Part shown: one piece after another, positions 1-64,000 of the stretch
Position numbering within the stretch: the stretch's first letter is position 1
Layout: each line of letters starts with the position of its first letter
Origin: Blastocatellia bacterium
Lineage (GTDB): Bacteria; Acidobacteriota; Blastocatellia; Pyrinomonadales; Pyrinomonadaceae
Reading direction: 5' to 3'
Assembly (NCBI GenBank): GCA_003168335.1
Contig: PMSM01000006.1
Span: forward strand, 1-64,000
Length of the DNA stretch: 64,000 bases
The notes under the pieces: generated by a model
Seen by the model: only the letters and a program-made list of their open reading frames with translations
Databases searched by the model: none
Told to the model about the DNA's origin: nothing
Position numbers and translations under genes: made by a program

Positions 1-1
1 C

Positions 2-1027
2 ATGGATGGTTTCGAGCTGGCTCGGACTATTAAATCTGAGCCTAGTATTGCCGGGATGCATTTGGTGATGTTGACCTCGTTCGGCGAGCGCGGACATGGG
101 GCGATGGCGCGCAAGGCAGGGGTTGCAGCCTACCTTACCAAGCCGGTGCGTCAGTCTCAGCTGTTTGACTGCCTGGCCAATGTGATCAGCGCCGCGGCCG
201 GCCCACCAGAGCAACTCGACACCTCTTCGCAACCGGAGTTACTCACCAAACATACCTTGAAGGAAGCTAAAATGAGTTCGAACAAACTTATTCTGCTCGC
301 CGAAGACAACATCGTGAATCAAAAGGTGGCCATTCGCCAGTTGCAGAAGCTGGGTTACCGCGCCGACGCGGTCGCGGACGGACGCGAGGCCATCGAAGCC
401 TTGAGTCGCATCCACTACGATCTGGTTTTGATGGATTGTCAGATGCCGCAAATGGACGGTTATGAAGCGACCGCGGAGATCAGGCGGCGTGAAGGTAACC
501 GGAAACACACACCGATAGTGGCCATGACGGCGCACGCGCTGACCGGCGACCGAGAAAAATGTATCGCGGCGGGGATGGACGAATACATAACCAAGCCCGT
601 CAAGCCCGAGGAACTAAGACGCGTGCTTGAACTCTTCTGCAAGACTCCGAGCACCGACTCAGGAGATCCAACCGGCCCCACAACTGCGCCGTTGGTCGAC
701 GTTGACCGAATGCACGAAGTGATGGGAGACGGGGCGGTAGAGCTTGACGAGATTGTGAAGCTATATCTGGATCAAATGGACCAGAACCTTCACAAGCTGA
801 GTGCCGCAGTCGCTTCCGGCGATCACGGCGAAGTCGAATTGATAGCCCACAACTGCGCCGGCACCAGCGCCAACTGCGGCATGACCGCGGTCGCGATCCC
901 GCTTCGCGAGCTCGAGGCCGCAGGCAGGACCGGTTGCCTGGATCACGCTCCTGCGGTCCTGGCACAAGCTAACCGGCTGTTTGAGCAAACCCGTGCGTGT
1001 CTTACTCAGCATAGGGCCCTCGGCTGA
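2..1027 (+). CDS. Hybrid sensor kinase C-terminus (REC-REC-Hpt), 5' truncated by window edge
   Basis: The reading frame is already open at the window edge, so this is the C-terminal part of a larger phosphorelay protein. Residues 1-65 are the second half of a receiver domain (conserved T-K-P at 46-48). Residues 95-212 are a complete receiver: acidic pair E101-D102, phospho-acceptor D145 in LMDCQMP, and K198 in TKP. Residues 235-335 form an Hpt domain with H283 in the AHNCAGTSANCG block. This order is typical of hybrid histidine kinases that feed a multistep relay; the kinase core would lie upstream. An internal ATG at 272 has a purine-rich AAGGAAG upstream and might allow separate synthesis of REC2-Hpt, but that is speculative. 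The genes downstream are further relay parts on the same strand. Confidence 0.9.
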   Translation: MDGFELARTIKSEPSIAGMHLVMLTSFGERGHGAMARKAGVAAYLTKPVRQSQLFDCLANVISAAAGPPEQLDTSSQPELLTKHTLKEAKMSSNKLILLAEDNIVNQKVAIRQLQKLGYRADAVADGREAIEALSRIHYDLVLMDCQMPQMDGYEATAEIRRREGNRKHTPIVAMTAHALTGDREKCIAAGMDEYITKPVKPEELRRVLELFCKTPSTDSGDPTGPTTAPLVDVDRMHEVMGDGAVELDEIVKLYLDQMDQNLHKLSAAVASGDHGEVELIAHNCAGTSANCGMTAVAIPLRELEAAGRTGCLDHAPAVLAQANRLFEQTRACLTQHRALG

Positions 1028-1089
1028 ATCGAGGGTGGTTTTAAGGAACGAATACCCAACCGAACCTGGAAAGAACTGAGGATTGAGCG

Positions 1090-1518
1090 ATGGAGAATTT
1101 TCGATTCAAGTTAAAACAAACAACCCCTAACCGGGTCCTGGTTGCCGATGACGATCCAGTTATGAGACACCTCGTAACGACCATCATCAAGCAGCGGGAG
1201 TGCGAAGCAGTCGTGGCAAATGACGGCCGCGAGGCTTATCGCATCCTTCAGACTGATTCACAATTCCGGGCCGCGATCATCGACATGACGATGCCCTTTC
1301 TTGAAGGTCTTGATCTGATTCGCTACATGAGATCGGAGAGACGCCTGATGCGGATTCCCATCATGATGATTTCAGCCAAGCAGGACATCAAACTTATGAC
1401 CAGCAGTTTCTCGGCCGGGGCTACGGCGTTTCTTCCGAAGCCTTTTACGTCCGAGCAGCTGCAAAGCGCGATCCGCATGCTACTCGGGAACGGATCTTCG
1501 GCCCGAAGGGCGGCCTAG
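1090..1518 (+). CDS. Stand-alone receiver (CheY-like) response regulator
   Basis: A 142-residue single-domain response regulator. It has the acidic cluster D20-D21-D22, phospho-acceptor D65 (IIDMTMP), the switch Ser of ISAK near 95 and K117 in LPKPF. There is no output domain, so it probably passes phosphate on or acts by protein contact, as CheY and Spo0F do. It is clearly paralogous to the receiver at 5336-5806: both share the RLMRIPI block and FLPKPFT. It lies 62 nt after the hybrid kinase fragment and just before an Hpt protein, which fits one relay operon. Which kinase feeds it cannot be told from sequence. Confidence 0.92.
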   Translation: MENFRFKLKQTTPNRVLVADDDPVMRHLVTTIIKQRECEAVVANDGREAYRILQTDSQFRAAIIDMTMPFLEGLDLIRYMRSERRLMRIPIMMISAKQDIKLMTSSFSAGATAFLPKPFTSEQLQSAIRMLLGNGSSARRAA

Positions 1519-1546
1519 GTGCTGTTGTCCGCGCAAGGAGATGATG

Positions 1547-1990
1547 ATGTCATTTGACCAGGTTACTAACAATGGAAACGAGGGAATCAATCCCCACGCG
1601 TTCGCCACGCCAAGTCCTCCCGGGATCACAAGCGACGCCGTGGACATGGAATTGCTCAACGCCTTCGAAGAATTACAGCTCGGCGATGGATCCGACCTGA
1701 TTGTTGAGCTGATCGATCTCTACCTCCTCGATGCGGCACAGCGCGTCACGGAGATCCGTGAGGCTTCGATCGAAACCGAGTGGGTCTTGCTAAAGCGAGC
1801 AGCTCATACTCTAAGAGGAAGCAGCGGCAGTCTGGGCGTGCGCCACGTGGCGGAGATTTGCGAAAGGCTGGAACGGATGGATGGTCGTGATTCGCCGCAG
1901 ACGGTCGCGGATCTGGTGCGGCTGTTGGAGTACGAATCTGCTATGGCGAGCGCGTCACTTGCGGCAGTACGGCAAAGGAGACTGAATTGA
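1547..1990 (+). CDS. Hpt (histidine phosphotransfer) domain protein
   Basis: A small protein with an Hpt domain over roughly the last 110 residues; the phospho-accepting His lies in RAAHTLRGSSGSLG, close to the consensus HxLKGSSxxLG. Three ATGs occur in tandem from 1541. The AAGGAG at 1535-1540 has ideal spacing only to the third (1547), so that start is used. The N-terminal 30 residues are Pro/Thr/Asn-rich and look like a linker. Its stop codon overlaps the start of the next response regulator, so the two are probably translationally coupled. Expected role: moving phosphate between receivers of this cluster. Confidence 0.88.
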   Translation: MSFDQVTNNGNEGINPHAFATPSPPGITSDAVDMELLNAFEELQLGDGSDLIVELIDLYLLDAAQRVTEIREASIETEWVLLKRAAHTLRGSSGSLGVRHVAEICERLERMDGRDSPQTVADLVRLLEYESAMASASLAAVRQRRLN

Positions 1991-2625
1991 GAGTTGTGAT
2001 TGCTGAAGACGATGCTGTTTCGCGGCGCATCCTCGAAACGCTGCTTCGTAAGTGGGGATACGAGGTCACTACGACCCTGGATGGTGAAGCTGCCTGGGAG
2101 GTGCTGCAAGGACCAAACGCGCCTTCATTGGCGATTCTGGACGTCATGATGCCAGGAATTGACGGCCTGGAACTCTGCCGCCGGCTGCGCCAGTCGCCGG
2201 GCAGCATGGCTCCCTATATCATTTTGCTCACCGCCACTCAGGGCGTCCGCGAGATCGTTAAGGGAATTGAGGCCGGCGCCGATGACTATCTAACCAAGCC
2301 TTACGATCGTGATGAGTTGCGGGTGCGCGTGCAGGTTGGTGCGCGGATCATCGAACTCCAGACGAAATTGGCTGAGCGGGTTTCTGAGCTGGAAGTCGCC
2401 CTGAATCACGTCAAGCAACTACAGGGAATTCTACCCATCTGCTCATACTGCAAAAAAATTCGTAACGACTTGAACTACTGGCAAAATGTTGAAAGCTACG
2501 TCGCCGACCATTCGCAAGCTGAATTCTCACACGGCATCTGTCCTTCCTGTTACGAAACGACGGTGAAGCCTCAGCTCGAATCGCTGCAAATCTCTGTGTC
2601 AGCGGAATCAGACCTCAGCAACTGA
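1987..2625 (+). CDS. Response regulator with C-terminal Cys-rich (CxxC...CPxC) module
   Basis: 212 residues starting at a TTG (1987) that overlaps the previous stop (TTGA), with AAAGGAG just upstream. The receiver spans residues 1-120 with D8-D9, phospho-acceptor D52 (ILDVMMPG) and K104 (TKPY). A helical linker (120-145) leads to a compact tail with C152-x2-C155, then H182 and C185-x2-C188 (ILPICSYCKKIR, then SHGICPSC). The four cysteines suggest zinc or another metal, or a redox centre. This tail occurs at the ends of many bacterial REC and PAS proteins but has no assigned role that I know of. Co-transcription with the Hpt protein suggests it is a terminal acceptor of the relay. Confidence 0.88.
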   Translation: MRVVIAEDDAVSRRILETLLRKWGYEVTTTLDGEAAWEVLQGPNAPSLAILDVMMPGIDGLELCRRLRQSPGSMAPYIILLTATQGVREIVKGIEAGADDYLTKPYDRDELRVRVQVGARIIELQTKLAERVSELEVALNHVKQLQGILPICSYCKKIRNDLNYWQNVESYVADHSQAEFSHGICPSCYETTVKPQLESLQISVSAESDLSN

Positions 2626-2812
2626 CATTCACAGTGGCACACCAGATGCCCTAACAACTCTGGGCGCTGCTCAAGTGCCGTAATCGCATTGTCAGCGGGC
2701 AGAACACCCCGGCGTTCGTCACCAGGCGTTCGCTTCTGCCGCAAAATTTCTCGCCTCCCCTCAACCAGCGTTCGTCAACCGACGAACAAAAAGAAATAAG
2801 GAAGACCCCAAA

Positions 2813-4324
2813 ATGCTTTCGATCCACCGAACGATTCGATTTGTTTCCGTTCCGTTTCTCGTCGTCGCAATCTCCCTTACTCAAACGACTCTTGGCGCGA
2901 CCAGGCATCCAGCCAAAGCCCCGCAGCGCGCGCGGGCAGAAAAGCGCCAGTCGCCGGCCAGGAATAACCGCGCCGAGCGCAAGCGCGTTGAAGCCAGGCG
3001 CGCTGAAGAAAGGCGTCGGGCTGAAGCAGAGCGACTTGCGGCCATAGCCCGGCAGCGCGCGCTTGAAGAAGCAATGCGCGCAAGCGTGCAATCGATGATC
3101 GAAAAAGATGATGTCGCCGGCGAAGATCCGGAAATACGACGCGTCGCAGTTAACGCTCTCGGTCACCATGCCGGCACCGTGGTAGTCATGGATCCACAGA
3201 CCGGTCGCATTTACACAGTCGTAAATCAACAGTGGGCATTGCGTGAAGGTTTTAAGCCCTGCTCCACAATCAAACTGGTTACCGGACTGGCCGGCTTGAA
3301 TGAAAAGATAATCGATCCCGCCAACACCACCGCGATCTCTTACACGAACAAAGTTGACCTCACGAGCGCCCTGGCACATTCCAAGAACGACTACTTTCAG
3401 CAGGTCGGCGGACAAGTCGGCTTTAACAAGATGATTTCATACGCGCGTCAACTCGGACTGGGCGAGAAGACGGGCATCAATGTTCGGGATGAATCTCAAG
3501 GCAGCGTACCAAAGAGCAAGTCAGGCTTTGCCGTCAATCACATGTCCTCGCATGGCGATGATTTCAAGGTAACGGCGCTGCAGCTGGCAACGCTCGTTTC
3601 AGCCATGGCAAATGGCGGCAAATTGATTACTCCGTTCGTGCCTCGCACGGAGAAAGATGAAAAGAGATCGGCACCCAAAGTTCGTCGCTTGCTCAACATC
3701 AACGCGGACTCTTTCCAGCAAATGGTTCCCGGAATGATCGGCTCAGTCAGTTACGGTTCGGGCCGGCGCGCATTCAATCCGCAGGAGATCATCGCCGGCA
3801 AGACCGGTACCTGCATTGAGCAGGGCACCTGGATTGGTCTGTTCACTTCGTATGCTCCGCAAAGCGATCCTCGCCTCGCCGTGGTGGTCATTGCCCGGGG
3901 CGCTGATGGTCGCAACCATTTCCCCGTCACTGTCGCCGGCCGGATCTACCGCGATTTGATTGGCCGCTTCGGCGCACCACCAAAAGAACAGATCGCCGCC
4001 GCTGCCCAGTCACAAACCAGGAGAGTTGATACAACCGCAAAGGCAGCAACATCCGCGGCAGAAAAGGATGCAACCGACGCTGATGATGACGAGTCCGATG
4101 CGGCAGACGATGACAGCGCGACCAATGCGGCGCCCCGGAAGATCGAGACGCCCACAACAGTTTGGGGCGATCCCCGCACTCTCGTCGATCGCAAGGTCAA
4201 ACGCGTCCTAATGCCAATCCCAAGCCGAACCGCCCAACCCGCGGCTGCCGCTTTGAAAACTTCACCCACGACCGAATCAAAGGCAGTTCAGAGACCCCGG
4301 CGAGTCGGTGTCATACGGCCATAG
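2813..4324 (+). CDS. Secreted penicillin-binding transpeptidase-domain protein
   Basis: 503 residues with an N-terminal signal or anchor segment (about 1-29). A highly charged Arg/Glu/Ala-rich helix follows (about 35-95), then a penicillin-binding transpeptidase domain (about 115-390). All three active-site motifs are present: S151-T-I-K154, S190-K-N192 and K330-T-G332. The N-terminal dimerisation domain usual in class B PBPs is missing, so it resembles the minimal transpeptidases related to class D beta-lactamases. The tail after 390 is low-complexity, Ala/Asp-rich and then basic. Likely a periplasmic D,D-transpeptidase or regulatory PBP; a beta-lactamase cannot be excluded. It lies alone between signalling genes. 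Confidence 0.85.
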   Translation: MLSIHRTIRFVSVPFLVVAISLTQTTLGATRHPAKAPQRARAEKRQSPARNNRAERKRVEARRAEERRRAEAERLAAIARQRALEEAMRASVQSMIEKDDVAGEDPEIRRVAVNALGHHAGTVVVMDPQTGRIYTVVNQQWALREGFKPCSTIKLVTGLAGLNEKIIDPANTTAISYTNKVDLTSALAHSKNDYFQQVGGQVGFNKMISYARQLGLGEKTGINVRDESQGSVPKSKSGFAVNHMSSHGDDFKVTALQLATLVSAMANGGKLITPFVPRTEKDEKRSAPKVRRLLNINADSFQQMVPGMIGSVSYGSGRRAFNPQEIIAGKTGTCIEQGTWIGLFTSYAPQSDPRLAVVVIARGADGRNHFPVTVAGRIYRDLIGRFGAPPKEQIAAAAQSQTRRVDTTAKAATSAAEKDATDADDDESDAADDDSATNAAPRKIETPTTVWGDPRTLVDRKVKRVLMPIPSRTAQPAAAALKTSPTTESKAVQRPRRVGVIRP

Positions 4325-4398
4325 GCTGGTGATGTTTACGCTCAATGCTCTCAAAGAGTGGCGCAGCTCACGCGTCACCTGAACCTCGGAAGTAAACC

Positions 4399-5310
4399 AT
4401 GAAAAGTCCTGAAAGAAACCATCGACTCTTCTCTCTCTTCTTTCTTAGTCTAGCCACAATTCTGTTGAGGCTGCCGGCACAGGGCGCGGTCATCATCGTC
4501 GATGACCCGCTCAATGTTGGAGATGTTTTGATTGGACCTTGCGGCGTCCCCGGCGCGATGGGCCCGACCGGAGTGAACGACGACTTTACCAACCGCAGCA
4601 TTAATACCGGGATCGCCAACGTACCACCCGGCGGTGTTACTACGACCGCGGGCACAATCGTTTTCAGGAACACGGTACAGAATACCGGTGCGGCCGACGA
4701 TGTGTTTGTGATCAGCGCACCAGTTGTGCCGGCAGGCTTCACGATCGAGATCAGCATCAACAACGCCGACACTTACTCGATCCTCGAACCAACAGGTCGA
4801 GGCGTCAGTCTACCGCTGGCCTATCGGGCCGCGGGGATCGTGCTCGTCCGCGTTACGGCGCCGGCGGGTCTCCGTGTCCTAGCCGGCTTTGACGTCGTTG
4901 TTCGCGCGACTTCGACTGCGACTGTAACGGCGGCGAACGAAACGATCGATCGTCTCTACACCGGTTTCGTTCGACTCGATAAATCCACGGCCGTCGTTAA
5001 CAGCTCGGGCAATTCGACCGTGGCTGGACCGGGAGCAGAGATCGAATTCGCCATCACGTATTCAAATGTAAGCACCGCCGCCGGCGTCGGTAACTCTTTG
5101 CTGACGGCCTACAATCTCGTCATTAACGAAAATGGTAACGCTACTCCTAACAATTGGGGCCAGACTACCGAGCACATTATCGGGGCTTCCGACACGCAAG
5201 GTGGCACCATCATCGGCGACCGGGATGGCTCTACCTCGCTTACCGACATGATCACGACCCTCGAGCCCGGGCAATCAGGCGTTTTCAAATTCAAACGGAG
5301 AGTTCGGTAA
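4399..5310 (+). CDS. Secreted protein of unknown function with beta-sandwich repeats
   Basis: 303 residues with a signal peptide (basic N-terminus, hydrophobic 11-25, cleavage probably after AQG). The remainder is Thr/Val/Asn-rich with few charges and reads as two beta-sandwich segments. The second (about 185-300), with phrases such as EIEFAITYSN, resembles the DUF11-type conserved-repeat domains of bacterial surface proteins. A GGAAG lies 12 nt before the ATG. No catalytic motif is visible. Its place between a cell-wall transpeptidase and receivers hints at a surface role, but the function is unknown. Confidence 0.75.
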   Translation: MKSPERNHRLFSLFFLSLATILLRLPAQGAVIIVDDPLNVGDVLIGPCGVPGAMGPTGVNDDFTNRSINTGIANVPPGGVTTTAGTIVFRNTVQNTGAADDVFVISAPVVPAGFTIEISINNADTYSILEPTGRGVSLPLAYRAAGIVLVRVTAPAGLRVLAGFDVVVRATSTATVTAANETIDRLYTGFVRLDKSTAVVNSSGNSTVAGPGAEIEFAITYSNVSTAAGVGNSLLTAYNLVINENGNATPNNWGQTTEHIIGASDTQGGTIIGDRDGSTSLTDMITTLEPGQSGVFKFKRRVR

Positions 5311-5335
5311 TCAAGTTTTTCGCGCGGGGGTCTCG

Positions 5336-5806
5336 ATGTCCCTGGATAACTCACGAGTAACCAGCAACTGCCAAATAGTCTCAGCAGCAACGACGCTTGG
5401 GATGCGCGAGCCTGGCCGCGTACTCGTAGCCGACAACGACCCCACTACCGGACGCCGGCTAATCTCGATTGGCGAGAAAGAAGGCTACCAGGTCATCACT
5501 GTTGCAGATGGCCGCGAGGCTTACCGGATGCTGAAGTCCGACGGCAACTTCCAGGTTGCCGTGTTCGATATGGCGATGCCACAGCTCAACGGAGTCGAGA
5601 TCGTTCGCTACATGAAGACTGAGAAGCGACTGATGCGAATTCCGATTGTGATCGTCGCCGGCAATCAAGGGCTGAAACTTATCGCCGAATGCTTTGCCGC
5701 CGGCGCCATCGCCTTTCTGCCAAAGCCCTTCACCACTGAACAATTGCGGCGGACGCTGCGCATGGCGGTCAGCAGCTGCCAATCTTCAAAGAGGTCTAAT
5801 GCATAA
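5336..5806 (+). CDS. Stand-alone receiver response regulator, paralogue of the 1090 gene
   Basis: 156 residues: about 25 poorly structured residues, then a receiver with acidic residues around D33, phospho-acceptor D78 (VFDMAMP) and K130 (LPKPFT). It shares long blocks with the receiver at 1090-1518, pointing to local duplication. The expected acidic pair is written DND here instead of DDD. It has no output domain. The PAS protein at 5799 begins inside its last codons, indicating translational coupling. Confidence 0.9.
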   Translation: MSLDNSRVTSNCQIVSAATTLGMREPGRVLVADNDPTTGRRLISIGEKEGYQVITVADGREAYRMLKSDGNFQVAVFDMAMPQLNGVEIVRYMKTEKRLMRIPIVIVAGNQGLKLIAECFAAGAIAFLPKPFTTEQLRRTLRMAVSSCQSSKRSNA

Positions 5807-6239
5807 CCCCCCTGAACACGACCGACCCAACCTCGGGCTCGCTCACCGCGCCGTCGTCTATTCATATGACCTTAACGGCAATATTACATCCCTAAATCAT
5901 GAAGGAGAGCGGCTCTCGGGTTATACCAGCGAGGAAGCTTGCCGGATGAACATTGCGGAAGTAATTGACCCGGAATCCGCCGGCCACATTCATGAGCAGA
6001 TTCTGCGTGATGCGAAAGAGCGCGTGGGCACGGTTTATGAGATCGATGTGATCGCGAAGGATGGGCACCGCATTCCCCTGGAAGTGAGTACGCGAGTTGT
6101 CTTACGCGAGGGAGAGCGAATTGAAATTCAGGGAATCGCCGTCCCATCAGTGATTCGCAGTCAATCTTTCTTCTCTACGGGATTGCGATGTGTGGACAAG
6201 GATTTCTGTTACGGAAATATGCCCGGGCGTATGGACTGA
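5799..6239 (+). CDS. PAS-domain protein without kinase module
   Basis: The start is the ATG at 5799, which overlaps the last 8 nt of the preceding receiver gene and has AAAGAGG upstream. The 146 residues form one PAS domain (about 12-120). It has the typical YDLNGNIT, GYTSEEA and a later VIAKDGHRIPLEVS strand pattern, as in sensory PAS modules upstream of kinases. No histidine kinase, GGDEF or HTH follows, and the last 25 residues (Cys- and Phe-rich) match nothing I know. It is either a stand-alone sensory adaptor for the coupled receiver or the remnant of a truncated PAS kinase. A 540-nt gap without a convincing gene follows. Confidence 0.75.
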   Translation: MHNPPEHDRPNLGLAHRAVVYSYDLNGNITSLNHEGERLSGYTSEEACRMNIAEVIDPESAGHIHEQILRDAKERVGTVYEIDVIAKDGHRIPLEVSTRVVLREGERIEIQGIAVPSVIRSQSFFSTGLRCVDKDFCYGNMPGRMD

Positions 6240-6777
6240 AAAAGCAACTTATAGATTCTAAGCGGGCGTAACTGTGCCAGGTAGAATGTCCGTCAGGAAG
6301 GGCAAAACGGAACAACCAGGTCGATTGGCCGGGGACAGATGCCTCAATCCGGATCTGTCTATCAACCAGAGGGCCCTTGGGCCCATCGAATACCAGAACC
6401 CTTATGCCGCATAGTTAGGCCAAATTAGTTGGCGGGATGTGATCCGCACGCGCTGTGCTTGACGGCACAAAGCTTGCTCTGTAGATATTCGAGCAAAGCT
6501 GCGCACCCAGGTTCGCAGCGACGCCCAACGAAACCGGTGATGGCAATCCAGGATCAGCCCCGATCCAAAATTAGTTCAAGCCGCTATCACTCAAAGGCAG
6601 CCCGAAGCGTTGCCACAACCTCACCTTATCCTGAGCGTAAACGGGATCACTGACCGGCGTCTCCTTCGAATCGATTCCGGAAAGTGATTGAGCAGCGTTT
6701 AAGTAAAGGCGCGCAAACGGCGCCGGCAAAAACGCCCTCGACCGCAAAGCACGCCAAATTTACACGGAGAAACTTAC
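6240..6777 (+). other. 538-nt non-coding gap with hairpins, possible long leader
   Basis: No ORF here shows coding character or a ribosome binding site. Two structures stand out. One is a perfect palindrome, GGGCCCTTGGGCCC, near 6370. The other is a hairpin near 6469-6500 in which TTGCTC pairs with GAGCAA. The stretch just before the next gene (6735-6775) is rich in CGCCAAATTTACACGG-like sequence, reminiscent of the dispersed repeats elsewhere in the window. It could be a long 5' leader of the 6778 gene, but I could not match it to a known riboswitch. Confidence 0.4.
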
Positions 6778-8148
6778 ATGCCTTCCTACCGCACACTACT
6801 CCTCAGGGCGTTTTGCCTCGCTTCCTTGATCGTGTGCTTGATGAACGCCGCCACCGGAGCCACTCTGGCTTCGAAGGCCAGGGTTGATGGCGGCCGCAAT
6901 CGAGTGAGGTTCGTCGCTGTCAAGCCAGCGAACACTGGCTCGGTTGAGCCCGCCAGCCCCACGTACAAGTGGAACGTAATTGATCGAGGATTACCGTTGC
7001 TTGGCCTCCCGAATAGTCATTTGACGGCCGGACTGGATCAATCACTCACTTATCCGCTGGATCAATTCAGCTTTCCACTTTTCCAGGCACTCACTTACGA
7101 CGATGAGCATGCCCTTTATCTCCTGCCTTCGCTCTCAAAAGAAAGCAAGGGCATCCATTTCATTGAGTTCGCACTAACCGAGAGCAAGAACACGTACACG
7201 TCAGTCGACGGCGCCAACCTCAAGCTCATTGACAATGACAACATGAAAACTGTGCGGACCGGCGACGGGACGAAATATATTTTTGTTCGCTATCCCGACG
7301 GCGAATTCAGATGTGCGAGCATTAAGGATTCCAGTGGCGTCTATCTCAACCTGCTTTACACCGCGAACGGCTTAGTGCTGCACGGCGTCGTGGATTCTTC
7401 CGGCCGCACGATCACGTTCAACTATGCGAGCGATGGGATCAAGTCAATCACGCAGACATGGATGGCGAACTCGGAAGGTTTGACGAAGACCTGGCTGGTC
7501 GGTGACCAGCCAGAGAGCCTTATCGACCCGGCGGTGAAGTACTCGCATTCAGTCGGATCGTTAATGACCAAGGCGTTGCCCAGTAATGCCGTGGTGCGAC
7601 AATACACGGCCGCGATGGCTGCCTCAGATAAAACACTGGCGCAGATTTTTGGTGGGCCCCACGCGGTCGCGGGCGCCAATGGATTCGAACCGGCCGGACT
7701 TGCGGCGGCGTATCCGTTCTATCGCGGAGACATTATCGGTGACGATGGGACCGAACGACGAGGACATCTCTCGTATGCAATGCACCTCTATGGCAGTTCA
7801 GACGGGACCAGCGACTCTCCCCTGTATGTCCCGGCGGGCTTTACTCAACACAGTGGCCAACCTTCACCGACCGACGCGGTAGTAACTTTTTATTATCCGC
7901 GGCTGGGAAATCTGACCGACGTCACGCTGGCCGTATTTCACGTTGCCGACTTTCAGATTAGTTATGAAGGTGAGCGGGTCCGGATCGGAAGCATCGGCGG
8001 CCCTGGGGGTTCGTCTGCGTTTTACAAACATTCGCATCTCGAATTCTATCGCGGCAACGCGGGACTGCCGCCGCTCGGAGCACGCCCGGGTCTGCGCATC
8101 GATCCCGCTACGGTTTTCACAGCCACATCCGACGGTCCCGGAAAATAA
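6778..8148 (+). CDS. Secreted protein with RHS/YD-like strand pattern, unknown function
   Basis: 456 residues with a signal peptide (hydrophobic stretch about 7-25, cleavage near ATGA). Residues about 125-230 have repeated Asp-Gly turns and alternating strands (TGDGTKYIFVRYPDGEF, then DSSGRTITFNYASDG). This pattern is seen in YD/RHS-type repeat proteins but does not amount to a full array. There are no toxin-like or catalytic motifs. It sits alone between the PAS protein and the REC-kinase, preceded by a long non-coding region. Probably an extracellular or surface protein. Confidence 0.7.
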   Translation: MPSYRTLLLRAFCLASLIVCLMNAATGATLASKARVDGGRNRVRFVAVKPANTGSVEPASPTYKWNVIDRGLPLLGLPNSHLTAGLDQSLTYPLDQFSFPLFQALTYDDEHALYLLPSLSKESKGIHFIEFALTESKNTYTSVDGANLKLIDNDNMKTVRTGDGTKYIFVRYPDGEFRCASIKDSSGVYLNLLYTANGLVLHGVVDSSGRTITFNYASDGIKSITQTWMANSEGLTKTWLVGDQPESLIDPAVKYSHSVGSLMTKALPSNAVVRQYTAAMAASDKTLAQIFGGPHAVAGANGFEPAGLAAAYPFYRGDIIGDDGTERRGHLSYAMHLYGSSDGTSDSPLYVPAGFTQHSGQPSPTDAVVTFYYPRLGNLTDVTLAVFHVADFQISYEGERVRIGSIGGPGGSSAFYKHSHLEFYRGNAGLPPLGARPGLRIDPATVFTATSDGPGK

Positions 8149-8195
8149 CGCCTACGCGATCACTCCTTCATTCACTCGACAAAGAAACCCACCAA

Positions 8196-9560
8196 ATGAA
8201 CACCGGGCTAAACGAGGCAAGGGATATATCGCATGACGCTGGGCTGGTAATGCGCGGCCCAACTCATACCCTGTTTTTTGATCCCGAATACGCCGAAAGC
8301 CATGACCGCCGCATTCTCGTCGTTGATGACGAAGAGTGTGTGCGGCAGCTCTTCACTTCATATCTGGGTGAAACTTATTCCTGCGCGGCTGCGGCCGACG
8401 CCCAGGAGGCCCTTGAGCTGCTCTCGCGCGAACCCTTCGCTCTGGTCGTAACGGACGTGCAGTTGCCCGGACTGAGCGGGATCGAACTGCTCCGCAAAAT
8501 TACCGACCGCTACAAGACCACCGCAGTGATCATCGTCTCCGGCATCGACCGCAGCCAACGAGTGATGGATGCGATCAGACTTGGTGCGTCGGACTATCTG
8601 GTCAAGCCGTGCGAGCTGGATGTGCTGTCGATCTCTGTTGAGCGAGCTTTGGAAAGACGAATATTGGTGCGCAATGCGCGCCGGTACAAACAGGACCTCG
8701 AAAACCGTAACGCGGAACTTGCTCGTCAAAAGACTGAAATGGAGCGGCTTCAGGCTCAGGTCTTACAGGTGGAAAAAATGGCCTCGCTGGGTCAAATGGC
8801 CGCCGGTGTGGCGCACGAGTTGAACAATCCAGCCGGCTTTATCTACAGCAACATCGATCTGTTGAAAGAACATATCGACCGATTAAAGAGGTGCCTGGCT
8901 GACTATGATGACGTTCAGCTTTCACCGGAAGCCGCCGCGCGAATAGCCGCGATCAAGAAAGAGATTGATTACGACAACATCGTCGCCGACCTGGGTTCGA
9001 TTCTCTCCGATTGCCATATCGGCGCCGAACGCATTCGCGACGTAGTTCAGAATCTGCGTCTGTTTTCGCGTCTGGATGAATCGGCGGTCAAGCGAGTCGA
9101 CCTCAATGAAGGGATTGAGTCGACCGTGCGTCTACTCTCGGGATATTACAAGTCGGGCAGCATAACTCTCGTTCGCGACTACGGCGAGATTCCGCAAGTC
9201 AACTGTTACGCCGCTCAACTGAATCAGGTCTGGATGAACTTGCTGGTCAACGCCGCCCAGGCCATCGGAGAGTCCGAAGGCGAAGTGCGAATCACGACCG
9301 GCTGCGAAGGACACACCGTGATTGTGTCCATCAACGACACCGGCCCAGGGATTCCGCCTGAGCAGCTAAAGAAAATCTTTGATCCTTTCTTCACCACTAA
9401 ACCGGTCGGAGAAGGCACGGGTCTGGGCCTTTCAATCTCTCACGGAATTATTCAGCGGCATGGCGGCAAGATCGAAGTTGAGAGCGCCACCGGCCAGGGA
9501 ACAACGTTTACCATTTCTTTGCCTGTCGATGCCGAGTTGGATTTAGCCCCGGTAAATTGA
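8196..9560 (+). CDS. Receiver-histidine kinase (REC-HisKA-HATPase)
   Basis: 454 residues. An N-terminal receiver (about 38-155; D44-D45, phospho-acceptor D87, K137) is followed by a coiled coil (about 155-195). Then comes a HisKA domain with H207 in GVAHELNNP and a HATPase_c domain. The latter has an N box around [18 protein letters not shown] (G1) and [11 protein letters not shown] (G2). There are no membrane segments, so this is a cytoplasmic kinase controlled by its own receiver, as in relay kinases. An ATG at 8250 is an alternative start because the first 20 residues are not conserved-looking. The REC protein 22 nt downstream is its likely partner. Confidence 0.93.
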
Positions 9561-9582
9561 AAATCAGAACGAGGTAACAAGA

Positions 9583-10119
9583 ATGAATTATAAGATCATG
9601 ATCGTCGACGATGAACCTGCAAATCTGCGGACGCTCGAGCGATTGTTCCGCTCGGATTATCAGGTCGTGACCGCGCCGTCAGGCGCCGAAGCGCTGGCCC
9701 TGCTGGAACATCACGACGTGGCACTCCTGATTTCAGATCAACGCATGCCGGCGATGACGGGCATAGAGTTGATGATGAAGACCGTCGGGATCCGACCGCA
9801 AATGGTCAAGATCCTGCTGACTGGTTACACGGACGTCAGCGCGCTGATTGAAGCCCTCAACTCCGGGCTGGTTTACCGCTACCTGACCAAGCCCTGGAAC
9901 AATGACGAATTGCGCCTCACCGTCAGCCGCGCGCTGGAGCACTACGAGATGATGAAATCAAAACATCTCCTGGGAATGGAAAACCAAAGACTGCGCGTCA
10001 GGCTCAAGGAAATCAGTGAACTCGCGGGTGAAGGATTGGACCAGGAACGGATCGTTCCGCAAGAAGAAGTTGTTGAGCTGGGCTCGCCGCAGCCGGAGGT
10101 TTACGAGTTGCTCGGTTGA
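9583..10119 (+). CDS. RpfG-type receiver protein lacking HD-GYP
   Basis: 178 residues. The receiver (1-120) has D9-D10, phospho-acceptor D52 (ISDQRMP), LLTGY and K103 in YLTKPW. The TKPWNNDEL ending is typical of receivers attached to HD-GYP phosphodiesterases. Here the output domain is absent and replaced by a helical, probably coiled-coil, tail with a Glu/Pro-rich end. It lies 22 nt behind the REC-kinase at 8196 and is probably its cognate acceptor. AACGAGG precedes the start. Confidence 0.9.
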   Translation: MNYKIMIVDDEPANLRTLERLFRSDYQVVTAPSGAEALALLEHHDVALLISDQRMPAMTGIELMMKTVGIRPQMVKILLTGYTDVSALIEALNSGLVYRYLTKPWNNDELRLTVSRALEHYEMMKSKHLLGMENQRLRVRLKEISELAGEGLDQERIVPQEEVVELGSPQPEVYELLG

Positions 10120-10164
10120 TGTGTGCCGGACTGTTTGACCATTACGGTGGGACTGGCGTGAGCG

Positions 10165-10242
10165 GAGAGTGTCAGCAGCCCGACCGTCAGGGAGGGCTGC
10201 CAACGAATCAGAGCCTTCCCTGACGGTCGAGCTTCTGACTCT
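10165..10242. repeat. Palindromic repeat with arms around CCTGACGGTCG
   Basis: The arms AGAGTGTCAGCAGCCCGACC... and its complement ending TGACTCT enclose a central CCGTCAGGGAGGG / CCTTCCCTGACGG pairing. A related copy lies at 54893-55034, and half-copies (CCCTCCCTCACGGTC, CCCTCCCTCGCGGTCGGGCT) occur near 44848 and 47352. It is an interspersed palindrome, not a terminator in the strict sense because no T-run follows. Confidence 0.6.
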
Positions 10243-10306
10243 AACCCAGCCGATCGAGCGGCGCGAGATAATTAGTTAACCGCCCTCTTCAATCATGCTG
10301 CCAACT

Positions 10307-10489
10307 TTATAGCTCGCCTGCCATCAACCCAAAGTTCGTCATAGCCGAATCGAACAGCGCGACCTCGCGCTCGTACTTGCGACCCGGGTACTTGATGTGA
10401 ACTTCGCTGCGTCGTAGGATTGGCCCACGGCTGGCTTGAAACGTTCTGCTCAAGCATGAAAAGTTTTGTCGGACATTAGGAGACAACAA
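10307..10489 (-). pseudogene. Possible gene remnant on the minus strand
   Basis: This minus-strand frame ends in a stretch that reads like the natural C-terminus of an enzyme (HIKYPGRKYEREVALFD, then SAMTNFGLMAGEL). It is open for only about 60 codons and has no plausible start: its upstream end overlaps the start of the sugar-binding-protein gene. It may be what is left of a gene cut away when the importer operon arrived. I could not name the family. The rest of the 10243-10488 gap shows nothing beyond the AGGAG of the next gene. Confidence 0.25.
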
Positions 10490-11451
10490 TGAAAACTAAA
10501 TCGACTATGGCTCTGGTAGTCGTATTGGCGGCCCTGTTTTTTCTCGCGCCCGCCTGCCATCGTCAAAGCACGAGCGGCAAGCGCGTCATCGCCGTCATTC
10601 CCAAAGGAACTTCGCATTTCTTCTGGCAGAGCGTTCATGCCGGCGCGGAGACTGCGGCCAAAGAAGCCGGCGTCGAGATCATGTGGAAAGGTCCGGAGCA
10701 CGAGAGCGACTCTGCCGCGCAGATTAATATCGTTGAGGACGCGATCAACCGGCGCGTGGACGGAATCGTACTCGCTCCGACTCACAAAGACGCCCTGGTG
10801 CCAATTGTCGAGCGTGCCGGGCGCGAGAATATTCCGGTGGCGATTTTCGATTCCGGGATCGGCACCGAGAATTACGTTTCGTACGTGGCCACCAACAATC
10901 TTCAGGGCGGGGCGGTGGCCGCCGAAAGGCTCGCCGCCAAACTCGGCGGCAAGGGCAAGATAGCAATACTCGGCGTCAAGGCCGGATCAGTCTCGACTGA
11001 ACAGCGCGAGCAGGGCTTTGCTGACACGATCAAGCAGAAGTATCCGGGCATTGAAATCGTGGCCTTTCAATATGGCGAAGCCGATCGCGCGCGTTCACTC
11101 GATCGCGCGACCGACATTCTGACCGCGCATCCCGAACTCAACGGCTTTTTTGCTTCGAACGAATCATCGACCGTCGGCGTCGTGCAGGCCCTGAAACAAA
11201 AGGGCCTGGCGGGCAAAGTAATTCTGGTGGGCTTCGATTCCAGTCCGAATCTGATCGACGATCTCAAGGCCGGCGCGATCGATTCGCTCGTCCTGCAAAA
11301 TCCATTCAAGATGGGTTACGAATCGGTCAAGGCGATGGTGGCCAAACTCAACGGCCAGACGCCGCCGAAAGTGATCGATACCGGCGTGAATCTCTTGACG
11401 AAAGACAATCTCGAGACGCCGGCGATAAAGGAGCTACTCAAGTCGCCGTAG
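10489..11451 (+). CDS. rbsB: Sugar ABC transporter substrate-binding lipoprotein (RbsB-like)
   Basis: 320 residues. The N-terminus is lipoprotein-like, with the acceptor probably C23 in LAPACH (not a strict lipobox, because -3 is Ala). A periplasmic-binding-protein type 1 fold of the ribose/galactose class follows. Typical segments are [34 protein letters not shown] and [24 protein letters not shown] lies at 10478-10482. It is the first gene of an importer operon with the ATPase and permease downstream. The substrate is a pentose, hexose or similar sugar; rbsB is the closest well-known name, and the real ligand cannot be read from sequence. Confidence 0.9.
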
Positions 11452-11458
11452 TGAAACT

Positions 11459-11570
11459 TTGGAGTGCGCCGGCAGAGCGAAGCGGCGACGGCGCTTTCAA
11501 TTTCTACCGTGCGACGATTTCTGACTGAATCCAAAGCGGTGTCGCGCTACGCTTGCCACCGCACTCCAAA
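11459..11570. repeat. TTTGGAGTGCG intergenic palindromic element, copy 1
   Basis: Starts TTTGGAGTGCGCC and ends GCACTCCAAA. The inner halves carry AAGCGGCGACGGCGCTTT and CCAAAGCGGTGTCGCGC. It fills the rbsB-rbsA gap, 7 nt after the stop and 9 nt before the start. Six more copies are listed below. Confidence 0.85.
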
Positions 11571-11579
11571 TGTGGGGCC

Positions 11580-13100
11580 ATGACTGACGATCAGGCCGCG
11601 CTGGAAATGCGCGGCATCAACAAATCATTCGCCGGAAATACCGTACTGGCCGACGTGAGCCTGTCAGCACGGGCAGGTGAAGTGCATGCGCTGGTGGGTG
11701 AAAACGGCGCGGGCAAATCCACCCTGATGAAGATACTCGCCGGCGTCTACCAACCTGACGCCGGCGAGATTCTCATCGACGGTCAGCGGATTCGTTTCGC
11801 GCGTCCGTCGGACGCGCTGCGAAGCGGTATTGCGATGATTTATCAGGAACTGTCCCTGGCGCCTGATCTCACCGTGGCTGAGAATATTTTTCTTGGCCGC
11901 GAGCCGCTCAGCTTTGCACTGCTCCGAGTAGTCGACCGCCGCGAGATGAACACTCACGCCGCCGGCATGCTCAAAGCCTACGGGTTCAAGCTTGATCCAC
12001 GCGCGTCTATCAAGCGTTTGAGTGCGGCCGACCGCCAGTTGGTAGAGATCACCCGCGCGACCGTTGAGGCGAAGCGCGTGCTGGTGATGGACGAGCCTAC
12101 TTCTTCGCTGACGGCGCATGAGGTCGAAGACCTGTTCCACCTGATCCGGGAATTGAAAACTCGCGGTCTGGCGATCATCTACATTTCGCATCGACTGGAA
12201 GAACTCGACTTCATCGCCGATCGCGTAACGGTCCTGCGTGATGGGCGGGCTATCTATTCAGGCGTGTGGGGAGAGATTTCGCGGGCTGAGATTATTCGCC
12301 ACATGGCCGGGCGCGAATTAAAGGAAATCTTCCCACCCAGGGCCGCGGCGAGAGGTGAAACGCGTCTGCGCATCACGAACCTTACGCGCAAAGGGAAATT
12401 TCGTGAGGTTAGTCTTGCGGTGGCCGCGGGTGAAGTCGTCGGGATTGCCGGCCTCGCCGGAGCGGGCCGCACTGAACTGGTAGAAACAATCTTTGGTGCG
12501 TATCACGCCGACGGCGGTGAGATAGTTTTAGATGGCTCGAAACTTGATAAGGCCCAGCCTGATCTGAGCGTGGCCCATGGTCTGGGTCTGCTGACCGAAG
12601 ATCGCAAACGAACGGGTCTGTGTTTGAACCAGCCGCTGGCCAGCAATCTTACGCTGGCAAACCTGCGGGCACTGACCAGCAATTGGCGTTTGGACAAGAA
12701 GCGCGAGAAGGCGGTCGCGGCTGAGCACATTGAGAGGCTGCACATTCGTCCGCCCGATCCGGACAAGACGGTGGCGCTTATGAGCGGCGGCAATCAACAG
12801 AAAGTTTTGTTGGCGCGATGGCTCTTTGCCGACTCGCAGGTGTTTCTGCTTGATGAGCCCACCCGGGGCGTGGATGTGGCTGCCCGCTCAGAAATCTATC
12901 GAGCGATCAATCGACTGGCCGAAAGGGGCGCGGCCATCGTCATGGTTTCTTCCGATTTACCTGAGTTGCTGGGCATGGCTGATCGAATTCTGGTAATGCG
13001 GCGCGGCCGTCTGGTGGCCGAGCTCGATGCGCGCCAGACAACGCAGGAAGAAATTCTGCGCCACGCCGCGGTCGACCAGGGCGAGCAACAAGCAGCTTAG
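11580..13100 (+). CDS. rbsA: Sugar ABC transporter ATPase, two fused domains (RbsA-like)
   Basis: 506 residues from the ATG at 11580; codons upstream in the same frame derive from the palindromic element and are excluded. The first ATPase domain has Walker [10 protein letters not shown], a degenerate signature LSAADRQ and Walker B VLVMDEPT. The second has a degenerate Walker A (GLAGAGRTE), a good signature LMSGGNQQK and Walker [13 protein letters not shown]. This asymmetry is the hallmark of RbsA/MglA/XylG proteins. It energises the permease encoded next. It is separated from both neighbours by palindromic elements, so expression within the operon may be uneven. Confidence 0.95.
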
Positions 13101-13106
13101 TTTTTT

Positions 13107-13177
13107 TTGGAGTGCGGCGACTTGTCGCCGCTTTGGCACCCCGCGAGAAAGCGCTGACAAGTCAGCGCACTCCAAAA
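13107..13177. repeat. TTTGGAGTGCG intergenic palindromic element, copy 2
   Basis: TTTGGAGTGCGGCGAC with an inner GACTTGTCGCC hairpin, then CTGACAAGTCAGCGCACTCCAAAA. It fills the rbsA-rbsC gap almost completely (6 nt after the stop, 10 nt before the next start). Confidence 0.85.
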
Positions 13178-13187
13178 TAGAACGATC

Positions 13188-14132
13188 ATGTCAGACTGGA
13201 TTAAACGCTTCATTCCCTTTGCCAGCTTGATCGCGCTGTGCGTGATCATCGCCGTACTCGAGCCGAGGTTTCTTTCGTCGGGCAATCTGGCCAGCGTCGC
13301 CCGCCAAACGGCCGTGATTACGGTCATGGCCATGGGTATGACGATGGTGATGGTTTCCGGCGGCATTGATCTTTCCGTGGGTTCAATGATGGCCCTCGCC
13401 GGTGTTGCGGGTGCGTTTGCGCTGGCAGGTGGCGCGCCGCCGGTCGTGGGAATAATGGCGAGCATGGCCGCGGGAGGTGTCTGTGGCTTTATGAATGGCG
13501 CCGCGATTACTACGCTGAAAATCCCGCCCTTTATTGTCACGCTCGGAGCGATGGGGATCTATCGCGGGATTGCTTTGCTGATAACTGATGGCAAAGCCGT
13601 GGTCGGCCTACCGACTAGTTTTGGTCACCTCGCCGAAGGAAATCTATTTGGCATCATCCCGATACCGCTTTTGATCGTGGTGATTGTGGCCGTGGCAATT
13701 CACTTCGTGCTGTCGAGCACGCGTCTGGGCCGTTATTGCTATGCCATCGGCAGCAATGTCGAGGCCGCCCGCTACGCCGGCGTCCGCGTGGCGCGTTGTC
13801 AGATCATTTTCTATTTAATCCTGGGCGCGCTGGCCGGACTCGCCGGCGCAATCGAAGCCGCGCGCCTGGTGACCGGGCAACCGACAGCCGGCGAGGGTTA
13901 CGAGTTACGCGTGATCGCCGCGGTAGTAATCGGCGGCGGGTCGCTCAGCGGCGGTCAGGGCACAGTTGTGGGCACGATCATAGGCGCACTGATCATGGGC
14001 GTGCTCGCGAACGGCGCGAACCTGCTCGGCATTTCATCTTTCACCCAGCAGATAGTAATTGGCGCAGTGATCGTACTGGCAGTAACATTTGATGAATTTC
14101 AGCGGCGGCGATTGGAGACCGCCGGATCGTAA
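13188..14132 (+). CDS. rbsC: Sugar ABC transporter permease (RbsC-like)
   Basis: 314 residues, strongly hydrophobic with about eight to ten membrane spans, in the BPD_transp_2 family. Diagnostic blocks are MVSGGIDLSVGSMMALAG near the N-terminus, AIGSNVEAARYAGV in the cytoplasmic coupling loop and a Gly-rich VIGGGSLSGGQGTVVG near the end. It forms the inner-membrane channel of the importer with the upstream ATPase and binding protein. No clear Shine-Dalgarno lies in the 10 nt between the palindromic element and the ATG. Confidence 0.94.
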   Translation: MSDWIKRFIPFASLIALCVIIAVLEPRFLSSGNLASVARQTAVITVMAMGMTMVMVSGGIDLSVGSMMALAGVAGAFALAGGAPPVVGIMASMAAGGVCGFMNGAAITTLKIPPFIVTLGAMGIYRGIALLITDGKAVVGLPTSFGHLAEGNLFGIIPIPLLIVVIVAVAIHFVLSSTRLGRYCYAIGSNVEAARYAGVRVARCQIIFYLILGALAGLAGAIEAARLVTGQPTAGEGYELRVIAAVVIGGGSLSGGQGTVVGTIIGALIMGVLANGANLLGISSFTQQIVIGAVIVLAVTFDEFQRRRLETAGS

Positions 14133-14160
14133 ACCAATCTTTTTGGAGAAAAGGACGCTC

Positions 14161-15066
14161 ATGAAACTGGCGCAGTTCAAGACAAATGAATCGGCTGAGC
14201 AACGACTCGGCGTGCTGCTCGGCGATGTCGTCTACGATGTTGCAAAACTGGCTCGGGCGCTCAAAGAGTCCGGCGGCGGACCGCCGAGCTGGTTGCTTCA
14301 AACTAAAGGGACGCAGGATGTCATTAACCGCGGCGAGTCTGCCGTTCGCGACATCGAGGCCCTCCTGACTGATACTCAGATGGGCACCGCTCTGCCGCTT
14401 GATTCGATCGAGTTCCTGCCTGCCGTGTACCCGAGCAAGATTCTGGCTATCGGTCGTAACTACGTTGACCATGCGATCGAGGGTGGAGCGGCGCCACCAG
14501 AAGCGCCGCTGCTCTTCAACAAGCTGCCCAATTCGCTGAGCGCGCATGACGCGCCGATCGTGCTGCCGTCTATCAGCGACAAAGTCGACTATGAAGCCGA
14601 GTTGGCCGTGGTGATCGGTCGCAGAGCCAAACGCGTCAGTGAGACCGATGCGCTCGAGTATGTTTTTGGATACACCTTGATCGATGACGTCAGCGCGCGC
14701 GACCTGCAATTCGGCGATGGGCAATGGACCCGCGGCAAAGGTTTGGACACATTTGCGCCCCTCGGGCCGTTCATTACTACTCGCGATGAGATCAAAGACG
14801 TCCAGGCGCTCAAGATCCAGGGGCGGCTGAACGGTGAAGTGATGCAGTCATCAAACACCGGCAAGATGATCTTTAAAGTCGCTTATCTCGTCTCATATCT
14901 TTCGCAGGGCATCACGTTGGAACCTGGGGACGTGATCGCGACCGGGACACCCGACGGTGTGGGTGTCTTTCGCAAGCCCCCCGTGCTGCTGAAAGCCGGC
15001 GACGTTTTTGAAGTCGAGATCGAAGGCCTGGGTACGTTGCGGAATCCGGTGATCGCGGCAGAATAA
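14161..15066 (+). CDS. Fumarylacetoacetate hydrolase-family protein
   Basis: 301 residues from the ATG at 14161, preceded by GGAGAAAAGG. The C-terminal two thirds is an FAH fold: ILAIGRNYVDHA, the metal-binding Glu in YEAELAVVIG, the FGYTLIDDVSARDLQ helix, KGLDTFAPLGP and GDVIATGTPDGVG. Family members hydrolyse or decarboxylate diketo and oxo acids using Mg or Mn. Its position right after a sugar importer suggests a role in sugar-acid breakdown, for example 2,4-diketo-3-deoxy-sugar-acid hydrolysis, but aromatic catabolism enzymes look alike. Exact substrate unknown. Confidence 0.88.
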   Translation: MKLAQFKTNESAEQRLGVLLGDVVYDVAKLARALKESGGGPPSWLLQTKGTQDVINRGESAVRDIEALLTDTQMGTALPLDSIEFLPAVYPSKILAIGRNYVDHAIEGGAAPPEAPLLFNKLPNSLSAHDAPIVLPSISDKVDYEAELAVVIGRRAKRVSETDALEYVFGYTLIDDVSARDLQFGDGQWTRGKGLDTFAPLGPFITTRDEIKDVQALKIQGRLNGEVMQSSNTGKMIFKVAYLVSYLSQGITLEPGDVIATGTPDGVGVFRKPPVLLKAGDVFEVEIEGLGTLRNPVIAAE

Positions 15067-15265
15067 TAAGCCACGGATTCACACAGATAGACACTGATTT
15101 GAAATCAAAAGAGTAATCCGTGTAAGTCTGTCACCAGCCTGCGAAGCAGGCGGCATATTAGTAGCCCGCTAACGCGGTCTGGTGTCGCGTCCGACGTGGT
15201 TGACGGTATGCGGCGGTAGACCCGCGGCGAGGGTATGTGTCAAATCTTACGTCAGAGGTACCCAT
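15067..15265. repeat. Composite of short intergenic palindromes
   Basis: Holds a CCACGGATT...AATCCGTG pair (15071 and about 15110), a GCCTGCGAAGCAGGC hairpin (about 15137) and a CCCGCTAACGCGG hairpin (about 15165). These are unrelated short palindromes lying end to end ahead of the SGNH hydrolase gene. Confidence 0.6.
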
Positions 15266-16060
15266 ATGTTTAGACGAGCTCTTCTCAGTTGCACATTGCT
15301 TGCCTGCGCCGTAATCGCTTCTGCGCAAACTCCGACGCCATCGCCCGGTCCAATTGATCCATGCGCTGACATCAAAGCCCAGGCCGCGAGGTCTGATGCC
15401 AGGTTAAAAGATTGGCCGGCGCTGGCGCGTTACCGCGAGACCAATCCTACAATTTCAGTTCCTGCTAAGGACCAGGATCGGGTTGTCTTCATGGGCGATT
15501 CGATCACCGATTCGTGGCAGAACCCAAAGTACGGCGGCTTCTTTCCCGGCAAGCCTTACATCGATCGCGGCATTAGTGGACAGACGACGCCGCAAATGCT
15601 GATACGCTTCCGGGCGGATGTGATTGCCCTGCAACCAAAGGTCGTCGTGGTTCTCGCCGGCACAAATGACATTGCCGGCAACACGGGCCCTATGACCCTG
15701 GAAATGATCGAAGACAATCTGACTTCGATGTTTGACCTGGCGCACGCGAACGGTATTCGGGTCGTGTTTGCTTCCCTGCTTCCGATCAGCGATTACGAGA
15801 AGAGCAAAGATGGGCAAGCCATCATTCGCAGCAAGCAGCGACCGCCGGAACAGATCAAAGCGCTGAACGAGTGGATGAAGAAGTATGCCGCCGCGCATGG
15901 CGGGATTTATCTCGACTATTACTCAGCGATGGCCGACGACAAAGGCTTTTTGAAAGAGGAGTTGAGCGAGGACGGCTTGCATCCAAACCAGAAAGGCTAT
16001 GACATCATGGCTCCACTGGCTGAGCAGGCTATCGTGATGGCCCTGAAGTCGAGAAGATAG
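15266..16060 (+). CDS. Secreted SGNH/GDSL-family hydrolase
   Basis: 264 residues from the ATG at 15266 (AGAGG upstream), which places a clean signal peptide at 1-21 (cleavage after ASA). Family blocks follow: FMGDSITDSW with the nucleophile Ser, GISGQTTPQM, LAGTNDI (block III Asn) and EDGLHPNQKGY with the catalytic Asp-His pair. Such enzymes are esterases or lipases, or remove acetyl groups from polysaccharides and peptidoglycan. The short spacing of blocks and the PQML segment resemble GDSL acetylhydrolases. Extracytoplasmic location is expected. Confidence 0.9.
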   Translation: MFRRALLSCTLLACAVIASAQTPTPSPGPIDPCADIKAQAARSDARLKDWPALARYRETNPTISVPAKDQDRVVFMGDSITDSWQNPKYGGFFPGKPYIDRGISGQTTPQMLIRFRADVIALQPKVVVVLAGTNDIAGNTGPMTLEMIEDNLTSMFDLAHANGIRVVFASLLPISDYEKSKDGQAIIRSKQRPPEQIKALNEWMKKYAAAHGGIYLDYYSAMADDKGFLKEELSEDGLHPNQKGYDIMAPLAEQAIVMALKSRR

Positions 16061-16292
16061 CGGCAACGGTCTAACCAAACTCGAAAGATCCTTGCGGGCA
16101 AATTGGTTTTCCATTTAACATGTGAGCAAGAGCGGACGAAAACAGCGCCTTCTACGGCAGTTTTACGTTCTAAGCTAAAACTAAAATGATCCAATCATTG
16201 AACTTGTCAGACCTGAGCGTCCTTTGACCTCTGACAGATTGATGTTTGCATCAACCGACTCAACCGAGCCATTGCCATAATCGCCACCAATC

Positions 16293-16808
16293 ATGATCAG
16301 ACCCTTTCGCGGTGTTCATCCGCAAATTCACCCCTCAGCTTTCATTGCTGACAGCGCGCAGATAATCGGCGATGTGCATGTGGGCGAGCAGGCTTCCGTC
16401 TGGTTCGGCACCGTCGCGCGCGGCGACATGTTCTACATACGCATCGGCGATCGCACCAACGTGCAGGACAATTGCGTGCTGCACACGCGCATTGGAGAAC
16501 TGCCCACCATTCTCGAAGACGAAGTGACCGTCGGACACAGCGTTACTTTGCACGGCTGTTATGTCGAACACGGCTCATTGATTGGGATTGGGTCGATTCT
16601 CCTGGATGACGTGCGGATTGGCGCGCAGTCGCTGGTCGCTGCCGGTTCGCTGGTATCACCGGGAACTGTAATTCCGCCGCGCTCGCTGGTAATGGGAATG
16701 CCGGCGCGAGTCAAACGGCCTTTGACTGAAGAAGAAGTTCGGGGCCTGGCCCACAACTGGCGGAACTATGTCGAGTATTCAAAGTACTATCTAACCGAGC
16801 GGGAATAG
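16293..16808 (+). CDS. Gamma-carbonic-anhydrase-like left-handed beta-helix protein
   Basis: 171 residues made of hexapeptide repeats (IIGDVHVGEQASVWFGTV, then VARGDMFYIRIGDRTNVQDN) forming a left-handed beta helix, with a C-terminal helix. The three metal-binding His of gamma-CA proteins are present: H64 (VLHTR), H82 and H87 (VGHSVTLHG). The sequence is closer to the YrdA/PaaY/CaiE group than to Cam. Activity in that group ranges from carbonic anhydrase to thioesterase, or none has been shown. It appears monocistronic. Confidence 0.92.
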   Translation: MIRPFRGVHPQIHPSAFIADSAQIIGDVHVGEQASVWFGTVARGDMFYIRIGDRTNVQDNCVLHTRIGELPTILEDEVTVGHSVTLHGCYVEHGSLIGIGSILLDDVRIGAQSLVAAGSLVSPGTVIPPRSLVMGMPARVKRPLTEEEVRGLAHNWRNYVEYSKYYLTERE

Positions 16809-16844
16809 AACCATTTCCCAATGGTCATTTTGTCATTCTTTGTG

Positions 16845-16932
16845 TTCGTTGGTGTGATTTCGTGGATCGTTCCTCATTATTCCGGCAGGCGAACGATCCA
16901 CGAAGTAGCACGAAGCAACGCAAACTAAATCC
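16845..16932. repeat. Imperfect palindrome downstream of the gamma-CA gene
   Basis: TTCGTTGGTGTGATTTCGTGGATCGTT is followed by its approximate complement AACGATCCACGAAGTAGCACGAAG. It lies between convergent genes and may work as a bidirectional terminator, although no long T-run is visible. Confidence 0.5.
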
Positions 16933-16979
16933 GGCAAATGAAAAATGAGGAATGAGAAATGAAATGGAAAATGAACTGA

Positions 16980-19490
16980 TCAGGCGTGCTTCTCTTGCGC
17001 CGTTGGCTCGGGTGAGGGTAGCGGTTGCAGGTCGCTCTTATATCCACATTCTTCATTCGCACAACGGCGCGTCATCCCTTTTTTAGTCGTCTTCTCCAAC
17101 AGGAAAGGCGCGCCGCATTGCGGACACTTCTCGATGATCGGCTTGTCCCAGTAGACCGCTTCACATTTCGGATACTCGGCGCAGCCATAGAATATCTTGC
17201 CGCGCTTCGATCGCTTGACGATGAGTTCACCCTTACAGCCCGGACGCGGGCACGCCACGCCGGTCGTCTCGCGTTTGATATATTTGCACTTCGGGTAATT
17301 CGAGCACGAGATGAACTCGCCAAAGCGCCCATGACGCTTCACCAGTTGCGCATTATCAACAGGGCACTTTTCGTCCAGGACTTCCGGCGGGGCGCTAACC
17401 TGGCCGCTCTTGGAAATCTTGCGGATGTTGCGACAGTCGGGATAACCCGAACAGCCGTAGAACGGCCCGAACCGGCCGCGCTTCATTTGCATCTGCTTGC
17501 CGCACAGTTCACATGCTTCGGGCTCTTCTGCTTCTCCATTACCAGAGCCGTCAGTTGAAGCCGCGCCGTCCGCCGCGGCGGCCGGCTCAGCATCACGTGT
17601 GGCGCCGCATTCAAGGCACTTGAGATACTTGCCAAAACGACCCAGCTTTTGCACCATGCCCGGCGTGTTGCACTTCAAACAAACTTCTTCAGTAGGCGTT
17701 TCCTTCGTCTTGATTTCGGTGGAATACTTCTGAAATTGGGCGAGATCCAACTTGAATTTGTCATAGAATTCGGTCAACGCATCGGTCCACTTGAGCTTGC
17801 CTTCTTCGATTTCATCGAGCTCCTGTTCCATCCTCGCGGTGTAGGTCTCGTTGAAAAGATCGGCAAAGCCGCCTTCGATCAAAACGTCGTTCACGGTCTT
17901 GCCCAGCGCGGTCGGATGGAAACGTCCTTCTTTCTTTTCGACGTATTCGCGATCCTGGATGGTGGTCATGATGGCCGCGTAAGTCGAAGGCCGGCCGATG
18001 CCCTTCTCTTCCAGAACCTTCACCAAAGTAGCCTCAGTGAAACGCGGTGGCGGCTCAGTGAAGTGTTGTTCCGGATCGATCTTGTTGGGCACCAGCGTCT
18101 CGCCCGTGGCGACCAGCGGCAGAGTGCGCTCGTCTTCCTCATCTTCACCCTTCTCGTCGCGGCCCTCCTGATAGACCTTCAGAAAGCCGTCGAACTTCTG
18201 CACCGAACCGGTGGCGCGAAATACGAGACGGCCGGCCTGGATATCGATCGTGGTTTGATCGAAGAGCGCGGGCATCATCTGCGAAGCGACGAACCGTTGC
18301 CAGATAAGCCGGTACAACTTCAGCTCTTCGGGTTTGAGATATTGCGCCAGCGAATCCGGCGTGCGACTTACGTCCGAAGGGCGAATCGCTTCGTGCGCGT
18401 CCTGCGCATCTTTCTTCGAACGATAATGGACCGCTTTCTCAGGCAGGTAGTTGGCGCCGTACTGACCGTTGATAAACTGGCGCGCTTCGCCCAGCGCAGT
18501 TTCTCCCACGCGGGTCGAGTCGGTGCGCATATAAGTGATCAGACCGACTGAACCTTCGGCGCCAATCTCTACACCCTCGTAAAGGTGCTGGGCAATCATC
18601 ATCGTCCGCTTCACCGCAAAGCCGAGTTTGCGCGCAGCTTCCTGCTGCAACTTGGAAGTGATGAAGGGTGGGACGGGATTCCGTTTGCGCTCTTTGGTGG
18701 TGACCTCATTGACGACGAAAGATTGCTGCGCGGCTTCGGCGACCAGGTCTTTGGCCTGCGACTCGTTGCCGATCAGGATTTCGGTCTTCTTAAGATCGTT
18801 GTCAAAGCCGCTGGTCTTGACTGTCTGCTCGCCGACTTTCAACAAGCGCGCGTCAAATGCTGGTGGTTGTTTGCCGCCGACATTCGCCGCTATCGTCCAG
18901 TACTCAGTTTTCTTGAATGCTTCGATTTCGCGTTCGCGCTCAACCACCATGCGCAACGCCACCGATTGCACGCGGCCCGCGCTCAGCCGCCCACCGATCG
19001 TGCGACAGAGCAAGGGCGAGACTTTGTAGCCAACCAGACGATCGAGCACGCGGCGCGCCTGCTGCGCGTCAACCAGGTTTCCGTCAATCTGTTTCGGATG
19101 TTCGAATGCCTGTTGCACGGCGCGCTTGGTAATCTCGTTGAACATCACGCGGAAAGTAGGTATGACCGGCTTCTTGGGAACGATCTCTTCGGCCAGATGC
19201 TGGCAGATCGCTTCCCCTTCACGATCCGGGTCGGCGGCAAGATAAATTGCCGTGGCGGTCTTAGCGGTCTTCTTCAGATCGGAAACGATCTTCTTGTTGT
19301 TGCGCTTCTTCGAATCTGGAATGATCTCGTATTCCGGCTGGAAATTATTCTGCACGTCGACGCCCAGGCCCTTCGAAGGCAGATCCTTGATATGCCCGAT
19401 CGAGGCCATCACGATGAAGTCCTTGCCGAGATATTTATTGATGGTTTTCGCCTTGGCGGGCGATTCGACTATGACCAGGTTCTTTGTCAT
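16980..19490 (-). CDS. topA: DNA topoisomerase I with extended zinc-finger tail
   Basis: 836 residues. The TOPRIM domain starts at residue 3 with E9 (IVESPAK) and D87-P-D89-R-E91 (metal site). The catalytic tyrosine is Y320 in LITYMRTDSTR. After about residue 600 come five Topo-C4-type zinc modules, e.g. CLKCNTPG...CLEC and CELCGKQM...CSGYPDC. The module starting CPVDNAQL lacks one of the first Cys pair. Type IA enzymes relax negative supercoils and are essential in most bacteria. The upstream region is shared with the divergent peroxiredoxin gene. Confidence 0.98.
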   Translation of the reverse strand: MTKNLVIVESPAKAKTINKYLGKDFIVMASIGHIKDLPSKGLGVDVQNNFQPEYEIIPDSKKRNNKKIVSDLKKTAKTATAIYLAADPDREGEAICQHLAEEIVPKKPVIPTFRVMFNEITKRAVQQAFEHPKQIDGNLVDAQQARRVLDRLVGYKVSPLLCRTIGGRLSAGRVQSVALRMVVEREREIEAFKKTEYWTIAANVGGKQPPAFDARLLKVGEQTVKTSGFDNDLKKTEILIGNESQAKDLVAEAAQQSFVVNEVTTKERKRNPVPPFITSKLQQEAARKLGFAVKRTMMIAQHLYEGVEIGAEGSVGLITYMRTDSTRVGETALGEARQFINGQYGANYLPEKAVHYRSKKDAQDAHEAIRPSDVSRTPDSLAQYLKPEELKLYRLIWQRFVASQMMPALFDQTTIDIQAGRLVFRATGSVQKFDGFLKVYQEGRDEKGEDEEDERTLPLVATGETLVPNKIDPEQHFTEPPPRFTEATLVKVLEEKGIGRPSTYAAIMTTIQDREYVEKKEGRFHPTALGKTVNDVLIEGGFADLFNETYTARMEQELDEIEEGKLKWTDALTEFYDKFKLDLAQFQKYSTEIKTKETPTEEVCLKCNTPGMVQKLGRFGKYLKCLECGATRDAEPAAAADGAASTDGSGNGEAEEPEACELCGKQMQMKRGRFGPFYGCSGYPDCRNIRKISKSGQVSAPPEVLDEKCPVDNAQLVKRHGRFGEFISCSNYPKCKYIKRETTGVACPRPGCKGELIVKRSKRGKIFYGCAEYPKCEAVYWDKPIIEKCPQCGAPFLLEKTTKKGMTRRCANEECGYKSDLQPLPSPEPTAQEKHA

Positions 19491-19701
19491 TACTTATTTC
19501 TGTCCGGTCACGCACAGATGACTGTTCGATGACCGGAGGTTGCTTCCAAACCAATTGCCGCAGGTTTTTAGGAGCGGGCTTGAAAATAACACTAAGTATG
19601 CCTCAAACGCCAAACAGCCCCTGACTCGTCATTGGGTACTCACCGGTCAGACGGTGTATTATGACGGTCACCAAAATAACGCTTACAGGGAGAAAACATC
19701 G

Positions 19702-20235
19702 ATGTCAAAGCTCTTTCTGCTTCTCGGGATCTTAGTCATTTGTGCCACGGCCGCCCTCGCCTTTGCCGTAGCCGACGCGCCCGCCGTTGGATCCGTCGCG
19801 CCGGATTTCGCGCTGACCACTAACGAGGGAAACCAGGCCGCCCTCAAGGACTTTCGCGGCAAGTGGGTGGTGCTCTATTTCTATCCGAAAGATTTCACCA
19901 GCGGCTGCACTTTGGAGGCGCATAATTTCCAAACCGATCTCGCGAAGTATCAGGCTGCCCATGCGGTGATCCTCGGCGTCAGCGTTGACACGGCCGAATC
20001 ACACAAGAGCTTCTGCGCCAAGGAAGGCCTGGCTTTCAAACTTCTCTCCGATACGGACACCAAGGTGTCGGATGCGTACGGATCGTTGATGGAATACAGC
20101 GGCATGAAGCTCTCTGCCCGGAACACTTTCATCATCGACCCTCAGGGCAAAATTGCGAAGGTCTTCATGAAGGTCAGTCCCGGCGGTCACAGCGCCGAAG
20201 TCCTCGCCGCGCTGGCCAGTCTGCAGAAACCATAA
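19702..20235 (+). CDS. Exported peroxiredoxin (BCP/AhpC-TSA type)
   Basis: 177 residues from the ATG at 19702 (AGGGAG upstream), giving a signal peptide at 1-25. The thioredoxin-fold body has the peroxidatic C69 in YPKDFTSGCTLEAH. The classical BCP resolving Cys five residues later is absent; C105 (KSFCAKEG) is the only obvious candidate. It reduces hydroperoxides using thioredoxin-like donors. Export is the less common feature for this family and points to periplasmic defence. It is divergent from topA. Confidence 0.9.
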   Translation: MSKLFLLLGILVICATAALAFAVADAPAVGSVAPDFALTTNEGNQAALKDFRGKWVVLYFYPKDFTSGCTLEAHNFQTDLAKYQAAHAVILGVSVDTAESHKSFCAKEGLAFKLLSDTDTKVSDAYGSLMEYSGMKLSARNTFIIDPQGKIAKVFMKVSPGGHSAEVLAALASLQKP

Positions 20236-20240
20236 CTGGC

Positions 20241-20798
20241 ATGAAGCACTCCCAAGTAGTCGTGAATCTTCCGCCTGATGAAGTAATGAGGCGGCTGGCG
20301 ACATCAATCGATCAGCCAAGCCTGGGCCGCCTCATGAATCCGTTCGGCGGGAAAGATTTCTATGGCCAGCTCAACGGATATCAGTTCTGGCTGCGGAGCC
20401 GCCGGCGTTGGTCGCGAAACAGTTTCGCCCCAGTTTGCAGAGGTAATGCCATCCCAAACGGATCGGGCAGCACCATAGACTTTAGCATTGGCGTGAAGTA
20501 CACCATCCTCTGGATATTCGGTGGAATCTTTTTACTGTTGTCGCTGGTCTTCGCTCTCTTTTTGGGCATGATAGGTTTTGTTATGACAACGGGAGATTCC
20601 CGGAGCGCAATTCCATCGCTGCTGGTGGCTATTATCATGCCGCTCTTTGTCATTGTTTTTTTCGGCGGATTCTTTTTCATCACCAAGCAGATGGGCAAGA
20701 GCGACGAACGGAATTTAAGTTACTTTCTGCAGAGCCTGTTTCGCGACGTGATCGTGCAGCCGGCCCAATTTGCTCAGCCGCTGGCGACCCCTCGTTGA
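20241..20798 (+). CDS. Membrane protein of unknown function
   Basis: 185 residues beginning 5 nt after the peroxiredoxin stop, so probably co-transcribed with it. The N-terminal 85 residues are soluble and basic. Two strong membrane segments follow (about 88-113 and 124-148) joined by a short loop, then a 35-residue cytoplasmic tail. The layout is like small proteins carrying a PH-like or SRPBCC-like head and two membrane helices, but I recognise no family. Confidence 0.7.
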   Translation: MKHSQVVVNLPPDEVMRRLATSIDQPSLGRLMNPFGGKDFYGQLNGYQFWLRSRRRWSRNSFAPVCRGNAIPNGSGSTIDFSIGVKYTILWIFGGIFLLLSLVFALFLGMIGFVMTTGDSRSAIPSLLVAIIMPLFVIVFFGGFFFITKQMGKSDERNLSYFLQSLFRDVIVQPAQFAQPLATPR

Positions 20799-20830
20799 AA
20801 ATCCCCCTCGAACTCGATCCCTGGGATCAA

Positions 20831-21964
20831 TTACATCTTGCGCACAAAACACATGCCCGGGAGGGCGCGAATCAGCTCGCGCATTTCCAAAGCCAGCAGG
20901 GCGCTGGTCAGTTGCGTGATCGAAAGCTTCGTGGCTTCAGCGAGCGTATCGATCTGCTGAGGCGTATCGGTCGAGAGCAGCTTGAAGACCGCGAGCTCTG
21001 ATTCAGACAAATCCGGCGGCACGAGCTCCAGTTGATCCAACAGCTCACCCTTCTTCTTTGATTTCCTCGAGGGCGGCGGCAGCAGTTGCGCGGCAATTTC
21101 GGGGGGTAATTCACCGGCCACGTCCTGCCATTGTTGCACCAGCTTGGCGCCTGCTCCTTTTATTAGATAGTTGGTGCCAAAGGAATTTCGCGAGGTGATG
21201 TTGCCGGGCACGGCAAACACTTCGCGGTTCTGCTCCATCGCCAGCCGCGCCGTAATCAGCGATCCGGAATTCTCGGCCGCTTCAACCACCAGGACGCCCA
21301 GACTCAGTCCGCTGATCACGCGATTGCGATACGGAAAATTTTCTGAGACGGGCGGAGTTCCCAGCGGAAATTGTGTCACCATCGCTCCGCCGTGTTTCAG
21401 AATTTCGTCTGCCAGTTTTTTGTGATCGCGGGGATAGATTTGATCGAGCCCGGTACCCATCACGGCCACCGTCCGTCCTCCTGCTTCCAGCGCGCCCCGA
21501 TGGGCCGACGCATCGATCCCCCGGGCCAATCCCGAAACGATTGTCACCCCGCGCTGGGCCAACTCACGCGACATCATCAGCGCGGCATTCTGTCCATAGG
21601 TGGAACAACGCCGCGAGCCAACGATGGCGACACACGGCCGTTCCAGACACTCGGACCAGGCGCCTTTTACATACAACACGACCGGGGGATCATAAGTCTC
21701 GCGCAGCAGCGCCGGATAAACCCCGTCGTCAAGCACCAGGATGTCGCCGCCGAGTTTGCGAACGCATTCAATTTCGGTTTCCGCGCGGGCGTGCAACTCG
21801 CGCGCGGCGATACTCTCGATCGTTTCCGGCGGCAGACGCAGCAAGGCCAGTTCGCGCCGCGGCGCGTCGAAGATCGCTTCCGCCGATCCAAAGTGTTCGA
21901 GGAGGCGAGACGTCACGCGTGGCCCTACACCGGGAGTCATGTTGAGGGCGATCCAGTCCTTCAT
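20831..21964 (-). CDS. dprA: DNA-processing protein DprA
   Basis: 377 residues from the ATG at 21964; the upstream extension of the frame is made of heptamer repeats and is excluded. A helical SAM-like N-terminus (1-65) is followed by a Rossmann-like core with VAIVGSRRCSTYG, SGLARGIDASAH, MGTGLDQIYPRDH and ENSGSLITAR. A C-terminal winged-helix domain (about 310-375) ends the protein. DprA binds single-stranded DNA and loads RecA during natural transformation. Its promoter region holds a short heptamer array (21967-21995). Confidence 0.96.
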   Translation of the reverse strand: MKDWIALNMTPGVGPRVTSRLLEHFGSAEAIFDAPRRELALLRLPPETIESIAARELHARAETEIECVRKLGGDILVLDDGVYPALLRETYDPPVVLYVKGAWSECLERPCVAIVGSRRCSTYGQNAALMMSRELAQRGVTIVSGLARGIDASAHRGALEAGGRTVAVMGTGLDQIYPRDHKKLADEILKHGGAMVTQFPLGTPPVSENFPYRNRVISGLSLGVLVVEAAENSGSLITARLAMEQNREVFAVPGNITSRNSFGTNYLIKGAGAKLVQQWQDVAGELPPEIAAQLLPPPSRKSKKKGELLDQLELVPPDLSESELAVFKLLSTDTPQQIDTLAEATKLSITQLTSALLALEMRELIRALPGMCFVRKM

Positions 21965-21966
21965 AA

Positions 21967-21995
21967 GTGAGCAGTAAGCGGTGAGCAGTGAGCAG
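21967..21995. repeat. Heptamer repeat array (GTGAGCA / GTAAGCG)
   Basis: About four units of GTGAGCAGTAAGCGGTGAGCAGTGAGCA immediately upstream of the dprA start. The same heptamer family recurs at 53716-53767 and 53832-53866. Confidence 0.7.
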
Positions 21996-22174
21996 AATTC
22001 AATCTGCCGAAAACTCGTCCGGTCGCTGCTTATGAGGGCAAGGAAATAACACTTCGACAAAGAACCGTCAAGCAAGTCTCATTAGCAAGTTTTGTATCAA
22101 CGAATGGAAGTCGGCAAGCAAGATCATGGCAGGAACAAGCAAGCGTTTTTCCTGCCTACTGCTTCCTGCCTTTA

Positions 22175-22230
22175 CCCCGTGAGATACAACCTTCAAGCTG
22201 TGCTGAAGCCAAAGTATTTATCTCACGGGG
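22175..22230. repeat. Nested inverted repeat 3' of tRNA-Sec
   Basis: A perfect 12-bp outer stem (CCCCGTGAGATA at 22175 with TATCTCACGGGG at 22219) encloses an inner hairpin, CTTCAAGC / GCTGAAG. The intervening bases are unpaired. There is no T-run. It lies about 20 nt beyond the 3' end of the minus-strand selenocysteine tRNA. It could be a processing or termination structure or an unrelated palindromic repeat. Confidence 0.65.
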
Positions 22231-22251
22231 TGAACTGCCTACTTTCTTGGT

Positions 22252-22350
22252 TGGCGGAGGCGTGTAGGAATCGAACCTACCTGAGCCTGCTCTCGCAGTC
22301 TCACTAACGGTTTTGAAGACCGCGCCATTCACCAGAACAGATGCGCCTCC
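22252..22350 (-). tRNA. selC: tRNA-Sec (selenocysteine), anticodon TCA
   Basis: A 99-nt tRNA with encoded CCA. The acceptor GGAGGCG pairs with CGCCTCC; an eighth position is a C-A mismatch. A six-pair D stem (CTGTTC / GAATGG) carries a tiny TGGT loop. The anticodon arm is GCGGT-CTTCAAA-ACCGT with TCA at 22314-22316 (complement strand). A long variable arm TGAG-A-CTGC-GAGA-GCAG-G-CTCA and a T arm GTAGG-TTCGATT-CCTAC follow, with discriminator G. The long acceptor/T domain, six-pair D stem and UCA anticodon identify selenocysteine tRNA rather than a suppressor tRNA-Ser. It implies SelA, SelB, SelD and selenoproteins elsewhere in the genome; none is visible here. Confidence 0.95.
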
Positions 22351-22509
22351 ACGCTTTAAGAGCCAGAGGTCAAAAACCCTACGCGCCGCGACTCCGGCCT
22401 GTCAAGCGTTGTCTATTCGGTTGAACGCTGATGGAGATTCCGCCTATGTGTGTTATACACAGACAGATCTCATTTCGAGTGATTAACTGAGCCTTTTCAG
22501 GAGGACCTG

Positions 22510-22989
22510 ATGAAGCTATTAACCCTGGTTTTATTCTGCAGTCTGATAGTTGCTGTCTCCAGCAGGTCAGCAACCGCCCAACACGCGACCTCACCTTCTC
22601 CGGCGGCCCGATCTCCTGAAGTTGTCCTTAAAGAGTTCTACAAGTGGTATATCTATGCCATCAACCATTACAAGAAAGCCACTGCTCCTTTCGAGGGGGG
22701 AATGGCAACTCTGAAGAAGTACGTTACTCTGAGGTACATTCGGGCAACGGAGAGAAACGAAAAACTGCCGGAGGGGGAGGGCTGGGACGCAGATTATTTC
22801 CTGCTGGACCAGGACACCAGTGGTTTTTCGGAGAAGAATATCTCTGTATCAAAGGTCGTGATCAAAGGCACAACAGCCACGGCAATTGTCAATTGCGGGA
22901 ATACTCTAAAGGTCAGCCTCATACAAGAAGCCGGCGTCTGGAAGATTGATAAAGTGAAAAACGACCGCGGCGACGGCCTAGTGAAATAG
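22510..22989 (+). CDS. Secreted protein, DUF3828-like
   Basis: 159 residues with a signal peptide (1-24, cleavage after ATA) and a short Pro/Ser linker. The compact domain starts VVLKEFYKWYI and continues with paired strands (VSKVVIKGTTATAIVNCGN, then WKIDKVKND). This helix-plus-sheet arrangement resembles the DUF3828/NTF2-like group of small periplasmic proteins. AGGAGG lies upstream of the ATG. No catalytic residues are evident, and function is unknown. Confidence 0.75.
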   Translation: MKLLTLVLFCSLIVAVSSRSATAQHATSPSPAARSPEVVLKEFYKWYIYAINHYKKATAPFEGGMATLKKYVTLRYIRATERNEKLPEGEGWDADYFLLDQDTSGFSEKNISVSKVVIKGTTATAIVNCGNTLKVSLIQEAGVWKIDKVKNDRGDGLVK

Positions 22990-23092
22990 AGCTCATCAGG
23001 CGCGCTCCTGCCGCCACCCCCGTCAGCAGTTAGAAAGGCTCTCCGACGGTCTTTGAAAGACTGGTACCGTCTTTGTAATTGAGGAATCGAAC

Positions 23093-24250
23093 ATGAACAA
23101 AAGCAAACTGGCGGTCAGCCGTTGTGGATTCTTGATCCTGGTGGCCATTGTCTCGTGTGCGCCGGCGTTGGCGCAGCACACGGACGACAGTCTCGGCGGT
23201 ACTTTCAACACTCCGGCCGGCGCGACGATCACAAAAACCATCATGGATCGAATCGCGCGCCGCAATCGGGAGCGGAGGCTCGCGGCCAGGCGTTCCGGCG
23301 CGAACTCAACCGGGCGCACGTCGTCATCTGGCCCGGCGCAACCGGCCGCGAAACTCAACGAAGCGTCCGTGCTCTTTCGCCCGACAGGTACGCAGCTCAA
23401 AACGCGCGAAATAGCGAATGTGATTGACGCGGGAAACCCGCAGGTGTTTAAGCTGCTGACAGTTCTGCTGGAGGAATTCGACAAGGGAGCAAGAGCAGCA
23501 GGCCACCCTAACGACCTGGCGCTCGCCATGAGTTTCTTCTTAGCCACAAACGCCAGTATCTATCACGACGCTGGTGAGCCGTCGGACCCGCAGATGGTTG
23601 AATTGCGCGACACGATCGCCGAGGCGCTCGTTGAAGGCAACGCTTTGAGCAACATGGGCGACCGTAAGAAGCAGGAGATGTATGAAGCCCTCGTGCTCTT
23701 CACCGGGTTAGCACTCGCCACTTATCAGGAAGGAAAGCGAGGCGGCAATGCCGAAACCGTGAAAGCCAGCCAGAAACTTGCCGGGCAGAATTTACTGGCC
23801 GTCATGAGTATCTCGCCAGATAAGATCACCTTTACCGATCAGGCGGGGCTGAACATCGAAGCAGAACCTGCCGCTGCTATCGCGACTGCCCCGCAATCTT
23901 CTCTGGAGCCAACTGGTCCTCAGAATGCTCCTGCGGCAACTATCAGCGCGGGTAAATTGGTCATTGAGTTTGAAGGAAACGAGGTTCGCGCCAATCAGAT
24001 GTACGGGGGAAAAAGAATTCGCGTCAACGGCACGGTAAATTCGATTGACATTCTGAAAGACGGCCGAATTACCCTGACCTTTGTTTCCCCGGCGATGGGT
24101 TACGCTAATACGCGATGCTATTTCAACAAGTCACAAAGCTCCCGGTTAGCTGAATTAAAGGGCGGTCAAGAGGCGATTGTTGAAGGAACCGTGCGCGGAC
24201 TTGATGGTCGAAGGTTTTACGTTGAGTTGGAAGACTGCATCGTTCCTTAG
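23093..24250 (+). CDS. Secreted protein with C-terminal OB-fold (tRNA_anti-like)
   Basis: 385 residues. A signal peptide (about 1-26) is followed by a basic, low-complexity stretch (45-95). A helical domain (about 95-245) then follows, containing NLRDT-type helices (PQMVELRDTIAEALVEGNAL). After an Ala/Pro linker comes a final domain (about 290-385) with FEGNEVRANQMYGGKRIRV and AIVEGTVRGLDG. The last part matches the tRNA_anti-like OB-fold group found in exported bacterial proteins of unknown role. No enzyme motif is seen. Confidence 0.75.
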   Translation: MNKSKLAVSRCGFLILVAIVSCAPALAQHTDDSLGGTFNTPAGATITKTIMDRIARRNRERRLAARRSGANSTGRTSSSGPAQPAAKLNEASVLFRPTGTQLKTREIANVIDAGNPQVFKLLTVLLEEFDKGARAAGHPNDLALAMSFFLATNASIYHDAGEPSDPQMVELRDTIAEALVEGNALSNMGDRKKQEMYEALVLFTGLALATYQEGKRGGNAETVKASQKLAGQNLLAVMSISPDKITFTDQAGLNIEAEPAAAIATAPQSSLEPTGPQNAPAATISAGKLVIEFEGNEVRANQMYGGKRIRVNGTVNSIDILKDGRITLTFVSPAMGYANTRCYFNKSQSSRLAELKGGQEAIVEGTVRGLDGRRFYVELEDCIVP

Positions 24251-24398
24251 ACCGTTGGCTCAGGTAATGATCATTTCGAGGAGAATGCTGGCATGGCCAA
24301 TAGAAAGATCCACCGAGTTGATGGAAAGAGACAGAAGTGATTCAACCGGGAAGCAGCATCGATCTAATCCGCAGCGAGCCCCAACAGCGTTCGGTGCT

Positions 24399-24538
24399 GC
24401 CCTAATTTCAGTTTTCTCTGCGGCCCTCTGCGCCAACATCTGGGCTCTCTGCGGTTAATGTCTTTGGCTTGGGCAATTAACCGCCGAGAAGAATCAGAGG
24501 TCTTCGCAGAGGACGCAGAGAACGACTTGAATTAGGGC
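24399..24538. repeat. CTCTGCG-type long inverted repeat, copy 1
   Basis: GCCCTAATTTCAGTTTTCTCTGCG at the left is mirrored by CGCAGAGAACGACTTGAATTAGGGC at the right, with extra TCTGCGG / CCGCCGAG pairings inside. Similar structures lie at 31162-31290 and 41041-41145. The rest of the 24251-24652 gap shows no gene. Confidence 0.75.
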
Positions 24539-24652
24539 ACTACCCTCCGTTCCGCCCCCTTGACCCGAAAGTGCCCTTCCGCTTATGCTAACGTCCCGAA
24601 CGAACGTTCGAACGGCACTCAAAAAAAAGACGCCGCCGGCACTTGCTTCAGC

Positions 24653-26302
24653 ATGATCAACTTTCAAACTTCGCCCGAACAATACAAACACTGGAAGCTC
24701 TCGGTAGCCGGGGTGGTCGCCACGCTCTCGATGGACGTGCAGGAAGACCAAACGCTCGCCGATGGGTACAAACTCAAGCTTAATTCTTACGACCTCGGCG
24801 TGGATATTGAACTCGCCGACGCGATCCAACGGATCAGGTTCGAGCACCCGGAAGTCCGAGCCGTCGTGGTCACTAGTCTGAAGCCGCGTATCTTCTGCGC
24901 CGGCGCGAATATCTACATGCTGGGCACGTCGTCGCATGCGTTCAAAGTCAACTTCTGCAAGTTTACGAATGAGACGCGCTGTGCGATGGAAGATGATTCG
25001 CGCCACTCAGGCCGGCGCTATATCGCAGCGCTGAATGGCACGGCGTCAGGTGGCGGATACGAACTCGCAATCGCTTGCGATGAAATTTATTTGGTTGACG
25101 ATGGCAACTCGGCCGTCTCCCTTCCCGAAGTCCCACTGCTTGGCGTGCTGCCCGGCACGGGCGGTCTGACGAGACTTGTCGATAAACGAAAAGTGCGTCG
25201 TGATCGTGCCGACGTATTCTCAACGCTCGCCGAAGGATTGAAAGGCAAGCGCGCGAAAGAGTGGGGACTAATCAACGATTCGTTTCCCACGAGCAAGTTT
25301 CAGGAATCGATCGAAGCGCGCGTGACGCAAGTTGCTAACTTGCGTTCCGATGGAAACGCGCAAGTTAACATCTTGCGCTACAACGGCATCAAGTTGAATG
25401 CGCTCGCGGTTGAAGCAACTGCTGACAGTCGCAACTACAAGTACGTGAGTCTGAAACTCAATCGCGACAAACGTTACGTTGACTTGACTGTGCGTGGTCC
25501 AGAGGCTGGTTTACCCACGACGCTGGAAGAAATCGAGACGCTCGGCGAGGCGTACTGGCCTTTGGCTGCCTATCGACAACTGGACGATGCGCTGCTGCAT
25601 CTGCGGGTAAACGAGCCTGAGATTGGTTTGGTTTGCCTGCGAACTGAAGGCAGCATCGATAACTTACTGGCCCTTGATAAGACGCTCGCGGCGAATCGCG
25701 AACACTGGTTGATTCGCGAGATCATCCTGCACATGGCGCGCGTGCTGCGCCGGCTTGATCTTACGGCGAAGAGCTTCTTTGCGATTATCGAACCCGGCAG
25801 TTGCTTTGCGGGCAACCTGCTCGAACTTGTGCTGGCCTCGGACCGCGCTTACATGCTGAACGATCCGGATCAGAAAGTTGAGATCGCAACGAGTGGACTC
25901 AACGCCGGCGCCTTCCTGATGAGCAACGGATTGGCCCGGGTGCAATCGCGCTTTCTGGCTGAAGCGGACAAAGTTGATGAAGTGCTCGGCCACGAAGGTC
26001 CGTTCGACACCGCAGCAGGGGACGCCGCCGGACTGATCACGTTTGCGCCCGATGATCTGGATTGGGAGGACGAAATTCGGGTGGCGATAGAAGAAAGAAC
26101 GTCGTTGTCGCCGGACGCTTTGACGGGCATGGAAGCGTCTCTGAGATTCGCTGGGCCGGAATCGATGGACACGAAAATCTTCGGACGTCTGACCGCGTGG
26201 CAGAACTGGATCTTTCAAAGACCGAATGCGGTCGGTCCCCAGGGCGCGTTGACCAATTACGGTAAGCCGACGCAGTCGCAGTTTGATTACAAGAGGACTT
26301 AG
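24653..26302 (+). CDS. boxC: 2,3-epoxybenzoyl-CoA dihydrolase (benzoyl-CoA-dihydrodiol lyase)
   Basis: 549 residues from the ATG at 24653, close to the family length of about 550. Two crotonase-like halves are present: the first has IFCAGANIYMLG, ALNGTASGGGYELAIACD and LLGVLPGTGGLTRLVDKRKVRRD, and the second has a Gly/Phe-rich IEPGSCFAGNLLEL. BoxC opens the ring of 2,3-epoxybenzoyl-CoA in the aerobic benzoyl-CoA pathway, releasing formate. Residues about 225-242 are encoded by a 54-bp double palindrome that keeps the frame open. A perfect hairpin, GCGTGAC / GTCACGC, follows the stop. boxB lies downstream; boxA and the ligase are not in the window. Confidence 0.93.
   Translation: MINFQTSPEQYKHWKLSVAGVVATLSMDVQEDQTLADGYKLKLNSYDLGVDIELADAIQRIRFEHPEVRAVVVTSLKPRIFCAGANIYMLGTSSHAFKVNFCKFTNETRCAMEDDSRHSGRRYIAALNGTASGGGYELAIACDEIYLVDDGNSAVSLPEVPLLGVLPGTGGLTRLVDKRKVRRDRADVFSTLAEGLKGKRAKEWGLINDSFPTSKFQESIEARVTQVANLRSDGNAQVNILRYNGIKLNALAVEATADSRNYKYVSLKLNRDKRYVDLTVRGPEAGLPTTLEEIETLGEAYWPLAAYRQLDDALLHLRVNEPEIGLVCLRTEGSIDNLLALDKTLAANREHWLIREIILHMARVLRRLDLTAKSFFAIIEPGSCFAGNLLELVLASDRAYMLNDPDQKVEIATSGLNAGAFLMSNGLARVQSRFLAEADKVDEVLGHEGPFDTAAGDAAGLITFAPDDLDWEDEIRVAIEERTSLSPDALTGMEASLRFAGPESMDTKIFGRLTAWQNWIFQRPNAVGPQGALTNYGKPTQSQFDYKRT
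25325..25378. repeat. 54-bp double palindrome inside boxC
   Basis: Two back-to-back 21-bp palindromes (ACGCAAGTTGCTAACTTGCG plus T, and GCGCAAGTTAACATCTTGCG plus C) are separated by 12 bp, wholly inside the boxC reading frame. Its length is exactly 18 codons. Confidence 0.8.
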
Positions 26303-26315
26303 AACGCGAGAAACT

Positions 26316-26335
26316 GCGTGACCGGCTTGTCACGC
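26316..26335 (+). terminator. Hairpin after boxC
   Basis: GCGTGAC-CGGCTT-GTCACGC, a perfect 7-bp stem 13 nt beyond the stop codon. There is no T-tract, so it may be an RNA-stability or Rho-assisted element rather than an intrinsic terminator. Confidence 0.4.
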
Positions 26336-26399
26336 GACTTCAGGGCCAGATACCCAATCAGACAACTCTGCATCATGGAGTAATTATGGAGATGAATCG

Positions 26400-27008
26400 A
26401 TGAGGTATGTAGCGCTTCTCGGACTATTGGCTTGCATGGCATCACTATCGGTCGGACAAACGCCAGCCGCCCCGGCAGCAAAACAGCAATGCAGTTTGAG
26501 CCTCGGGCAATCTCCCGAAATTCGCGGAGTCCGGCTCGGTATGACCGCTGACAAACTGTTAGTCGCATTTCCTGAAATAGACAACCGCACGTCGATCGAA
26601 CGAGCCGTTCAGGAATCCAAGCGGACCTATTCCTACGGTGCCGGGACGTTCAGTCTGAATCAAGACCCGGGCGCGGCCAATCCAAAGTTTACAGGTGTCA
26701 GTAGGATCGGCGTTGAAATCCTGGATGAGCGCGTGACGTCATTCTACGTCGCTTACACAGGTCCTGAATGGAAGAACGTCGAGCAGTTCATCGCGAGACT
26801 GTCGGAAGCCTTCAAGCTCCCGGGTGCTGATTCCTGGACGCCAGAACCTGGTGATTCAAACAGATCGTTGGAGTGTAATGGTTTCGTGATCGACGTACAT
26901 GCTGGGGGCTACAATAGCGTGCGGGTGAGAGTTCCTTCGGCAACCCGGATTGTGGAAGACCGCCGTGAGGCAGTGAAAGAGAAAGCGCGGGTGGCCTTCA
27001 AGCCATAG
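26400..27008 (+). CDS. Secreted protein of unknown function
   Basis: 202 residues with a signal peptide (1-19, cleavage after SVG) and a Pro/Ala linker. The domain begins IRGVRLGMTADKLLVAFP; this phrase is typical of small exported bacterial proteins in which a GM-x-x-x-E/D-L helix follows a strand. The rest is mixed alpha/beta with two Cys (about 31 and 160). It lies between boxC and boxB on the same strand but is not a known part of that pathway. Confidence 0.72.
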   Translation: MRYVALLGLLACMASLSVGQTPAAPAAKQQCSLSLGQSPEIRGVRLGMTADKLLVAFPEIDNRTSIERAVQESKRTYSYGAGTFSLNQDPGAANPKFTGVSRIGVEILDERVTSFYVAYTGPEWKNVEQFIARLSEAFKLPGADSWTPEPGDSNRSLECNGFVIDVHAGGYNSVRVRVPSATRIVEDRREAVKEKARVAFKP

Positions 27009-27104
27009 TGAGACGTGAACGGTCGCCCAGCAGAGTGGCTTTCCATTCCGGCTTGTTCTGTTTTTGTGCGGATGGAACCGTTATTTGGGGAAGATTGATA
27101 AATC

Positions 27105-28550
27105 ATGAATCTCTACGATCGCATTCCTAACAACGTAAATCTTTCGGAAGATAAGCGTCTGCACCGCGCTTTGGAGCTGTGGCTGCCGAACTATCTCAAC
27201 TGGTGGCACGACATGGGACCGGAAGGATTTCAGGACAAAGACGTTTGGCTGCGCACCGCGATCGATGTCGGATCCGAAGGCTGGGCGCATTTCGATTACG
27301 TGAAGATGCCGGATTATCGTTGGGGCATTTTTCTTGAGCCGGCGCAGGCCGATGCGAAGGTCGGCTTTGGCGATAACTTCGGAGCGCCGGCGTATCAGGA
27401 AGTGCCGGGAGAGTTTCGCAACTCCCTTCGGCGGATCATCGTCACGCAGGGCGACACTGAACCGGCTTCGGTTGAACAGCAGAGACTGCTCGGTCACACC
27501 TGTCCTTCACTCTACGACATGCGCAATCTGTTTCAGGTGAATGTCGAAGAAGGCCGTCACCTCTGGGCCATGGTTTATCTGCTGCAGGCTTACTTCGGGC
27601 GCGATGGCCGCGATGAAGCCGATGAGTTGCTGGCGCGCCGCAGCGGCAATCCCGATAAACCGCGCATCCTCGAAGCATTCAATCAGCCGTGCGATGACTG
27701 GCTCAACTTTTATTGTTTCACGATGTTTACCGATCGCGATGGCAAGTATCAGCTCTCGGCCCTGGCCGAATCAGGATTCGAGCCGCTGGCCCGCACCTGC
27801 CGCTTCATGTTGACCGAAGAAGCGCACCACATGTTTGTCGGCGACACGGGTCTGAGCCGAGTGGTCCGCCGCACGGCGCAGTTGATGAAACAGAACGAAG
27901 ATGTCCGCGAGGTGGGCGGCATTCCGCTCGAGATCATCCAGAAGTACATCAACTTCTGGTTCAGCTATTCCCTCGATCTTTTTGGCGGTGAGATTAGCTC
28001 GAACTCGGCGGACTTCTTTGCCGCTGGATTGAAGGGACGGTTCAAAGAGCAGGAGCAGTACACGGATCACATCGCCGCTGAAGGTTCGTTTACGATGCAG
28101 GTTGTCGAATCTGGAAACCTGGTTCCGCGCGAAGTGCCTTTGCGAAATGCTCTGAACGAAGTGCTGCGCGGTGAGTATGGGCGGGATTGCGAGAAAGGCC
28201 TGGCGCGCTGGAACAAGGCTTTGGCTGATGAGGGCGTAGTGGCACCGACTTCAGTCGGTGAAGGCGATCACAGACTAAGGTCTGTGCCACTGCTGTACCT
28301 TCCGAACATCCGTTTCCATCGTCATGTCGGTGAATACTCCAGTCATCATTTCGACACGGAAGGCAACCTGATCCCCCGGGAAGAATTCGAGCAGCACAAA
28401 AACTCGTGGCTGCCGTCAATGGAGGACCGCGAATATGTGCGCAGCCTGATGCACCCGGTAACCGAGCCCGGCAAGATCGCCAACTGGATTGCGCCGCCGT
28501 CATCGGGAATTAAAGGGAAGCCGTTCGAGTTTGAATATGTAAGACTTTGA
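27105..28550 (+). CDS. boxB: Benzoyl-CoA 2,3-epoxidase subunit BoxB
   Basis: 481 residues, close to the usual 470-475 of BoxB plus the insertion noted below. It is the di-iron oxygenase that epoxidises the benzoyl-CoA ring. The likely iron ligands are seen in SVEQQ (about 124), VEEGRH (E148/E149, H152) and TEEAHH (E238/E239, H241/H242). The N-terminus (NLYDRIPNNVNL) and RWGIFLEP are characteristic. Residues about 378-395 come from a 54-bp double palindrome inserted in frame near the C-terminal region. The reductase subunit gene boxA is not in the window. A TetR regulator follows. Confidence 0.94.
   Translation: MNLYDRIPNNVNLSEDKRLHRALELWLPNYLNWWHDMGPEGFQDKDVWLRTAIDVGSEGWAHFDYVKMPDYRWGIFLEPAQADAKVGFGDNFGAPAYQEVPGEFRNSLRRIIVTQGDTEPASVEQQRLLGHTCPSLYDMRNLFQVNVEEGRHLWAMVYLLQAYFGRDGRDEADELLARRSGNPDKPRILEAFNQPCDDWLNFYCFTMFTDRDGKYQLSALAESGFEPLARTCRFMLTEEAHHMFVGDTGLSRVVRRTAQLMKQNEDVREVGGIPLEIIQKYINFWFSYSLDLFGGEISSNSADFFAAGLKGRFKEQEQYTDHIAAEGSFTMQVVESGNLVPREVPLRNALNEVLRGEYGRDCEKGLARWNKALADEGVVAPTSVGEGDHRLRSVPLLYLPNIRFHRHVGEYSSHHFDTEGNLIPREEFEQHKNSWLPSMEDREYVRSLMHPVTEPGKIANWIAPPSSGIKGKPFEFEYVRL
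28238..28291. repeat. 54-bp double palindrome inside boxB
   Basis: An outer AGTGGCAC / GTGCCACT pair encloses two hairpins, CACCGAC-TTCA-GTCGGTG and CACAGAC-TAAG-GTCTGTG. The whole unit is 54 bp and lies in frame within boxB. A related motif (GACTAAAGTCGGTAC) occurs at 63519. Confidence 0.85.
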
Positions 28551-28562
28551 ATTTTGAATTTT

Positions 28563-28676
28563 GAATTTCGGATTGCGAAATTCGAATTTCTTTTGAATCG
28601 CGGTGAACAATAAGATGGCGGAACCTGGTCAAGTTACGGTGTCTCAAAATTCGAAATCCGCAATCCGAAATTCGAA
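28563..28676. repeat. GAATTTCGGATTGCG inverted repeat spanning the TetR start
   Basis: GAATTTCGGATTGCGAAATT is mirrored about 60 nt later by AAATCCGCAATCCGAAATTC. The right arm is translated into the first residues of the TetR protein (QNSKSAIRNSKSA). Confidence 0.8.
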
Positions 28677-29376
28677 ATCGGCTCGCTCTCGTTACGATCA
28701 AAAGCTGGAACTGATCCTGCGCACCTCCGCGCGCATCTTTGCCGAAAAGAGTTATCACTCGACATCGATGCGCGACATCTCGCGCGAGACGGGTGTCAGC
28801 CTTGCCGGCCTTTATCATTACTGCAAATCAAAAGAGGAGTTGCTCTTCCTCATTCAGGATCATTGTTTTGGCCGGGTGCTGGAAAGGCTCGAAGAGCGCA
28901 TCAAGGCGATCGAGGATCCCCTGGAAAAGCTGCGCATCTTTGTCGACAATCATCTTTCGTTCTTTGCGGCGAATATGGCCGAGATGAAGGTCTTGTCGCA
29001 CGAAGCAGAGTCGCTCGCCGGCGACTTGCACGAACACATCTCGGCCCGGAAGCGGCAATACACGCGTACGGCCCGGAAAATACTTTCCGAAGTACAGCAA
29101 GCCGCAATCAATGGTTCCGGGCGAGCCCGGCGGAAAAATGGTCATCGTGAAAGGGCAGCCAAACCCATCGATCTGACGGTAGCGACTTACGCGTTGTTCG
29201 GCATGATGAATTGGATCTATAACTGGTACGATCCGCGCGGAAAGTTGTCAGTCAGCCAACTGGTGGATAATATTACGCGTCTGTTCCTGGCAGGTTTTTT
29301 TTCGCAGGCAGAGCAGGCCCTGGTGCAGAGAGGTTCCGAACAAGCCGAAAAGGTGAGCATCTGGCGGACTGCTTGA
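28603..29376 (+). CDS. TetR/AcrR-family transcriptional regulator
   Basis: Up to 257 residues; starts at GTG 28603 or, more conservatively, ATG 28615. Neither start has a strong ribosome site, because a palindromic repeat occupies the region. The HTH domain lies at about residues 28-75 (RTSARIFAEKSYHSTSMRDI, then SRETGVSLAGLYHYCKSKEE). It is followed by an all-helical ligand-binding domain with a Trp/Tyr-rich C-terminus. The first 25 residues are encoded by the repeat arm. Located between boxB and acyl-CoA genes, it probably represses this catabolic cluster and responds to an acyl-CoA. No operator could be identified because the repeat dominates the upstream sequence. Confidence 0.9.
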   Translation: MNNKMAEPGQVTVSQNSKSAIRNSKSARSRYDQKLELILRTSARIFAEKSYHSTSMRDISRETGVSLAGLYHYCKSKEELLFLIQDHCFGRVLERLEERIKAIEDPLEKLRIFVDNHLSFFAANMAEMKVLSHEAESLAGDLHEHISARKRQYTRTARKILSEVQQAAINGSGRARRKNGHRERAAKPIDLTVATYALFGMMNWIYNWYDPRGKLSVSQLVDNITRLFLAGFFSQAEQALVQRGSEQAEKVSIWRTA

Positions 29377-29398
29377 CGCCGGATCAATTACTAACTCG

Positions 29399-30223
29399 AT
29401 GGCAACTCAATTTCCTATGACAGATCCAAAACGCGATCTCGTAGACTATCGTGTCGACGAAGGAGTGGCGCTGCTGACGCTTAACGATCCGCCGGCGAAC
29501 ACTTACTCTTACGAGATGATGCGCCAACTCGACGCGCGTGTCCTGGAAGCGCGCATGGACGAGAGCGCGCAAGTCATCGTGGTGACCGGCAGTGGCGAGA
29601 AGTTCTTTTGCGCCGGGGCCGATATCACTATGCTCGCCAAGGTCACGCCTGAATTCAAGTATTATTTCTGTCTGCACGCGAACGAAACGCTCTTGCGTTT
29701 CGAGCAGACACCCAAACTGGTCATCGCCGCGATCAACGGTCACTGTGTCGGCGGTGGTTTGGAAGTAGCTCTGGCCGCCGATATTCGCATCGCGCGCCGC
29801 AACGCCGGCAAAATGGGTTTGCCTGAAGTTTCGCTCGGGGTGTTGCCGGGCACGGGCGGCACGCAGCGTCTGGCGCGCTTGGTGGGCAAGTCACGAGCAA
29901 TCGAGTTGATGGCCACCGGAGAGTTGTTTAGTTTCGAGCGGGGAGAGGAACTTGGTCTCGTCAATCAGATCTATGACGGCGAGACCGGCGAGCAGTTTCT
30001 GGCGCAAGCCATGACTTACGCCCGTCAGTTCACGACACCGAACAAGGCCTCGCGGGCGGTTGGCCGCATCAAACGCGCCGTGCAGACCGGCGCTGAGATT
30101 CCCTTCGAATCAGCCCTGGCCCTGGAGCGCGAGTTACAGCAGCAACTGTTTCAATCCGAAGACGCTAAAGAAGGCTTGGACGCATACGTCAACAAGCGCA
30201 AACCCGAGTTCAAAGGGAGGTAG
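29399..30223 (+). CDS. Enoyl-CoA hydratase/isomerase-family protein
   Basis: 274 residues of the crotonase fold. Conserved blocks are KFFCAGADITMLAK (oxyanion hole), AINGHCVGGGLEVALAADIR and GLPEVSLGVLPGTGGTQRLA. Glu residues in the ALAAD-to-LPEV region are in the usual catalytic positions. An ATG at 29417 is an alternative start. It lies 22 nt after the TetR gene and before a second hydratase and an SDR, so it probably belongs to an acyl-CoA or benzoyl-CoA degradation operon. Confidence 0.92.
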   Translation: MATQFPMTDPKRDLVDYRVDEGVALLTLNDPPANTYSYEMMRQLDARVLEARMDESAQVIVVTGSGEKFFCAGADITMLAKVTPEFKYYFCLHANETLLRFEQTPKLVIAAINGHCVGGGLEVALAADIRIARRNAGKMGLPEVSLGVLPGTGGTQRLARLVGKSRAIELMATGELFSFERGEELGLVNQIYDGETGEQFLAQAMTYARQFTTPNKASRAVGRIKRAVQTGAEIPFESALALERELQQQLFQSEDAKEGLDAYVNKRKPEFKGR

Positions 30224-30224
30224 G

Positions 30225-30365
30225 TTTGGAGTGCGGTGGCAAGCGCAGCGCGACACCGCTTTGGTTTAGGTAGTCGTAATCTCGCAATGGAAGATCCAAA
30301 GCGCCGTCGCCGCTTCGCTTTGCCGGCGCACTCCATAATCGCTACGCTTGCCACCGCACTCCAAA
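30225..30365. repeat. TTTGGAGTGCG intergenic palindromic element, copy 3
   Basis: A longer, composite copy: TTGGAGTGCGGTGGCAAGCG at the left, an internal GGCGCACTCCATAATCGCTACGC junction, and TTGCCACCGCACTCCAAA at the right. It begins 1 nt after the hydratase stop and ends 3 nt before the next start. Confidence 0.85.
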
Positions 30366-30368
30366 GTT

Positions 30369-31160
30369 ATGTCAGACGATTTAATTAAAATCACCGAAGC
30401 CAACGGCATCGTTACGATCACACTTAACCGGCCCGATCGTCTTAACGCCCTGGTTGGTCACATGCGGCGAGATCTCGCCGAGGCTCTGGAAGAAGCGGGC
30501 AGCGATCCGGAGGTGCGGGTGGTGGTGATAAACGGCGAGGGGCGGGCCTTCTGTGCCGGCGGTGACGTGCAATTCATGGCCGAACTGGTCGAGCGAAACG
30601 ACTCGGAAGAATTCGCGCGCCTCCTGGGCGCGGCGCGCCGGGTAGTACTGGCAATTCGGCAAATGACAAAGCCGGCAATCGCTTCGATCGAAGGGCCGGC
30701 ATCCGGAGCTGGGTTCAATCTGGCGCTCTCCTGCGATCTGCGAATCGCGTCACGCACGGCGACGTTCAGCCAGTCGTTCGTGAAGCTCGGCTTTCTTCCC
30801 GATTGGGGCGGAACATATTTTCTGCCGCGCATGGTTACCTCGAACATCGCCTGCGAACTGTTCTTTCTCGGAGACACGATCGACGCGAACGAGGCTTTCC
30901 GTCTCGGCTTAATCAATCGCGTCGTTGCTCCTGAGGAACTGGAAGCGGAAACGCAAAAACTGGCGGAACGCCTGCGCGATGGGCCGGCAGTATCGATCGC
31001 GGCAGCGAAACATGCCGTTTACGCGAGCGAGCACGATAGCCTGGAACAAATGCTGCAATACGAAGTCGAGGCCCAGGTGCGTTGTTTTGAATCCGAGGAT
31101 GGCCGCGAAGGCGTGCGCGCATTCCTTGAGAAGCGACCGCCGCGATTTACCGGAAGATAA
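30369..31160 (+). CDS. Enoyl-CoA hydratase (PaaG-like crotonase)
   Basis: 263 residues from the ATG at 30369; earlier codons come from the repeat. Crotonase motifs are ITLNRPDRLNALVG, FCAGGDVQFMAE, SIEGPASGAGFNLALSCDLR and KLGFLPDWGGTYFLPR. The SFVKLGFLPDWGG block is typical of the PaaG/PaaB group. It is not a close copy of the hydratase upstream. No Shine-Dalgarno lies between the palindrome and the start. Likely beta-oxidation-type hydration or isomerisation in the aromatic pathway. Confidence 0.91.
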   Translation: MSDDLIKITEANGIVTITLNRPDRLNALVGHMRRDLAEALEEAGSDPEVRVVVINGEGRAFCAGGDVQFMAELVERNDSEEFARLLGAARRVVLAIRQMTKPAIASIEGPASGAGFNLALSCDLRIASRTATFSQSFVKLGFLPDWGGTYFLPRMVTSNIACELFFLGDTIDANEAFRLGLINRVVAPEELEAETQKLAERLRDGPAVSIAAAKHAVYASEHDSLEQMLQYEVEAQVRCFESEDGREGVRAFLEKRPPRFTGR

Positions 31161-31161
31161 G

Positions 31162-31290
31162 CCACGGAGGCGCAGAGCCAGCGAGTAAACCAGGTAGTCT
31201 GCGTCTGGCCGTTAAGTTCCCGCCATTTGACCAATGGGCCTAACTCAACCAAACTGTTTTGTCTTTCTCAGTGTCTCTGGGCCTCTGTGG
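31162..31290. repeat. CTCTG-type long inverted repeat, copy 2
   Basis: GCCACGGAGGCGCAGAG at the left mirrors CTCTGGGCCTCTGTGGC at the right, occupying the gap between the hydratase and SDR genes. Confidence 0.65.
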
Positions 31291-31306
31291 CAATTTGAAT
31301 AATCGA

Positions 31307-32089
31307 ATGAAACTGGCCAATAAACTCGCATTCATCACCGGTGGTGGCCGCGGCATCGGCCGCGCCATCGCGTTTGCGTTTGCGCGTGAAGGTGCGTCGG
31401 TCGCGTTGGCGGCGCGCACGCGCGCACAAGTCGACAGCGTGGCGAACGAAATTGCCAGCGAGTTCGGCGTTGAGACACTAGCGCTTGAATGCGACGTTGC
31501 TGATGCCGAGAATGTTGGACGCGCGTTCGCGCGAGCGAGTGAACAGTTTGGTGGCGGACCTGACATACTCGTAAACAATGCCGGCATCGCAGAGACTGCG
31601 CCTTTCACAAAAACCGACGAAGCGATGTGGCAACGTCATCTCGCAGTGAATCTGACGGGCACGTTTCACTGTACGAGCGCGGCGCTGCCGGAAATGCTCG
31701 AACGTGGCTGGGGCCGCATCATCAATATTGCTTCAATCGCGGGCAAAACCGGCGCGCCGTACATCTCGGCATATGCGGCGTCAAAGCACGGCGTGCTCGG
31801 TTTGACGCGATCGCTGGCGCTTGAAGTCGGCGCAAACGGGATCACGGTAAACGCGATTTGTCCGGGCTATGTCGATACTGAAATGACTTCACGAGGCATC
31901 GCCAACATCGTGGCGAAAACCGGCAAGTCGGCCGACGATGCGCTCTCCACACTCAAGCGGGCGAGCCCGCAGAATCGCCTGGTGACCGCGGCAGAAGTTG
32001 CCGCGCTGGCTTTGTTGCTGGCTTCAGAAGAAGGCCGTGGCATTAATGGGCAGGCGATCAATGTGGATGGCGGGACGGTGCTGTTCTGA
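31307..32089 (+). CDS. Short-chain dehydrogenase/reductase
   Basis: 260 residues from the ATG at 31307. A Rossmann fold with TGGGRGIG (cofactor loop), NNAG, a catalytic Ser in NIASIAG and YAASKHG (Y-x3-K) is followed by CPGYVDTEM. Arg in the turn after strand 2 (AARTRAQ) suggests NADP(H). It probably oxidises a 3-hydroxyacyl-CoA produced by the neighbouring hydratases, though a FabG-like biosynthetic role cannot be excluded. Confidence 0.93.
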   Translation: MKLANKLAFITGGGRGIGRAIAFAFAREGASVALAARTRAQVDSVANEIASEFGVETLALECDVADAENVGRAFARASEQFGGGPDILVNNAGIAETAPFTKTDEAMWQRHLAVNLTGTFHCTSAALPEMLERGWGRIINIASIAGKTGAPYISAYAASKHGVLGLTRSLALEVGANGITVNAICPGYVDTEMTSRGIANIVAKTGKSADDALSTLKRASPQNRLVTAAEVAALALLLASEEGRGINGQAINVDGGTVLF

Positions 32090-32173
32090 TTTGGAGTGCG
32101 CCGACCTGTCGGCGCTTTTCCTAAACCAGCCTGACGAGAAAGAAAAGCGGCGACAGGTCGCCGCACTCCAAAA
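32090..32173. repeat. TTTGGAGTGCG intergenic palindromic element, copy 4
   Basis: TTTGGAGTGCGCCGACCTGTCGGCGC, then GCGGCGACAGGTCGCCGCACTCCAAAA (given here in part). It starts directly at the SDR stop and ends 3 nt before the aspS ATG. Confidence 0.85.
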
Positions 32174-32176
32174 TTA

Positions 32177-33985
32177 ATGATCGAAAACCTGGGCAACCTT
32201 GAACGCACGCACTCGTGCGGCGCTTTGCGCAAAGAAGACGTCGGCCAGCGGGTGACGTTAATGGGCTGGTGCGCTAAGCGGCGCGACTTTGGTCCGCTCA
32301 CTTTCATCGACCTGCGTGATCGAGACGGCATCACTCAGATCGTGGTGAACCAGGAAAACGCGGCCGAAGCCCATGCGAAAGCCAAAGAAGTACGCGGCGA
32401 ATACGTGCTGGCTGTAACTGGTGAAGTTGCACTGCGCGATGAAGGCGCGCGCAATCCGAAGCACGCCACCGGAGATGTCGAGGTCCAGGCCAGGGACCTC
32501 GTAATTCTCAACGACGCGCGCACGCTTCCCTTCCAACTCGATGCTCCAGCGACCGAAGCCCTGGCGGCCGAAGAGCTGCGCTTGAAATATCGTTATCTCG
32601 ATTTGCGCCGGCCACAGCTACAGGGGAATTTGCGCTTGCGGCATCGCCTGCTGCTGGAAATCAATCGCTACATGGACGAGCACGGCTTTACGCAGATCGA
32701 AACTCCTAATCTAATTAAATCTACACCCGAAGGCGCGCGTGACTACATCGTGCCGTCGAGAGTGCAGCCGGGAAGATTTTTTGCTCTGCCGCAATCACCG
32801 CAGATTTTCAAACAGATTTGCATGATTGCGGGTCTCGACAAGTACTACCAGATCGCGCGCTGCTTTCGTGACGAAGACCTGCGTGCCGACCGCCAGCCTG
32901 AGTTTTCGCAACTCGATATCGAGATGAGTTTTGCTACTCCCGATCAGATTTTCACGCTGGTCGAAGGTCTTTTTGCGCGCGTATTCAAACTAATTGGTGT
33001 TGACCTGCCCACTCCGTTTCCGCGATTCACCTTTGCGGAAGTAATGCAGCGCTTTGGTTCCGACAAACCAGACATGCGCATTGAAGGCATGGAACTGAAG
33101 GACCTGGCGCCGGCTTTGACGGAAACAACTTTCGCGCCGTTTGCGGGCGCGCTCGGCGCGGGCGGACAGGTTAAGGGCATGGCGGTGCGGGGCGGCGCCG
33201 CGATGTCGCGCAAGACACTGGACGAGTTGCAGGAATTTGCCAGGCGTTACGGCGCCGGCGCGCTGGCCTGGATCAAGCTGGGTGACGAACTCTCGTCGTC
33301 GCTGTTGAAAGCGTTGGGTACTGAAACCGTCGCGAGCATGGCTGAAGCCGCCGGGACCGCGAAGGGCGATGCGGTCCTGATCGTTGCGGGCAAACCGAGC
33401 GTCGTGGCCGCGAGTCTCGGAGCGCTGCGTAACGAAGTCGCGCGCCGCGAGGAATTGATTCGCGAAGGCGTGTATGCGCCGTTGTGGGTCACTGAGTTTC
33501 CGATGTTCGAGTTCCATGAAGATGATGGTCGCTATTATTCGATGCATCATCCTTTTACTTCTCCGTTGGATGAAGATGTACCTGCGCTCGAACGCGCCGT
33601 GAACGGAGAAGCTCAACTGTTTGCCGGGCTCCGCGCGAAAGCCTATGACGCGGTTATCAACGGTGTCGAAGTCGCCGGCGGCTCGATCAGAATTCATCGT
33701 CGCGACGTGCAAGCCATCGTTTTCAAAGCGCTCGGCATGAGCGAAGAGACGGCGCGGGCGCGCTTTGGTTTCTTCCTTGATGCGCTGGGCTATGGCACAC
33801 CACCGCATGGCGGAATCGCTTCGGGTATCGAGCGCACGCTGATGGTGCTCGTGCCCACAGAAAATATTCGCGACGTGATGGCTTTTCCCAAAACTGCTTC
33901 GGCGCAGGACTTGATGATCGACGCCCCCGGCGAAGTCGATCAGAAACAGTTGGCAGAGCTGCATCTGAAGATTGTGAGAGACTAG
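32177..33985 (+). CDS. aspS: Aspartyl-tRNA synthetase
   Basis: 602 residues, normal for the bacterial type. An OB-fold anticodon-binding domain (1-110; VTLMGWCAKRRDFG) is followed by class II motif 1 around HGFTQIETPNL, motif 2 ARCFRDEDLRADRQPEFSQL, a GAD insertion (about 300-420) and motif 3 GIASGIERTLM. It charges tRNA-Asp, and perhaps tRNA-Asn if nondiscriminating, which the sequence does not settle. The region upstream of the ATG is filled by a palindromic element and offers no Shine-Dalgarno. Confidence 0.98.
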   Translation: MIENLGNLERTHSCGALRKEDVGQRVTLMGWCAKRRDFGPLTFIDLRDRDGITQIVVNQENAAEAHAKAKEVRGEYVLAVTGEVALRDEGARNPKHATGDVEVQARDLVILNDARTLPFQLDAPATEALAAEELRLKYRYLDLRRPQLQGNLRLRHRLLLEINRYMDEHGFTQIETPNLIKSTPEGARDYIVPSRVQPGRFFALPQSPQIFKQICMIAGLDKYYQIARCFRDEDLRADRQPEFSQLDIEMSFATPDQIFTLVEGLFARVFKLIGVDLPTPFPRFTFAEVMQRFGSDKPDMRIEGMELKDLAPALTETTFAPFAGALGAGGQVKGMAVRGGAAMSRKTLDELQEFARRYGAGALAWIKLGDELSSSLLKALGTETVASMAEAAGTAKGDAVLIVAGKPSVVAASLGALRNEVARREELIREGVYAPLWVTEFPMFEFHEDDGRYYSMHHPFTSPLDEDVPALERAVNGEAQLFAGLRAKAYDAVINGVEVAGGSIRIHRRDVQAIVFKALGMSEETARARFGFFLDALGYGTPPHGGIASGIERTLMVLVPTENIRDVMAFPKTASAQDLMIDAPGEVDQKQLAELHLKIVRD

Positions 33986-34030
33986 ATGGATCTGCAACTC
34001 TCTTCCGATGTGCGGAAAGGCTTGGCTTCG

Positions 34031-34185
34031 TCCCGTTAGGGACGAGATATTTATAGAACTCGACATACAATCCAACCGAGCTCCGTTAGGAGCGCAATAA
34101 CGTAATCTCGCTCCTGACGATCTTGTCAATTTATTTTCGGACGGTTTCTATAGACATTTCGCTCCTAACGGAGCGAAGGCAAAGG
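34031..34185. repeat. Cluster of CGTTAGGAGCG-type palindromes
   Basis: CGTCCCGTTAGGGACGA, GCTCCGTTAGGAGCGC and CGCTCCTAACGGAGCG occur within 155 bp after aspS. The last two are inverted copies of each other. Confidence 0.7.
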
Positions 34186-34229
34186 GGGCCTTAGGCACGT
34201 CAAATGGCGAAGCCGATCTCTTGGCAAAC

Positions 34230-34652
34230 ATGATCCTTTCCCTGCCGCGTGTTTTGCTTAACCAGATCGTTTCGCATGCCCTTGAGTGTGCCCCTCATGA
34301 ATGCTGCGGCTTAGTCGGCGGCATTGGCGAACGCGCACAAACGATCTATCGCATGCGGAACGCTGCGGCCGATCCACTCGTCACGTACGAAGCAGCCCCG
34401 GAAGATCTATTTGCCGCCCAACGCTGGATGCGCGAACGCGGCGAGCAACTGCTCGCCATCTATCACTCACACCCACGCGCGGTCATCCCCGAGCCCTCGG
34501 CCACGGATGTGCGGCTTGCCTACTACCCATCAGCGGTTTACTTTATTGTAGGGCTCGGTGGTGAACAGCCAAATCTACGCGCGTTTCGCATTTCGGAGGG
34601 CGAGAGACGCTGGGAACCGACGGAGTATGAAGTTCTGGCCGACTATCACTGA
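34230..34652 (+). CDS. M67-family (JAMM) metallopeptidase
   Basis: 140 residues from the ATG at 34230; a TTG at 34221 is possible but less likely. All JAMM residues are visible: Glu in PHECCGLV, H-x-H in YHSHP, and the S-x-x-D of SATDVRLA. These zinc proteases cut after the C-terminal GG of ubiquitin-like sulfur carriers, as Mec+ does with CysO and QbsD with QbsE. A MoaD-like protein with residues beyond its GG is encoded at 63193, about 29 kb away. The usual sulfur-metabolism neighbours are absent. Confidence 0.9.
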   Translation: MILSLPRVLLNQIVSHALECAPHECCGLVGGIGERAQTIYRMRNAAADPLVTYEAAPEDLFAAQRWMRERGEQLLAIYHSHPRAVIPEPSATDVRLAYYPSAVYFIVGLGGEQPNLRAFRISEGERRWEPTEYEVLADYH

Positions 34653-34687
34653 AACAGAATTACCGGGGCTCTCGTAGAGATCTTTAG

Positions 34688-35437
34688 ATGGAGCCAAAAC
34701 GCACCAAGTACGACACGAATCCACTCGACGGAAAAGTCGCGGACCGCGCGGACAAATCGTTCGAATCGCATCCAGGTCCGCCGACGGAAGAAGTGCGCGG
34801 CGGGCCTACGCAGGATATCGGCCGGACTGAAAATGAAGCCGCTCGCGCTCACCCCGAAAGCGAATCGCCAACGCGCCGGATAGATGAAAATTTTGGCAAG
34901 TCTTATCCATCGATCTTTGTTCCGCCCCAAAACGTCTATCAAACTCAGTCGCGCCCATCGGCGACCTACCAGCCGCCGCGCGCGACTGACGCAAGTATTT
35001 ATCAGCCTCCACCAGGACCGCCTCCCAACATCTATCAGCCGCCGCCGCTGCCGATTCATCTGCGATCGACATCGCACACTGTTGCAGGTCTCGGGATTCC
35101 CGAAAGGTGGGCGAATCTACTGCCATACATCCCGGGACACATCGGGGCCGTGGCGTCGGTAGTTGAACTCCTGCTGGTTCCGCGCACTGAAACCCGCGCG
35201 CGTTTTCATGCTGCGCAGGGATTGGCCCTGCAGCTGGCGATCTTGATTTTCACCGGCGTCTTTGGTTTTGTGCATTTGATTTCCGGGAACGGGTTCGGCT
35301 CAGGAATCTTTGGCGCGGCCTCGACGATCTTTCTAATTGTCTCGATGGTTCGCGTCTGGAAGGGAAAGCCTCATCACATTGCTCCCCTGGACGAAGCAAC
35401 TAAGTGGCTGGATGAAAAGATCAAGCCTCGGAAGTAA
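34688..35437 (+). CDS. Membrane protein with proline-rich cytoplasmic region
   Basis: 249 residues. The N-terminal 130 are hydrophilic with repeated IYQPP units (positions about 80-120). Two or three membrane segments follow (about 140-215) in a DUF4870/TIC20-like arrangement, e.g. RARFHAAQGLALQLAILIF; this RFHAxQ phrase is shared by that family. The tail is basic. Function unknown; small proteins of this type are common in Acidobacteriota-like genomes. Confidence 0.7.
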   Translation: MEPKRTKYDTNPLDGKVADRADKSFESHPGPPTEEVRGGPTQDIGRTENEAARAHPESESPTRRIDENFGKSYPSIFVPPQNVYQTQSRPSATYQPPRATDASIYQPPPGPPPNIYQPPPLPIHLRSTSHTVAGLGIPERWANLLPYIPGHIGAVASVVELLLVPRTETRARFHAAQGLALQLAILIFTGVFGFVHLISGNGFGSGIFGAASTIFLIVSMVRVWKGKPHHIAPLDEATKWLDEKIKPRK

Positions 35438-35744
35438 GCGCTGCGCAGAATCAGGGGAATGAACCATATCGGTATTCGAATGAACGGAATTGGAGCATCA
35501 GCGACCTGCGCCGGTACACCCTGAACAATGCGCACGGGAACTGGTATTTACCGGGCGCTCATGCTCAAGGCACGCCAATGGGGCCTTGCCGGAACGCCTT
35601 CAAAAAATAACATCCGCCGGCTCAGTCTCCTTATTCCCGTGGCACTGGGTTTGATTAGCAGGTACGGGGCAAACGCATTCCGCTTATTATCATCAGATGT
35701 GGGGACCCGGACGTTTGCGAAGTGTTTGAGAGGAGTATACGAGA
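35438..35744 (+). other. 307-nt gap upstream of the M48 protease gene
   Basis: No convincing gene or repeat. One short plus-strand frame (35528-35752) lacks a ribosome site and coding character. GAGAGGAG just before 35745 is the Shine-Dalgarno of the next gene. Confidence 0.5.
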
Positions 35745-37175
35745 ATGAATAGACCCAATTATCGCAGCGCGAACAAGTGGCTGGCGTGGCTGATGGCCCT
35801 GGCGATTGTGTCAGTGCCGCTGGCGGTTTTCGCGCAGACGAAGATCGTTTACCACAATAACAAATTCAAACCGACGGATGATGTAAAACTGGGCCGGCAG
35901 GCGGCGGCTGAAGCTGAAAAGCAATTTCCGCTCCTGCGCGACGCGGAAGTTAATGACTATGTCGAAAGAGTTGGCCAGCACCTGGTGGCGTCGATCCCGC
36001 CGGAGTTTCAGCACCCCGAGTTTCGCTATTACTTCAAAGTAATCAACGCCAGAGACATCAATGCCTTTGCCTTACCGGGTGGCCCAATGTACGTCGATCG
36101 CGGCATGATCGAAGCCGCGCACACCGAAGGCGAAATGGCGGGCGTCATGGCCCATGAGTTGAGTCACGTCGCCCTGCGCCACGGGACGGCGCAAGCGACG
36201 AAGGCCCAGAAGTATCAAGTGGGCGCCGGCATTGCGGGCATTCTGGGAACGATTCTGGGTGGGCCCGCACTCGGGCAAGTTGCTCAAGCTCCCTTTGGTG
36301 TCTACTTCCTGAAGTACAGTCGCGAGTACGAAACCGAAGCCGATCTTCTCGGCGCGCGGATCATGGCGAACGCGGGCTATGACCCGCGGGATCTCGCCAA
36401 CATGTTCCGCACGATCGAACAACAGGGCGGCGGCGGTGGCGGCTTCCTCAGCGATCACCCTAGTCCGGAAAATCGCTATGCCCGCATCAACCAGGAAGCA
36501 CAGTATCTTCATGTGAACAATACCATCCGGGACAGCCGCGAATTTCTCGCCATTAAAGAACGTCTGCGCGGTTATCCTCGTGCCCAATCCATGGCCGAGA
36601 TTGCGCAGAGTAGCCGGCGTTATCCAAACCAGGGGAATAATTATCCCAACGGCGATCCTGCTAACTATCCGTCTCCGACACAGGGTCGCATAGAGTACCC
36701 GTCGACACGTTTGCGTAACTATACAGCGCTCGGAGTGGTGAGCCTCAGCGCTCCAGATAACTGGCGTGAGACTTCAGAGCAAGGATCCGTTTGGTTTGCG
36801 CCAAACGGTGGTTACGGCTCGAGCAATGGCCAGGCAGTCTACACCCACGGGGTGAATATCGGCATCGCCCAAACGAACAGCCGCAACCTGCAACAGGCCA
36901 CCAACGAATTCTTGAACGGCTTGCAGCAGGGCAGCGGGAACCTGCGCGCGCGCAGTGGCTATCAACGCACCTCCGTAGCGGGCCGCAATGGGTTATCGAT
37001 TAGTTTGAGCAACACCAATGAAGCGACCGGGCGTCCGGAGGTGGTCAACTTAGTCACCACCTTAATGCAGAATGGTGAGTTGCTGTACATAATCACGGTC
37101 GCTCCGGACAGCGATTACTACAATTATCAGAGTACTTTTCAGAGCATTCTGCGTTCAGTGCAGTTGCACGACTGA
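35745..37175 (+). CDS. Secreted M48-family metalloprotease
   Basis: 476 residues with a signal peptide (about 1-30, ending VFA). The protease domain has H137-E-x-x-H141 (MAHELSHVALRHG) and the third ligand E198 in EYETEADLLG. This is the BepA/YfgC-Oma1 arrangement of periplasmic M48 enzymes. A Gly-rich loop (QQGGGGGGF) and an Asn/Tyr/Pro-rich linker lead to a C-terminal domain (about 320-476) of unknown type, in place of the usual TPR region. Probable role in outer-membrane protein quality control. Confidence 0.92.
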   Translation: MNRPNYRSANKWLAWLMALAIVSVPLAVFAQTKIVYHNNKFKPTDDVKLGRQAAAEAEKQFPLLRDAEVNDYVERVGQHLVASIPPEFQHPEFRYYFKVINARDINAFALPGGPMYVDRGMIEAAHTEGEMAGVMAHELSHVALRHGTAQATKAQKYQVGAGIAGILGTILGGPALGQVAQAPFGVYFLKYSREYETEADLLGARIMANAGYDPRDLANMFRTIEQQGGGGGGFLSDHPSPENRYARINQEAQYLHVNNTIRDSREFLAIKERLRGYPRAQSMAEIAQSSRRYPNQGNNYPNGDPANYPSPTQGRIEYPSTRLRNYTALGVVSLSAPDNWRETSEQGSVWFAPNGGYGSSNGQAVYTHGVNIGIAQTNSRNLQQATNEFLNGLQQGSGNLRARSGYQRTSVAGRNGLSISLSNTNEATGRPEVVNLVTTLMQNGELLYIITVAPDSDYYNYQSTFQSILRSVQLHD

Positions 37176-37188
37176 GGAAGGTCTCGCC

Positions 37189-37217
37189 TTGACACTAGCT
37201 TTCCCCCTCCCTATAGT
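37189..37217 (+). promoter_or_regulatory. Sigma-70-type promoter for rpsT
   Basis: TTGACA at 37189-37194 and TATAGT at 37212-37217 with exactly 17 bp between. It lies 63 nt before the S20 start codon. Confidence 0.75.
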
Positions 37218-37279
37218 CTCTAACTTCGCGCTCGCTGCAGTGTGCAAGCGTCAGAGTTCGAAGTTTACGGAGATTTTGA

Positions 37280-37549
37280 ATGCCTAATCATAAGTCAGCA
37301 GAAAAGCGCGTGCGCCAAAGTGAGCGCCGTCGCCTTATTAATCGCAACAATCGCACAAAGTTGCGCACCTCGATCAAAAAACTTCGCAGCGCCCTCGAGG
37401 GCGGAGACGGGAAGGCGGCCAGTGGGCTGCTACCCATAACTGTTTCCGAGATCGACAGAGCCGTAAAGAAAGGCGCGCTGCATCGCAACGCCGCCGCGCG
37501 GCACAAATCACGTTTGACGGTTCGAGTTACTCAAGCCAACGCAAAGTAA
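37280..37549 (+). CDS. rpsT: 30S ribosomal protein S20
   Basis: 89 residues, highly basic, helical, beginning MPNHKSAEKRVRQSERRR and containing NRTKLRTSIKKLR and KGALHRNAAARHKSRL, all standard S20 features. It is monocistronic between a strong promoter and an intrinsic terminator. S20 binds the 5' domain of 16S rRNA during 30S assembly. Confidence 0.97.
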   Translation: MPNHKSAEKRVRQSERRRLINRNNRTKLRTSIKKLRSALEGGDGKAASGLLPITVSEIDRAVKKGALHRNAAARHKSRLTVRVTQANAK

Positions 37550-37602
37550 GTTGGCTGCGGAACTGCTCGCGTTTCGGGGCGGTCACAAATATTCTTAAGT
37601 TG

Positions 37603-37637
37603 AGGCGGATCGTTACTCGGTCCGCCTTAATTTTTTT
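37603..37637 (+). terminator. Intrinsic terminator of rpsT
   Basis: AGGCGGA...TCCGCCT stem followed by TTAATTTTTTT, 54 nt after the stop codon. Confidence 0.9.
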
Positions 37638-37779
37638 GGCTGGGCGGCTTGGTGAGAGGTTAGCCGGCGATGCGAGACCAAAAGCGATCCACTCAGCCAC
37701 ACGAAACAACGCGAAACACAGGATTTGGTTCGAGTTATTTCGGGTGAGTCCGTGGATCGCCTTTCTGTTGTCATCAGCC

Positions 37780-38778
37780 CTAACTCATCAACTCGCAGAC
37801 GAGCATTTCGACTTGCATACGCGGCGTTGCTTTGGAAGTCTTGATCGCCAGGTCGGCTTCCGCGATGCGCTGAATCCTGCGCGCCACGGTTCGGAAATCG
37901 GATTTGTTAAGCATCGAGAGGTACGCGCCCTGCTTGAAAGGCGGCATGCGGACTTCCTTGAAAATGTCAGCCGGAGAAGCTCCCTGCGACAGGAGTGCTT
38001 TCGCCAGCGCCATGCGCCGGTACGTGCCGGCAATCAAACCGATCAGCATGACCGGCTCGACTCGGTCGTCCAGCAAGTCCCGCAGTGTCTTGAGCGCAGC
38101 CCGGCGATTGCCCGCGATGATATGATCGCTCAGCTCCCAATTCATGTGTTCCCGAGAACGACTGACCAACTCATCAACTAACTCGGCGGTGATCCGACGC
38201 GAGGGCAGGGCGGCCGCGGCCAGCTTGTTCAGTTCGTTCGTCAACATGTGCAGGTCGCTGGTGATGATCTCAAGAATGCGCTGCAGGGCCTGTGGTTCAA
38301 TTTCAACCTGCTGTTTCTTCAGGTGGAACCTGATCCAGGACTGAAGTTCGTTCGTTTTCAGCGGCTGAAACTCAAAAGCCGCGCTCGCCATCAGCGACTT
38401 TGCCAGCTTCTTGCGCTTGTCGAGGTCCTCAGTGGCGAAAATAACAACCGAAGTCTCAACCGGCCGATCGAGATACTTGATCAGCACCTCTTCGTCGGTT
38501 TCCCGGAGCTTGTTGAAATTCCTGATGCGCACCACGCGACGGCTCGACATCATGGGCAGCTGTTCCGCGATCGCGACGGCTGAGCGCACATCGTCGGTCA
38601 ACAGGTTGAATGACGATTCGTTGAATTCGCGCAGCAGCGAGCCATCGAGCGCTTCATCAGCGATCGCGCGCGCGGCTTCGTCGCGGAGATAGGCCTCTGG
38701 GCCGAAAAGGAAATAGACGGGAGCGATCGTGCCCTGCTTCAGCGATTGAGTGAGATCCTTTGGCGACTTAACGGGCAT
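37780..38778 (-). CDS. holA: DNA polymerase III subunit delta
   Basis: 332 residues from the ATG at 38778; upstream codons in frame derive from a palindromic element. The N-terminus PVYFLFGPEAYLRDEA is the delta-subunit version of the AAA+ P-loop (no GKT), followed by RVVRIRNFNKL and a C-terminal helical collar domain. Delta opens the sliding clamp within the clamp loader. lptE lies directly upstream on the same strand, the same order as in many Gram-negative genomes. Confidence 0.92.
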   Translation of the reverse strand: MPVKSPKDLTQSLKQGTIAPVYFLFGPEAYLRDEAARAIADEALDGSLLREFNESSFNLLTDDVRSAVAIAEQLPMMSSRRVVRIRNFNKLRETDEEVLIKYLDRPVETSVVIFATEDLDKRKKLAKSLMASAAFEFQPLKTNELQSWIRFHLKKQQVEIEPQALQRILEIITSDLHMLTNELNKLAAAALPSRRITAELVDELVSRSREHMNWELSDHIIAGNRRAALKTLRDLLDDRVEPVMLIGLIAGTYRRMALAKALLSQGASPADIFKEVRMPPFKQGAYLSMLNKSDFRTVARRIQRIAEADLAIKTSKATPRMQVEMLVCELMS

Positions 38779-38788
38779 GTTGTTTTGA

Positions 38789-38878
38789 TTTGGAGTGCGC
38801 CGGCAACGACGGCGCTTTGGATTGTTGGCGGCCGATCTAAAGCGGCGTCGCGCTTCGCTTTGCCGCCGCACTCCAAAG
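38789..38878. repeat. TTTGGAGTGCG intergenic palindromic element, copy 5
   Basis: TTTGGAGTGCGCCGGCAACG, an inner CTAAAGCGGCGTCGCGC, and GCCGCACTCCAAA. It fills the lptE-holA gap (minus strand), 2 nt from the lptE stop and 10 nt from the holA start. Confidence 0.85.
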
Positions 38879-38880
38879 AT

Positions 38881-39429
38881 TTATTTGTCTTCCTTAACTC
38901 CGAACCCATTAATCAAAGTCGAAACGACCGATTCGGCAAAGCTGCGCGCCATCCGTTGCACTGCCGGGTCTTCTTCGTTAAAGAAGTTGCGCGGGTCATT
39001 GGCGAATTCGAACTCGCCACGAAAAACAAAATTCTGATTGTCATAGAGCACGCGGTTGTCGTGCTGATCGCGCACGGTCACCGCCGCCGTGATAGTGACT
39101 TCAAAGATGCGGGCACGGCCTTTGTCATCCAACAAGACCCCTGAGAAACCAAAGCTCTTGACCACCCCGTCAATCACCGCGTCGGCGCCTTCGCGCTCGC
39201 TTTGCACGCGCAGTCCGTGACCGCGGTGAATCAGCTCGTTCATCACGGCCTCGGTAAAGCGATGCTCGATCTTGAAGCGCAGCGCGTTGTTCTGAAAGGC
39301 CGGCACCGCGACGGTCTTGATATACGAAGGTAGTTGGCTCTTCGTCACCGGCTTGTAGCATTCGGTAAAGCCGGAAACGATTAGCAGGAGGACGGGTAGT
39401 GAAAGCAAACGTAGAATTCGGAACATCAA
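38881..39429 (-). CDS. lptE: LptE-like LPS-assembly lipoprotein
   Basis: 182 residues. A hydrophobic N-terminus runs to C24; the lipobox (GFTEC) is poor, because family members usually have LxGC. The body is LptE-like: IKTVAVPAFQNNALRFKIEHRFTEAV, and an alternating-strand region ending ITAAVTVRDQHDNRVLY. LptE plugs the LptD barrel that inserts LPS. Identification rests on fold pattern, length and its position next to holA rather than on strict motifs. It implies an outer membrane with LPS, in line with the O-antigen genes nearby. Confidence 0.8.
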   Translation of the reverse strand: MMFRILRLLSLPVLLLIVSGFTECYKPVTKSQLPSYIKTVAVPAFQNNALRFKIEHRFTEAVMNELIHRGHGLRVQSEREGADAVIDGVVKSFGFSGVLLDDKGRARIFEVTITAAVTVRDQHDNRVLYDNQNFVFRGEFEFANDPRNFFNEEDPAVQRMARSFAESVVSTLINGFGVKEDK

Positions 39430-39538
39430 AGCTTTCTCTTTCTCAGAAACAATGCTGGATGTTTGCTCAACCAGAGTCCTGATATTCGGTCTGCGATCTT
39501 AGAAAGTCTATTCGAGGCAGAACAAGTTTAGCATTTTC

Positions 39539-39677
39539 AGCCGCGTTCACGCGGCTTTCCCGAAGAGTTCCCAGCCCGCTTCAGCGGGCTTCTCGATTAT
39601 GCTTGAAGCGCCACCCAAAGCACGCTGAGGCGCGCTATTGAATTGATACGCCGCCTCCCAGCGCTCAAAGCGCTGGG
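39539..39677. repeat. Cluster of three short palindromes
   Basis: AGCCGCGTTCACGCGGCT, AGCCCGCTTCAGCGGGCT and CCCAGCGCTCAAAGCGCTGGG lie within 140 bp in the divergent gap between lptE and the VOC gene. The remainder of 39430-39920 shows no gene. Confidence 0.75.
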
Positions 39678-39920
39678 CTGGAAACGCTGTGGCGAAAGCC
39701 GTCTGAGGCCGGCTCAACCGCCCGGCAGTCTTTTCAAATATGCTCGCTGGATCCGGCGGACCATTCGAGCTTCGCGATTGTCGCGCAAGGCGGGCGTGGT
39801 CGCAAGCTATCGCAGACAAATACTCTTGATAACGAACTAAAACACGGTATTATGACTTGCCAGAGTTCATCTCATCGTCATCCTGGAAATCAGGGAGGTG
39901 ACACAACGAGGAGCAAAACC

Positions 39921-40325
39921 GTGGGCACCCCAATACCAATTGGCCCGAGCCTGTCGCGCATCGGCCAAATCTTCGTCAACGTGCATGACCTCGATCGGGC
40001 GATCGCTTTCTATCGCGACGTGTTGGGAATGAAGTTTTTGTTTGAGGCACCGCCAAACATGGCCTTCTTCGATTGTGGCGGCATCCGTCTGATGTTGGGC
40101 GTGCCGGACCGGCCCGAACTGGATCATCCAGCCTCGATCATCTACTACAAGGTGGACGACATCGAGCGCGTCTATCAAATCTTCAACGCGCGCGGCGTCG
40201 AGTTCGTCGTCAAACCTCATCTGGTAGCGCCCATGCCGACATATGATCTGTGGCTGGCCGACTTTCGCGACTCGGAAGGAAATTTTCTGGCGTTAATGAG
40301 CGAAGTGCCGCGCTCAGTTGCGTGA
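39921..40325 (+). CDS. VOC/glyoxalase-family protein
   Basis: 134 residues if started at the GTG at 39921 (GAGGAG six nt upstream); an ATG at 39852 would add an unstructured 23-residue lead. It contains two beta-alpha-beta-beta-beta units: IGQIFVNVHDLDRAIAFYRD and SIIYYKVDDIERVYQIFNARG. Metal ligands are plausibly the His in FVNVHDL and a Glu near the end (DSEGNFLALM). The family includes glyoxalase I, dioxygenases and resistance proteins; the substrate is unknown. The next gene starts 12 nt later. Confidence 0.85.
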   Translation: MGTPIPIGPSLSRIGQIFVNVHDLDRAIAFYRDVLGMKFLFEAPPNMAFFDCGGIRLMLGVPDRPELDHPASIIYYKVDDIERVYQIFNARGVEFVVKPHLVAPMPTYDLWLADFRDSEGNFLALMSEVPRSVA

Positions 40326-40337
40326 TTGCGTGAAACC

Positions 40338-41030
40338 ATGCCCGCGACTCCTCCTGATCTACCGAAGCTCATCTCTATGCTCGCGGCGCATTACGGTAAG
40401 CCGAGGTCCCCAATCACGACAGATCCATTCGAGCTGATCCTGCTCGAAAATGTTGCTTACCTGGTCAGCGACGAACGGCGCGAGGAAGCCTTCACGACAC
40501 TGCGCCAATACGCCGGCACAAAGCCCCACGAGATCCTTTCGGCCGCGGACGAAAGTATTCTAAAAGCGACCAGGCTTGGCGGTATGCACCCGGAGCAACG
40601 CGTGAACCGTCTGCGTGAAATTGCTTTGATTGCGATGAATGAATTTGACGGCGACCTCAGGCAGGTCTTGAAGCTGCCTTTACCAAAAGCCAAACAGGCG
40701 CTGCGAAAGTTTTCCAGCATCGGCGAACCCAGCGCTGAAAAGATTCTCCTCTTCACCCGCAGTTATCCGGTGCTCGGTTTGGATTCGAACGGGTTGCGGG
40801 TGCTGGTGCGTTTAGGTTTTGGCGAAGAAAAGAAGAACTACACGGCGACGTATCGCGCGGTTCAGGAAGCAATCAGGGATCAATTGAAGCAAAACTATGA
40901 CTGGCTAATCAGTGCCCACATTCTGCTCCGGCAACATGGAAAAGAACTGTGTAAGACGAACGCGCCGTTGTGCGGGAAGTGCCCGGTGAAGAAGAGATGT
41001 GCGTACTTTATGACACGAGAATCAAGGTGA
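40338..41030 (+). CDS. Endonuclease III-like HhH-GPD DNA glycosylase with Fe-S loop
   Basis: 230 residues from the ATG at 40338. An HhH-GPD fold with FSSIGEPSAEKILLF in the hairpin position (a Lys is retained, though the usual LPGVGxKTA is altered) and LDSNGLRVLVRLGFG carrying the conserved Asp. The C-terminal C-x6-C-x2-C-x5-C (CKTNAPLCGKCPVKKRC) is the [4Fe-4S] loop of endonuclease III. Probably removes oxidised or mismatched bases. The unusual hairpin makes it a divergent branch, so I do not assign nth. Confidence 0.85.
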   Translation: MPATPPDLPKLISMLAAHYGKPRSPITTDPFELILLENVAYLVSDERREEAFTTLRQYAGTKPHEILSAADESILKATRLGGMHPEQRVNRLREIALIAMNEFDGDLRQVLKLPLPKAKQALRKFSSIGEPSAEKILLFTRSYPVLGLDSNGLRVLVRLGFGEEKKNYTATYRAVQEAIRDQLKQNYDWLISAHILLRQHGKELCKTNAPLCGKCPVKKRCAYFMTRESR

Positions 41031-41040
41031 AGAGGACCGG

Positions 41041-41145
41041 CGTTCTCTGCGTCTTCTCTGCGAACTCGGCGTCTCTGCGGTGAATCTTTTCAAAGCCAGT
41101 TCACCACAGAGACGCAGAGAACGCCGGGTTGCGCAGAGAAAGACA
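41041..41145. repeat. CTCTGCG-type long inverted repeat, copy 3
   Basis: The left arm CGTTCTCTGCGTCTTCTCTG... through CGTCTCTGCGGTGA is mirrored by TCACCACAGAGACGCAGAGA... It lies between convergent genes and could terminate both. Confidence 0.85.
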
Positions 41146-41152
41146 ATCATGA

Positions 41153-42685
41153 TCACCCACTCACGTGTTCGCGCGTCTGCCTCTCAACCACCAAACTCAA
41201 ACCCATGATCAGATAAAAAAGCATTACCACTTCGGAATCGCCCCAGTTGTAATGAACGACGCCACTACACATGAAACCAACAAGTCCGCCCAGCGCCCCC
41301 AGAACAATTCCCCGCTCCATCCAATCTTCATTCGGCACCCGGCGCCTTACTCGCCACAGCGAGCGCGCATAGGTCCCCAGCAGAATCAGCCAGACAATCA
41401 GCGCCGGCACTCCGCGCTCGAGCGCGATCTGCAGATAATCCGAATGCATGTGGCCCATCGGCATCCGACCGTTGTCGAACAATCCCCACTCGCGCCAGTG
41501 CGCCTTGATTGAATCCATGCCGACGCCCACCAGCAGGTGCCGCGGATTACTAATCAACAGATGAAAGCCGTCGTGCCAGGTGCGCTGGCGCCAGACGATT
41601 GAATCGTCCTTTTGATCAAAAAAGCCGACGTTACGCTTTTGTTGCAACACAAATAATCCGGCGAGGATCACCGGCAACGCGCACAGGCCCAGCACGATTA
41701 GCATCCGCCGGCTGACATTAAGCGCGGTGATCAAGGTCGCGGAGACCAGCAGCGAAAGCCAGGACGCCCGGGTGACGCTTAGCAGCAATGCTACGCCCAT
41801 CCCCACGATCGCCAGGGCCAGCAGCGCGCCGTTTCGGCTGCGCTTTCTGGGCAGAGCAATGAAGAGACCAATCGTCAGCGAGGCGATCAACTGCAAACTC
41901 TCAGCATAGGTCGTCCAGTGGTTGTAAAAACCGGTCGCGCGCCAGTCGCGACCCTTGGTCCAGCGCTCGATGCCGAGTTGCTCTTCCGGTGTCACCCCCG
42001 CGTGCAACTGTCCGCGCGGCACCTCGAGCACGGCGACCCACTCAACCCGATACACCTTGATCTTCGCCGGCCCCGCCTGCGGAGACCGATTCAGAGCCTC
42101 TACCAGATCCTGCAGACTGCGCAATGGCCGGCCATCAACTTCTTCCAGCGTGTCGCCACTGAGAATTGGAATTGTCTCAGTCTTCGCGCGTGAGACACGC
42201 TTCGCGTCGTTAAGCGGGCTGTTGCCGCTGACTCCGTATACTTTCACCCCGCTCCCAAACGCGTACTGGCCAAAGGTGTAGCAGACATTGACCATGCACG
42301 CCGCGATGAGCACGATCACCAGCGCCCGCAAGATTCGACGCGTGCGCACGTTCTCGGCAAACAAGTAGAAGATAGTGAACAGGCTCGCCTGCCGCAGTTT
42401 GCCGATTGAAACCACCGGTTCGTAAGACAGGAATGCGGCCAGGCCGGTGAGCACAAAAAAACCGAACATGGGATAGTCGAGCGGCGTGCGATCGACTTTC
42501 GGGCGCGGCCAAACCGTAAAGCGCAAAACCCAGAACAGTAGTCCGAGCATCCAGGCCGTCTGCGTCGCGGCAATAGAATTCGGCGCGGCGATGACGAACA
42601 GAAACAAAAAGCCGAGAGTCGCGCGCTCCAGCCACATGGCCAGTGGGCCAGTAGTGGTTGCGGATGATTTGACGTTCGCGTTCAC
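41153..42685 (-). CDS. O-antigen ligase family protein with embedded PDZ-like segment
   Basis: About 510 residues from the GTG at 42685 (an ATG at 42637 is possible); further upstream in-frame codons belong to a mobile repeat. Ten or more membrane spans. The Wzy_C/O-antigen-ligase signature is present: GFYNHWTTYAESLQL, SVTRASWLSLL, and HMHSDYLQIALERGVPAL in the large periplasmic loop. Between spans 4 and 5 (about residues 170-225) lies SGDTLEEVDGRPLRSLQDLV followed by KIKVYR, which looks like a PDZ core. That is unusual for this family. It joins O-antigen or other glycans to a lipid or protein acceptor. Confidence 0.85.
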   Translation of the reverse strand: MNANVKSSATTTGPLAMWLERATLGFLFLFVIAAPNSIAATQTAWMLGLLFWVLRFTVWPRPKVDRTPLDYPMFGFFVLTGLAAFLSYEPVVSIGKLRQASLFTIFYLFAENVRTRRILRALVIVLIAACMVNVCYTFGQYAFGSGVKVYGVSGNSPLNDAKRVSRAKTETIPILSGDTLEEVDGRPLRSLQDLVEALNRSPQAGPAKIKVYRVEWVAVLEVPRGQLHAGVTPEEQLGIERWTKGRDWRATGFYNHWTTYAESLQLIASLTIGLFIALPRKRSRNGALLALAIVGMGVALLLSVTRASWLSLLVSATLITALNVSRRMLIVLGLCALPVILAGLFVLQQKRNVGFFDQKDDSIVWRQRTWHDGFHLLISNPRHLLVGVGMDSIKAHWREWGLFDNGRMPMGHMHSDYLQIALERGVPALIVWLILLGTYARSLWRVRRRVPNEDWMERGIVLGALGGLVGFMCSGVVHYNWGDSEVVMLFYLIMGLSLVVERQTREHVSG

Positions 42686-42705
42686 AGTTTCAGAGTAGCA
42701 TTGTT

Positions 42706-42943
42706 CAATGAGCCGCGAAGCGTCGGCAGGAAGCAGCCCCGGGCGCCAGCCTGGGGTAGGACACATAAAAGAGGTTCGAAGCCCCGGAGGGGCGACAGAC
42801 CTCTCGAAGATTCCGACGGCCTGATGATTTGTTTCTCTTCAAATCATCTGTCGCCCGCTTCGCGGGCTCACAGGTCAATATTGCTGACTGATCCCCGGGC
42901 TTACGCCCGGGGCTAAATTCTGCCGCCGCTTCGCGGCTCATTG
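42706..42943. mobile_element. 238-bp MITE-like element with 17-bp inverted ends
   Basis: CAATGAGCCGCGAAGCG at the left and its exact complement CGCTTCGCGGCTCATTG at the right. Inside are CCCCGGAGGGGC, GCCCGCTTCGCGGGC and CCCCGGGCTTACGCCCGGGG palindromes and an AAATCATC / GATGATTT pair. There is no coding capacity. It lies upstream of the ligase gene. The rest of 42686-43058 shows nothing further. Confidence 0.8.
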
Positions 42944-43058
42944 AGTGCTTCCCCCTTAGCCCCATATCACGTCCGCTTGCAAAGCTGATCTTTCATAACC
43001 CCGTCGAAACACTTAGAATCATCGAGCTCGGATTATATTCGACTCTGACGGAAACCAC

Positions 43059-44303
43059 ATGTACAGACCGATTCTCCTTATTGCCGTTCTCGTCATCGCG
43101 ACGACTTTTGCGCACGCGCAAGTCAAGACCGTCCCGGAATACATCGAACAGGTTAAAGCCCTGACGAACCGGTCGCACATACAAGCCGCGAACGACTATC
43201 TCGACCGCAATCACGAAAGCATCATGCGCGAATGGATCGCGATTACTGAAATCAACGCACCTTCGGGACAAGAGCAACCGCGCGCGAAATACATCGAGAG
43301 TCTCTTGCGTAAGTATCACCTCGATGACATTCATTACGACTCGACGGGTAATTTGATCGCCGTTCGCAAAGGCACCGGCGGCGGCCCCGTGATTGTCTTT
43401 GATGCACATCTGGACACCGTCTTCCAACCCGGATTGCAGATCAAGGCAACTATACGCGACGGCAAGATTTATGCGCCCGGCATCGGCGACGACACGCGCA
43501 ATATTGAAGCCCTTCTGGCGACGATTCGGGCCCTGAACGAAGCGAAGATTAAGACGAAAGGCGATCTGGTTTTCGTGTTCACCGTCCAGGAAGAGACCAC
43601 GATGAACGGGGCGAAGGCGTTCGTGGGCGAGAATAAAGGAAAAATTGATCAGTACATCGCGCTCGATGGCGGCTACGAAGGTTTCACTTACGCCGGCATC
43701 GGCATCAACTGGTATCGCCATCACTTCATCGGCCCGGGCGGCCACACGCGCTCGCAAACACCGCCTTACTCAGCGTCGCTGCCACTGGCGCGCGCAATCG
43801 ATCGCATCTATCAGTTGAAGGTGCCGACGCGGCCACCTTCGAACCTGAACATCGGAATGCTCGGCGGCTCGGAAGTAGTAAACGCGAAAGCGTCTGACGC
43901 GTGGTTCACCGTCGATCTGCGCTCGACCAGTAATGAAGTGATCGCGGATTTGGCCAAGCAGATTAAGATGATTTTGGATGAAGAGGCCGCGCGCGTCGGG
44001 ATGGAAGTAAAGACCGACGTGATTTCCACTTCGCCGGCCGCTACGATTCCCGGTCATCGCGAATCATATCTGGTGCGCATCTCGGAAGCCGTGCATCGCG
44101 TGATGGGTTTCGATCCACCAATCGGGAATGCCGGTTCCAACAACTCGAGCGCAGCTTTGCTCGCCGGCATCTCTTCGATCTCAACTGGCGCCGGCCCCTG
44201 CGACGGTGCCCACAGCCTGGCCGAGAACTGTGAAATCGAACCGCTGTATAAAGGGATTAAGAAGATTTTGTTATTGGAGGTGGCGCTGGCGGGGGGTGAG
44301 TGA
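43059..44303 (+). CDS. Secreted M20-family metallopeptidase
   Basis: 414 residues with a signal peptide (1-20, ending AHA). M20 features: H117-x-D119 in DAHLDTV, bridging Asp D144 in GIGDDTRN, Glu pair E178-E179 (QEETTMNG), and a dimerisation domain (about 215-330) with GPGGHTRSQTPP. A Gly/Asn/Ser-rich NAGSNNSSAA replaces part of the usual C-terminal metal site, but a His is present in CDGAHSLAENCE. Probable periplasmic di- or tripeptidase. Confidence 0.9.
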   Translation: MYRPILLIAVLVIATTFAHAQVKTVPEYIEQVKALTNRSHIQAANDYLDRNHESIMREWIAITEINAPSGQEQPRAKYIESLLRKYHLDDIHYDSTGNLIAVRKGTGGGPVIVFDAHLDTVFQPGLQIKATIRDGKIYAPGIGDDTRNIEALLATIRALNEAKIKTKGDLVFVFTVQEETTMNGAKAFVGENKGKIDQYIALDGGYEGFTYAGIGINWYRHHFIGPGGHTRSQTPPYSASLPLARAIDRIYQLKVPTRPPSNLNIGMLGGSEVVNAKASDAWFTVDLRSTSNEVIADLAKQIKMILDEEAARVGMEVKTDVISTSPAATIPGHRESYLVRISEAVHRVMGFDPPIGNAGSNNSSAALLAGISSISTGAGPCDGAHSLAENCEIEPLYKGIKKILLLEVALAGGE

Positions 44304-44320
44304 GTAGCTCAGCTCCCACC

Positions 44321-44653
44321 TCACACGGCGTGGTAGATATGCTCCACAGCTACTAACACTGACTCCTCGTCCAGGGCCTCGAACGCAGCTTGTCGCAGTT
44401 CGTGGGCATATCGCGCTGCGCTCTCGAAGTTTTTAGAAAGCGCAACTGGTAAGTCCGTGTAGATAAGATCAATTCGGTCGGGAGTTTTCACGCCAGCTTG
44501 GGAGAGATAACTGCCATCGAGCCCGCGCACAATCGTGCAGCCGCCGAATGCATACGTGAATTCTTCTTCGATAGACAGAAGCAAGTTGCGATAGTGAGGG
44601 GCGGGCAGGTCAGGGACGTAGACTTCGACCCTTGCCCGTTCTAGCAGTGGCAA
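44321..44653 (-). CDS. Conserved protein of unknown function, downstream member of an overlapping pair
   Basis: 110 residues from a TTG at 44653, chosen because AAAGGAG sits 7 nt upstream. It starts MPLLERARVEVYVPDLP and contains EEEFTYAFGGCTIVRGLDGSY and RIDLIYTDLP. The sequence reads as an alpha/beta domain of about 100 residues. I remember similar uncharacterised proteins in other bacteria but no function. It begins inside the 53-codon frame just upstream (44610-44771), so the two are likely co-translated. Confidence 0.8.
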   Translation of the reverse strand: MPLLERARVEVYVPDLPAPHYRNLLLSIEEEFTYAFGGCTIVRGLDGSYLSQAGVKTPDRIDLIYTDLPVALSKNFESAARYAHELRQAAFEALDEESVLVAVEHIYHAV

Positions 44654-44771
44654 GGAATTGCTCCTTTCGCTTCGAGAAGTCTTTCATGCGCTTCAAGGCG
44701 TCCTTCTCAGATACAGCAGCACGGCGCGAGCGTTCGATCTTAAGTTCCTTGATGGCTTTTTCTCTCTTCAT
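44610..44771 (-). CDS. 53-residue Lys/Arg-rich helical protein, upstream member of the pair
   Basis: ATG at 44771, stop at 44610-44612. It translates to a single charged helix (MKREKAIKELKIERSRRAAV, continuing SEKDALKRMKDFSKRKEQF) with 18 or so basic residues. Its 3' part overlaps the start of the 110-residue gene by 44 nt in another frame, and it contains that gene's AAAGGAG. The pair layout recalls toxin-antitoxin or subunit pairs, but nothing in either protein proves this. Confidence 0.6.
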   Translation of the reverse strand: MKREKAIKELKIERSRRAAVSEKDALKRMKDFSKRKEQFLATARTGKGRSLRP

Positions 44772-44968
44772 GGTGGCGCCAACATTCTTCCCGCATACAA
44801 CCGATCTGTCAACGCATCATTTTCTTGCTACACGATAACGTGTGCCCTCCCTCACGGTCAGGCTACAGCCCCGCTTCCTTCGCGCCTTTGCGTGAAATTA
44901 CACTCGTGCATGACCGTCCACGCAAAGGCGCAGAGCGAATACTTAAGACGCTAAGGAAGATCGCGCCC

Positions 44969-46795
44969 CTACCACGCCCAGGCGTACGCTTCCACGCGAG
45001 GATCGGCGCCCGCATTAAGCACTCCCGTCTTCAAGTCAACAACGATTGCCGCGAGCGCGCCGTCAGACCACGCGCCCGTGACGCGCAGCTTGTGGCCGCG
45101 GGCCAGTAACTGTTTGCGTACCGCTTCCGGAATGCGCGACTCGACTGAGAGATCGCCAGGATACATCGTGTGCGGAAAAGGCGAAGCGGGAAATGCACGA
45201 GTCAACCACTTCGGCGCTTCTATCGCCTGCTGCACGTTCATCCCGAACTCGATCATATTCAAGAGCGTCTGCATCGTCAGCAGTACCTGCTGGTCGGCTC
45301 CCGGTGTGCCGAGCACCATGTGCGGCTGACCGTCTTTCATCACCAGCGTGCTTTGCAGAGTGCTGCGTGGCCGCTTGCCGGGTGCGAGCGAATTCGCTTC
45401 GCCCGGTTCCAGCTTGTAGTAGTCGCCCCGACAATTGAAGATGAATCCCAGATCACCCATGACGACGCCGGTGCCAAACGCGCTGTGCAGACTCGGCGTG
45501 AACGTGATCATATTCCGCGCGCCGTCGACCACGGCGATGTAGCTGGTATCACCATCATGATCGCCATCGCCCGCGTACGTGACTTTCACCGGGCGATCTA
45601 GCGGCGTCGTGTCGCTGGTGAATTTCTCAGCAGTGCCCGGACGAAATGCCAGCGACGCCGTAGTCTGATCGATCAGCTGGCGACGCTCAGCAGCGTATTC
45701 TTTCGAAAGCAGTCCCGCGTACGGAATCTTGATGAAATCCATGTCGCCGAGATATTTTTCGCGGTCGGCAAAGGCGAGCTTGATCGCCTCGACGCTGGTG
45801 TGAATATAGTCGGCGCTGTTCAGGCCCATCGCCTTCAGGTCATAGCCCTCGAGCATTTTCAGCGCGAACAATTCCGCCGGACCCTGACTGGCCGAAGGGT
45901 TCTTGTAAATTTGATAACCGCGATAATCGATCGAGACGGGCTCTTCAACCTTCGCCGTGTAATTCGCAAAATCTTCGTAACGAAACAGACCGCCGTTGTC
46001 TTCTGAAAACTTCGCCATCTCGCGCGCGATGTCGCCTGTGTAAAAGCGATCACGCGCGGCCTTCAATGCGGCATGTCTTCCCTTGCCGGCATTCAGCTTT
46101 TCGGCCTCGACCAGACGCTTCAAAGTCCGCGCCAGATCGGGATTACGAAAGATCTCGCCCGGCTGCGGTGCGCGATTATTCGGCAGATAAACCTTCGCGC
46201 TGGTGGGATACTTGCGGAGCTTTTGCGCACCACCGGCAATCGCGCGCGAAAGCGAATCGCCAACCGGAAATCCATTCTCCGCGAGGTCGATGGCTTCCGC
46301 GAGCACCTGGGCGAAACTCATGGTGCCCCAACGATCCAGCAGGACATACCACGCATCAACATCGCCGGGCACAGTGCCGGAAAGCAGAGAATCGTTGACC
46401 GGCAGCTTGCCGCCATTGTGCTCTTTGTACCATTCGATCGTGGCCAGACGCGGCGCGGTGCCTTCGGCGTTAATCGAATACACCTTCTTTGTTTTCGCGT
46501 CGTAAACCAGCAGCACTGCGTCACTACCGACGCCGTTCATGGCCGCGTCTACGATCCCGAGCACTGCCTGTCCGGCAACTATCGCGTCAAAAGCGTTGCC
46601 GCCTTTTTCCAGAATGCGTTCCGCCGCGCGCGTTGCCTCGGCCTTCATCGACGCCACGGCAAAATGCCGGCCGCGAACTACGGGTCGCATAGTCCTGGTC
46701 GTTGTTCCCTCTGACTCGCCTTCTTGTCCCATAGTCACACCTGCAAACAGACAGATTACGATACCGGCAACCGCGATTCGATTCAGTGATCGCAT
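44969..46795 (-). CDS. ggt: Gamma-glutamyltransferase
   Basis: 608 residues with a signal peptide (about 1-23). The Ntn-hydrolase proenzyme layout is present: large subunit with GGNAFDAIVAGQAVLG and a small subunit starting at T417 in GDTSYIAVVDG, where autocleavage is expected. The small subunit has SLAPGKRPRSTLQSTLVM and GTPGADQQVLLTM. It transfers or hydrolyses gamma-glutamyl groups (glutathione, polyglutamate) in the periplasm. D-T-S replaces the commoner T-T-H at the cleavage site. It is followed by repeat-rich DNA on the 3' side. Confidence 0.94.
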   Translation of the reverse strand: MRSLNRIAVAGIVICLFAGVTMGQEGESEGTTTRTMRPVVRGRHFAVASMKAEATRAAERILEKGGNAFDAIVAGQAVLGIVDAAMNGVGSDAVLLVYDAKTKKVYSINAEGTAPRLATIEWYKEHNGGKLPVNDSLLSGTVPGDVDAWYVLLDRWGTMSFAQVLAEAIDLAENGFPVGDSLSRAIAGGAQKLRKYPTSAKVYLPNNRAPQPGEIFRNPDLARTLKRLVEAEKLNAGKGRHAALKAARDRFYTGDIAREMAKFSEDNGGLFRYEDFANYTAKVEEPVSIDYRGYQIYKNPSASQGPAELFALKMLEGYDLKAMGLNSADYIHTSVEAIKLAFADREKYLGDMDFIKIPYAGLLSKEYAAERRQLIDQTTASLAFRPGTAEKFTSDTTPLDRPVKVTYAGDGDHDGDTSYIAVVDGARNMITFTPSLHSAFGTGVVMGDLGFIFNCRGDYYKLEPGEANSLAPGKRPRSTLQSTLVMKDGQPHMVLGTPGADQQVLLTMQTLLNMIEFGMNVQQAIEAPKWLTRAFPASPFPHTMYPGDLSVESRIPEAVRKQLLARGHKLRVTGAWSDGALAAIVVDLKTGVLNAGADPRVEAYAWAW

Positions 46796-46861
46796 TCCAG
46801 CCTCCTTAACTCATCCGCCGTTAGTTTATTCCTAAAGTTGGTACTCTCAACAGAAGCTCAA

Positions 46862-47344
46862 TCAAAACTCGCGCTGCGGAGCCTCCTGCTCTGCTCCCAC
46901 TCGGCCGGCGGCGATCTTTGCTCTCGAGTAGTTCTCGCCTTTGATCGGCTCCTCGGCCATTCGCCTCAGCATCGCTATCTGACCGACGTGGGTGAGCGCC
47001 TCCGCTATCGGTCCCTGAAAGAGGCGTTCACACGTACCGGACAACTCAGCATCTGAAGCGAGATAGTTATCGAAACTCTCCAGCGCCCGATGAAAGCGCT
47101 CGACTTCCTGGTTCCATGGCAGCGGCTCTGAATCCTTCCACGCTTCGGCGCCTTTTGCGATGGACAGGGCCCAATCGAGCAAGTCACCGATGTGCGCCAG
47201 AATTCGTGCCGGCGTGCGCGTGGTCTCTGGAGATCCGAACGATGCGAATGAATCCGAAGCCCCGCGCACCGCCTTCGCGCCGCGGTAGGCGAGCGTCGCG
47301 ACGGTGTGCCGGAGCATTTCACGTTTTGTATCCGGATTGTTCAT
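46862..47344 (-). CDS. DinB-like four-helix protein
   Basis: 160 residues, all-helical. The metal-binding His positions of the DinB/YfiT fold are visible in RILAHIGDLLDWA and ALTHVGQIAMLRRM. Members include metal-dependent thiol-S-transferases (bacillithiol, mycothiol) and many unknowns. It lies 66 nt upstream of ggt on the same strand. A role in thiol chemistry would suit that neighbour, but this is only suggestive. Confidence 0.8.
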   Translation of the reverse strand: MNNPDTKREMLRHTVATLAYRGAKAVRGASDSFASFGSPETTRTPARILAHIGDLLDWALSIAKGAEAWKDSEPLPWNQEVERFHRALESFDNYLASDAELSGTCERLFQGPIAEALTHVGQIAMLRRMAEEPIKGENYSRAKIAAGRVGAEQEAPQREF

Positions 47345-47404
47345 AAGATAATTGAGCCCTCCCTCGCGGTCGGGCTAGCGCCCGCTGTTGTTCAGGAATT
47401 CCTG

Positions 47405-48964
47405 CTAATAAGCATCTTCGCCGCGCCACATCACGGGCAGAGTCTGCAATATGATCTTCATGTCCAGCAGCAGCGACCAGTTTTCAATGTAGTACAAGTC
47501 CATCCGCACCATCTCGTCAAACGGCAGGCGATTGCGACCCGAGACTTGCCACAAACCCGTGATGCCGGGCTTCATGTCGAGTCGCTTGCGATGCCACAAT
47601 TCATAGCTTTCGACTTCGTAAGGAATCGGCGGGCGCGGCCCCACCACGCTCATGTCACCACGCAAAACATTAAAAAGCTGCGGCAGCTCGTCGATGCTCG
47701 CCCGGCGCAGGATCCGGCCCAGAGGCGTCACGCGATCGTCAGCGCGCAACTTGTAGGCCGGCCGCTGGTCGTCGCCCAGATTCGAATCGGGTTGGCCGCT
47801 GATGTAACGCTTTTGGAATTCGCGATGTTCGGCGTCGTCGGTGCCCGCGCGCATCGTGCGGAATTTGTAGAAGAGAAAGACGCGACCATCCATGCCGACG
47901 CGTTCCTGCTTGTAAAAGACCGGGCCCCGCGAATCCAGCTTGATAAGCAAGGCAATCAACAGCCATAGCGGCGAGAGTGTGAGGAGCGCCAGCGAGGCTA
48001 TCATCAGGTCTGAACCCCGTTTTGCTACTCGCGCTGAGTTAGACAGCGGCGAGCGAAACAGCGTGACCATCGGCAGCGATCCGACTTGATCGATCTCGGT
48101 CTTACTCGGCAGGCAATTCAAAAGCGTCGGGGCGATCCGAAACTCTACGCCCCGGCGGCGGCCGGTTTGAATCATGACTTCAAAGAGCGCCTCTCCCGGA
48201 ACGTTCGGATCAGAGATGATCACCTCGTTCGCCCCTGATTCACGAATCGCTTCGGGCAGGCTCCGGAGATCGCCTATTACCGGCACGCCTTCAAAGCTCG
48301 TCGGCGCAGCATTATCGACGGGCCCGTTATCAACAATTCCGATCACCCGGTAACCAAGTTCGGGCCGCGCGCGCATTTCCTGTATGCACAGCGCCGCTTC
48401 CGGTCCACGACCAACGATCAAGGTCGGAATCAGGTTGACGCCGCGGCGTCGCACCAGAATCTGGCCCGCGCGCAGGAGCATCCGCACGGCGCCCATGGTC
48501 GCCAGGGCCAGCAGGAAATCGAGGAGAAAAATGGCGCGCGAGTATGAAAAGGTGCGATAGGCAACCCCGCCGCGATACATAAAGGTCGCGGCCACAATCA
48601 GCAAAGAAGCGATGGCGGTGGCTTTGAAAGCGCGCGCCATGTCCTCGACGAACGAAAATTCGCCGCGTACTCGATACAAATCGTAATAACGAAACAGCAG
48701 CAGCCTGATGGGAATCACCAGCGGCAGCAGTAAGGCGTAAGGCGCAAACTCTCGGGCCCACGTCAGATTTCCCTGGGCCGTGCGATGAAAGATCGCTTCG
48801 TGATGGCGCAGATAGAAAGCCATCACAAACGAAAGAGTCGCGAGCACGATATCGATGCAGACAAGCAGCGTCTTTACCAGAGGCACAACCCAACGCGGCG
48901 CGCGCGCCGCAACGCGCACTGCGCGGGGGTTGGTTGCGAACTCTTTCACGCGTTCAGCTTTCAT
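47405..48964 (-). CDS. Exopolysaccharide polyprenyl-phosphate glycosylphosphotransferase (WbaP-like)
   Basis: 519 residues. Four membrane spans (about 30-140) are followed by a Rossmann-like CoA-binding segment (about 170-290), another span (about 325-350) and a bacterial sugar transferase domain. The latter has LDSRGPVFYKQERVG, FYKFRTMRAG and ELPQLFNVLRGDMSVVGPRP. It starts glycan repeat synthesis by moving a sugar-1-phosphate to undecaprenyl phosphate. It heads a long minus-strand polysaccharide region. A palindromic element lies directly upstream. Confidence 0.95.
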   Translation of the reverse strand: MKAERVKEFATNPRAVRVAARAPRWVVPLVKTLLVCIDIVLATLSFVMAFYLRHHEAIFHRTAQGNLTWAREFAPYALLLPLVIPIRLLLFRYYDLYRVRGEFSFVEDMARAFKATAIASLLIVAATFMYRGGVAYRTFSYSRAIFLLDFLLALATMGAVRMLLRAGQILVRRRGVNLIPTLIVGRGPEAALCIQEMRARPELGYRVIGIVDNGPVDNAAPTSFEGVPVIGDLRSLPEAIRESGANEVIISDPNVPGEALFEVMIQTGRRRGVEFRIAPTLLNCLPSKTEIDQVGSLPMVTLFRSPLSNSARVAKRGSDLMIASLALLTLSPLWLLIALLIKLDSRGPVFYKQERVGMDGRVFLFYKFRTMRAGTDDAEHREFQKRYISGQPDSNLGDDQRPAYKLRADDRVTPLGRILRRASIDELPQLFNVLRGDMSVVGPRPPIPYEVESYELWHRKRLDMKPGITGLWQVSGRNRLPFDEMVRMDLYYIENWSLLLDMKIILQTLPVMWRGEDAY

Positions 48965-48975
48965 TAAGAGTCACA

Positions 48976-49115
48976 GCGGCTCTGCCGCCTGATGTGCGGA
49001 AGGGCTCTGCCCTTCCAGCGGCTACTGATAAAACTTCTTAAGAGGCTATGCCTCGGATATTAGATCATTATCGCGGAAGGCCACAGGCCTTCCGCACATC
49101 GAGCGACAAAGCCGC
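48976..49115. repeat. GCGGCTCTGCCGCC-type element, copy 1
   Basis: GCGGCTCTGCCGCCTGATGTG at the left and CACATCGAGCGACAAAGCCGC at the right enclose GGAAGGGCTCTGCCCTTCC and CGGAAGGCCACAGGCCTTCC hairpins. A second copy is at 55842-56043. Confidence 0.75.
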
Positions 49116-49126
49116 GTCCAATAACT

Positions 49127-50143
49127 TCATTCCAATATCAACCGCGTGATTTCCGCTTTCACGCCGGTCGCGTTGCGTGGTTTGGCCTGTTGCTTTTTCT
49201 TTATTACCAGGGATTCGACTTCTTCGCGCGAACCAATTCTTTGTAATCGTCCTTCACCCACCAACTCTTCATCAATCGCCGCCCATTTGCCGGCATAGAT
49301 ACTAACAGCCGGAACGCCTAGTGCCGCCGCTTCGCGATTCATCGTACCTCCGGCGCTAACCACCAGATCGGCCGCGGCAATCAAGTTCGCGCCATCGAGG
49401 GCCGCGCGCGGCATGATCAGGTTGGCGAACTTGCGTTTTTCGTAATCAGCACGCTGAGTGTCGGAACGTGGCAACAAAATGGTCTTTACATCCTGGCGAG
49501 AACTCAAATCAGAAAGCAACTCATCGAACAGTTCGTTCTCAAAACGATGATAGAGCGCTTCACGTGCGGGCGGACGAGCGACGACCAGCACATCTTCGCT
49601 CGCGACGCCGAGCCGGCGCAACGTGGCGGCGAACGCCGGGTCGGGCGCAAAGTCCGCGAGATAGACGTCTTCTTTCGTGCCGTCGTAACGCTTTACTTTC
49701 CGTGTTGACGCGCCAAAGCGCCGCAGCTCTGTTGCCGGAAAAGCGCGTGGCACAATCACCCGCGACGCCAGACGAAACGCCAGGTGGTTCGCCGGCTGGT
49801 GTTCGTAATCCATCAACGTCACCGCTTTGACCCTCAGCGCCGCAGCCGCCGCAATCTGCGCGTAAGAGTTGTGGCTTAACGCCAAATCAAATCCGCGATC
49901 GCGCGCCCACTTGCGCAGGGCCCCGGCCCGCCCGATCAGATTCCCCGCCTTACCGGTTATCGATCCGCCGCCATGGCCGCCAATGACGTGCGGCGTTAAT
50001 CCGGCGTTCATCGCCAGCTCGACCGTCTGTGCAAAATCACGCGCCGTAATCTCAACCTGGTGCCCACGCGCGACAAACTCCGGGATCAACGCGCGAAAAA
50101 AAGGCACGTGGGGAGAGTTAGCCAGGTCGATCCAAATGCGCAT
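49127..50143 (-). CDS. DUF354-family protein (glycosyltransferase-like)
   Basis: 338 residues, GT-B-like layout. The N-terminus MRIWIDLANSPHVPFFRALI is the DUF354 signature. VTLMDYEHQPANHLAFRLA follows, and the C-terminal half has ADLVVSAGGTMNREAAALG, a nucleotide-sugar-site-like loop as in UDP-GlcNAc 2-epimerases and MurG. Common in archaeal and bacterial polysaccharide clusters. Probably a glycosyltransferase or epimerase; the reaction is not established. Confidence 0.85.
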   Translation of the reverse strand: MRIWIDLANSPHVPFFRALIPEFVARGHQVEITARDFAQTVELAMNAGLTPHVIGGHGGGSITGKAGNLIGRAGALRKWARDRGFDLALSHNSYAQIAAAAALRVKAVTLMDYEHQPANHLAFRLASRVIVPRAFPATELRRFGASTRKVKRYDGTKEDVYLADFAPDPAFAATLRRLGVASEDVLVVARPPAREALYHRFENELFDELLSDLSSRQDVKTILLPRSDTQRADYEKRKFANLIMPRAALDGANLIAAADLVVSAGGTMNREAAALGVPAVSIYAGKWAAIDEELVGEGRLQRIGSREEVESLVIKKKQQAKPRNATGVKAEITRLILE

Positions 50144-50200
50144 AAGCGAAAGTCAAACGGAAAAAGTAAAGACAGTCAGATCGTCCACTTCTTTGTCATG

Positions 50201-50308
50201 AGCGGACGTCCCGTCCGCACAGCGTGCGCCGCACGCTCAATTTTTACCCAGGCCTATCCCGTAAGATTGTTCGCGCTTCGCGCTCAATGCGGACGGGACG
50301 TCCGCGCT
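50201..50308. repeat. GCGGACGTCCCGTCCGC palindromic element
   Basis: AGCGGACGTCCCGTCCGCA at the left and TGCGGACGGGACGTCCGCGC at the right, with GCGTGCGCCGCACGC and GCGCTTCGCGC hairpins between. Confidence 0.75.
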
Positions 50309-50332
50309 CCCAGCAAGATGAGGCCTCTTGAT

Positions 50333-51505
50333 TCAATCACTCTGGCCTTCCAACAGGCGCGCCAGCGCGTACGCCATCCACGCTTCGGACCAGCGCATGT
50401 AAGGAATACGTACCTTGTGAAACCGGCGGCGCTGATAATAGAAAAGGCCGCGATCATCGCGCAGGTTCTCGATGGCCCAACGCGCGATTTGTTCCGCCTG
50501 ATTCAATGCGTCAGGAACACGCGCGCGCAACTCAACCAGCGTAACAATTGCCGATGCGGCCGAGTGCACGTCGGCGGGATAGAGACGGTCGGGATAATAC
50601 TTGGGCCAACCATTGCCGAGAAAAAAGCGTTCCTTCCAGAACTCGTAACCGCGAACGAGCGCGGGTTCGAGTTCATCTTGCGCAGATTCACAAAACTCGA
50701 TAATCCGGGAAAGGCTTCCCAATATGAAAGCCGTATGAAAATTATCGACCCACGATTGATGGTCATCGCCGCCATAAGCCCACGAACCGTCTGGCCGCTG
50801 GCGGCGAACCACATAGCGCGCTGCCCGCATCGCCCAATCGCACAGACTTACTTCGCCGGTCAGCCTGCCCAGCGTGGCCAGCGTTTCACCAGCCAGCAGG
50901 CTCGCATTGAAAACGCGTGTCTGGTCCAGCGGCGAATAACTGAAGCAAACTTCAGTCTCAGTCTCTTCGGATCGATTCAGGTCGTTGAGAATAAAATCGC
51001 AGACCGTGCGCGCAAACGGTAAGTACTCCTCCGCTCCAAAAACGTCGGCCGCCTCGCACAGGGCCCGCGCCGCAAAAGCTGTCGGCACGATCGTCGGCGT
51101 GCCGCGCGGAGCGAGGAAAGTCCGCGATTGCCAGTCAAAATTGTAACCCCAGGCCGCTCCTTTGAAACCTCCAAGGCGCATCCGCATCAGATCCTCCAGC
51201 AGTTCTCGCGCTTCGATCTCGGCTTCCTTTGTTTTGCTCCGGCGGTATTCAGCCAGCGCCGCCAGCGCGAACAACGCAATCCCTTTTGAATTTTTTTCCC
51301 GCGGAATGCGAACGAGAGGACGGAAGTTGATCGGCGAATGTTTATGGAACTGCGTCCAGGCGAGGCGCGCCAATCGCGAATGCTTGAGAGGCGTGGCTTG
51401 AAACAGGCGGCTGTTCAGCGCGTCGTAGGGGTCGTAGCCGGCGAAACTCCGGGCGCGGCACCATTGCCAGAGGCTTTTGTGCGCGCTGTTGAGATCGAGG
51501 GTCAT
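50333..51505 (-). CDS. Alpha/alpha-barrel protein of the polysaccharide region
   Basis: 390 residues from the ATG at 51505; earlier codons lie in a palindromic element. A helix-rich toroid with repeated LAALAEYRRS, ALCEAADVFG and RRQRPDGSWAYGGDDHQSWVDNF is visible. QRPDGSW is the motif of terpenoid-cyclase/prenyltransferase-type toroids and some glycan-modifying enzymes. There is no DxDD cyclase motif. It sits between DUF354 and asnB, so a role in sugar or lipid-linked glycan modification is likely. No specific function can be assigned. Confidence 0.75.
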   Translation of the reverse strand: MTLDLNSAHKSLWQWCRARSFAGYDPYDALNSRLFQATPLKHSRLARLAWTQFHKHSPINFRPLVRIPREKNSKGIALFALAALAEYRRSKTKEAEIEARELLEDLMRMRLGGFKGAAWGYNFDWQSRTFLAPRGTPTIVPTAFAARALCEAADVFGAEEYLPFARTVCDFILNDLNRSEETETEVCFSYSPLDQTRVFNASLLAGETLATLGRLTGEVSLCDWAMRAARYVVRRQRPDGSWAYGGDDHQSWVDNFHTAFILGSLSRIIEFCESAQDELEPALVRGYEFWKERFFLGNGWPKYYPDRLYPADVHSAASAIVTLVELRARVPDALNQAEQIARWAIENLRDDRGLFYYQRRRFHKVRIPYMRWSEAWMAYALARLLEGQSD

Positions 51506-51776
51506 TTTGGAGTGCGGTCGCAAGTTCCCGGGGTCCCCAGCGCGGCAGCCGTGCTGGGGTGGTCGTAGCGATTATGGAGTGCGCCGGCAGAGCGAAGCGG
51601 CGACGGCGCTTTGGATAATGTCCGACAAACTTCAGCTTGTCGCTCTGCAATCTCCCTCCCCCGCTGGGGGAGGGTTGGGGTGGGGGCTTGTGGGCTTCAA
51701 TCCCTCTCCCCTAACCCCTCTCCTTTGTCGGACATCCAAAGCGGTGTCGCGCTACGCTTGCCACCGCACTCCAAAT
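51506..51776. repeat. TTTGGAGTGCG intergenic element, composite copy 6
   Basis: TTTTGGAGTGCGGTCG opens and CCACCGCACTCCAAA closes. Inside is a second GGAGTGCGCCGG half-element, then a TGTCCGACAAA / TTTGTCGGACA pair enclosing a Pro-coding-like CTCCCTCCCCCGCTGGGGGA stretch. It is evidently a repeat inserted into a repeat. It fills the asnB-to-50333 gap from stop to start. Confidence 0.8.
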
Positions 51777-53710
51777 TACTGCCGCGCCACGACCGACGTC
51801 TCGATCCGGCGCGGCCTCTCGACAAAGCTTTCGCGCCACAACTCAAATGACAGCAGCGTCCAAAGCAGCTTGCGATGATTTGCGATGCCGCGTTCGTGCT
51901 CGTCCTGCAAGCGCGCGACGTATTCTGGATTGAAGAGTCCGCCGCGGCGCAGGCGTTCGGGGGACAGCAGGTCATGCGCCAGTGGACGCAACTCGCCCTT
52001 CAGCCACTGGGCAAACGGAACTCCGAATCCCTTCTTTCCCCGCCGCCAAACGAAGGGAGGCACCAGACCTCTCGCCGCGCGTTTGAGAATGTACTTCGAA
52101 GTATATCCGTGCAGCTTGTAATGCGCAGGCAGAGACGCGGCAAATTCTGCTACGCGCGGATCGAGATAGGGCGCGCGCACTTCCAGACTGACCGCCATGC
52201 TCGCGCGATCGACCTTCGTCAGGATGTCTTCGGCCAGGTAAAGCTGCGTGTCCAGGCTCTGCATGCATTCAATTGGATTATTCGAGTCGCACTCAGCAAA
52301 CAGCCGCCGCGCATCGCGATAAATGTCCGGTTCGCTCGCGCGCCTCACCTCTTCAGCCAGCAGTAAATCCTGATCGCCGGGCGTGAACGAGCCAAACCAC
52401 ACGTGGTGCCTGGCGACTTCATCGTAATGCGAGGCCGTGATAAATCTCTTCGCCCGATAATCGAACGAAAGATTGCTGGTCCTAACCGGCAAATGGTTCA
52501 CTACCGGCTCGATCAGGCCGCGACGCAAAAACCGCGGCACGCGATTGTAAGCGCGGGCCATGTGATGACCGAAGTACATCGGGTACCCGGCAAAGATCTC
52601 ATCGCCGCCGTCACCACCCAACGCCACCGTCACGTGCTTGCGCGTGAAGCGCGACAACAGATATGTCGGCACCAGCGAAGGATCGCTGATCGGCTCGTCC
52701 ATCCATGCGCCTATTTCGCCCACCAGGTTGGCTGCCAGGCTGGCGCTGAAACGCTCTTCATGATGATCTGTGCCGAGGAATTTGGCGACCGCGCGCGCGT
52801 ACTGCGATTCGTCGAACGAACTTTCCGCAAACGAGATCGAGAACGTTTTGACTGTCTCCGATGACGCGCGCACGGCCAGCGCCGTGACCACGGAAGAGTC
52901 GATGCCGCCGGAAAGCAAGACGCCCAGCGGCACGTCGGATACCAGACGCATGCGGACGGAATCAGCCAGCAGTTCACGCAGTTGTTCAGCCGCGTCAGCC
53001 ACGCTCGGAACCGGCTCTCGCGTTTTGTAGCTCAATCGCCAGTAACGCTCGACTTCGACCTGTCCGTTTTCCAGCGTGAGGGTATGCGCCGCCGGGAGCT
53101 TGCTGATGCCTTCGTAAATCGAAAGCGGGGCGGGGACGTAATCGTACGAGAGATACTGGCGCAGTGCATTGAGATTCAGGTTCGGCCGTACCGCAGGATG
53201 CGCCAGCAGCACCTTTGGCTCGGAAGCGAACAGCAACGTGTCGTCGAAGACGCCCCAGTAAAGCGGCTTTTCGCCAAAGCGATCGCGCGCGATGAACAAA
53301 CGCCGGCGGCGTTCGTCCCACAGCGCGAATGCGAACATGCCGTTGAGATGAGAAACCATTTCGCGGCCGTATTCTTCGTAAAGGTGCGGCAGGATTTCGG
53401 TGTCTGAAGCGCTGCGAAAAGTGTGGCCGCACTTTTCCAGGTCAGCGCGCAGTTCGCGATAGTTGTAAATTTCGCCGTTGAGGATCACGGCGACGCTGTG
53501 GTCTTCATTGAAAGTGGGCTGCTCGCCGGTGAGGAGATCGATGATCGCCAGCCGGCGCATGCCCAGCGCCACGCCGTCATCGATCAGATACCCTTCCGAA
53601 TCAGGACCGCGATGAATCATGCGGTCACACATTAAGCGCAGCAGTTCCTCTCCGCCTTCAGGAGGCGGCGTGCGAGGATCGAGATTGGCCCAACCGGTTA
53701 TGCCGCACAT
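51776..53710 (-). CDS. asnB: Asparagine synthase (glutamine-hydrolysing)
   Basis: 644 residues from the ATG at 53710, so that the nucleophile Cys is residue 2 (MCGITGW). The 27 in-frame codons upstream encode heptamer repeats. The glutaminase domain (1-200; RLAIIDL, NGEIYNYRELR) is followed by an ATP-binding synthetase domain with LSGGIDSS and GGDGGDEIFAGY. Its location inside a polysaccharide cluster suggests amidation of a sugar acid or a cluster-specific amide transfer rather than free asparagine supply. Family members of this kind occur in many capsule loci. Confidence 0.93.
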   Translation of the reverse strand: MCGITGWANLDPRTPPPEGGEELLRLMCDRMIHRGPDSEGYLIDDGVALGMRRLAIIDLLTGEQPTFNEDHSVAVILNGEIYNYRELRADLEKCGHTFRSASDTEILPHLYEEYGREMVSHLNGMFAFALWDERRRRLFIARDRFGEKPLYWGVFDDTLLFASEPKVLLAHPAVRPNLNLNALRQYLSYDYVPAPLSIYEGISKLPAAHTLTLENGQVEVERYWRLSYKTREPVPSVADAAEQLRELLADSVRMRLVSDVPLGVLLSGGIDSSVVTALAVRASSETVKTFSISFAESSFDESQYARAVAKFLGTDHHEERFSASLAANLVGEIGAWMDEPISDPSLVPTYLLSRFTRKHVTVALGGDGGDEIFAGYPMYFGHHMARAYNRVPRFLRRGLIEPVVNHLPVRTSNLSFDYRAKRFITASHYDEVARHHVWFGSFTPGDQDLLLAEEVRRASEPDIYRDARRLFAECDSNNPIECMQSLDTQLYLAEDILTKVDRASMAVSLEVRAPYLDPRVAEFAASLPAHYKLHGYTSKYILKRAARGLVPPFVWRRGKKGFGVPFAQWLKGELRPLAHDLLSPERLRRGGLFNPEYVARLQDEHERGIANHRKLLWTLLSFELWRESFVERPRRIETSVVARQ

Positions 53711-53715
53711 AGGTT

Positions 53716-53767
53716 CAGTGAGCAGTGAGCAGTGAGCAGTGAGCAGTGAGCAGTGAGCAGTGAGCAG
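53716..53767. repeat. CAGTGAG heptamer tandem array
   Basis: Seven full perfect units of CAGTGAG plus a partial, just upstream of asnB. Confidence 0.95.
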
Positions 53768-53831
53768 AAACTGCGCACCGCTTATCTGCAATCAAAATGA
53801 CTGTCACAACCATCGCGTTCAGAATGAGATT

Positions 53832-53866
53832 CTTACTGCTTACTGCTTACTGCTTACTGCTTACTG
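53832..53866. repeat. CTTACTG heptamer tandem array
   Basis: Five perfect CTTACTG units followed by CTCACTT, just beyond the 3' end of the GT2 gene. It is the opposite-strand relative of the CAGTGAG array 65 bp away, so the two can pair. Confidence 0.95.
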
Positions 53867-53867
53867 C

Positions 53868-54887
53868 TCACTTATCGAATCCTATCCGCTCCCGCACCGC
53901 GTACACCGCCTTCTGCTGCGATTCGTGATAAGTGCGCACCTGCATTTCAGCCAGCAAGCCCATCAGGAAAAACTGTATGCCGAGCACCAGCATCACCATC
54001 GTGAGCACCGGCAAAGGCGTCTGGATGAAGTCGGCGTGATGCGGCCAGTTCGCATACTTCATCAGAAAGGCGAAAACAGCACACAAGAACGAAACGACGA
54101 ACGTCAACAAACCGCACCAGCCGAAGACGTAAAGCGGCTTGGTCTGATAAGAAGCCATGAACTTTATAGTCATCAGATCAAAGATGACTTTGATCGTGCG
54201 CGACAATCCGTATTTCGATTGGCCCATCGTGCGCGCATGATGCTCGACGGGAATTTCCGTCACGCGCGCGCCGGACCAGGAAGCATAAATGGGGATGAAG
54301 CGGTGCATCTCTCCGTACAGATGTACGTCGGCGAGCGACTCGCGCCGGTAAGCCTTCAGCGAGCAGCCATAGTCGTGCAAAGGGACGCCGCCAATCCAGG
54401 AGATGATTCGATTCGCGATCATCGAAGGAATCTTGCGCGTAAACAGCTTGTCCTGCCGGTTCTTTCGCCAACCGGAAACAACGTCGTAACCTTCGTCGAT
54501 CTTATCGAGCAGCCGGGCAATGTCTGCCGGATCGTTTTGCAGATCGGCATCCATCGGAATCAGTACTTCGCCGCGCGCGGCGTCAATGCCCGCCGCCATC
54601 GCCGGCGTCTGGCCATAGTTTCGTCGCAGCGCAATCACGCGCACGCGCGGATCCTGTGCGGCGATTTCGCGCAGCACCGCCAGGCTGCCATCGGTCGAGC
54701 CGTCATCAACGTAAATGATTTCGGCAGAGCGACCGAGCTGCGTCAGCGCGCGATCCAGCTTCTCATGCAGCGGCCGCAGATTGGGCTCTTCGTTTAAGAC
54801 CGGGAGAAAGACAGAGATGTCGGGTGAGTCGCTGGCTGGGCCGCGCGCGAGCTGAGCTGTTGGAGTCTCTTTTTCGTAAACGCTCAT
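53868..54887 (-). CDS. GT2 glycosyltransferase (DPM1/ArnC type) with two C-terminal spans
   Basis: 339 residues. A GT-A fold: FLPVLNEEPNL, IIYVDDGSTDGS, the metal-binding DADLQNDP, and YGCSLKAYRRE. Two membrane helices follow (about 245-270 and 285-310). This is the form that attaches a sugar to polyprenyl phosphate, or works on lipid-linked intermediates. Location and strand place it in the polysaccharide cluster. Confidence 0.93.
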   Translation of the reverse strand: MSVYEKETPTAQLARGPASDSPDISVFLPVLNEEPNLRPLHEKLDRALTQLGRSAEIIYVDDGSTDGSLAVLREIAAQDPRVRVIALRRNYGQTPAMAAGIDAARGEVLIPMDADLQNDPADIARLLDKIDEGYDVVSGWRKNRQDKLFTRKIPSMIANRIISWIGGVPLHDYGCSLKAYRRESLADVHLYGEMHRFIPIYASWSGARVTEIPVEHHARTMGQSKYGLSRTIKVIFDLMTIKFMASYQTKPLYVFGWCGLLTFVVSFLCAVFAFLMKYANWPHHADFIQTPLPVLTMVMLVLGIQFFLMGLLAEMQVRTYHESQQKAVYAVRERIGFDK

Positions 54888-54892
54888 CTGTT

Positions 54893-55034
54893 TAGAGAGT
54901 GTGTCAGAAGCCCGCGCGTGAGCAAGGGCAACGCTCGGGTCACTCGGCTATCGTCGTCCAACACGCCGCCAATTCATCACGAGAGCTTGCGGGTCTGGCC
55001 CTCTCTGACGGTCGGGCTTCTGAAACACCCTCTT
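54893..55034. repeat. Inverted repeat related to 10165-10242
   Basis: AGAGAGTGTGTCAGAAGCCCG at the left mirrors CGGGCTTCTGAAACACCCTCT at the right; CCCTCTCTGACGGTCGGGCT is shared with the earlier copy. Confidence 0.7.
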
Positions 55035-55052
55035 GAGAGGCGCTTTCTCGCT

Positions 55053-55832
55053 TCACATCTTTTTTGCCACGCAAATTATCGAAACGCCGAACGGAAAATT
55101 CATTCTCCGCAGCCACCAGCTTTCGGCGCCGAGGATGCGGCCCAGCAAACCATTCAGCGCGCCGATCGTAATGTTGTTCTCAGAAGCCGGCCGCAGACCA
55201 GTTAGTCGCATCAACACGCGACCAAATAGAATCGGAGCGAAGAAGGTAATGTTCGCGTAACTTGCCCGCTCAACCGTCAAACCCGCATCCCCAAGTCTTT
55301 GCGTCAGCTCCGTTAAAGTGTAACGGCGCCGATGATGGCTGATCTCATCCTGCACTCCCCAAAGAAACATGAACGCCGGCACGAATAGCACTGCGCGCCC
55401 GTCGGGACGGAGCACTCGGCGCATTTCGCTGAGGCCCGCAATATCATCATCGAGATGCTCTACGACATCAAGGCCGGTGACCAGATCGAACGAAGCATCT
55501 GCGAAAGGTAAACTTTCCGCGGCGCCCTGCTTTACCTCGGCCAAGCCGCGCGCGCGACAAAAGTCGAGGGCCTCGCTCGACACGTCGACTCCTTCGGCGG
55601 CGCCAAACTGTGCCAGCATCTGTAGATTTGCGCCCGTGCCACAACCCACATCAAGAATCCGCGGCCGCAGCTTGCCAATATCACGGCAAACCTTTTCGAC
55701 AAACGCCGCGATGATGCGCCGGCGCCCCGCGAACCACCAGTGTTTCCCCTCGACCTCGTACATGATCGAGTAAGTGTGCTGTTGCATCTCGCGCGGGAGC
55801 GGATTGGTCACGGTGTTTGCGGTGGTGGACAT
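55053..55832 (-). CDS. Class I SAM-dependent methyltransferase
   Basis: 259 residues. The Methyltransf_11-like core has ILDVGCGTGANLQML (motif I), VDVSSEALDFCR and FDLVTGLDVVEHLDDD. The N-terminus YEVEGKHWWFAGRRRII is typical of methyltransferases in polysaccharide and natural-product loci. The C-terminal 60 residues are hydrophobic/amphipathic, suggesting membrane contact. The acceptor is unknown, probably a glycan. Confidence 0.9.
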   Translation of the reverse strand: MSTTANTVTNPLPREMQQHTYSIMYEVEGKHWWFAGRRRIIAAFVEKVCRDIGKLRPRILDVGCGTGANLQMLAQFGAAEGVDVSSEALDFCRARGLAEVKQGAAESLPFADASFDLVTGLDVVEHLDDDIAGLSEMRRVLRPDGRAVLFVPAFMFLWGVQDEISHHRRRYTLTELTQRLGDAGLTVERASYANITFFAPILFGRVLMRLTGLRPASENNITIGALNGLLGRILGAESWWLRRMNFPFGVSIICVAKKM

Positions 55833-55841
55833 GAATTCTTC

Positions 55842-56043
55842 GCGGCTCTGCCGCCTGATGTGCGGTAAGGCTTTGCCTTACCGGCAAACCTTAATTTATT
55901 CCTCTTGCGAGGCTCCGCCTCGCATTCGAGGCACAGCCTCCCCAAGGTTAATTGAATCCTACGGAAAGGCAGAGTCTAGCACCCAGCGGGGCTGCCCCGC
56001 TGGGGACCCCGCCCTTTCGGCACATCGGGCGGCAAAGCCGCGC
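55842..56043. repeat. GCGGCTCTGCCGCC-type element, copy 2
   Basis: CGCGGCTCTGCCGCCTGATG at the left and CACATCGGGCGGCAAAGCCG at the right. Between them are GGTAAGGCTTTGCCTTACC, GAGGCTCCGCCTC and a CAGCGGGGCTGCCCCGCTG hairpin. Larger than copy 1 because extra hairpins are inserted. Confidence 0.75.
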
Positions 56044-56100
56044 CGGCAGAGGCATTGTAGAACAATTGAACAACGCTGTGCAGGATACTACTTCCCACTC

Positions 56101-57069
56101 TCAAAACCTGTCGGACTGGTTTTCACGAAACCACTCGACGAACTTTTCCATCCCTTCCTCGATCTGAGTTCGCGGATTATAGCCGAGCAGCCGTCGCGCT
56201 TTGGTAATATCCGCGAATGTCTGTGGCACGTCACCAGGTTGTGGTGGTTGCCGGTCGATCTCAGCGTGGCGATCCAGCTCTTTCTCCAACAGGGTAATCA
56301 ATTCGCGCAGTTCGACCGTGCGCGACTCGCCCAGGTTTATGACTTCATAGTTGCTCTGATCGTAATCGATCGCCGCGCGCACGCCGGCGATAATGTCATC
56401 AATGTAAGTGTAATCGCGCCGCGTCGTGCCGTCGCCAAACACCGGTATGGGCTTGCCGTCGCTGATGAGTTTCGCGAATTTGTGAATCGCCAGATCGGGT
56501 CGCTGGCGCGCGCCATAAACAGTGAAGAAGCGCAGGCACACGATGCGCATGTCATAAAGGTGAGCGTAAGAATGACAAATCAGCTCACCGGCGGCCTTGG
56601 TCGCTGCGTAAGGAGAAATCGGATTAAAGATTGGATCGTCTTCGCTAAATGGGACTTTCGAGTTCAGGCCGTAAACGGAAGACGACGATCCGAAGACAAA
56701 TTGTCTCACTCCATGGGTTCGGGCCAGCTCGAGCAAATTGAGCGTGCCATTGATGTTCGTCTCGACGTAAAGCCGCGGCTCTTTCAATGACGGCCGGACG
56801 CCGGCTCGCGCCGCGAGATGCACGATGCAGTCAAATGCTTTGTCGCCAAACGCCTGGGCCAGTGCTTCGTGATTACGAATGTCCGCTTCGACGAGTTTGA
56901 AATTGGCATTCGCCAGCCGCACCCGCACGTTCTCGCGCTTGATTGCCGGATCGTAGAAGTCGTTGAAGTCATCCACGACAGTGATGCGCCAGCCGCCTTC
57001 GGCCATCAGGCAGTCAACCAGGTGCGATCCGATGAAACCCGCGCCGCCGGTGATTAGAATGTTTTTCAT
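56101..57069 (-). CDS. NAD-dependent sugar-nucleotide epimerase
   Basis: 322 residues from the ATG at 57069. An extended SDR with [10 protein letters not shown], the catalytic Y-x3-K in [11 protein letters not shown] and [12 protein letters not shown]. The FFTVYGxxxRPDxA segment is typical of UDP-glucuronate and UDP-glucose 4-epimerases. Lies between two methyltransferase genes. It probably supplies UDP-galacturonate or galactose to the polysaccharide. Confidence 0.92.
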
Positions 57070-57080
57070 GAGACGCAAGT

Positions 57081-57141
57081 TTTTGGAGTGCGCTGACTTG
57101 TCAGCGCTTTAAAAAGCGGCGACTAGTCGCCGCACTCCAAA
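57081..57141. repeat. TTTGGAGTGCG intergenic palindromic element, copy 7
   Basis: TTTTGGAGTGCGCTGACTTG, TCAGCGCTTT, AAAGCGGCGACTAGTCGCC and GCACTCCAAA. It begins next to the methyltransferase stop at 57142 and ends 11 nt before the epimerase start. Confidence 0.85.
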
Positions 57142-58059
57142 TTATTTCTTAGCATAAATCCACAAGTGCCAGCCCCATCGTGACGCCAATGCCGATTCAA
57201 CCGGACGCGGCAGCAGTTTACCAATCAGCGGTATAAAGCGCTTGTTAAGAAAGTACGCGCGCAGTTCAACCTTCCGAAAGTCTTTGAACAGTTCGCGCGC
57301 TTCACGCCGCGAATATACGCGCGCCAAAGGATTGCCGGCGCCGTCCGTGCTCTGGCTGAGAAACTCATCCGACGAAGTATCGCCATCGTTCCTTCCCGTT
57401 AATAACCCGGCGTGTTCCCTCAACGAGTCCAACGGCTCGCCTGTCAAACGATGGACGACACGGATGCCGCTTTCGCTTTTCAACAACCGCGCGCCGGCGC
57501 GACGCAAGATGCGAATACCGACGCGATAGTTATAACTGCCGCGATGATACAACATGACGATGGCGCGGCCGCCGGGTTTCAGCACCCGGTGAATCTCCTG
57601 CACTGCGCGCGCGGTGTCGGGCGTGTGATGAAGCACGCCGTGCGAGTAAACGAGATCGAACAACTCGTCAGCAAAGGCCAGGTTCTCGGCATCCGTTACG
57701 TGAAATTCGCCCGGTAGGCCTGAACCCTCAAATCGCTTCCGCGCCAGATCAATGGCGGCTTCAGTAAGGTCGATCCCGGTGTAGGACGCACCGGCTTTGG
57801 CAAACTGTGCGCCATCCGTTCCGAGGCCGCAGCCAATCTCAAGCACGCGCAAGCCGCGCGCGCCGGCAAAGTCGGCCGCGGCGGGAATGTGCCATTCCTT
57901 GGCGTAGCGATGCGCTTCGACTCGCTCGAAGAACTCGCGTGTGCCCATGGCCGCATCGCTGAACTTGGTGCCGCAGGGATGTGCCTGCCAAAAAGCGCGC
58001 ACGCGCTCTTTCAGATCGTCGTTGGCATCGGTTGGATTTTGATTCAGACGGGACATCAT
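57142..58059 (-). CDS. Class I SAM-dependent methyltransferase
   Basis: 305 residues; two ATGs in tandem (58059 and 58056), the second better spaced from GGAGAC. Motif I is LEIGCGLGTDGAQF, followed by YTGIDLTEAAIDLA and LVYSHGVLHHTPD. The N-terminal FWQAHPCGTKF is characteristic of a group of methyltransferases in glycan clusters. It is unlike the methyltransferase at 55053. A palindrome-rich stretch and a transposon lie upstream. Confidence 0.9.
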   Translation of the reverse strand: MMSRLNQNPTDANDDLKERVRAFWQAHPCGTKFSDAAMGTREFFERVEAHRYAKEWHIPAAADFAGARGLRVLEIGCGLGTDGAQFAKAGASYTGIDLTEAAIDLARKRFEGSGLPGEFHVTDAENLAFADELFDLVYSHGVLHHTPDTARAVQEIHRVLKPGGRAIVMLYHRGSYNYRVGIRILRRAGARLLKSESGIRVVHRLTGEPLDSLREHAGLLTGRNDGDTSSDEFLSQSTDGAGNPLARVYSRREARELFKDFRKVELRAYFLNKRFIPLIGKLLPRPVESALASRWGWHLWIYAKK

Positions 58060-58149
58060 GTCTCCAGGTTAGTTGGGCAGTATATCCGAAAGTTTATTGG
58101 CGCGCAGAGCAAGAAGCTTGCGTCGCGTGGTGATCACAGATAATGAGTT

Positions 58150-58357
58150 TGACGACTTTCGCCGCGTCAGCGGCGTTTGGCTTTAGCCCTGCCTTTTAAG
58201 GCAGGGGTGGACGCCCGCCGGATTTTTGCGTCGCGTTAGCGACGCGTGAAGGCGCGGAGGTGCACGCGTCGCTAACGCGACGCCGCCTCTTTTCAATCTA
58301 GACCCCGGCCTTAAAAGGCCGGGCTAAAATCACGCCGCCGCTACGCGGCGAATGGAA
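58150..58357. repeat. Nest of five or more palindromes beside the transposon
   Basis: TCGCCGCGTCAGCGGCG, CCCTGCCTTTTAAGGCAGGG, TCGCGTTAGCGACGCG, CGCGTCGCTAACGCGACG, CCCGGCCTTAAAAGGCCGGG and CGCCGCTACGCGGCG follow one another. The first and last suggest outer inverted ends. The transposon target site starts immediately after. Confidence 0.8.
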
Positions 58358-58358
58358 C

Positions 58359-58366
58359 CACCGTAG
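58359..58366. repeat. Target-site duplication, left copy
   Basis: CACCGTAG, identical to the right copy at 63143-63150. The bases just outside differ (A on the left, C or A on the right), which fixes the duplication length at 8 bp. Confidence 0.9.
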
Positions 58367-58393
58367 GGTAGTGCTCTATTAGTGTGTTGCTGG
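58367..58393 (+). repeat. Transposon left terminal inverted repeat
   Basis: 27 bp, identical to the reverse complement of 63116-63142; starts GGTAGTGCTCTATTAG and ends TTGCTGG. Confidence 0.95.
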
Positions 58394-58428
58394 GGGAAGA
58401 TTCTAATTAGGGTAACGATATAGTTGAC

Positions 58429-58968
58429 TCACCACGGTTTTACTGGCACGGCAAGCGGAAGATTGTGATCTAGGGCCAAGGTTGGGTCAGCGTGAAAAGT
58501 TAGAAAGTGTGACTGATTACTACCGGGCGCGCGATATGCAATAAATGTCGAGATTGAAAGCCTTAACGATGGCGTCCCTCTGCAATCTCGACTAACCGTA
58601 AAACCTTCGGAGATTGACTGATCCATTCCTGCTGGGATTTCCGATTTTTCATCGTAGGCTTCGCCGTCCTTGATCGCGATCTTGCATTTGCCGTCAAACT
58701 TTCCCGTAAGGCTAGTTGATACATATGAAATTACGGCGGTGGACTTGCCTGTGTTTCGTAGTTTGATCGTGAACCATCCTTCCGTCTCTTCCTGCTCCAC
58801 GCTTATTGGATAGCTAAGCGCGCTAAGTTCGCTCGCGGTTACTATCGGTCGATTTACTTCCTCACTAATAAGTCTGTTCTGATGAGACTCCCACCAACTC
58901 AAACCGCTAATAATTATCGCGATGAGACTAAGAGCGAGAGCAATCCATTTGGGGGATTCTGAAGGCAC
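58429..58968 (-). CDS. Passenger gene: single-span membrane protein, unknown
   Basis: 179 residues, apparently starting at GTG 58968 with a weak ribosome site. One N-terminal membrane helix (about 8-27) is followed by an extracytoplasmic or cytosolic beta-rich domain (TEGWFTIKLRNTGKSTAVIS, then a Cys pair at about 117 and 151). No family recognised. It lies between the outer left end (58367) and a degenerate internal copy of that end (59016), as if the gene plus an end were added as a unit. Such single-span passengers often act in self-recognition or defence, but nothing proves it here. Confidence 0.7.
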   Translation of the reverse strand: MPSESPKWIALALSLIAIIISGLSWWESHQNRLISEEVNRPIVTASELSALSYPISVEQEETEGWFTIKLRNTGKSTAVISYVSTSLTGKFDGKCKIAIKDGEAYDEKSEIPAGMDQSISEGFTVSRDCRGTPSLRLSISTFIAYRAPGSNQSHFLTFHADPTLALDHNLPLAVPVKPW

Positions 58969-59015
58969 AGGCCGTTAGCTTACTACTACAGGCCGAACGA
59001 GGGATAGTGGGGCTA

Positions 59016-59042
59016 GGTAGTGGCATATTAGTGTATTGCTGG
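59016..59042 (+). repeat. Degenerate internal copy of the transposon left end
   Basis: 27 bp starting GGTAGTGGCATATTAG and ending TTGCTGG. It differs from the true end at four positions and is in the same orientation. Confidence 0.9.
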
Positions 59043-59057
59043 GGCTCCAGTTAGCCC

Positions 59058-59531
59058 TCACTCGTTTTCGTTAGCTTCCGGGACAGGAAGAGGCAGTCCC
59101 ATAGCAATCACCGTGACCTGCGGATATTCCTCCTGAAGTTTAATCCGCTTCTCTACAACATTCTTGGTGTGTTCCGAGTTGACTATAAGATACCGCGTCA
59201 AATCCCCAGGCTCGACGCTAAGCCGCCGCAAATCACGCTCGATTGCGGCCTTCTGAGGCCCGCGTAAGCCGACGGCCTCGGAAGTGTGGGTTGTCTTAAC
59301 CTCCGCAATCAGCATTCTGGTGCCATCTTTCGCAAAGCCTTGAATGTCAATGCCGCCTGCGCCCGCTCCATGATATTCGAATCTGAGTTTTGGATGTCTT
59401 AGCTTTAATTTCTCAATCGCGATCAAAGCTAATTTGTCATGAATCCGATTGTTGAGAATGCCAATTGATTCTTTGAGTTTAATAAGAAACTGAAGCTCGT
59501 CCGTGTAGATGTCTATGAGTGACTTCGCCAT
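59058..59531 (-). CDS. Passenger gene: PD-(D/E)XK-like nuclease-fold protein
   Basis: 157 residues. A helical N-terminus with E40 is followed by a strand-rich core: GGIDIQGFAKDG (D62) and LIAEVKTT (E77-x-K79). This D-x14-E-x-K spacing is the classic core of restriction-endonuclease-like folds. The C-terminal region alternates strands and helices (TRYLIVNSEHTKNVV). Probably a DNA-acting enzyme or a protein that uses the fold for binding. It could be part of a defence, anti-restriction or transposition-related function. Confidence 0.75.
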   Translation of the reverse strand: MAKSLIDIYTDELQFLIKLKESIGILNNRIHDKLALIAIEKLKLRHPKLRFEYHGAGAGGIDIQGFAKDGTRMLIAEVKTTHTSEAVGLRGPQKAAIERDLRRLSVEPGDLTRYLIVNSEHTKNVVEKRIKLQEEYPQVTVIAMGLPLPVPEANENE

Positions 59532-59938
59532 GAAGCGGCTTATATCACCAATCGACTTGAGTTGCTCGAAATATTTTATTGATATTCATATTAGGAAAGC
59601 GTATATTAGCGCTCGTCTTTTTGAAAACTAAATATTAGGCTGTAGAGCCGCCATTTACTTAGGTTGACGAGCCGTCGCATTAGGTCACTTCGAGCCGGCG
59701 CCTCTGAACCGAACGAGCTGCCGCCATTGAGCCGTCGCCGTGAAGTTCACTGAGCCCTCGCCGTAGAGACCGAAAGAGCCGCCGCCGGACTTCCTTCGAG
59801 ATCGCCGTTCCGCTGCTAAGAAGAAGAGGCACATACAAGATACGTGTCTCGATCTGATTAGAGTGGGCGGCTTTTGTGCTTTATGGGCCTAAGAAATCTG
59901 CTTGGAGAGTTAACTTATAGAAAAACTCTAGGCCAAAA
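59532..59938. repeat. Non-coding stretch with a 23-24-bp-period GAGCCGCCGCC array
   Basis: GAGCC-type cores occur at 59645, 59669, 59692, 59715, 59729, 59752 and 59776, i.e. steps of 24, 23, 23, 14, 23 and 24 bp, with a degenerate consensus GAGCCGYCGCC. No gene is visible in this 407-nt gap. A regular array in a transposon suggests protein-binding sites or a structured RNA. An adjacent TTTTTGAAAACTAAA (near 59617) recurs as TTTTTGAAAACCAAA near 60471, beside the transposase gene. Confidence 0.75.
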
Positions 59939-60190
59939 ATGAAAAAGGCCGGGCCACTAACCCGGTCTCTTTCGGAAAGCGATTTTGCAATGTCCAAAAC
60001 GAAAAGCGCCTTCGGGCGTCATGCCCTTAGTGTGCGCATAGTAACCGAACTGCCGGTTAGTTTGCAATACAAAAGTGATGCGAGGTTCAAGCGGGATACA
60101 AAACCAATAATCGTGTCCCTGGTATCGGCCATAATCAGAGTAACCGAGTCCGCATCCGGCGAACTGGTTATCGAGATTGAGCCGCCATAG
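59939..60190 (+). CDS. Passenger gene (tentative): small basic protein
   Basis: At most 83 residues from ATG 59939, or 66 from ATG 59990. Lys/Arg/Ser-rich N-terminus, then alternating hydrophobic strands (IIVSLVSAIIRVT, then GELVIEIEPP). Neither start has a good ribosome site, and a minus-strand frame overlaps it. It ends 23 nt inside the convergent zinc-ribbon gene. A CCGGG / CCCGG hairpin with a pyrimidine tail lies at about 59949-59975. Reported with low confidence. Confidence 0.3.
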   Translation: MKKAGPLTRSLSESDFAMSKTKSAFGRHALSVRIVTELPVSLQYKSDARFKRDTKPIIVSLVSAIIRVTESASGELVIEIEPP

Positions 60191-60350
60191 CTCGCTTCGA
60201 CAGTTTCACGTTTCGCTGTCTGGGTCGATTCCAGTAAGGCGACTTGCACGACGGGCATTGCTTAGGTTCCGTGTCTGCATCGCGTGGCAACCATTCATTG
60301 CCGCATCGCTCGCACTGCCAAAGCCAGACAGTCTTTTTTACTTTCGCCAT
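60168..60350 (-). CDS. Passenger gene: small zinc-ribbon protein
   Basis: 60 residues from the ATG at 60350. A rubredoxin/zinc-ribbon pair CERCGNEW and CPSCKSPYW makes one metal site, followed by a basic tail (RPRQRNVKLSKR). WQCERCGNEWLPR is a common phrase in small zinc-ribbon proteins of mobile DNA and toxin-antitoxin loci. Likely a nucleic-acid-binding or regulatory protein. Convergent with the 59939 frame and divergent from the transposase. Confidence 0.7.
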   Translation of the reverse strand: MAKVKKTVWLWQCERCGNEWLPRDADTEPKQCPSCKSPYWNRPRQRNVKLSKRAMAAQSR

Positions 60351-60438
60351 GCGCTCATACTATCGCAAATAATATATGAGGTCAAGTATTATTTAGCTTG
60401 ACTCTTACTGTTATCAAAGATATTATAAGCAAGCATTG

Positions 60439-60475
60439 AAAGGCCCTAGCGGCGCTAACCACTAAGGCCCTTTTT
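60439..60475 (+). terminator. Hairpin with T-run upstream of the transposase gene
   Basis: GGCCCTAGCGG and CCACTAAGGCC form an imperfect stem followed by CCTTTTTG. It may insulate the transposase gene from outside transcription. Confidence 0.55.
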
Positions 60476-60555
60476 GAAAACCAAACGCGATTGCTCGCAT
60501 CGGTGTCCAAGCAACCCGATTTTGAGCTATCGCCAGACGAAAGGCAAGGCTCAAA

Positions 60556-61500
60556 ATGACGTGTCATAATTGCAGCGCGATATGTAAGAAGTTTGGAAAG
60601 TTCGGCCCGAAAAGAATTCAACGCTGGCGCTGTAACCAATGCAAAAAGACGTTCTCGGAAGCCCAGGACAAGCCGCTTGATGATATGCGGATCTCGCTAG
60701 ACAAGGCTGAGATGTGCCTGAAGCTTTTGCTTGAGGGAATGTCCGTTCGATCTATTCAACGAATTACTGGCGTACATCAAGTGACGATCCTTAACCTATT
60801 GGTCCTCGCTGGCGAGCGTTGCGAGAAGTTAATGACCGAGCGCATCAAAGGGATCGCTGTCAAAGACGTTGAAGCGGATGAGATTTGGGGCTTCGTTCAA
60901 TGCAAGAATCGCCACAAGCTCAACAAGGGAATCACTGATCCGAAAGTTGGCGATGCGTATACATTCGTCGGCATTGAGCGGAACACAAAGCTTGTTCTGG
61001 CGTGGCACCTGGGCGAGCGAGACATGACTGCTACTGAAGCTTTCACCGAGAAGCTGAACGAAGCGACCAGCGGATACTTTCAACTAACCACAGACGGCTT
61101 CCGGCCTTATGAGAACGCCGTGAGTTATTCCCTCGGAACCCGCGTTGACTACGCGATGCTGATCAAAATCTACGGAGCTAACCCTGACGGCGAACAGCGA
61201 TACTCGCCACCCGTCGTGGTGGAAACAACAACGAAGATAATGATCGGAGACCCTGACCCTAGCCGCATATGTACTTCAATCGTTGAGCGTTCAAATCTCA
61301 GCATGAGGACATCGATCCGCCGTCTTACTCGCCTGACTAATGCTTTCTCTAAAAAGTGGGAGAACCTGAGAGCGATGCTGGCGCTGTACTTTGCCTATTA
61401 CAACTTCTGCCGGATTCATTCCAGCATTCGCTGTACGCCAGCAATGGAAGCGGGTATAACCAAAAGTGTTTGGTCGATCCGCGATTTGCTTACAGCTTAA
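60556..61500 (+). CDS. IS1-family DDE transposase with N-terminal zinc ribbon
   Basis: 314 residues in one frame; classical IS1 needs a frameshift between InsA and InsB. An N-terminal ribbon (CHNCSAICKKFGKF, RCNQCKKTF) is followed by a helix-turn-helix (LEGMSVRSIQRITGVHQVTI). The DDE domain has DEIWGF, TTDGFRPYENAV and the C-terminal signature ERSNLSMRTSIRRLTRLTNA (Glu in IVERSN). FYNF-like FAYYNFCRIHSSI follows. All of these match IS1-type transposases. It is expected to act on the GGTAGTG-type ends that bracket this element. Confidence 0.93.
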   Translation: MTCHNCSAICKKFGKFGPKRIQRWRCNQCKKTFSEAQDKPLDDMRISLDKAEMCLKLLLEGMSVRSIQRITGVHQVTILNLLVLAGERCEKLMTERIKGIAVKDVEADEIWGFVQCKNRHKLNKGITDPKVGDAYTFVGIERNTKLVLAWHLGERDMTATEAFTEKLNEATSGYFQLTTDGFRPYENAVSYSLGTRVDYAMLIKIYGANPDGEQRYSPPVVVETTTKIMIGDPDPSRICTSIVERSNLSMRTSIRRLTRLTNAFSKKWENLRAMLALYFAYYNFCRIHSSIRCTPAMEAGITKSVWSIRDLLTA

Positions 61501-61511
61501 AGGAGATTTCC

Positions 61512-61880
61512 ATGCAGTTTCGTATGTACGCTCTCTCATTGATGGCCGCTAACAAAACCCACAAACCCCATCTGGGAGAATCTGACGCACCAATCGAATT
61601 CGCACATCGCGGCGCAGTGTGTATTGCTGAAAATATCGAAGACGCTGGCCGACAATCCAAAGAACACGTCTATGCCACGTTCCCTGTTTCCAGCGGCTAT
61701 TCTCATCAACACGTTGTCGTTTCACCAATACAGCAATCATTCTTTGATTCCCTTGAACAAACCTGCGCGGCAGGGCTGTTCTTTTCTGGCGTTGCTCCCG
61801 GTGAAACCATTCGGACGTTCAACTTCGACCCCAGCCCCGATGACTATCTTCGTGCTTCTGGAGAGGGCAATGTACATTGA
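61512..61880 (+). CDS. Passenger gene: protein of unknown function after the transposase
   Basis: 122 residues from ATG 61512 with AAAGGAG 5-7 nt upstream; it begins 11 nt after the transposase stop, so it is probably translated from the same mRNA. It reads MQFRMYALSLMAANKTHKPH and has several His residues (AHRGAVCIAE, SSGYSHQHVVVS). No family recognised. A minus-strand frame with its own AGGAG (about 61737-61975) overlaps its end, so which strand is coding in 61737-61880 is not certain. Confidence 0.6.
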   Translation: MQFRMYALSLMAANKTHKPHLGESDAPIEFAHRGAVCIAENIEDAGRQSKEHVYATFPVSSGYSHQHVVVSPIQQSFFDSLEQTCAAGLFFSGVAPGETIRTFNFDPSPDDYLRASGEGNVH

Positions 61881-62133
61881 ACCGACAGGTGCTGGTTGCG
61901 GGTCATCAAGTCCGCCCCACTCGCCATTCAAGCCGACAACTTCCGGTTCTTCAGTTTCTTGGACTGCCATTGGTTGATTTTCTCCTAGCCGGTGGCTAAA
62001 CTTCGGACTAGGACGCGGGTGGGCGTTCAAGGAAATCTGGCTACAAGGCTCCTGGCAGAGTTTTGTAGCCAAAACTATTTCTGGGGTAAGCATACCATAG
62101 CAAGTCAAATCGATCAGTGATATAAGGGCGACT

Positions 62134-62640
62134 ATGCCGAAGCGCAAATTTCCAATGACCTCGCGGCAGTGTGAGATAGCCGCTGAGTCGTACACCGCCT
62201 GTCTGTTAGCACAGTCCGGCTACGACGTTCTCGTGCAGTACGGAGCAAACCAGCCGCACTATGACTTGATGGCCGTGAAGGGCGAAGAACGCAAGCTTCC
62301 GATCTCTGTCAAAGGTAGTCAGGACGGTGGTTGGATGTTGGCCGTTGGCTACAAGAAAACGGGAGTTACCTATCTCTCGGCGATTGACCAATGGCTCTCA
62401 GTCCAGCGACAGGATATTGTCTATGCGTTTGTGGGGTTTCTCAACGTACCTCTTGGTCAGGCTCCCCGCGTGTACGTTGCCCGACCGTCAGAGATCGCGG
62501 CGCAGCTCAAGGCTCAGGCGTTCGGGCGAGGTCATTGCGCGCTGCAAGAAGACTCACCAACCTATTACCCAAGTTCTAAGAATAAAGACAAAGTTCCGGC
62601 TGAATGGCGCTACTCCACCGAGCGCATCGACACTATCTGA
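62134..62640 (+). CDS. Passenger gene: restriction-endonuclease-like-fold protein
   Basis: 168 residues. After a helix with E15/E18 comes a core YGANQPHYDLMAVKGEE (D44) followed by LPISVKGSQDGGW (S58-V-K60). D-x13-S-x-K resembles the PD-(D/E)XK core with the acidic residue before xK missing; the conserved Glu may have migrated to the first helix. Proteins with PxYD...SVKGSQDGGW occur in many bacterial mobile regions. Function unknown; nuclease, or inactive DNA binder. Confidence 0.75.
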   Translation: MPKRKFPMTSRQCEIAAESYTACLLAQSGYDVLVQYGANQPHYDLMAVKGEERKLPISVKGSQDGGWMLAVGYKKTGVTYLSAIDQWLSVQRQDIVYAFVGFLNVPLGQAPRVYVARPSEIAAQLKAQAFGRGHCALQEDSPTYYPSSKNKDKVPAEWRYSTERIDTI

Positions 62641-62672
62641 GCAACCAATAATACTAAAGGACTACCTACTGA

Positions 62673-63110
62673 ATGTTCGCCAATAGGAAAAAGCGCCGCA
62701 AATTGCAAGGTGAGATCGATGCGCTGAGGGCCGAATTGCGTGCTGCCGCCAAATTGGCTAGAGAAGGTGAACCGAATTTCCGCGAACAGAGGGATATTGC
62801 AGGAGACATAAGATCCTGCGAGCGGCGATTAGCTGTGTTTGAATCTAGTATCGTCACTAGAAAGGCACCAAAGTATGGAATTGATATTCCTTCAGCGCGA
62901 GAGAAGCCAGAATGGTGGCTAGACGATACGGAAGAACAACATGAGGCCGGAGTACCTAACAACATGTTGGCCGAAGTTTCAACCCAATGGTTGTCTGCCA
63001 AAGGCAGAGCGATAGTTATTAGTCAGATTCATGCTTACTGGAAAGGCTTGGTTGAACTACTAATAACAGTACTTGCCCTCCTAGTCGCAATCCTCGCCTT
63101 GTTGAAGTAG
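62673..63110 (+). CDS. Passenger gene: coiled-coil protein with C-terminal membrane anchor
   Basis: 145 residues. A charged N-terminus (MFANRKKRRKLQGEIDALRA) forms a long helix; a middle section is Trp-rich (EKPEWWLDDTEEQHEA). The last 20 residues are one membrane helix (LVELLITVLALLVAILALL). Its stop is only 5 bp from the right terminal repeat. Tail-anchored topology with a helical head. No family recognised. Confidence 0.7.
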   Translation: MFANRKKRRKLQGEIDALRAELRAAAKLAREGEPNFREQRDIAGDIRSCERRLAVFESSIVTRKAPKYGIDIPSAREKPEWWLDDTEEQHEAGVPNNMLAEVSTQWLSAKGRAIVISQIHAYWKGLVELLITVLALLVAILALLK

Positions 63111-63115
63111 CGCGT

Positions 63116-63142
63116 CCAGCAACACACTAATAGAGCACTACC
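63116..63142 (-). repeat. Transposon right terminal inverted repeat
   Basis: 27 bp, the exact reverse complement of 58367-58393, with no mismatch. Confidence 0.95.
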
Positions 63143-63150
63143 CACCGTAG
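63143..63150. repeat. Target-site duplication, right copy
   Basis: CACCGTAG, same as 58359-58366. Confidence 0.9.
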
Positions 63151-63192
63151 ACTTCGGTTGCTTGCTCGGGCTACGATGACACAGCAACCGAA

Positions 63193-63534
63193 ATGATTAC
63201 TTTTCAGATCTCAGGTCACTTAACTGAATTCACGGGCGGCCGCGTCGAGATTGAATTGGATGGTTCTTACTCGACGGTGGGGCAGGCATTAGATCGTCTA
63301 TGGATCGAGCACGTTGGCCTGCGCGATCGCGTGCTGAACGAGTTGGGCGAAGTGCGACCGCATGTAAACGTCTTCGTAAATAGCCAGACCGTTCGTCGCG
63401 ATCAAGCATTGCAGACAGAGATTGAAGGAGACACCGAAATCTGCATCATGCCGGCCGTCAGCGGCGGTTGTTCAGAGTACCAACTTTGGTTGTTGTTCAC
63501 ACCACGAAAAGCCCGACTAAAGTCGGTACGCTAA
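63193..63534 (+). CDS. MoaD/ThiS-like ubiquitin-fold protein with C-terminal extension
   Basis: 113 residues. Residues 1-92 are a ubiquitin-like sulfur-carrier fold (FQISGHLTEFTGG, VNVFVNSQTVRRD, EIEGDTEICIMPAVSGG). The family normally ends at G91-G92, whose carboxylate is activated and thiolated. Here 21 more residues follow (CSEYQLWLL, then basic), encoded by a GTACCAACTTT...AAAGTCGGTAC repeat. To function it would have to be trimmed after GG; an M67 protease is encoded at 34230. Alternatively the extension has inactivated it. It lies 42 bp past the transposon. Confidence 0.85.
   Translation: MITFQISGHLTEFTGGRVEIELDGSYSTVGQALDRLWIEHVGLRDRVLNELGEVRPHVNVFVNSQTVRRDQALQTEIEGDTEICIMPAVSGGCSEYQLWLLFTPRKARLKSVR
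63477..63529. repeat. GTACCRACTTT inverted repeat at the MoaD-like C-terminus
   Basis: GTACCAACTTT at 63477-63487 mirrors AAAGTCGGTAC at 63519-63529 with one mismatch. Its core GACTAAAGTC resembles the double palindrome in boxB. Confidence 0.75.
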
Positions 63535-63603
63535 ACCCGGGCCAGACGACATCGAAGATGACGTGGAACTACCAACGAATCCCGACCGTATAACTCACCG
63601 ATT

Positions 63604-64000
63604 ATGTTTTGTCCAAGCTGCGGTTCCAACGAACAGATGAGTCAGTATTGTCGCGCCTGCGGCACTGACCTGCGGCCGGTGCGCACGACCCTCGAACGCC
63701 CTGACTCAATTACCGCTGTCGCAGTATCAGCCCGCGAAGAGATCGGCCGCGCGGTCGCGGACAAAATCCGCGAAGTGGAAGACTCGTACGACCTCAAGCG
63801 AGTCGCCGAAGACGTGCTGCCGCAGATCGAAAAGTTCCTCGAGTCGTATGAAGAGAAACGTTTGCGGCGCATCCGCGCCGGAGTCATCGTCGCGGCCTGC
63901 GGCTTCGGCACTGGCATGCTGGGTTTGATAATGTCGTTGGTCCTTCACGGCGGTGACGTCGAGTCTGCCTTGATGGTGGTGGGGCTCGGTTCGATCGCTT
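63604..64000 (+). CDS. Zinc-ribbon membrane protein, cut by window end
   Basis: Open from the ATG at 63604 to the edge (132 codons). It begins with a zinc ribbon, CPSCGSNE and CRACGTDL, then a charged helix (RVAEDVLPQIEKFLESYEEK) and a first hydrophobic segment (VIVAACGFGTGMLGLIMSLV), with a second starting at the edge. Zinc ribbon plus membrane helices is a common layout for small bacterial membrane proteins of unknown role. The true C-terminus lies outside the window. Confidence 0.8.
   Translation, partial: MFCPSCGSNEQMSQYCRACGTDLRPVRTTLERPDSITAVAVSAREEIGRAVADKIREVEDSYDLKRVAEDVLPQIEKFLESYEEKRLRRIRAGVIVAACGFGTGMLGLIMSLVLHGGDVESALMVVGLGSIA

Follow-up and report, generated by a model that had tools for sequence, protein, structure and literature searches.

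A bare IS1 element is about 0.7–1.2 kb long, and the ends of the IS1 family follow the consensus GGnnnTG. In the classic IS1, two overlapping frames, insA and insB, are joined by a frameshift; single-frame members of the family are also known. Insertion sequences with passenger genes that have no role in transposition, located inside their ends, are called transporter IS, or tIS (PMC9330008, PMC7986276). Tn7-like transposons have variable cargo, including toxin-antitoxin and defence genes (Benler 2021, PMC8649781, from the part available), and RmrA of RosmerTA is an M78 antitoxin according to the available part of PMC10440598.

The element considered here lies in a window of 64,000 nucleotides, which is the whole stretch of DNA that was analysed, from a Blastocatellia bacterium (contig PMSM01000006.1). 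Reading of the sequence and a repeat scan both place it at 58367–63142, a length of 4,776 bp. Its left terminal inverted repeat, GGTAGTGCTCTATTAGTGTGTTGCTGG (58367–58393, plus strand), agrees at 27 of 27 positions with the right one (63116–63142, minus strand); the inverted arms found by the scan, 58366–58393 and 63116–63143 at 100% identity, are these 27-bp ends together with one adjoining base. An exact 8-bp repeat, CACCGTAG, flanks the element on the left (58359–58366) and can be read again on the right (63143–63150). The ends begin with GGTAGTG and match the IS1-family pattern GGnnnTG, and the duplication falls within the range of 8–9 bp.

The insertion site is intergenic. In all five of the other same-genus genomes with a strong homologue of the methyltransferase gene, the flanking genes are adjacent, as compared at the level of genes and not base by base: the methyltransferase gene has ThiS-like and zinc-ribbon genes as its neighbours, and the insert is absent. 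The preliminary description had held that perfect 27-bp ends starting with GGT, an 8-bp duplication and a single-frame IS1-like transposase define one 4.8-kb unit, and had proposed a comparison of the flanks with insert-free relatives; all of these features were found, and the comparison showed no insert in 5/5 relatives. Judged from its sequence, the window unit is one mobile unit. The host genome holds a single full copy. A composite transposon is excluded, as the unit encloses one transposase and the genome has no other close copy.

The transposase is encoded by an unbroken single frame of 314 aa (60556–61500, plus strand) with matches in both Pfam and NCBIfam. It scores 33.2 bits against Pfam DDE_Tnp_IS1 (PF03400; cut-off 24.1) and 91.9 bits against NCBIfam transpos_IS1 (NF033558; E 5e-26), just below the cut-off of 100. 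Because the latter score is under the cut-off, the enzyme is classed as a divergent IS1 type. The IS1595 model fits far worse (E 2.5e-4 versus E 5e-26 for the IS1 model). Residues D108, D180 and E244, which we take to be catalytic, are invariant in an alignment of 20 members. A sequence search of the PDB with the transposase returned nothing meaningful.

Between the single pair of ends there are six passenger ORFs, all six of them open under the longest-ORF rule. Passenger 1 (179 aa, 58429–58968, minus strand) has a hydrophobic N-terminal stretch, by eye a membrane anchor, and belongs to no family. Passenger 2 (157 aa, 59058–59531, minus strand) was seen by eye to contain a PD-(D/E)XK-like motif, GGIDI...AEVK, presumably as in PD-(D/E)XK nucleases. 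A promoter-like motif ending in TGATATAAG (59539–59566, minus strand) stands 7 nt ahead of its start codon. Passenger 3 (60 aa, 60168–60350, minus strand) is a zinc ribbon, divergent from the transposase, while passenger 4 (122 aa, 61512–61880, plus strand; no family) has its own AAAGGAG ribosome-binding site directly after the transposase stop. A promoter-like motif recurs at 62099–62126 (plus strand), with 24 of 28 bases as in that of passenger 2, and again lies 7 nt ahead of a start codon, that of passenger 5 (168 aa, 62134–62640, plus strand). The motif YDL...PISVKG in passenger 5, likewise PD-(D/E)XK-like by eye, resembles, as we assume, that of PD-(D/E)XK nucleases, but has S where D/E is usual. 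Passenger 6 (145 aa, 62673–63110, plus strand) has a charged N-terminal part and a hydrophobic C-terminal stretch, by eye a membrane anchor. The cargo genes described earlier are thus present, but passenger 4 (61512–61880) had been missed.

Passengers 2 and 5 had been labelled as two restriction-endonuclease-like proteins on motifs seen by eye, and it is these motifs that still carry the label. Close relatives in which they are conserved could be aligned for both proteins, one for passenger 2 and two for passenger 5. The structure models are poor and of low confidence (pLDDT 48.9 and 33.5, respectively). Neither protein has a family match in Pfam or PADLOC, and a PDB search with their profiles gave nothing meaningful. 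The suggestion of a mobile defence module holds as far as the mobile unit is concerned, but none of the window passengers matches a defence family in Pfam, PADLOC or NCBIfam. In PADLOC, one of the nuclease-like proteins reached at best E values of 0.006–0.009, and the zinc ribbon matched a model of 2,055 positions at 5e-4. The small KGG gene that is typical of most relatives is absent from the window element, and no HigA-M78 protein was found in its cargo with Pfam or PADLOC.

Passenger 5 is present in 3/119 family genomes and in 1/297 genomes of a phylum sample, the latter being the window's own. Other relatives of passengers 2 and 5 occur each alone, in different genomes, and both are found together only in the window's own genome. 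No element-type ends were found around these relatives in other genomes, and no relatives were found in viral contigs. The preliminary description had named genomes that carry the genes without terminal repeats as counterevidence. Such genomes exist where passenger 2 or passenger 5 has a relative, but only for one or the other, never for both. The view of the window passengers as one conserved system is not supported, given that relatives of the two are found in different genomes and none in viral contigs. Relatives of the zinc ribbon also stand beside the transposase in two other elements, L028 (64% over 50 aa) and L096 (60%). Of all that its two nearest relatives carry as cargo, the window has nothing but the zinc ribbon in common, and this with L028.

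Starting from the transposase, 80 distinct elements were delimited, 79 of them with an exact 8/9-bp duplication. Their sources span at least seven phyla, plus contigs of a viral collection, which may be host DNA. These are the loci with pairable ends: 29 of 51 genome-contig loci, the window, L023, 13 from family genomes (20 stretches covered out of 46 matches, of which 16 had pairs and 3 copies of known loci were dropped) and 36 from the viral collection (38 found among the best 80 of 252 matches, 2 near-identical ones dropped). Of the genome-contig loci, 46 were examined at first and the full 51 in the offset control described below. The median length is 3,323 bp, 76/80 measure 2.0–5.3 kb and a single one is shorter than 1.5 kb; for the DNA outside the transposase, the quartiles are 1,964 and 2,881 bp. 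The generalisation that so large a cargo is rare among IS1 elements fails for this lineage. With 79/80 elements longer than 1.5 kb, and many of them bearing toxin-antitoxin or defence-type genes, the lineage as a whole is of the passenger-transposon type. The window unit had been suggested as a possible undescribed class of such transposons, but passenger-bearing insertion sequences (tIS) are already known from PMC9330008 and PMC7986276.

An offset control was carried out at 129 loci. At 64 of them, GGTA-type ends could be paired and were flanked by an exact 8/9-bp duplication, whereas the count was 0 at every one of the ten wrong offsets tried (-60 to +105), and chance pairing of ends is thereby excluded. 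The other 65 loci gave no GGTA-type pair with a duplication; many of these are cut short by the contig end or contain pieces of a transposase. Several loci have both ends but no duplication (e.g., L129, L134, L147, L156, L158, L172, L174 and L193). L055 is counted among both the 80 and the 65, because its ends are GGTC, as are those of L099. Among individual loci, the duplication of L092 contains a single mismatch, the transposases of L037 and L065 are truncated, and L089 (7,450 bp) is possibly nested.

Across the 80 elements, the ends, the transposase and usually one small accessory gene are kept, while the remaining cargo varies. The KGG gene is carried by 56 of the 80 elements, and in 45 it lies at most 100 bp from the left end. 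Our own profiles, built from members of the element set itself, detected KGG in 59, against 2 matches in 622 kb of flanks. With the same kind of profiles, a HigA-M78 antitoxin-type gene was detected in 13/80 elements and 0 times in the flanks; M78, the third gene of M78 and SocA all had matches within elements but none in the 622 kb. The 44 elements outside the viral collection have 126 cargo ORFs of at least 90 aa by a simple longest-ORF rule; 7 were excluded by hand and 119 were scanned, at least one of which is a transposase piece. The cargo of the 36 viral-collection elements was searched with ten own profiles only. Among the Pfam families listed for the 119 cargo ORFs are HTH_3 (10), M78 (6), P63C (5), SocA (3), DNA methylase, Mrr and HigB (2 each), and TIR, Fic and NYN (1 each); those listed for 119 flank ORFs are mainly metabolic and housekeeping families. 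PADLOC matched 133 models in cargo versus 85 in flank ORFs. Recognised toxin-antitoxin or defence-like classes could be assigned in 29/80 elements only. HigB, HigA-M78 and the third gene occur together in L098 and L059, and of the 11 elements in which M78 is accompanied by the third gene, only 3 had a HigB-like toxin that could be detected. PADLOC matched neither this third gene in L098 and L059 nor the P63C protein of L034.

The window unit is probably, taking the explanation as a whole, a complete, non-composite transposon of the IS1 kind that moves as a block and whose cargo is kept for addiction or defence. The transposase would act on both ends, and all DNA between them would move together. 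The cargo may be retained by making loss of the element costly, or by helping the host against phages and rival elements; this retention is proposed because, where the cargo of relatives can be recognised, most of it is of toxin-antitoxin and abortive-infection type. Passengers 2 and 5, with their common motif before the start codons, might be small DNA-targeting effectors, perhaps working with the membrane proteins, and the zinc ribbon next to the transposase could be an accessory of the window's sub-lineage.

The window unit could instead be an IS1 relative of the usual kind that acquired adjacent DNA at random, with passengers that are neutral hitch-hikers heading for decay. This would fit the chromosomal singletons related to passengers 2 and 5, the lack of recognised function in the window cargo and the inner left-type end discussed below, which is compatible with an accidental boundary shift. 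However, every one of the six passenger ORFs is open, nearly all delimited relatives have long cargo (79/80 above 1.5 kb), and the relatives' cargo is non-random, with M78, the third gene and SocA inside elements and absent from the flanks. Random cargo is thus an unlikely explanation.

The inner end, at 59016–59042 (plus strand), is a second, diverged left-type end with 22 of 26 bases (85%) as in the true left end. It had been overlooked in the preliminary description. Its presence would suit a nested structure, in which 59016–63142 is an older element and 58367–59015 a later addition, so that the 4.8-kb unit is accidental. We regard this as more doubtful still: only the outer pair, 58367/63142, has an exact duplication and ends matching 27/27, there is no second transposase, and a scan allowing up to 3 mismatches found no right-type end near 59016. 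For the single transposon preferred here, the inner end may be an older boundary: the unit would formerly have begun at 59016 and would have gained its outermost gene through the use of a second left end. Besides the window, internal ends in the 80 elements amount to two weak matches, the number expected from shuffles; no other element shares the window's inner end, and internal ends are not supported as a general route of capture. A last reading, in which the ends match by coincidence and enclose genes that form a normal part of the chromosome in this genus, has no more in its favour than the singletons related to passengers 2 and 5. It is refuted: the flanks are adjacent in the 5/5 relatives without the insert, wrong offsets gave zero pairs, and passenger 5 is as scarce as stated (3/119; 1/297, the window's own).

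A broader, joint reading has in our view an even chance of being correct. It sees a large unnamed IS1-type lineage in at least seven phyla with practically obligatory cargo, in which an InsA-type regulator is possibly replaced by the conserved, histone-H1-like KGG gene or by a 'Rel4' gene, which has an RHH partner and excludes KGG. In IS1 itself, InsA represses the promoter of the transposase and binds to the element's ends. These units would spread small defence and toxin-antitoxin systems, among them candidates like the two nuclease-like proteins of the window with their common start-site motif.

The distribution of small defence systems is patchy, and in many cases their means of transfer is not known. 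The lineage is a compact vehicle whose boundaries are sharp, with a single transposase, ends that can be recognised and a duplication that is exact; therefore, each enclosed gene is a delimited candidate for a role in defence or addiction. Element boundaries thus offer a route to new systems that is independent of defence islands. For the biology of insertion sequences, the question is raised why this branch of IS1 is almost never found without cargo.

With the IS1 family, the window element shares the DDE_Tnp_IS1 domain, the GGnnnTG ends and an 8–9 bp duplication. It differs in having one 314-aa frame with no insA/insB frameshift, and in its size: 4,776 bp, with a lineage median of 3,323 bp, in contrast to 0.7–1.2 kb for a bare element. 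No description of the lineage was found in the literature searched (few subscription journals; ISfinder outside its scope), including the available parts of PMC7371123, PMC11092175 and PMC6563490. The toxin-antitoxin loci of L098 and L059 share a HigB-like toxin, HigA-M78 and a third gene with PD-Lambda-2 (Vassallo 2022, PMC9519451) and RosmerTA (PMC10440598), as described in the available parts of both papers, but their third gene lacks a PADLOC match and the window element has no such system. Variable cargo with toxin-antitoxin and defence genes links the window's relatives to Tn7-like transposons; in contrast to these, the lineage has one IS1-type transposase and units of mostly 2–5 kb, and no Tn7 core genes are among the families listed for the scanned cargo ORFs. 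The element is like tIS in that it has six passenger ORFs inside the ends of a single insertion sequence, whereas its transposase fits the IS1 model far better than that of IS1595, and cargo in this lineage is near universal and often defence-like. The lineage is apparently a defence-rich IS1 variant of the known tIS kind, unnamed so far.

The unit at 58367-63142 of the window comprises one transposase gene (60556-61500) and six passenger open reading frames, three on the minus strand at the left and three on the plus strand at the right. A repeat scan found its 27-bp ends to be inverted and identical, and CACCGTAG on either side is the target duplication. The G+C content is 0.497 within the unit and 0.565 in the remainder of the window. 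The gene list of the preliminary description lacked passenger 4 (61512-61880), which lies to the right of the transposase, starts 11 bases past its stop codon and has a clear ribosome-binding site.

Judged by the order of the flanking genes, the unit is an insertion. Seven genomes of the genus were compared, the window's own among them. The methyltransferase to the left of the unit has a strong homologue (76-82% identity) in five of the six other genomes; the search found none in the sixth, which is the least complete. In all five genomes with a homologue, the ThiS-like and zinc-ribbon genes, which in the window follow the unit on its right, adjoin the methyltransferase, with 113-219 bp between the ThiS gene start and the methyltransferase match. 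This evidence is at the gene level; divergence of the intergenic DNA is too great for the empty target to be viewed base by base. Immediately left of the insertion is a block dense in inverted repeats (58158-58352), among them arms of 51 nt that match at 76% and, at 58228/58263, a perfect pair of 21 nt; they may be host intergenic repeats of the REP-like kind.

The transposase exceeds the cut-off of the Pfam IS1 domain. It reaches 91.9 bits (E 5e-26) against the NCBIfam IS1 model, where the cut-off is 100, and E 2.5e-4 against the IS1595 model. D108, D180 and E244 are invariant in a 20-member alignment, and from known IS1 chemistry we take them to be the catalytic triad. The transposases of the nearest kin, the elements L027 and L028, are 76% identical to that of the window and are grouped with it in the tree at 100/100. 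A distant relative (30% identity) lies in a 321-kb Brevundimonas phage record (ON529850.1, 174803-175660), where no annotated feature underlies the match.

To delimit the wider family, paired ends and a target duplication were searched for and copies then removed. The material consisted of 51 related loci on genome contigs, 46 matches from the window's bacterial family, spread over 31 of its 119 genomes (20 of the matches were taken with flanks), and the best 80 of 252 transposase relatives on viral contigs. This gave 80 distinct elements, of which 79 have an exact duplication. Seven phyla are represented among the organism labels in the tree. In an offset control, 64 of 129 loci had a GGTA-type pair with an exact 8- or 9-bp duplication, and none did at ten wrong offsets. 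The median length is 3,323 bp, and 76 of the 80 elements measure 2.0-5.3 kb. A search of the 129 control loci for units below 1.6 kb, with any end sequence allowed, found only L167, which in 1,365 bp holds a KGG gene, a transposase and nothing more.

Plasmids were kept out of the 80. A match was present in 25 plasmid records, and four of these were examined; three have units with an exact duplication, and in the fourth a left end was found and a right end was not. Existing annotation of the three units names the transposase 'IS1 family' and the neighbours hypothetical, XRE or helix-turn-helix proteins; one record calls the KGG gene 'histone H1'. In NZ_CP136863.1, a gene annotated as a Shedu immune nuclease (31983-33161; L206:491-1669) lies just beyond the left end of a relative; the search found no right end for this relative.

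A small gene, KGG, encodes about 80 amino acids with a motif like GGxKGGKARA...IAxKAAxxRW. Under a strict rule 56 of the 80 elements have it, on the plus strand; its start lies less than 100 bp from the left end in 45 of these and 195-1,236 bp from it in the remaining 11. A Pfam scan of two KGG proteins gave no match. In IS1, the first gene after the left end is insA. KGG usually occupies this same place, and our guess by analogy is that its role may be regulatory or DNA-binding. Eight further elements carry a gene here named Rel4 together with an RHH-like gene, Rel4 directly following the transposase in the four such elements from the family genomes or the window's own. KGG and Rel4 co-occur in none of the 80, and 13, including the window unit, have neither. 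L027 and L028 likewise lack both; they have an HTH gene and other small open reading frames in common. The zinc ribbon is common to L028 and the window, and L028 also has an EVE-NucS-like protein. The remaining cargo differs among the three.

Cargo was compared with flanks by applying the same Pfam and PADLOC scans to 119 cargo open reading frames of at least 90 aa (44 elements) and to 119 drawn at random from 295 in the flanks. Among the top 25 of 51 cargo Pfam families were HTH_3 (10), M78 (6), P63C (5), SocA/Panacea (3), DNA methylase, Mrr and HigB (2 each), and TIR, Fic and NYN (1 each). The top 25 of 133 PADLOC models included PD-Lambda-2_B (7), RmrA (up to 6), CapP (5) and methyltransferases (2). 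The flanks gave 185 Pfam families of at most two members each, such as RecA, DNA polymerase III and kinases. Flank open reading frames also matched 85 PADLOC models, led by mad8 (3), with PD-T4-6 models (2) probably representing the two protein kinases; cargo is thus told apart from flanks by kinds of family and not by PADLOC matches alone.

Our own profiles placed M78-type proteins in 13 elements (14 at a looser limit), the adjoining third gene in 11, all with M78, and SocA in four, each against none in 622 kb of flanks; KGG numbered 59 in elements and 2 in these flanks. HigB, HigA-M78 and the third gene form a clear trio in L098 and L059 and, by profile, in L190; no HigB-like gene was detected in the other eight of the 11. 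The third gene has no PADLOC match, so we call the trios PD-Lambda-2-like. By a rough count, 29 of the 80 elements carry toxin-antitoxin or defence-like classes, a figure that also counts P63C proteins, of unknown function, along with AAA and GNAT proteins, and that includes nine elements assigned from single scans or by visual inspection.

In the window unit, passengers 2 (59058-59531, minus strand) and 5 (62134-62640, plus strand) have motifs resembling PD-(D/E)XK nucleases, kept in the few close relatives aligned. Neither matched family collections or solved structures, and folding predictions from the single sequences were poor. Each occurs in three of the 119 family genomes, only the window's own being common to both, and passenger 5 in one of 297 genomes of the phylum, again the window's own. 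Relatives are 63% identical for passenger 5, and 72% and 38% for passenger 2; no element ends were found around them, three of the four stretches being cut by a nearby contig end. A nearly identical 28-base motif precedes both genes, ending in TGATATAAG seven bases ahead of the start codon, and could be an extended -10 promoter that the two genes have in common. With up to three mismatches it has one further copy in the genome, at C5:16540; this copy lies outside an element-type end, at a distance of 18 bases.

That end belongs to L024 (G000:C5:15346-16767), a fragment of a relative with two same-orientation element-type ends; a KGG-like open reading frame spans the one beside the motif. The window's own genome has a second complete element, of Rel4/RHH type with a 9-bp duplication (L023:6837-10307; G000:C2:68836-72306). 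At L020 (G000:C13:98361-98393), two element-type ends lie head to head within 33 bp, with perfect 15-nt arms and a 3-nt centre (GGTAGTGCTCCGTTA...); the flanks show no duplication. Another left end of this family begins at G000:C11:18961 (L019), and about 4 kb beyond it is a 541-aa DNA methyltransferase with a nuclease-like part, by eye like a cargo protein of L085.

The insertion, its boundaries, the intact transposase and the change of cargo among relatives can be read directly from the DNA. The transposase would act on the unit's two ends, and the cargo may be maintained through addiction or phage protection. Because there is an inner left end at 59016, this single case suggests that the unit may have grown through use of a second left end.

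In the literature searched, which did not extend to ISfinder or Siguier 2009, no description was found of an IS1-type lineage with near-universal, often defence-like cargo. Insertion sequences bearing passenger genes are already known as transporter IS (tIS), according to PMC9330008 and PMC7986276, and PMC8649781 describes defence cargo in Tn7-like transposons. The present family resembles tIS in carrying passengers within a single IS, but it is IS1-type, with cargo that is near universal and often defence-like; with Tn7-like transposons it shares defence cargo, whereas the vehicle here is IS1-type.
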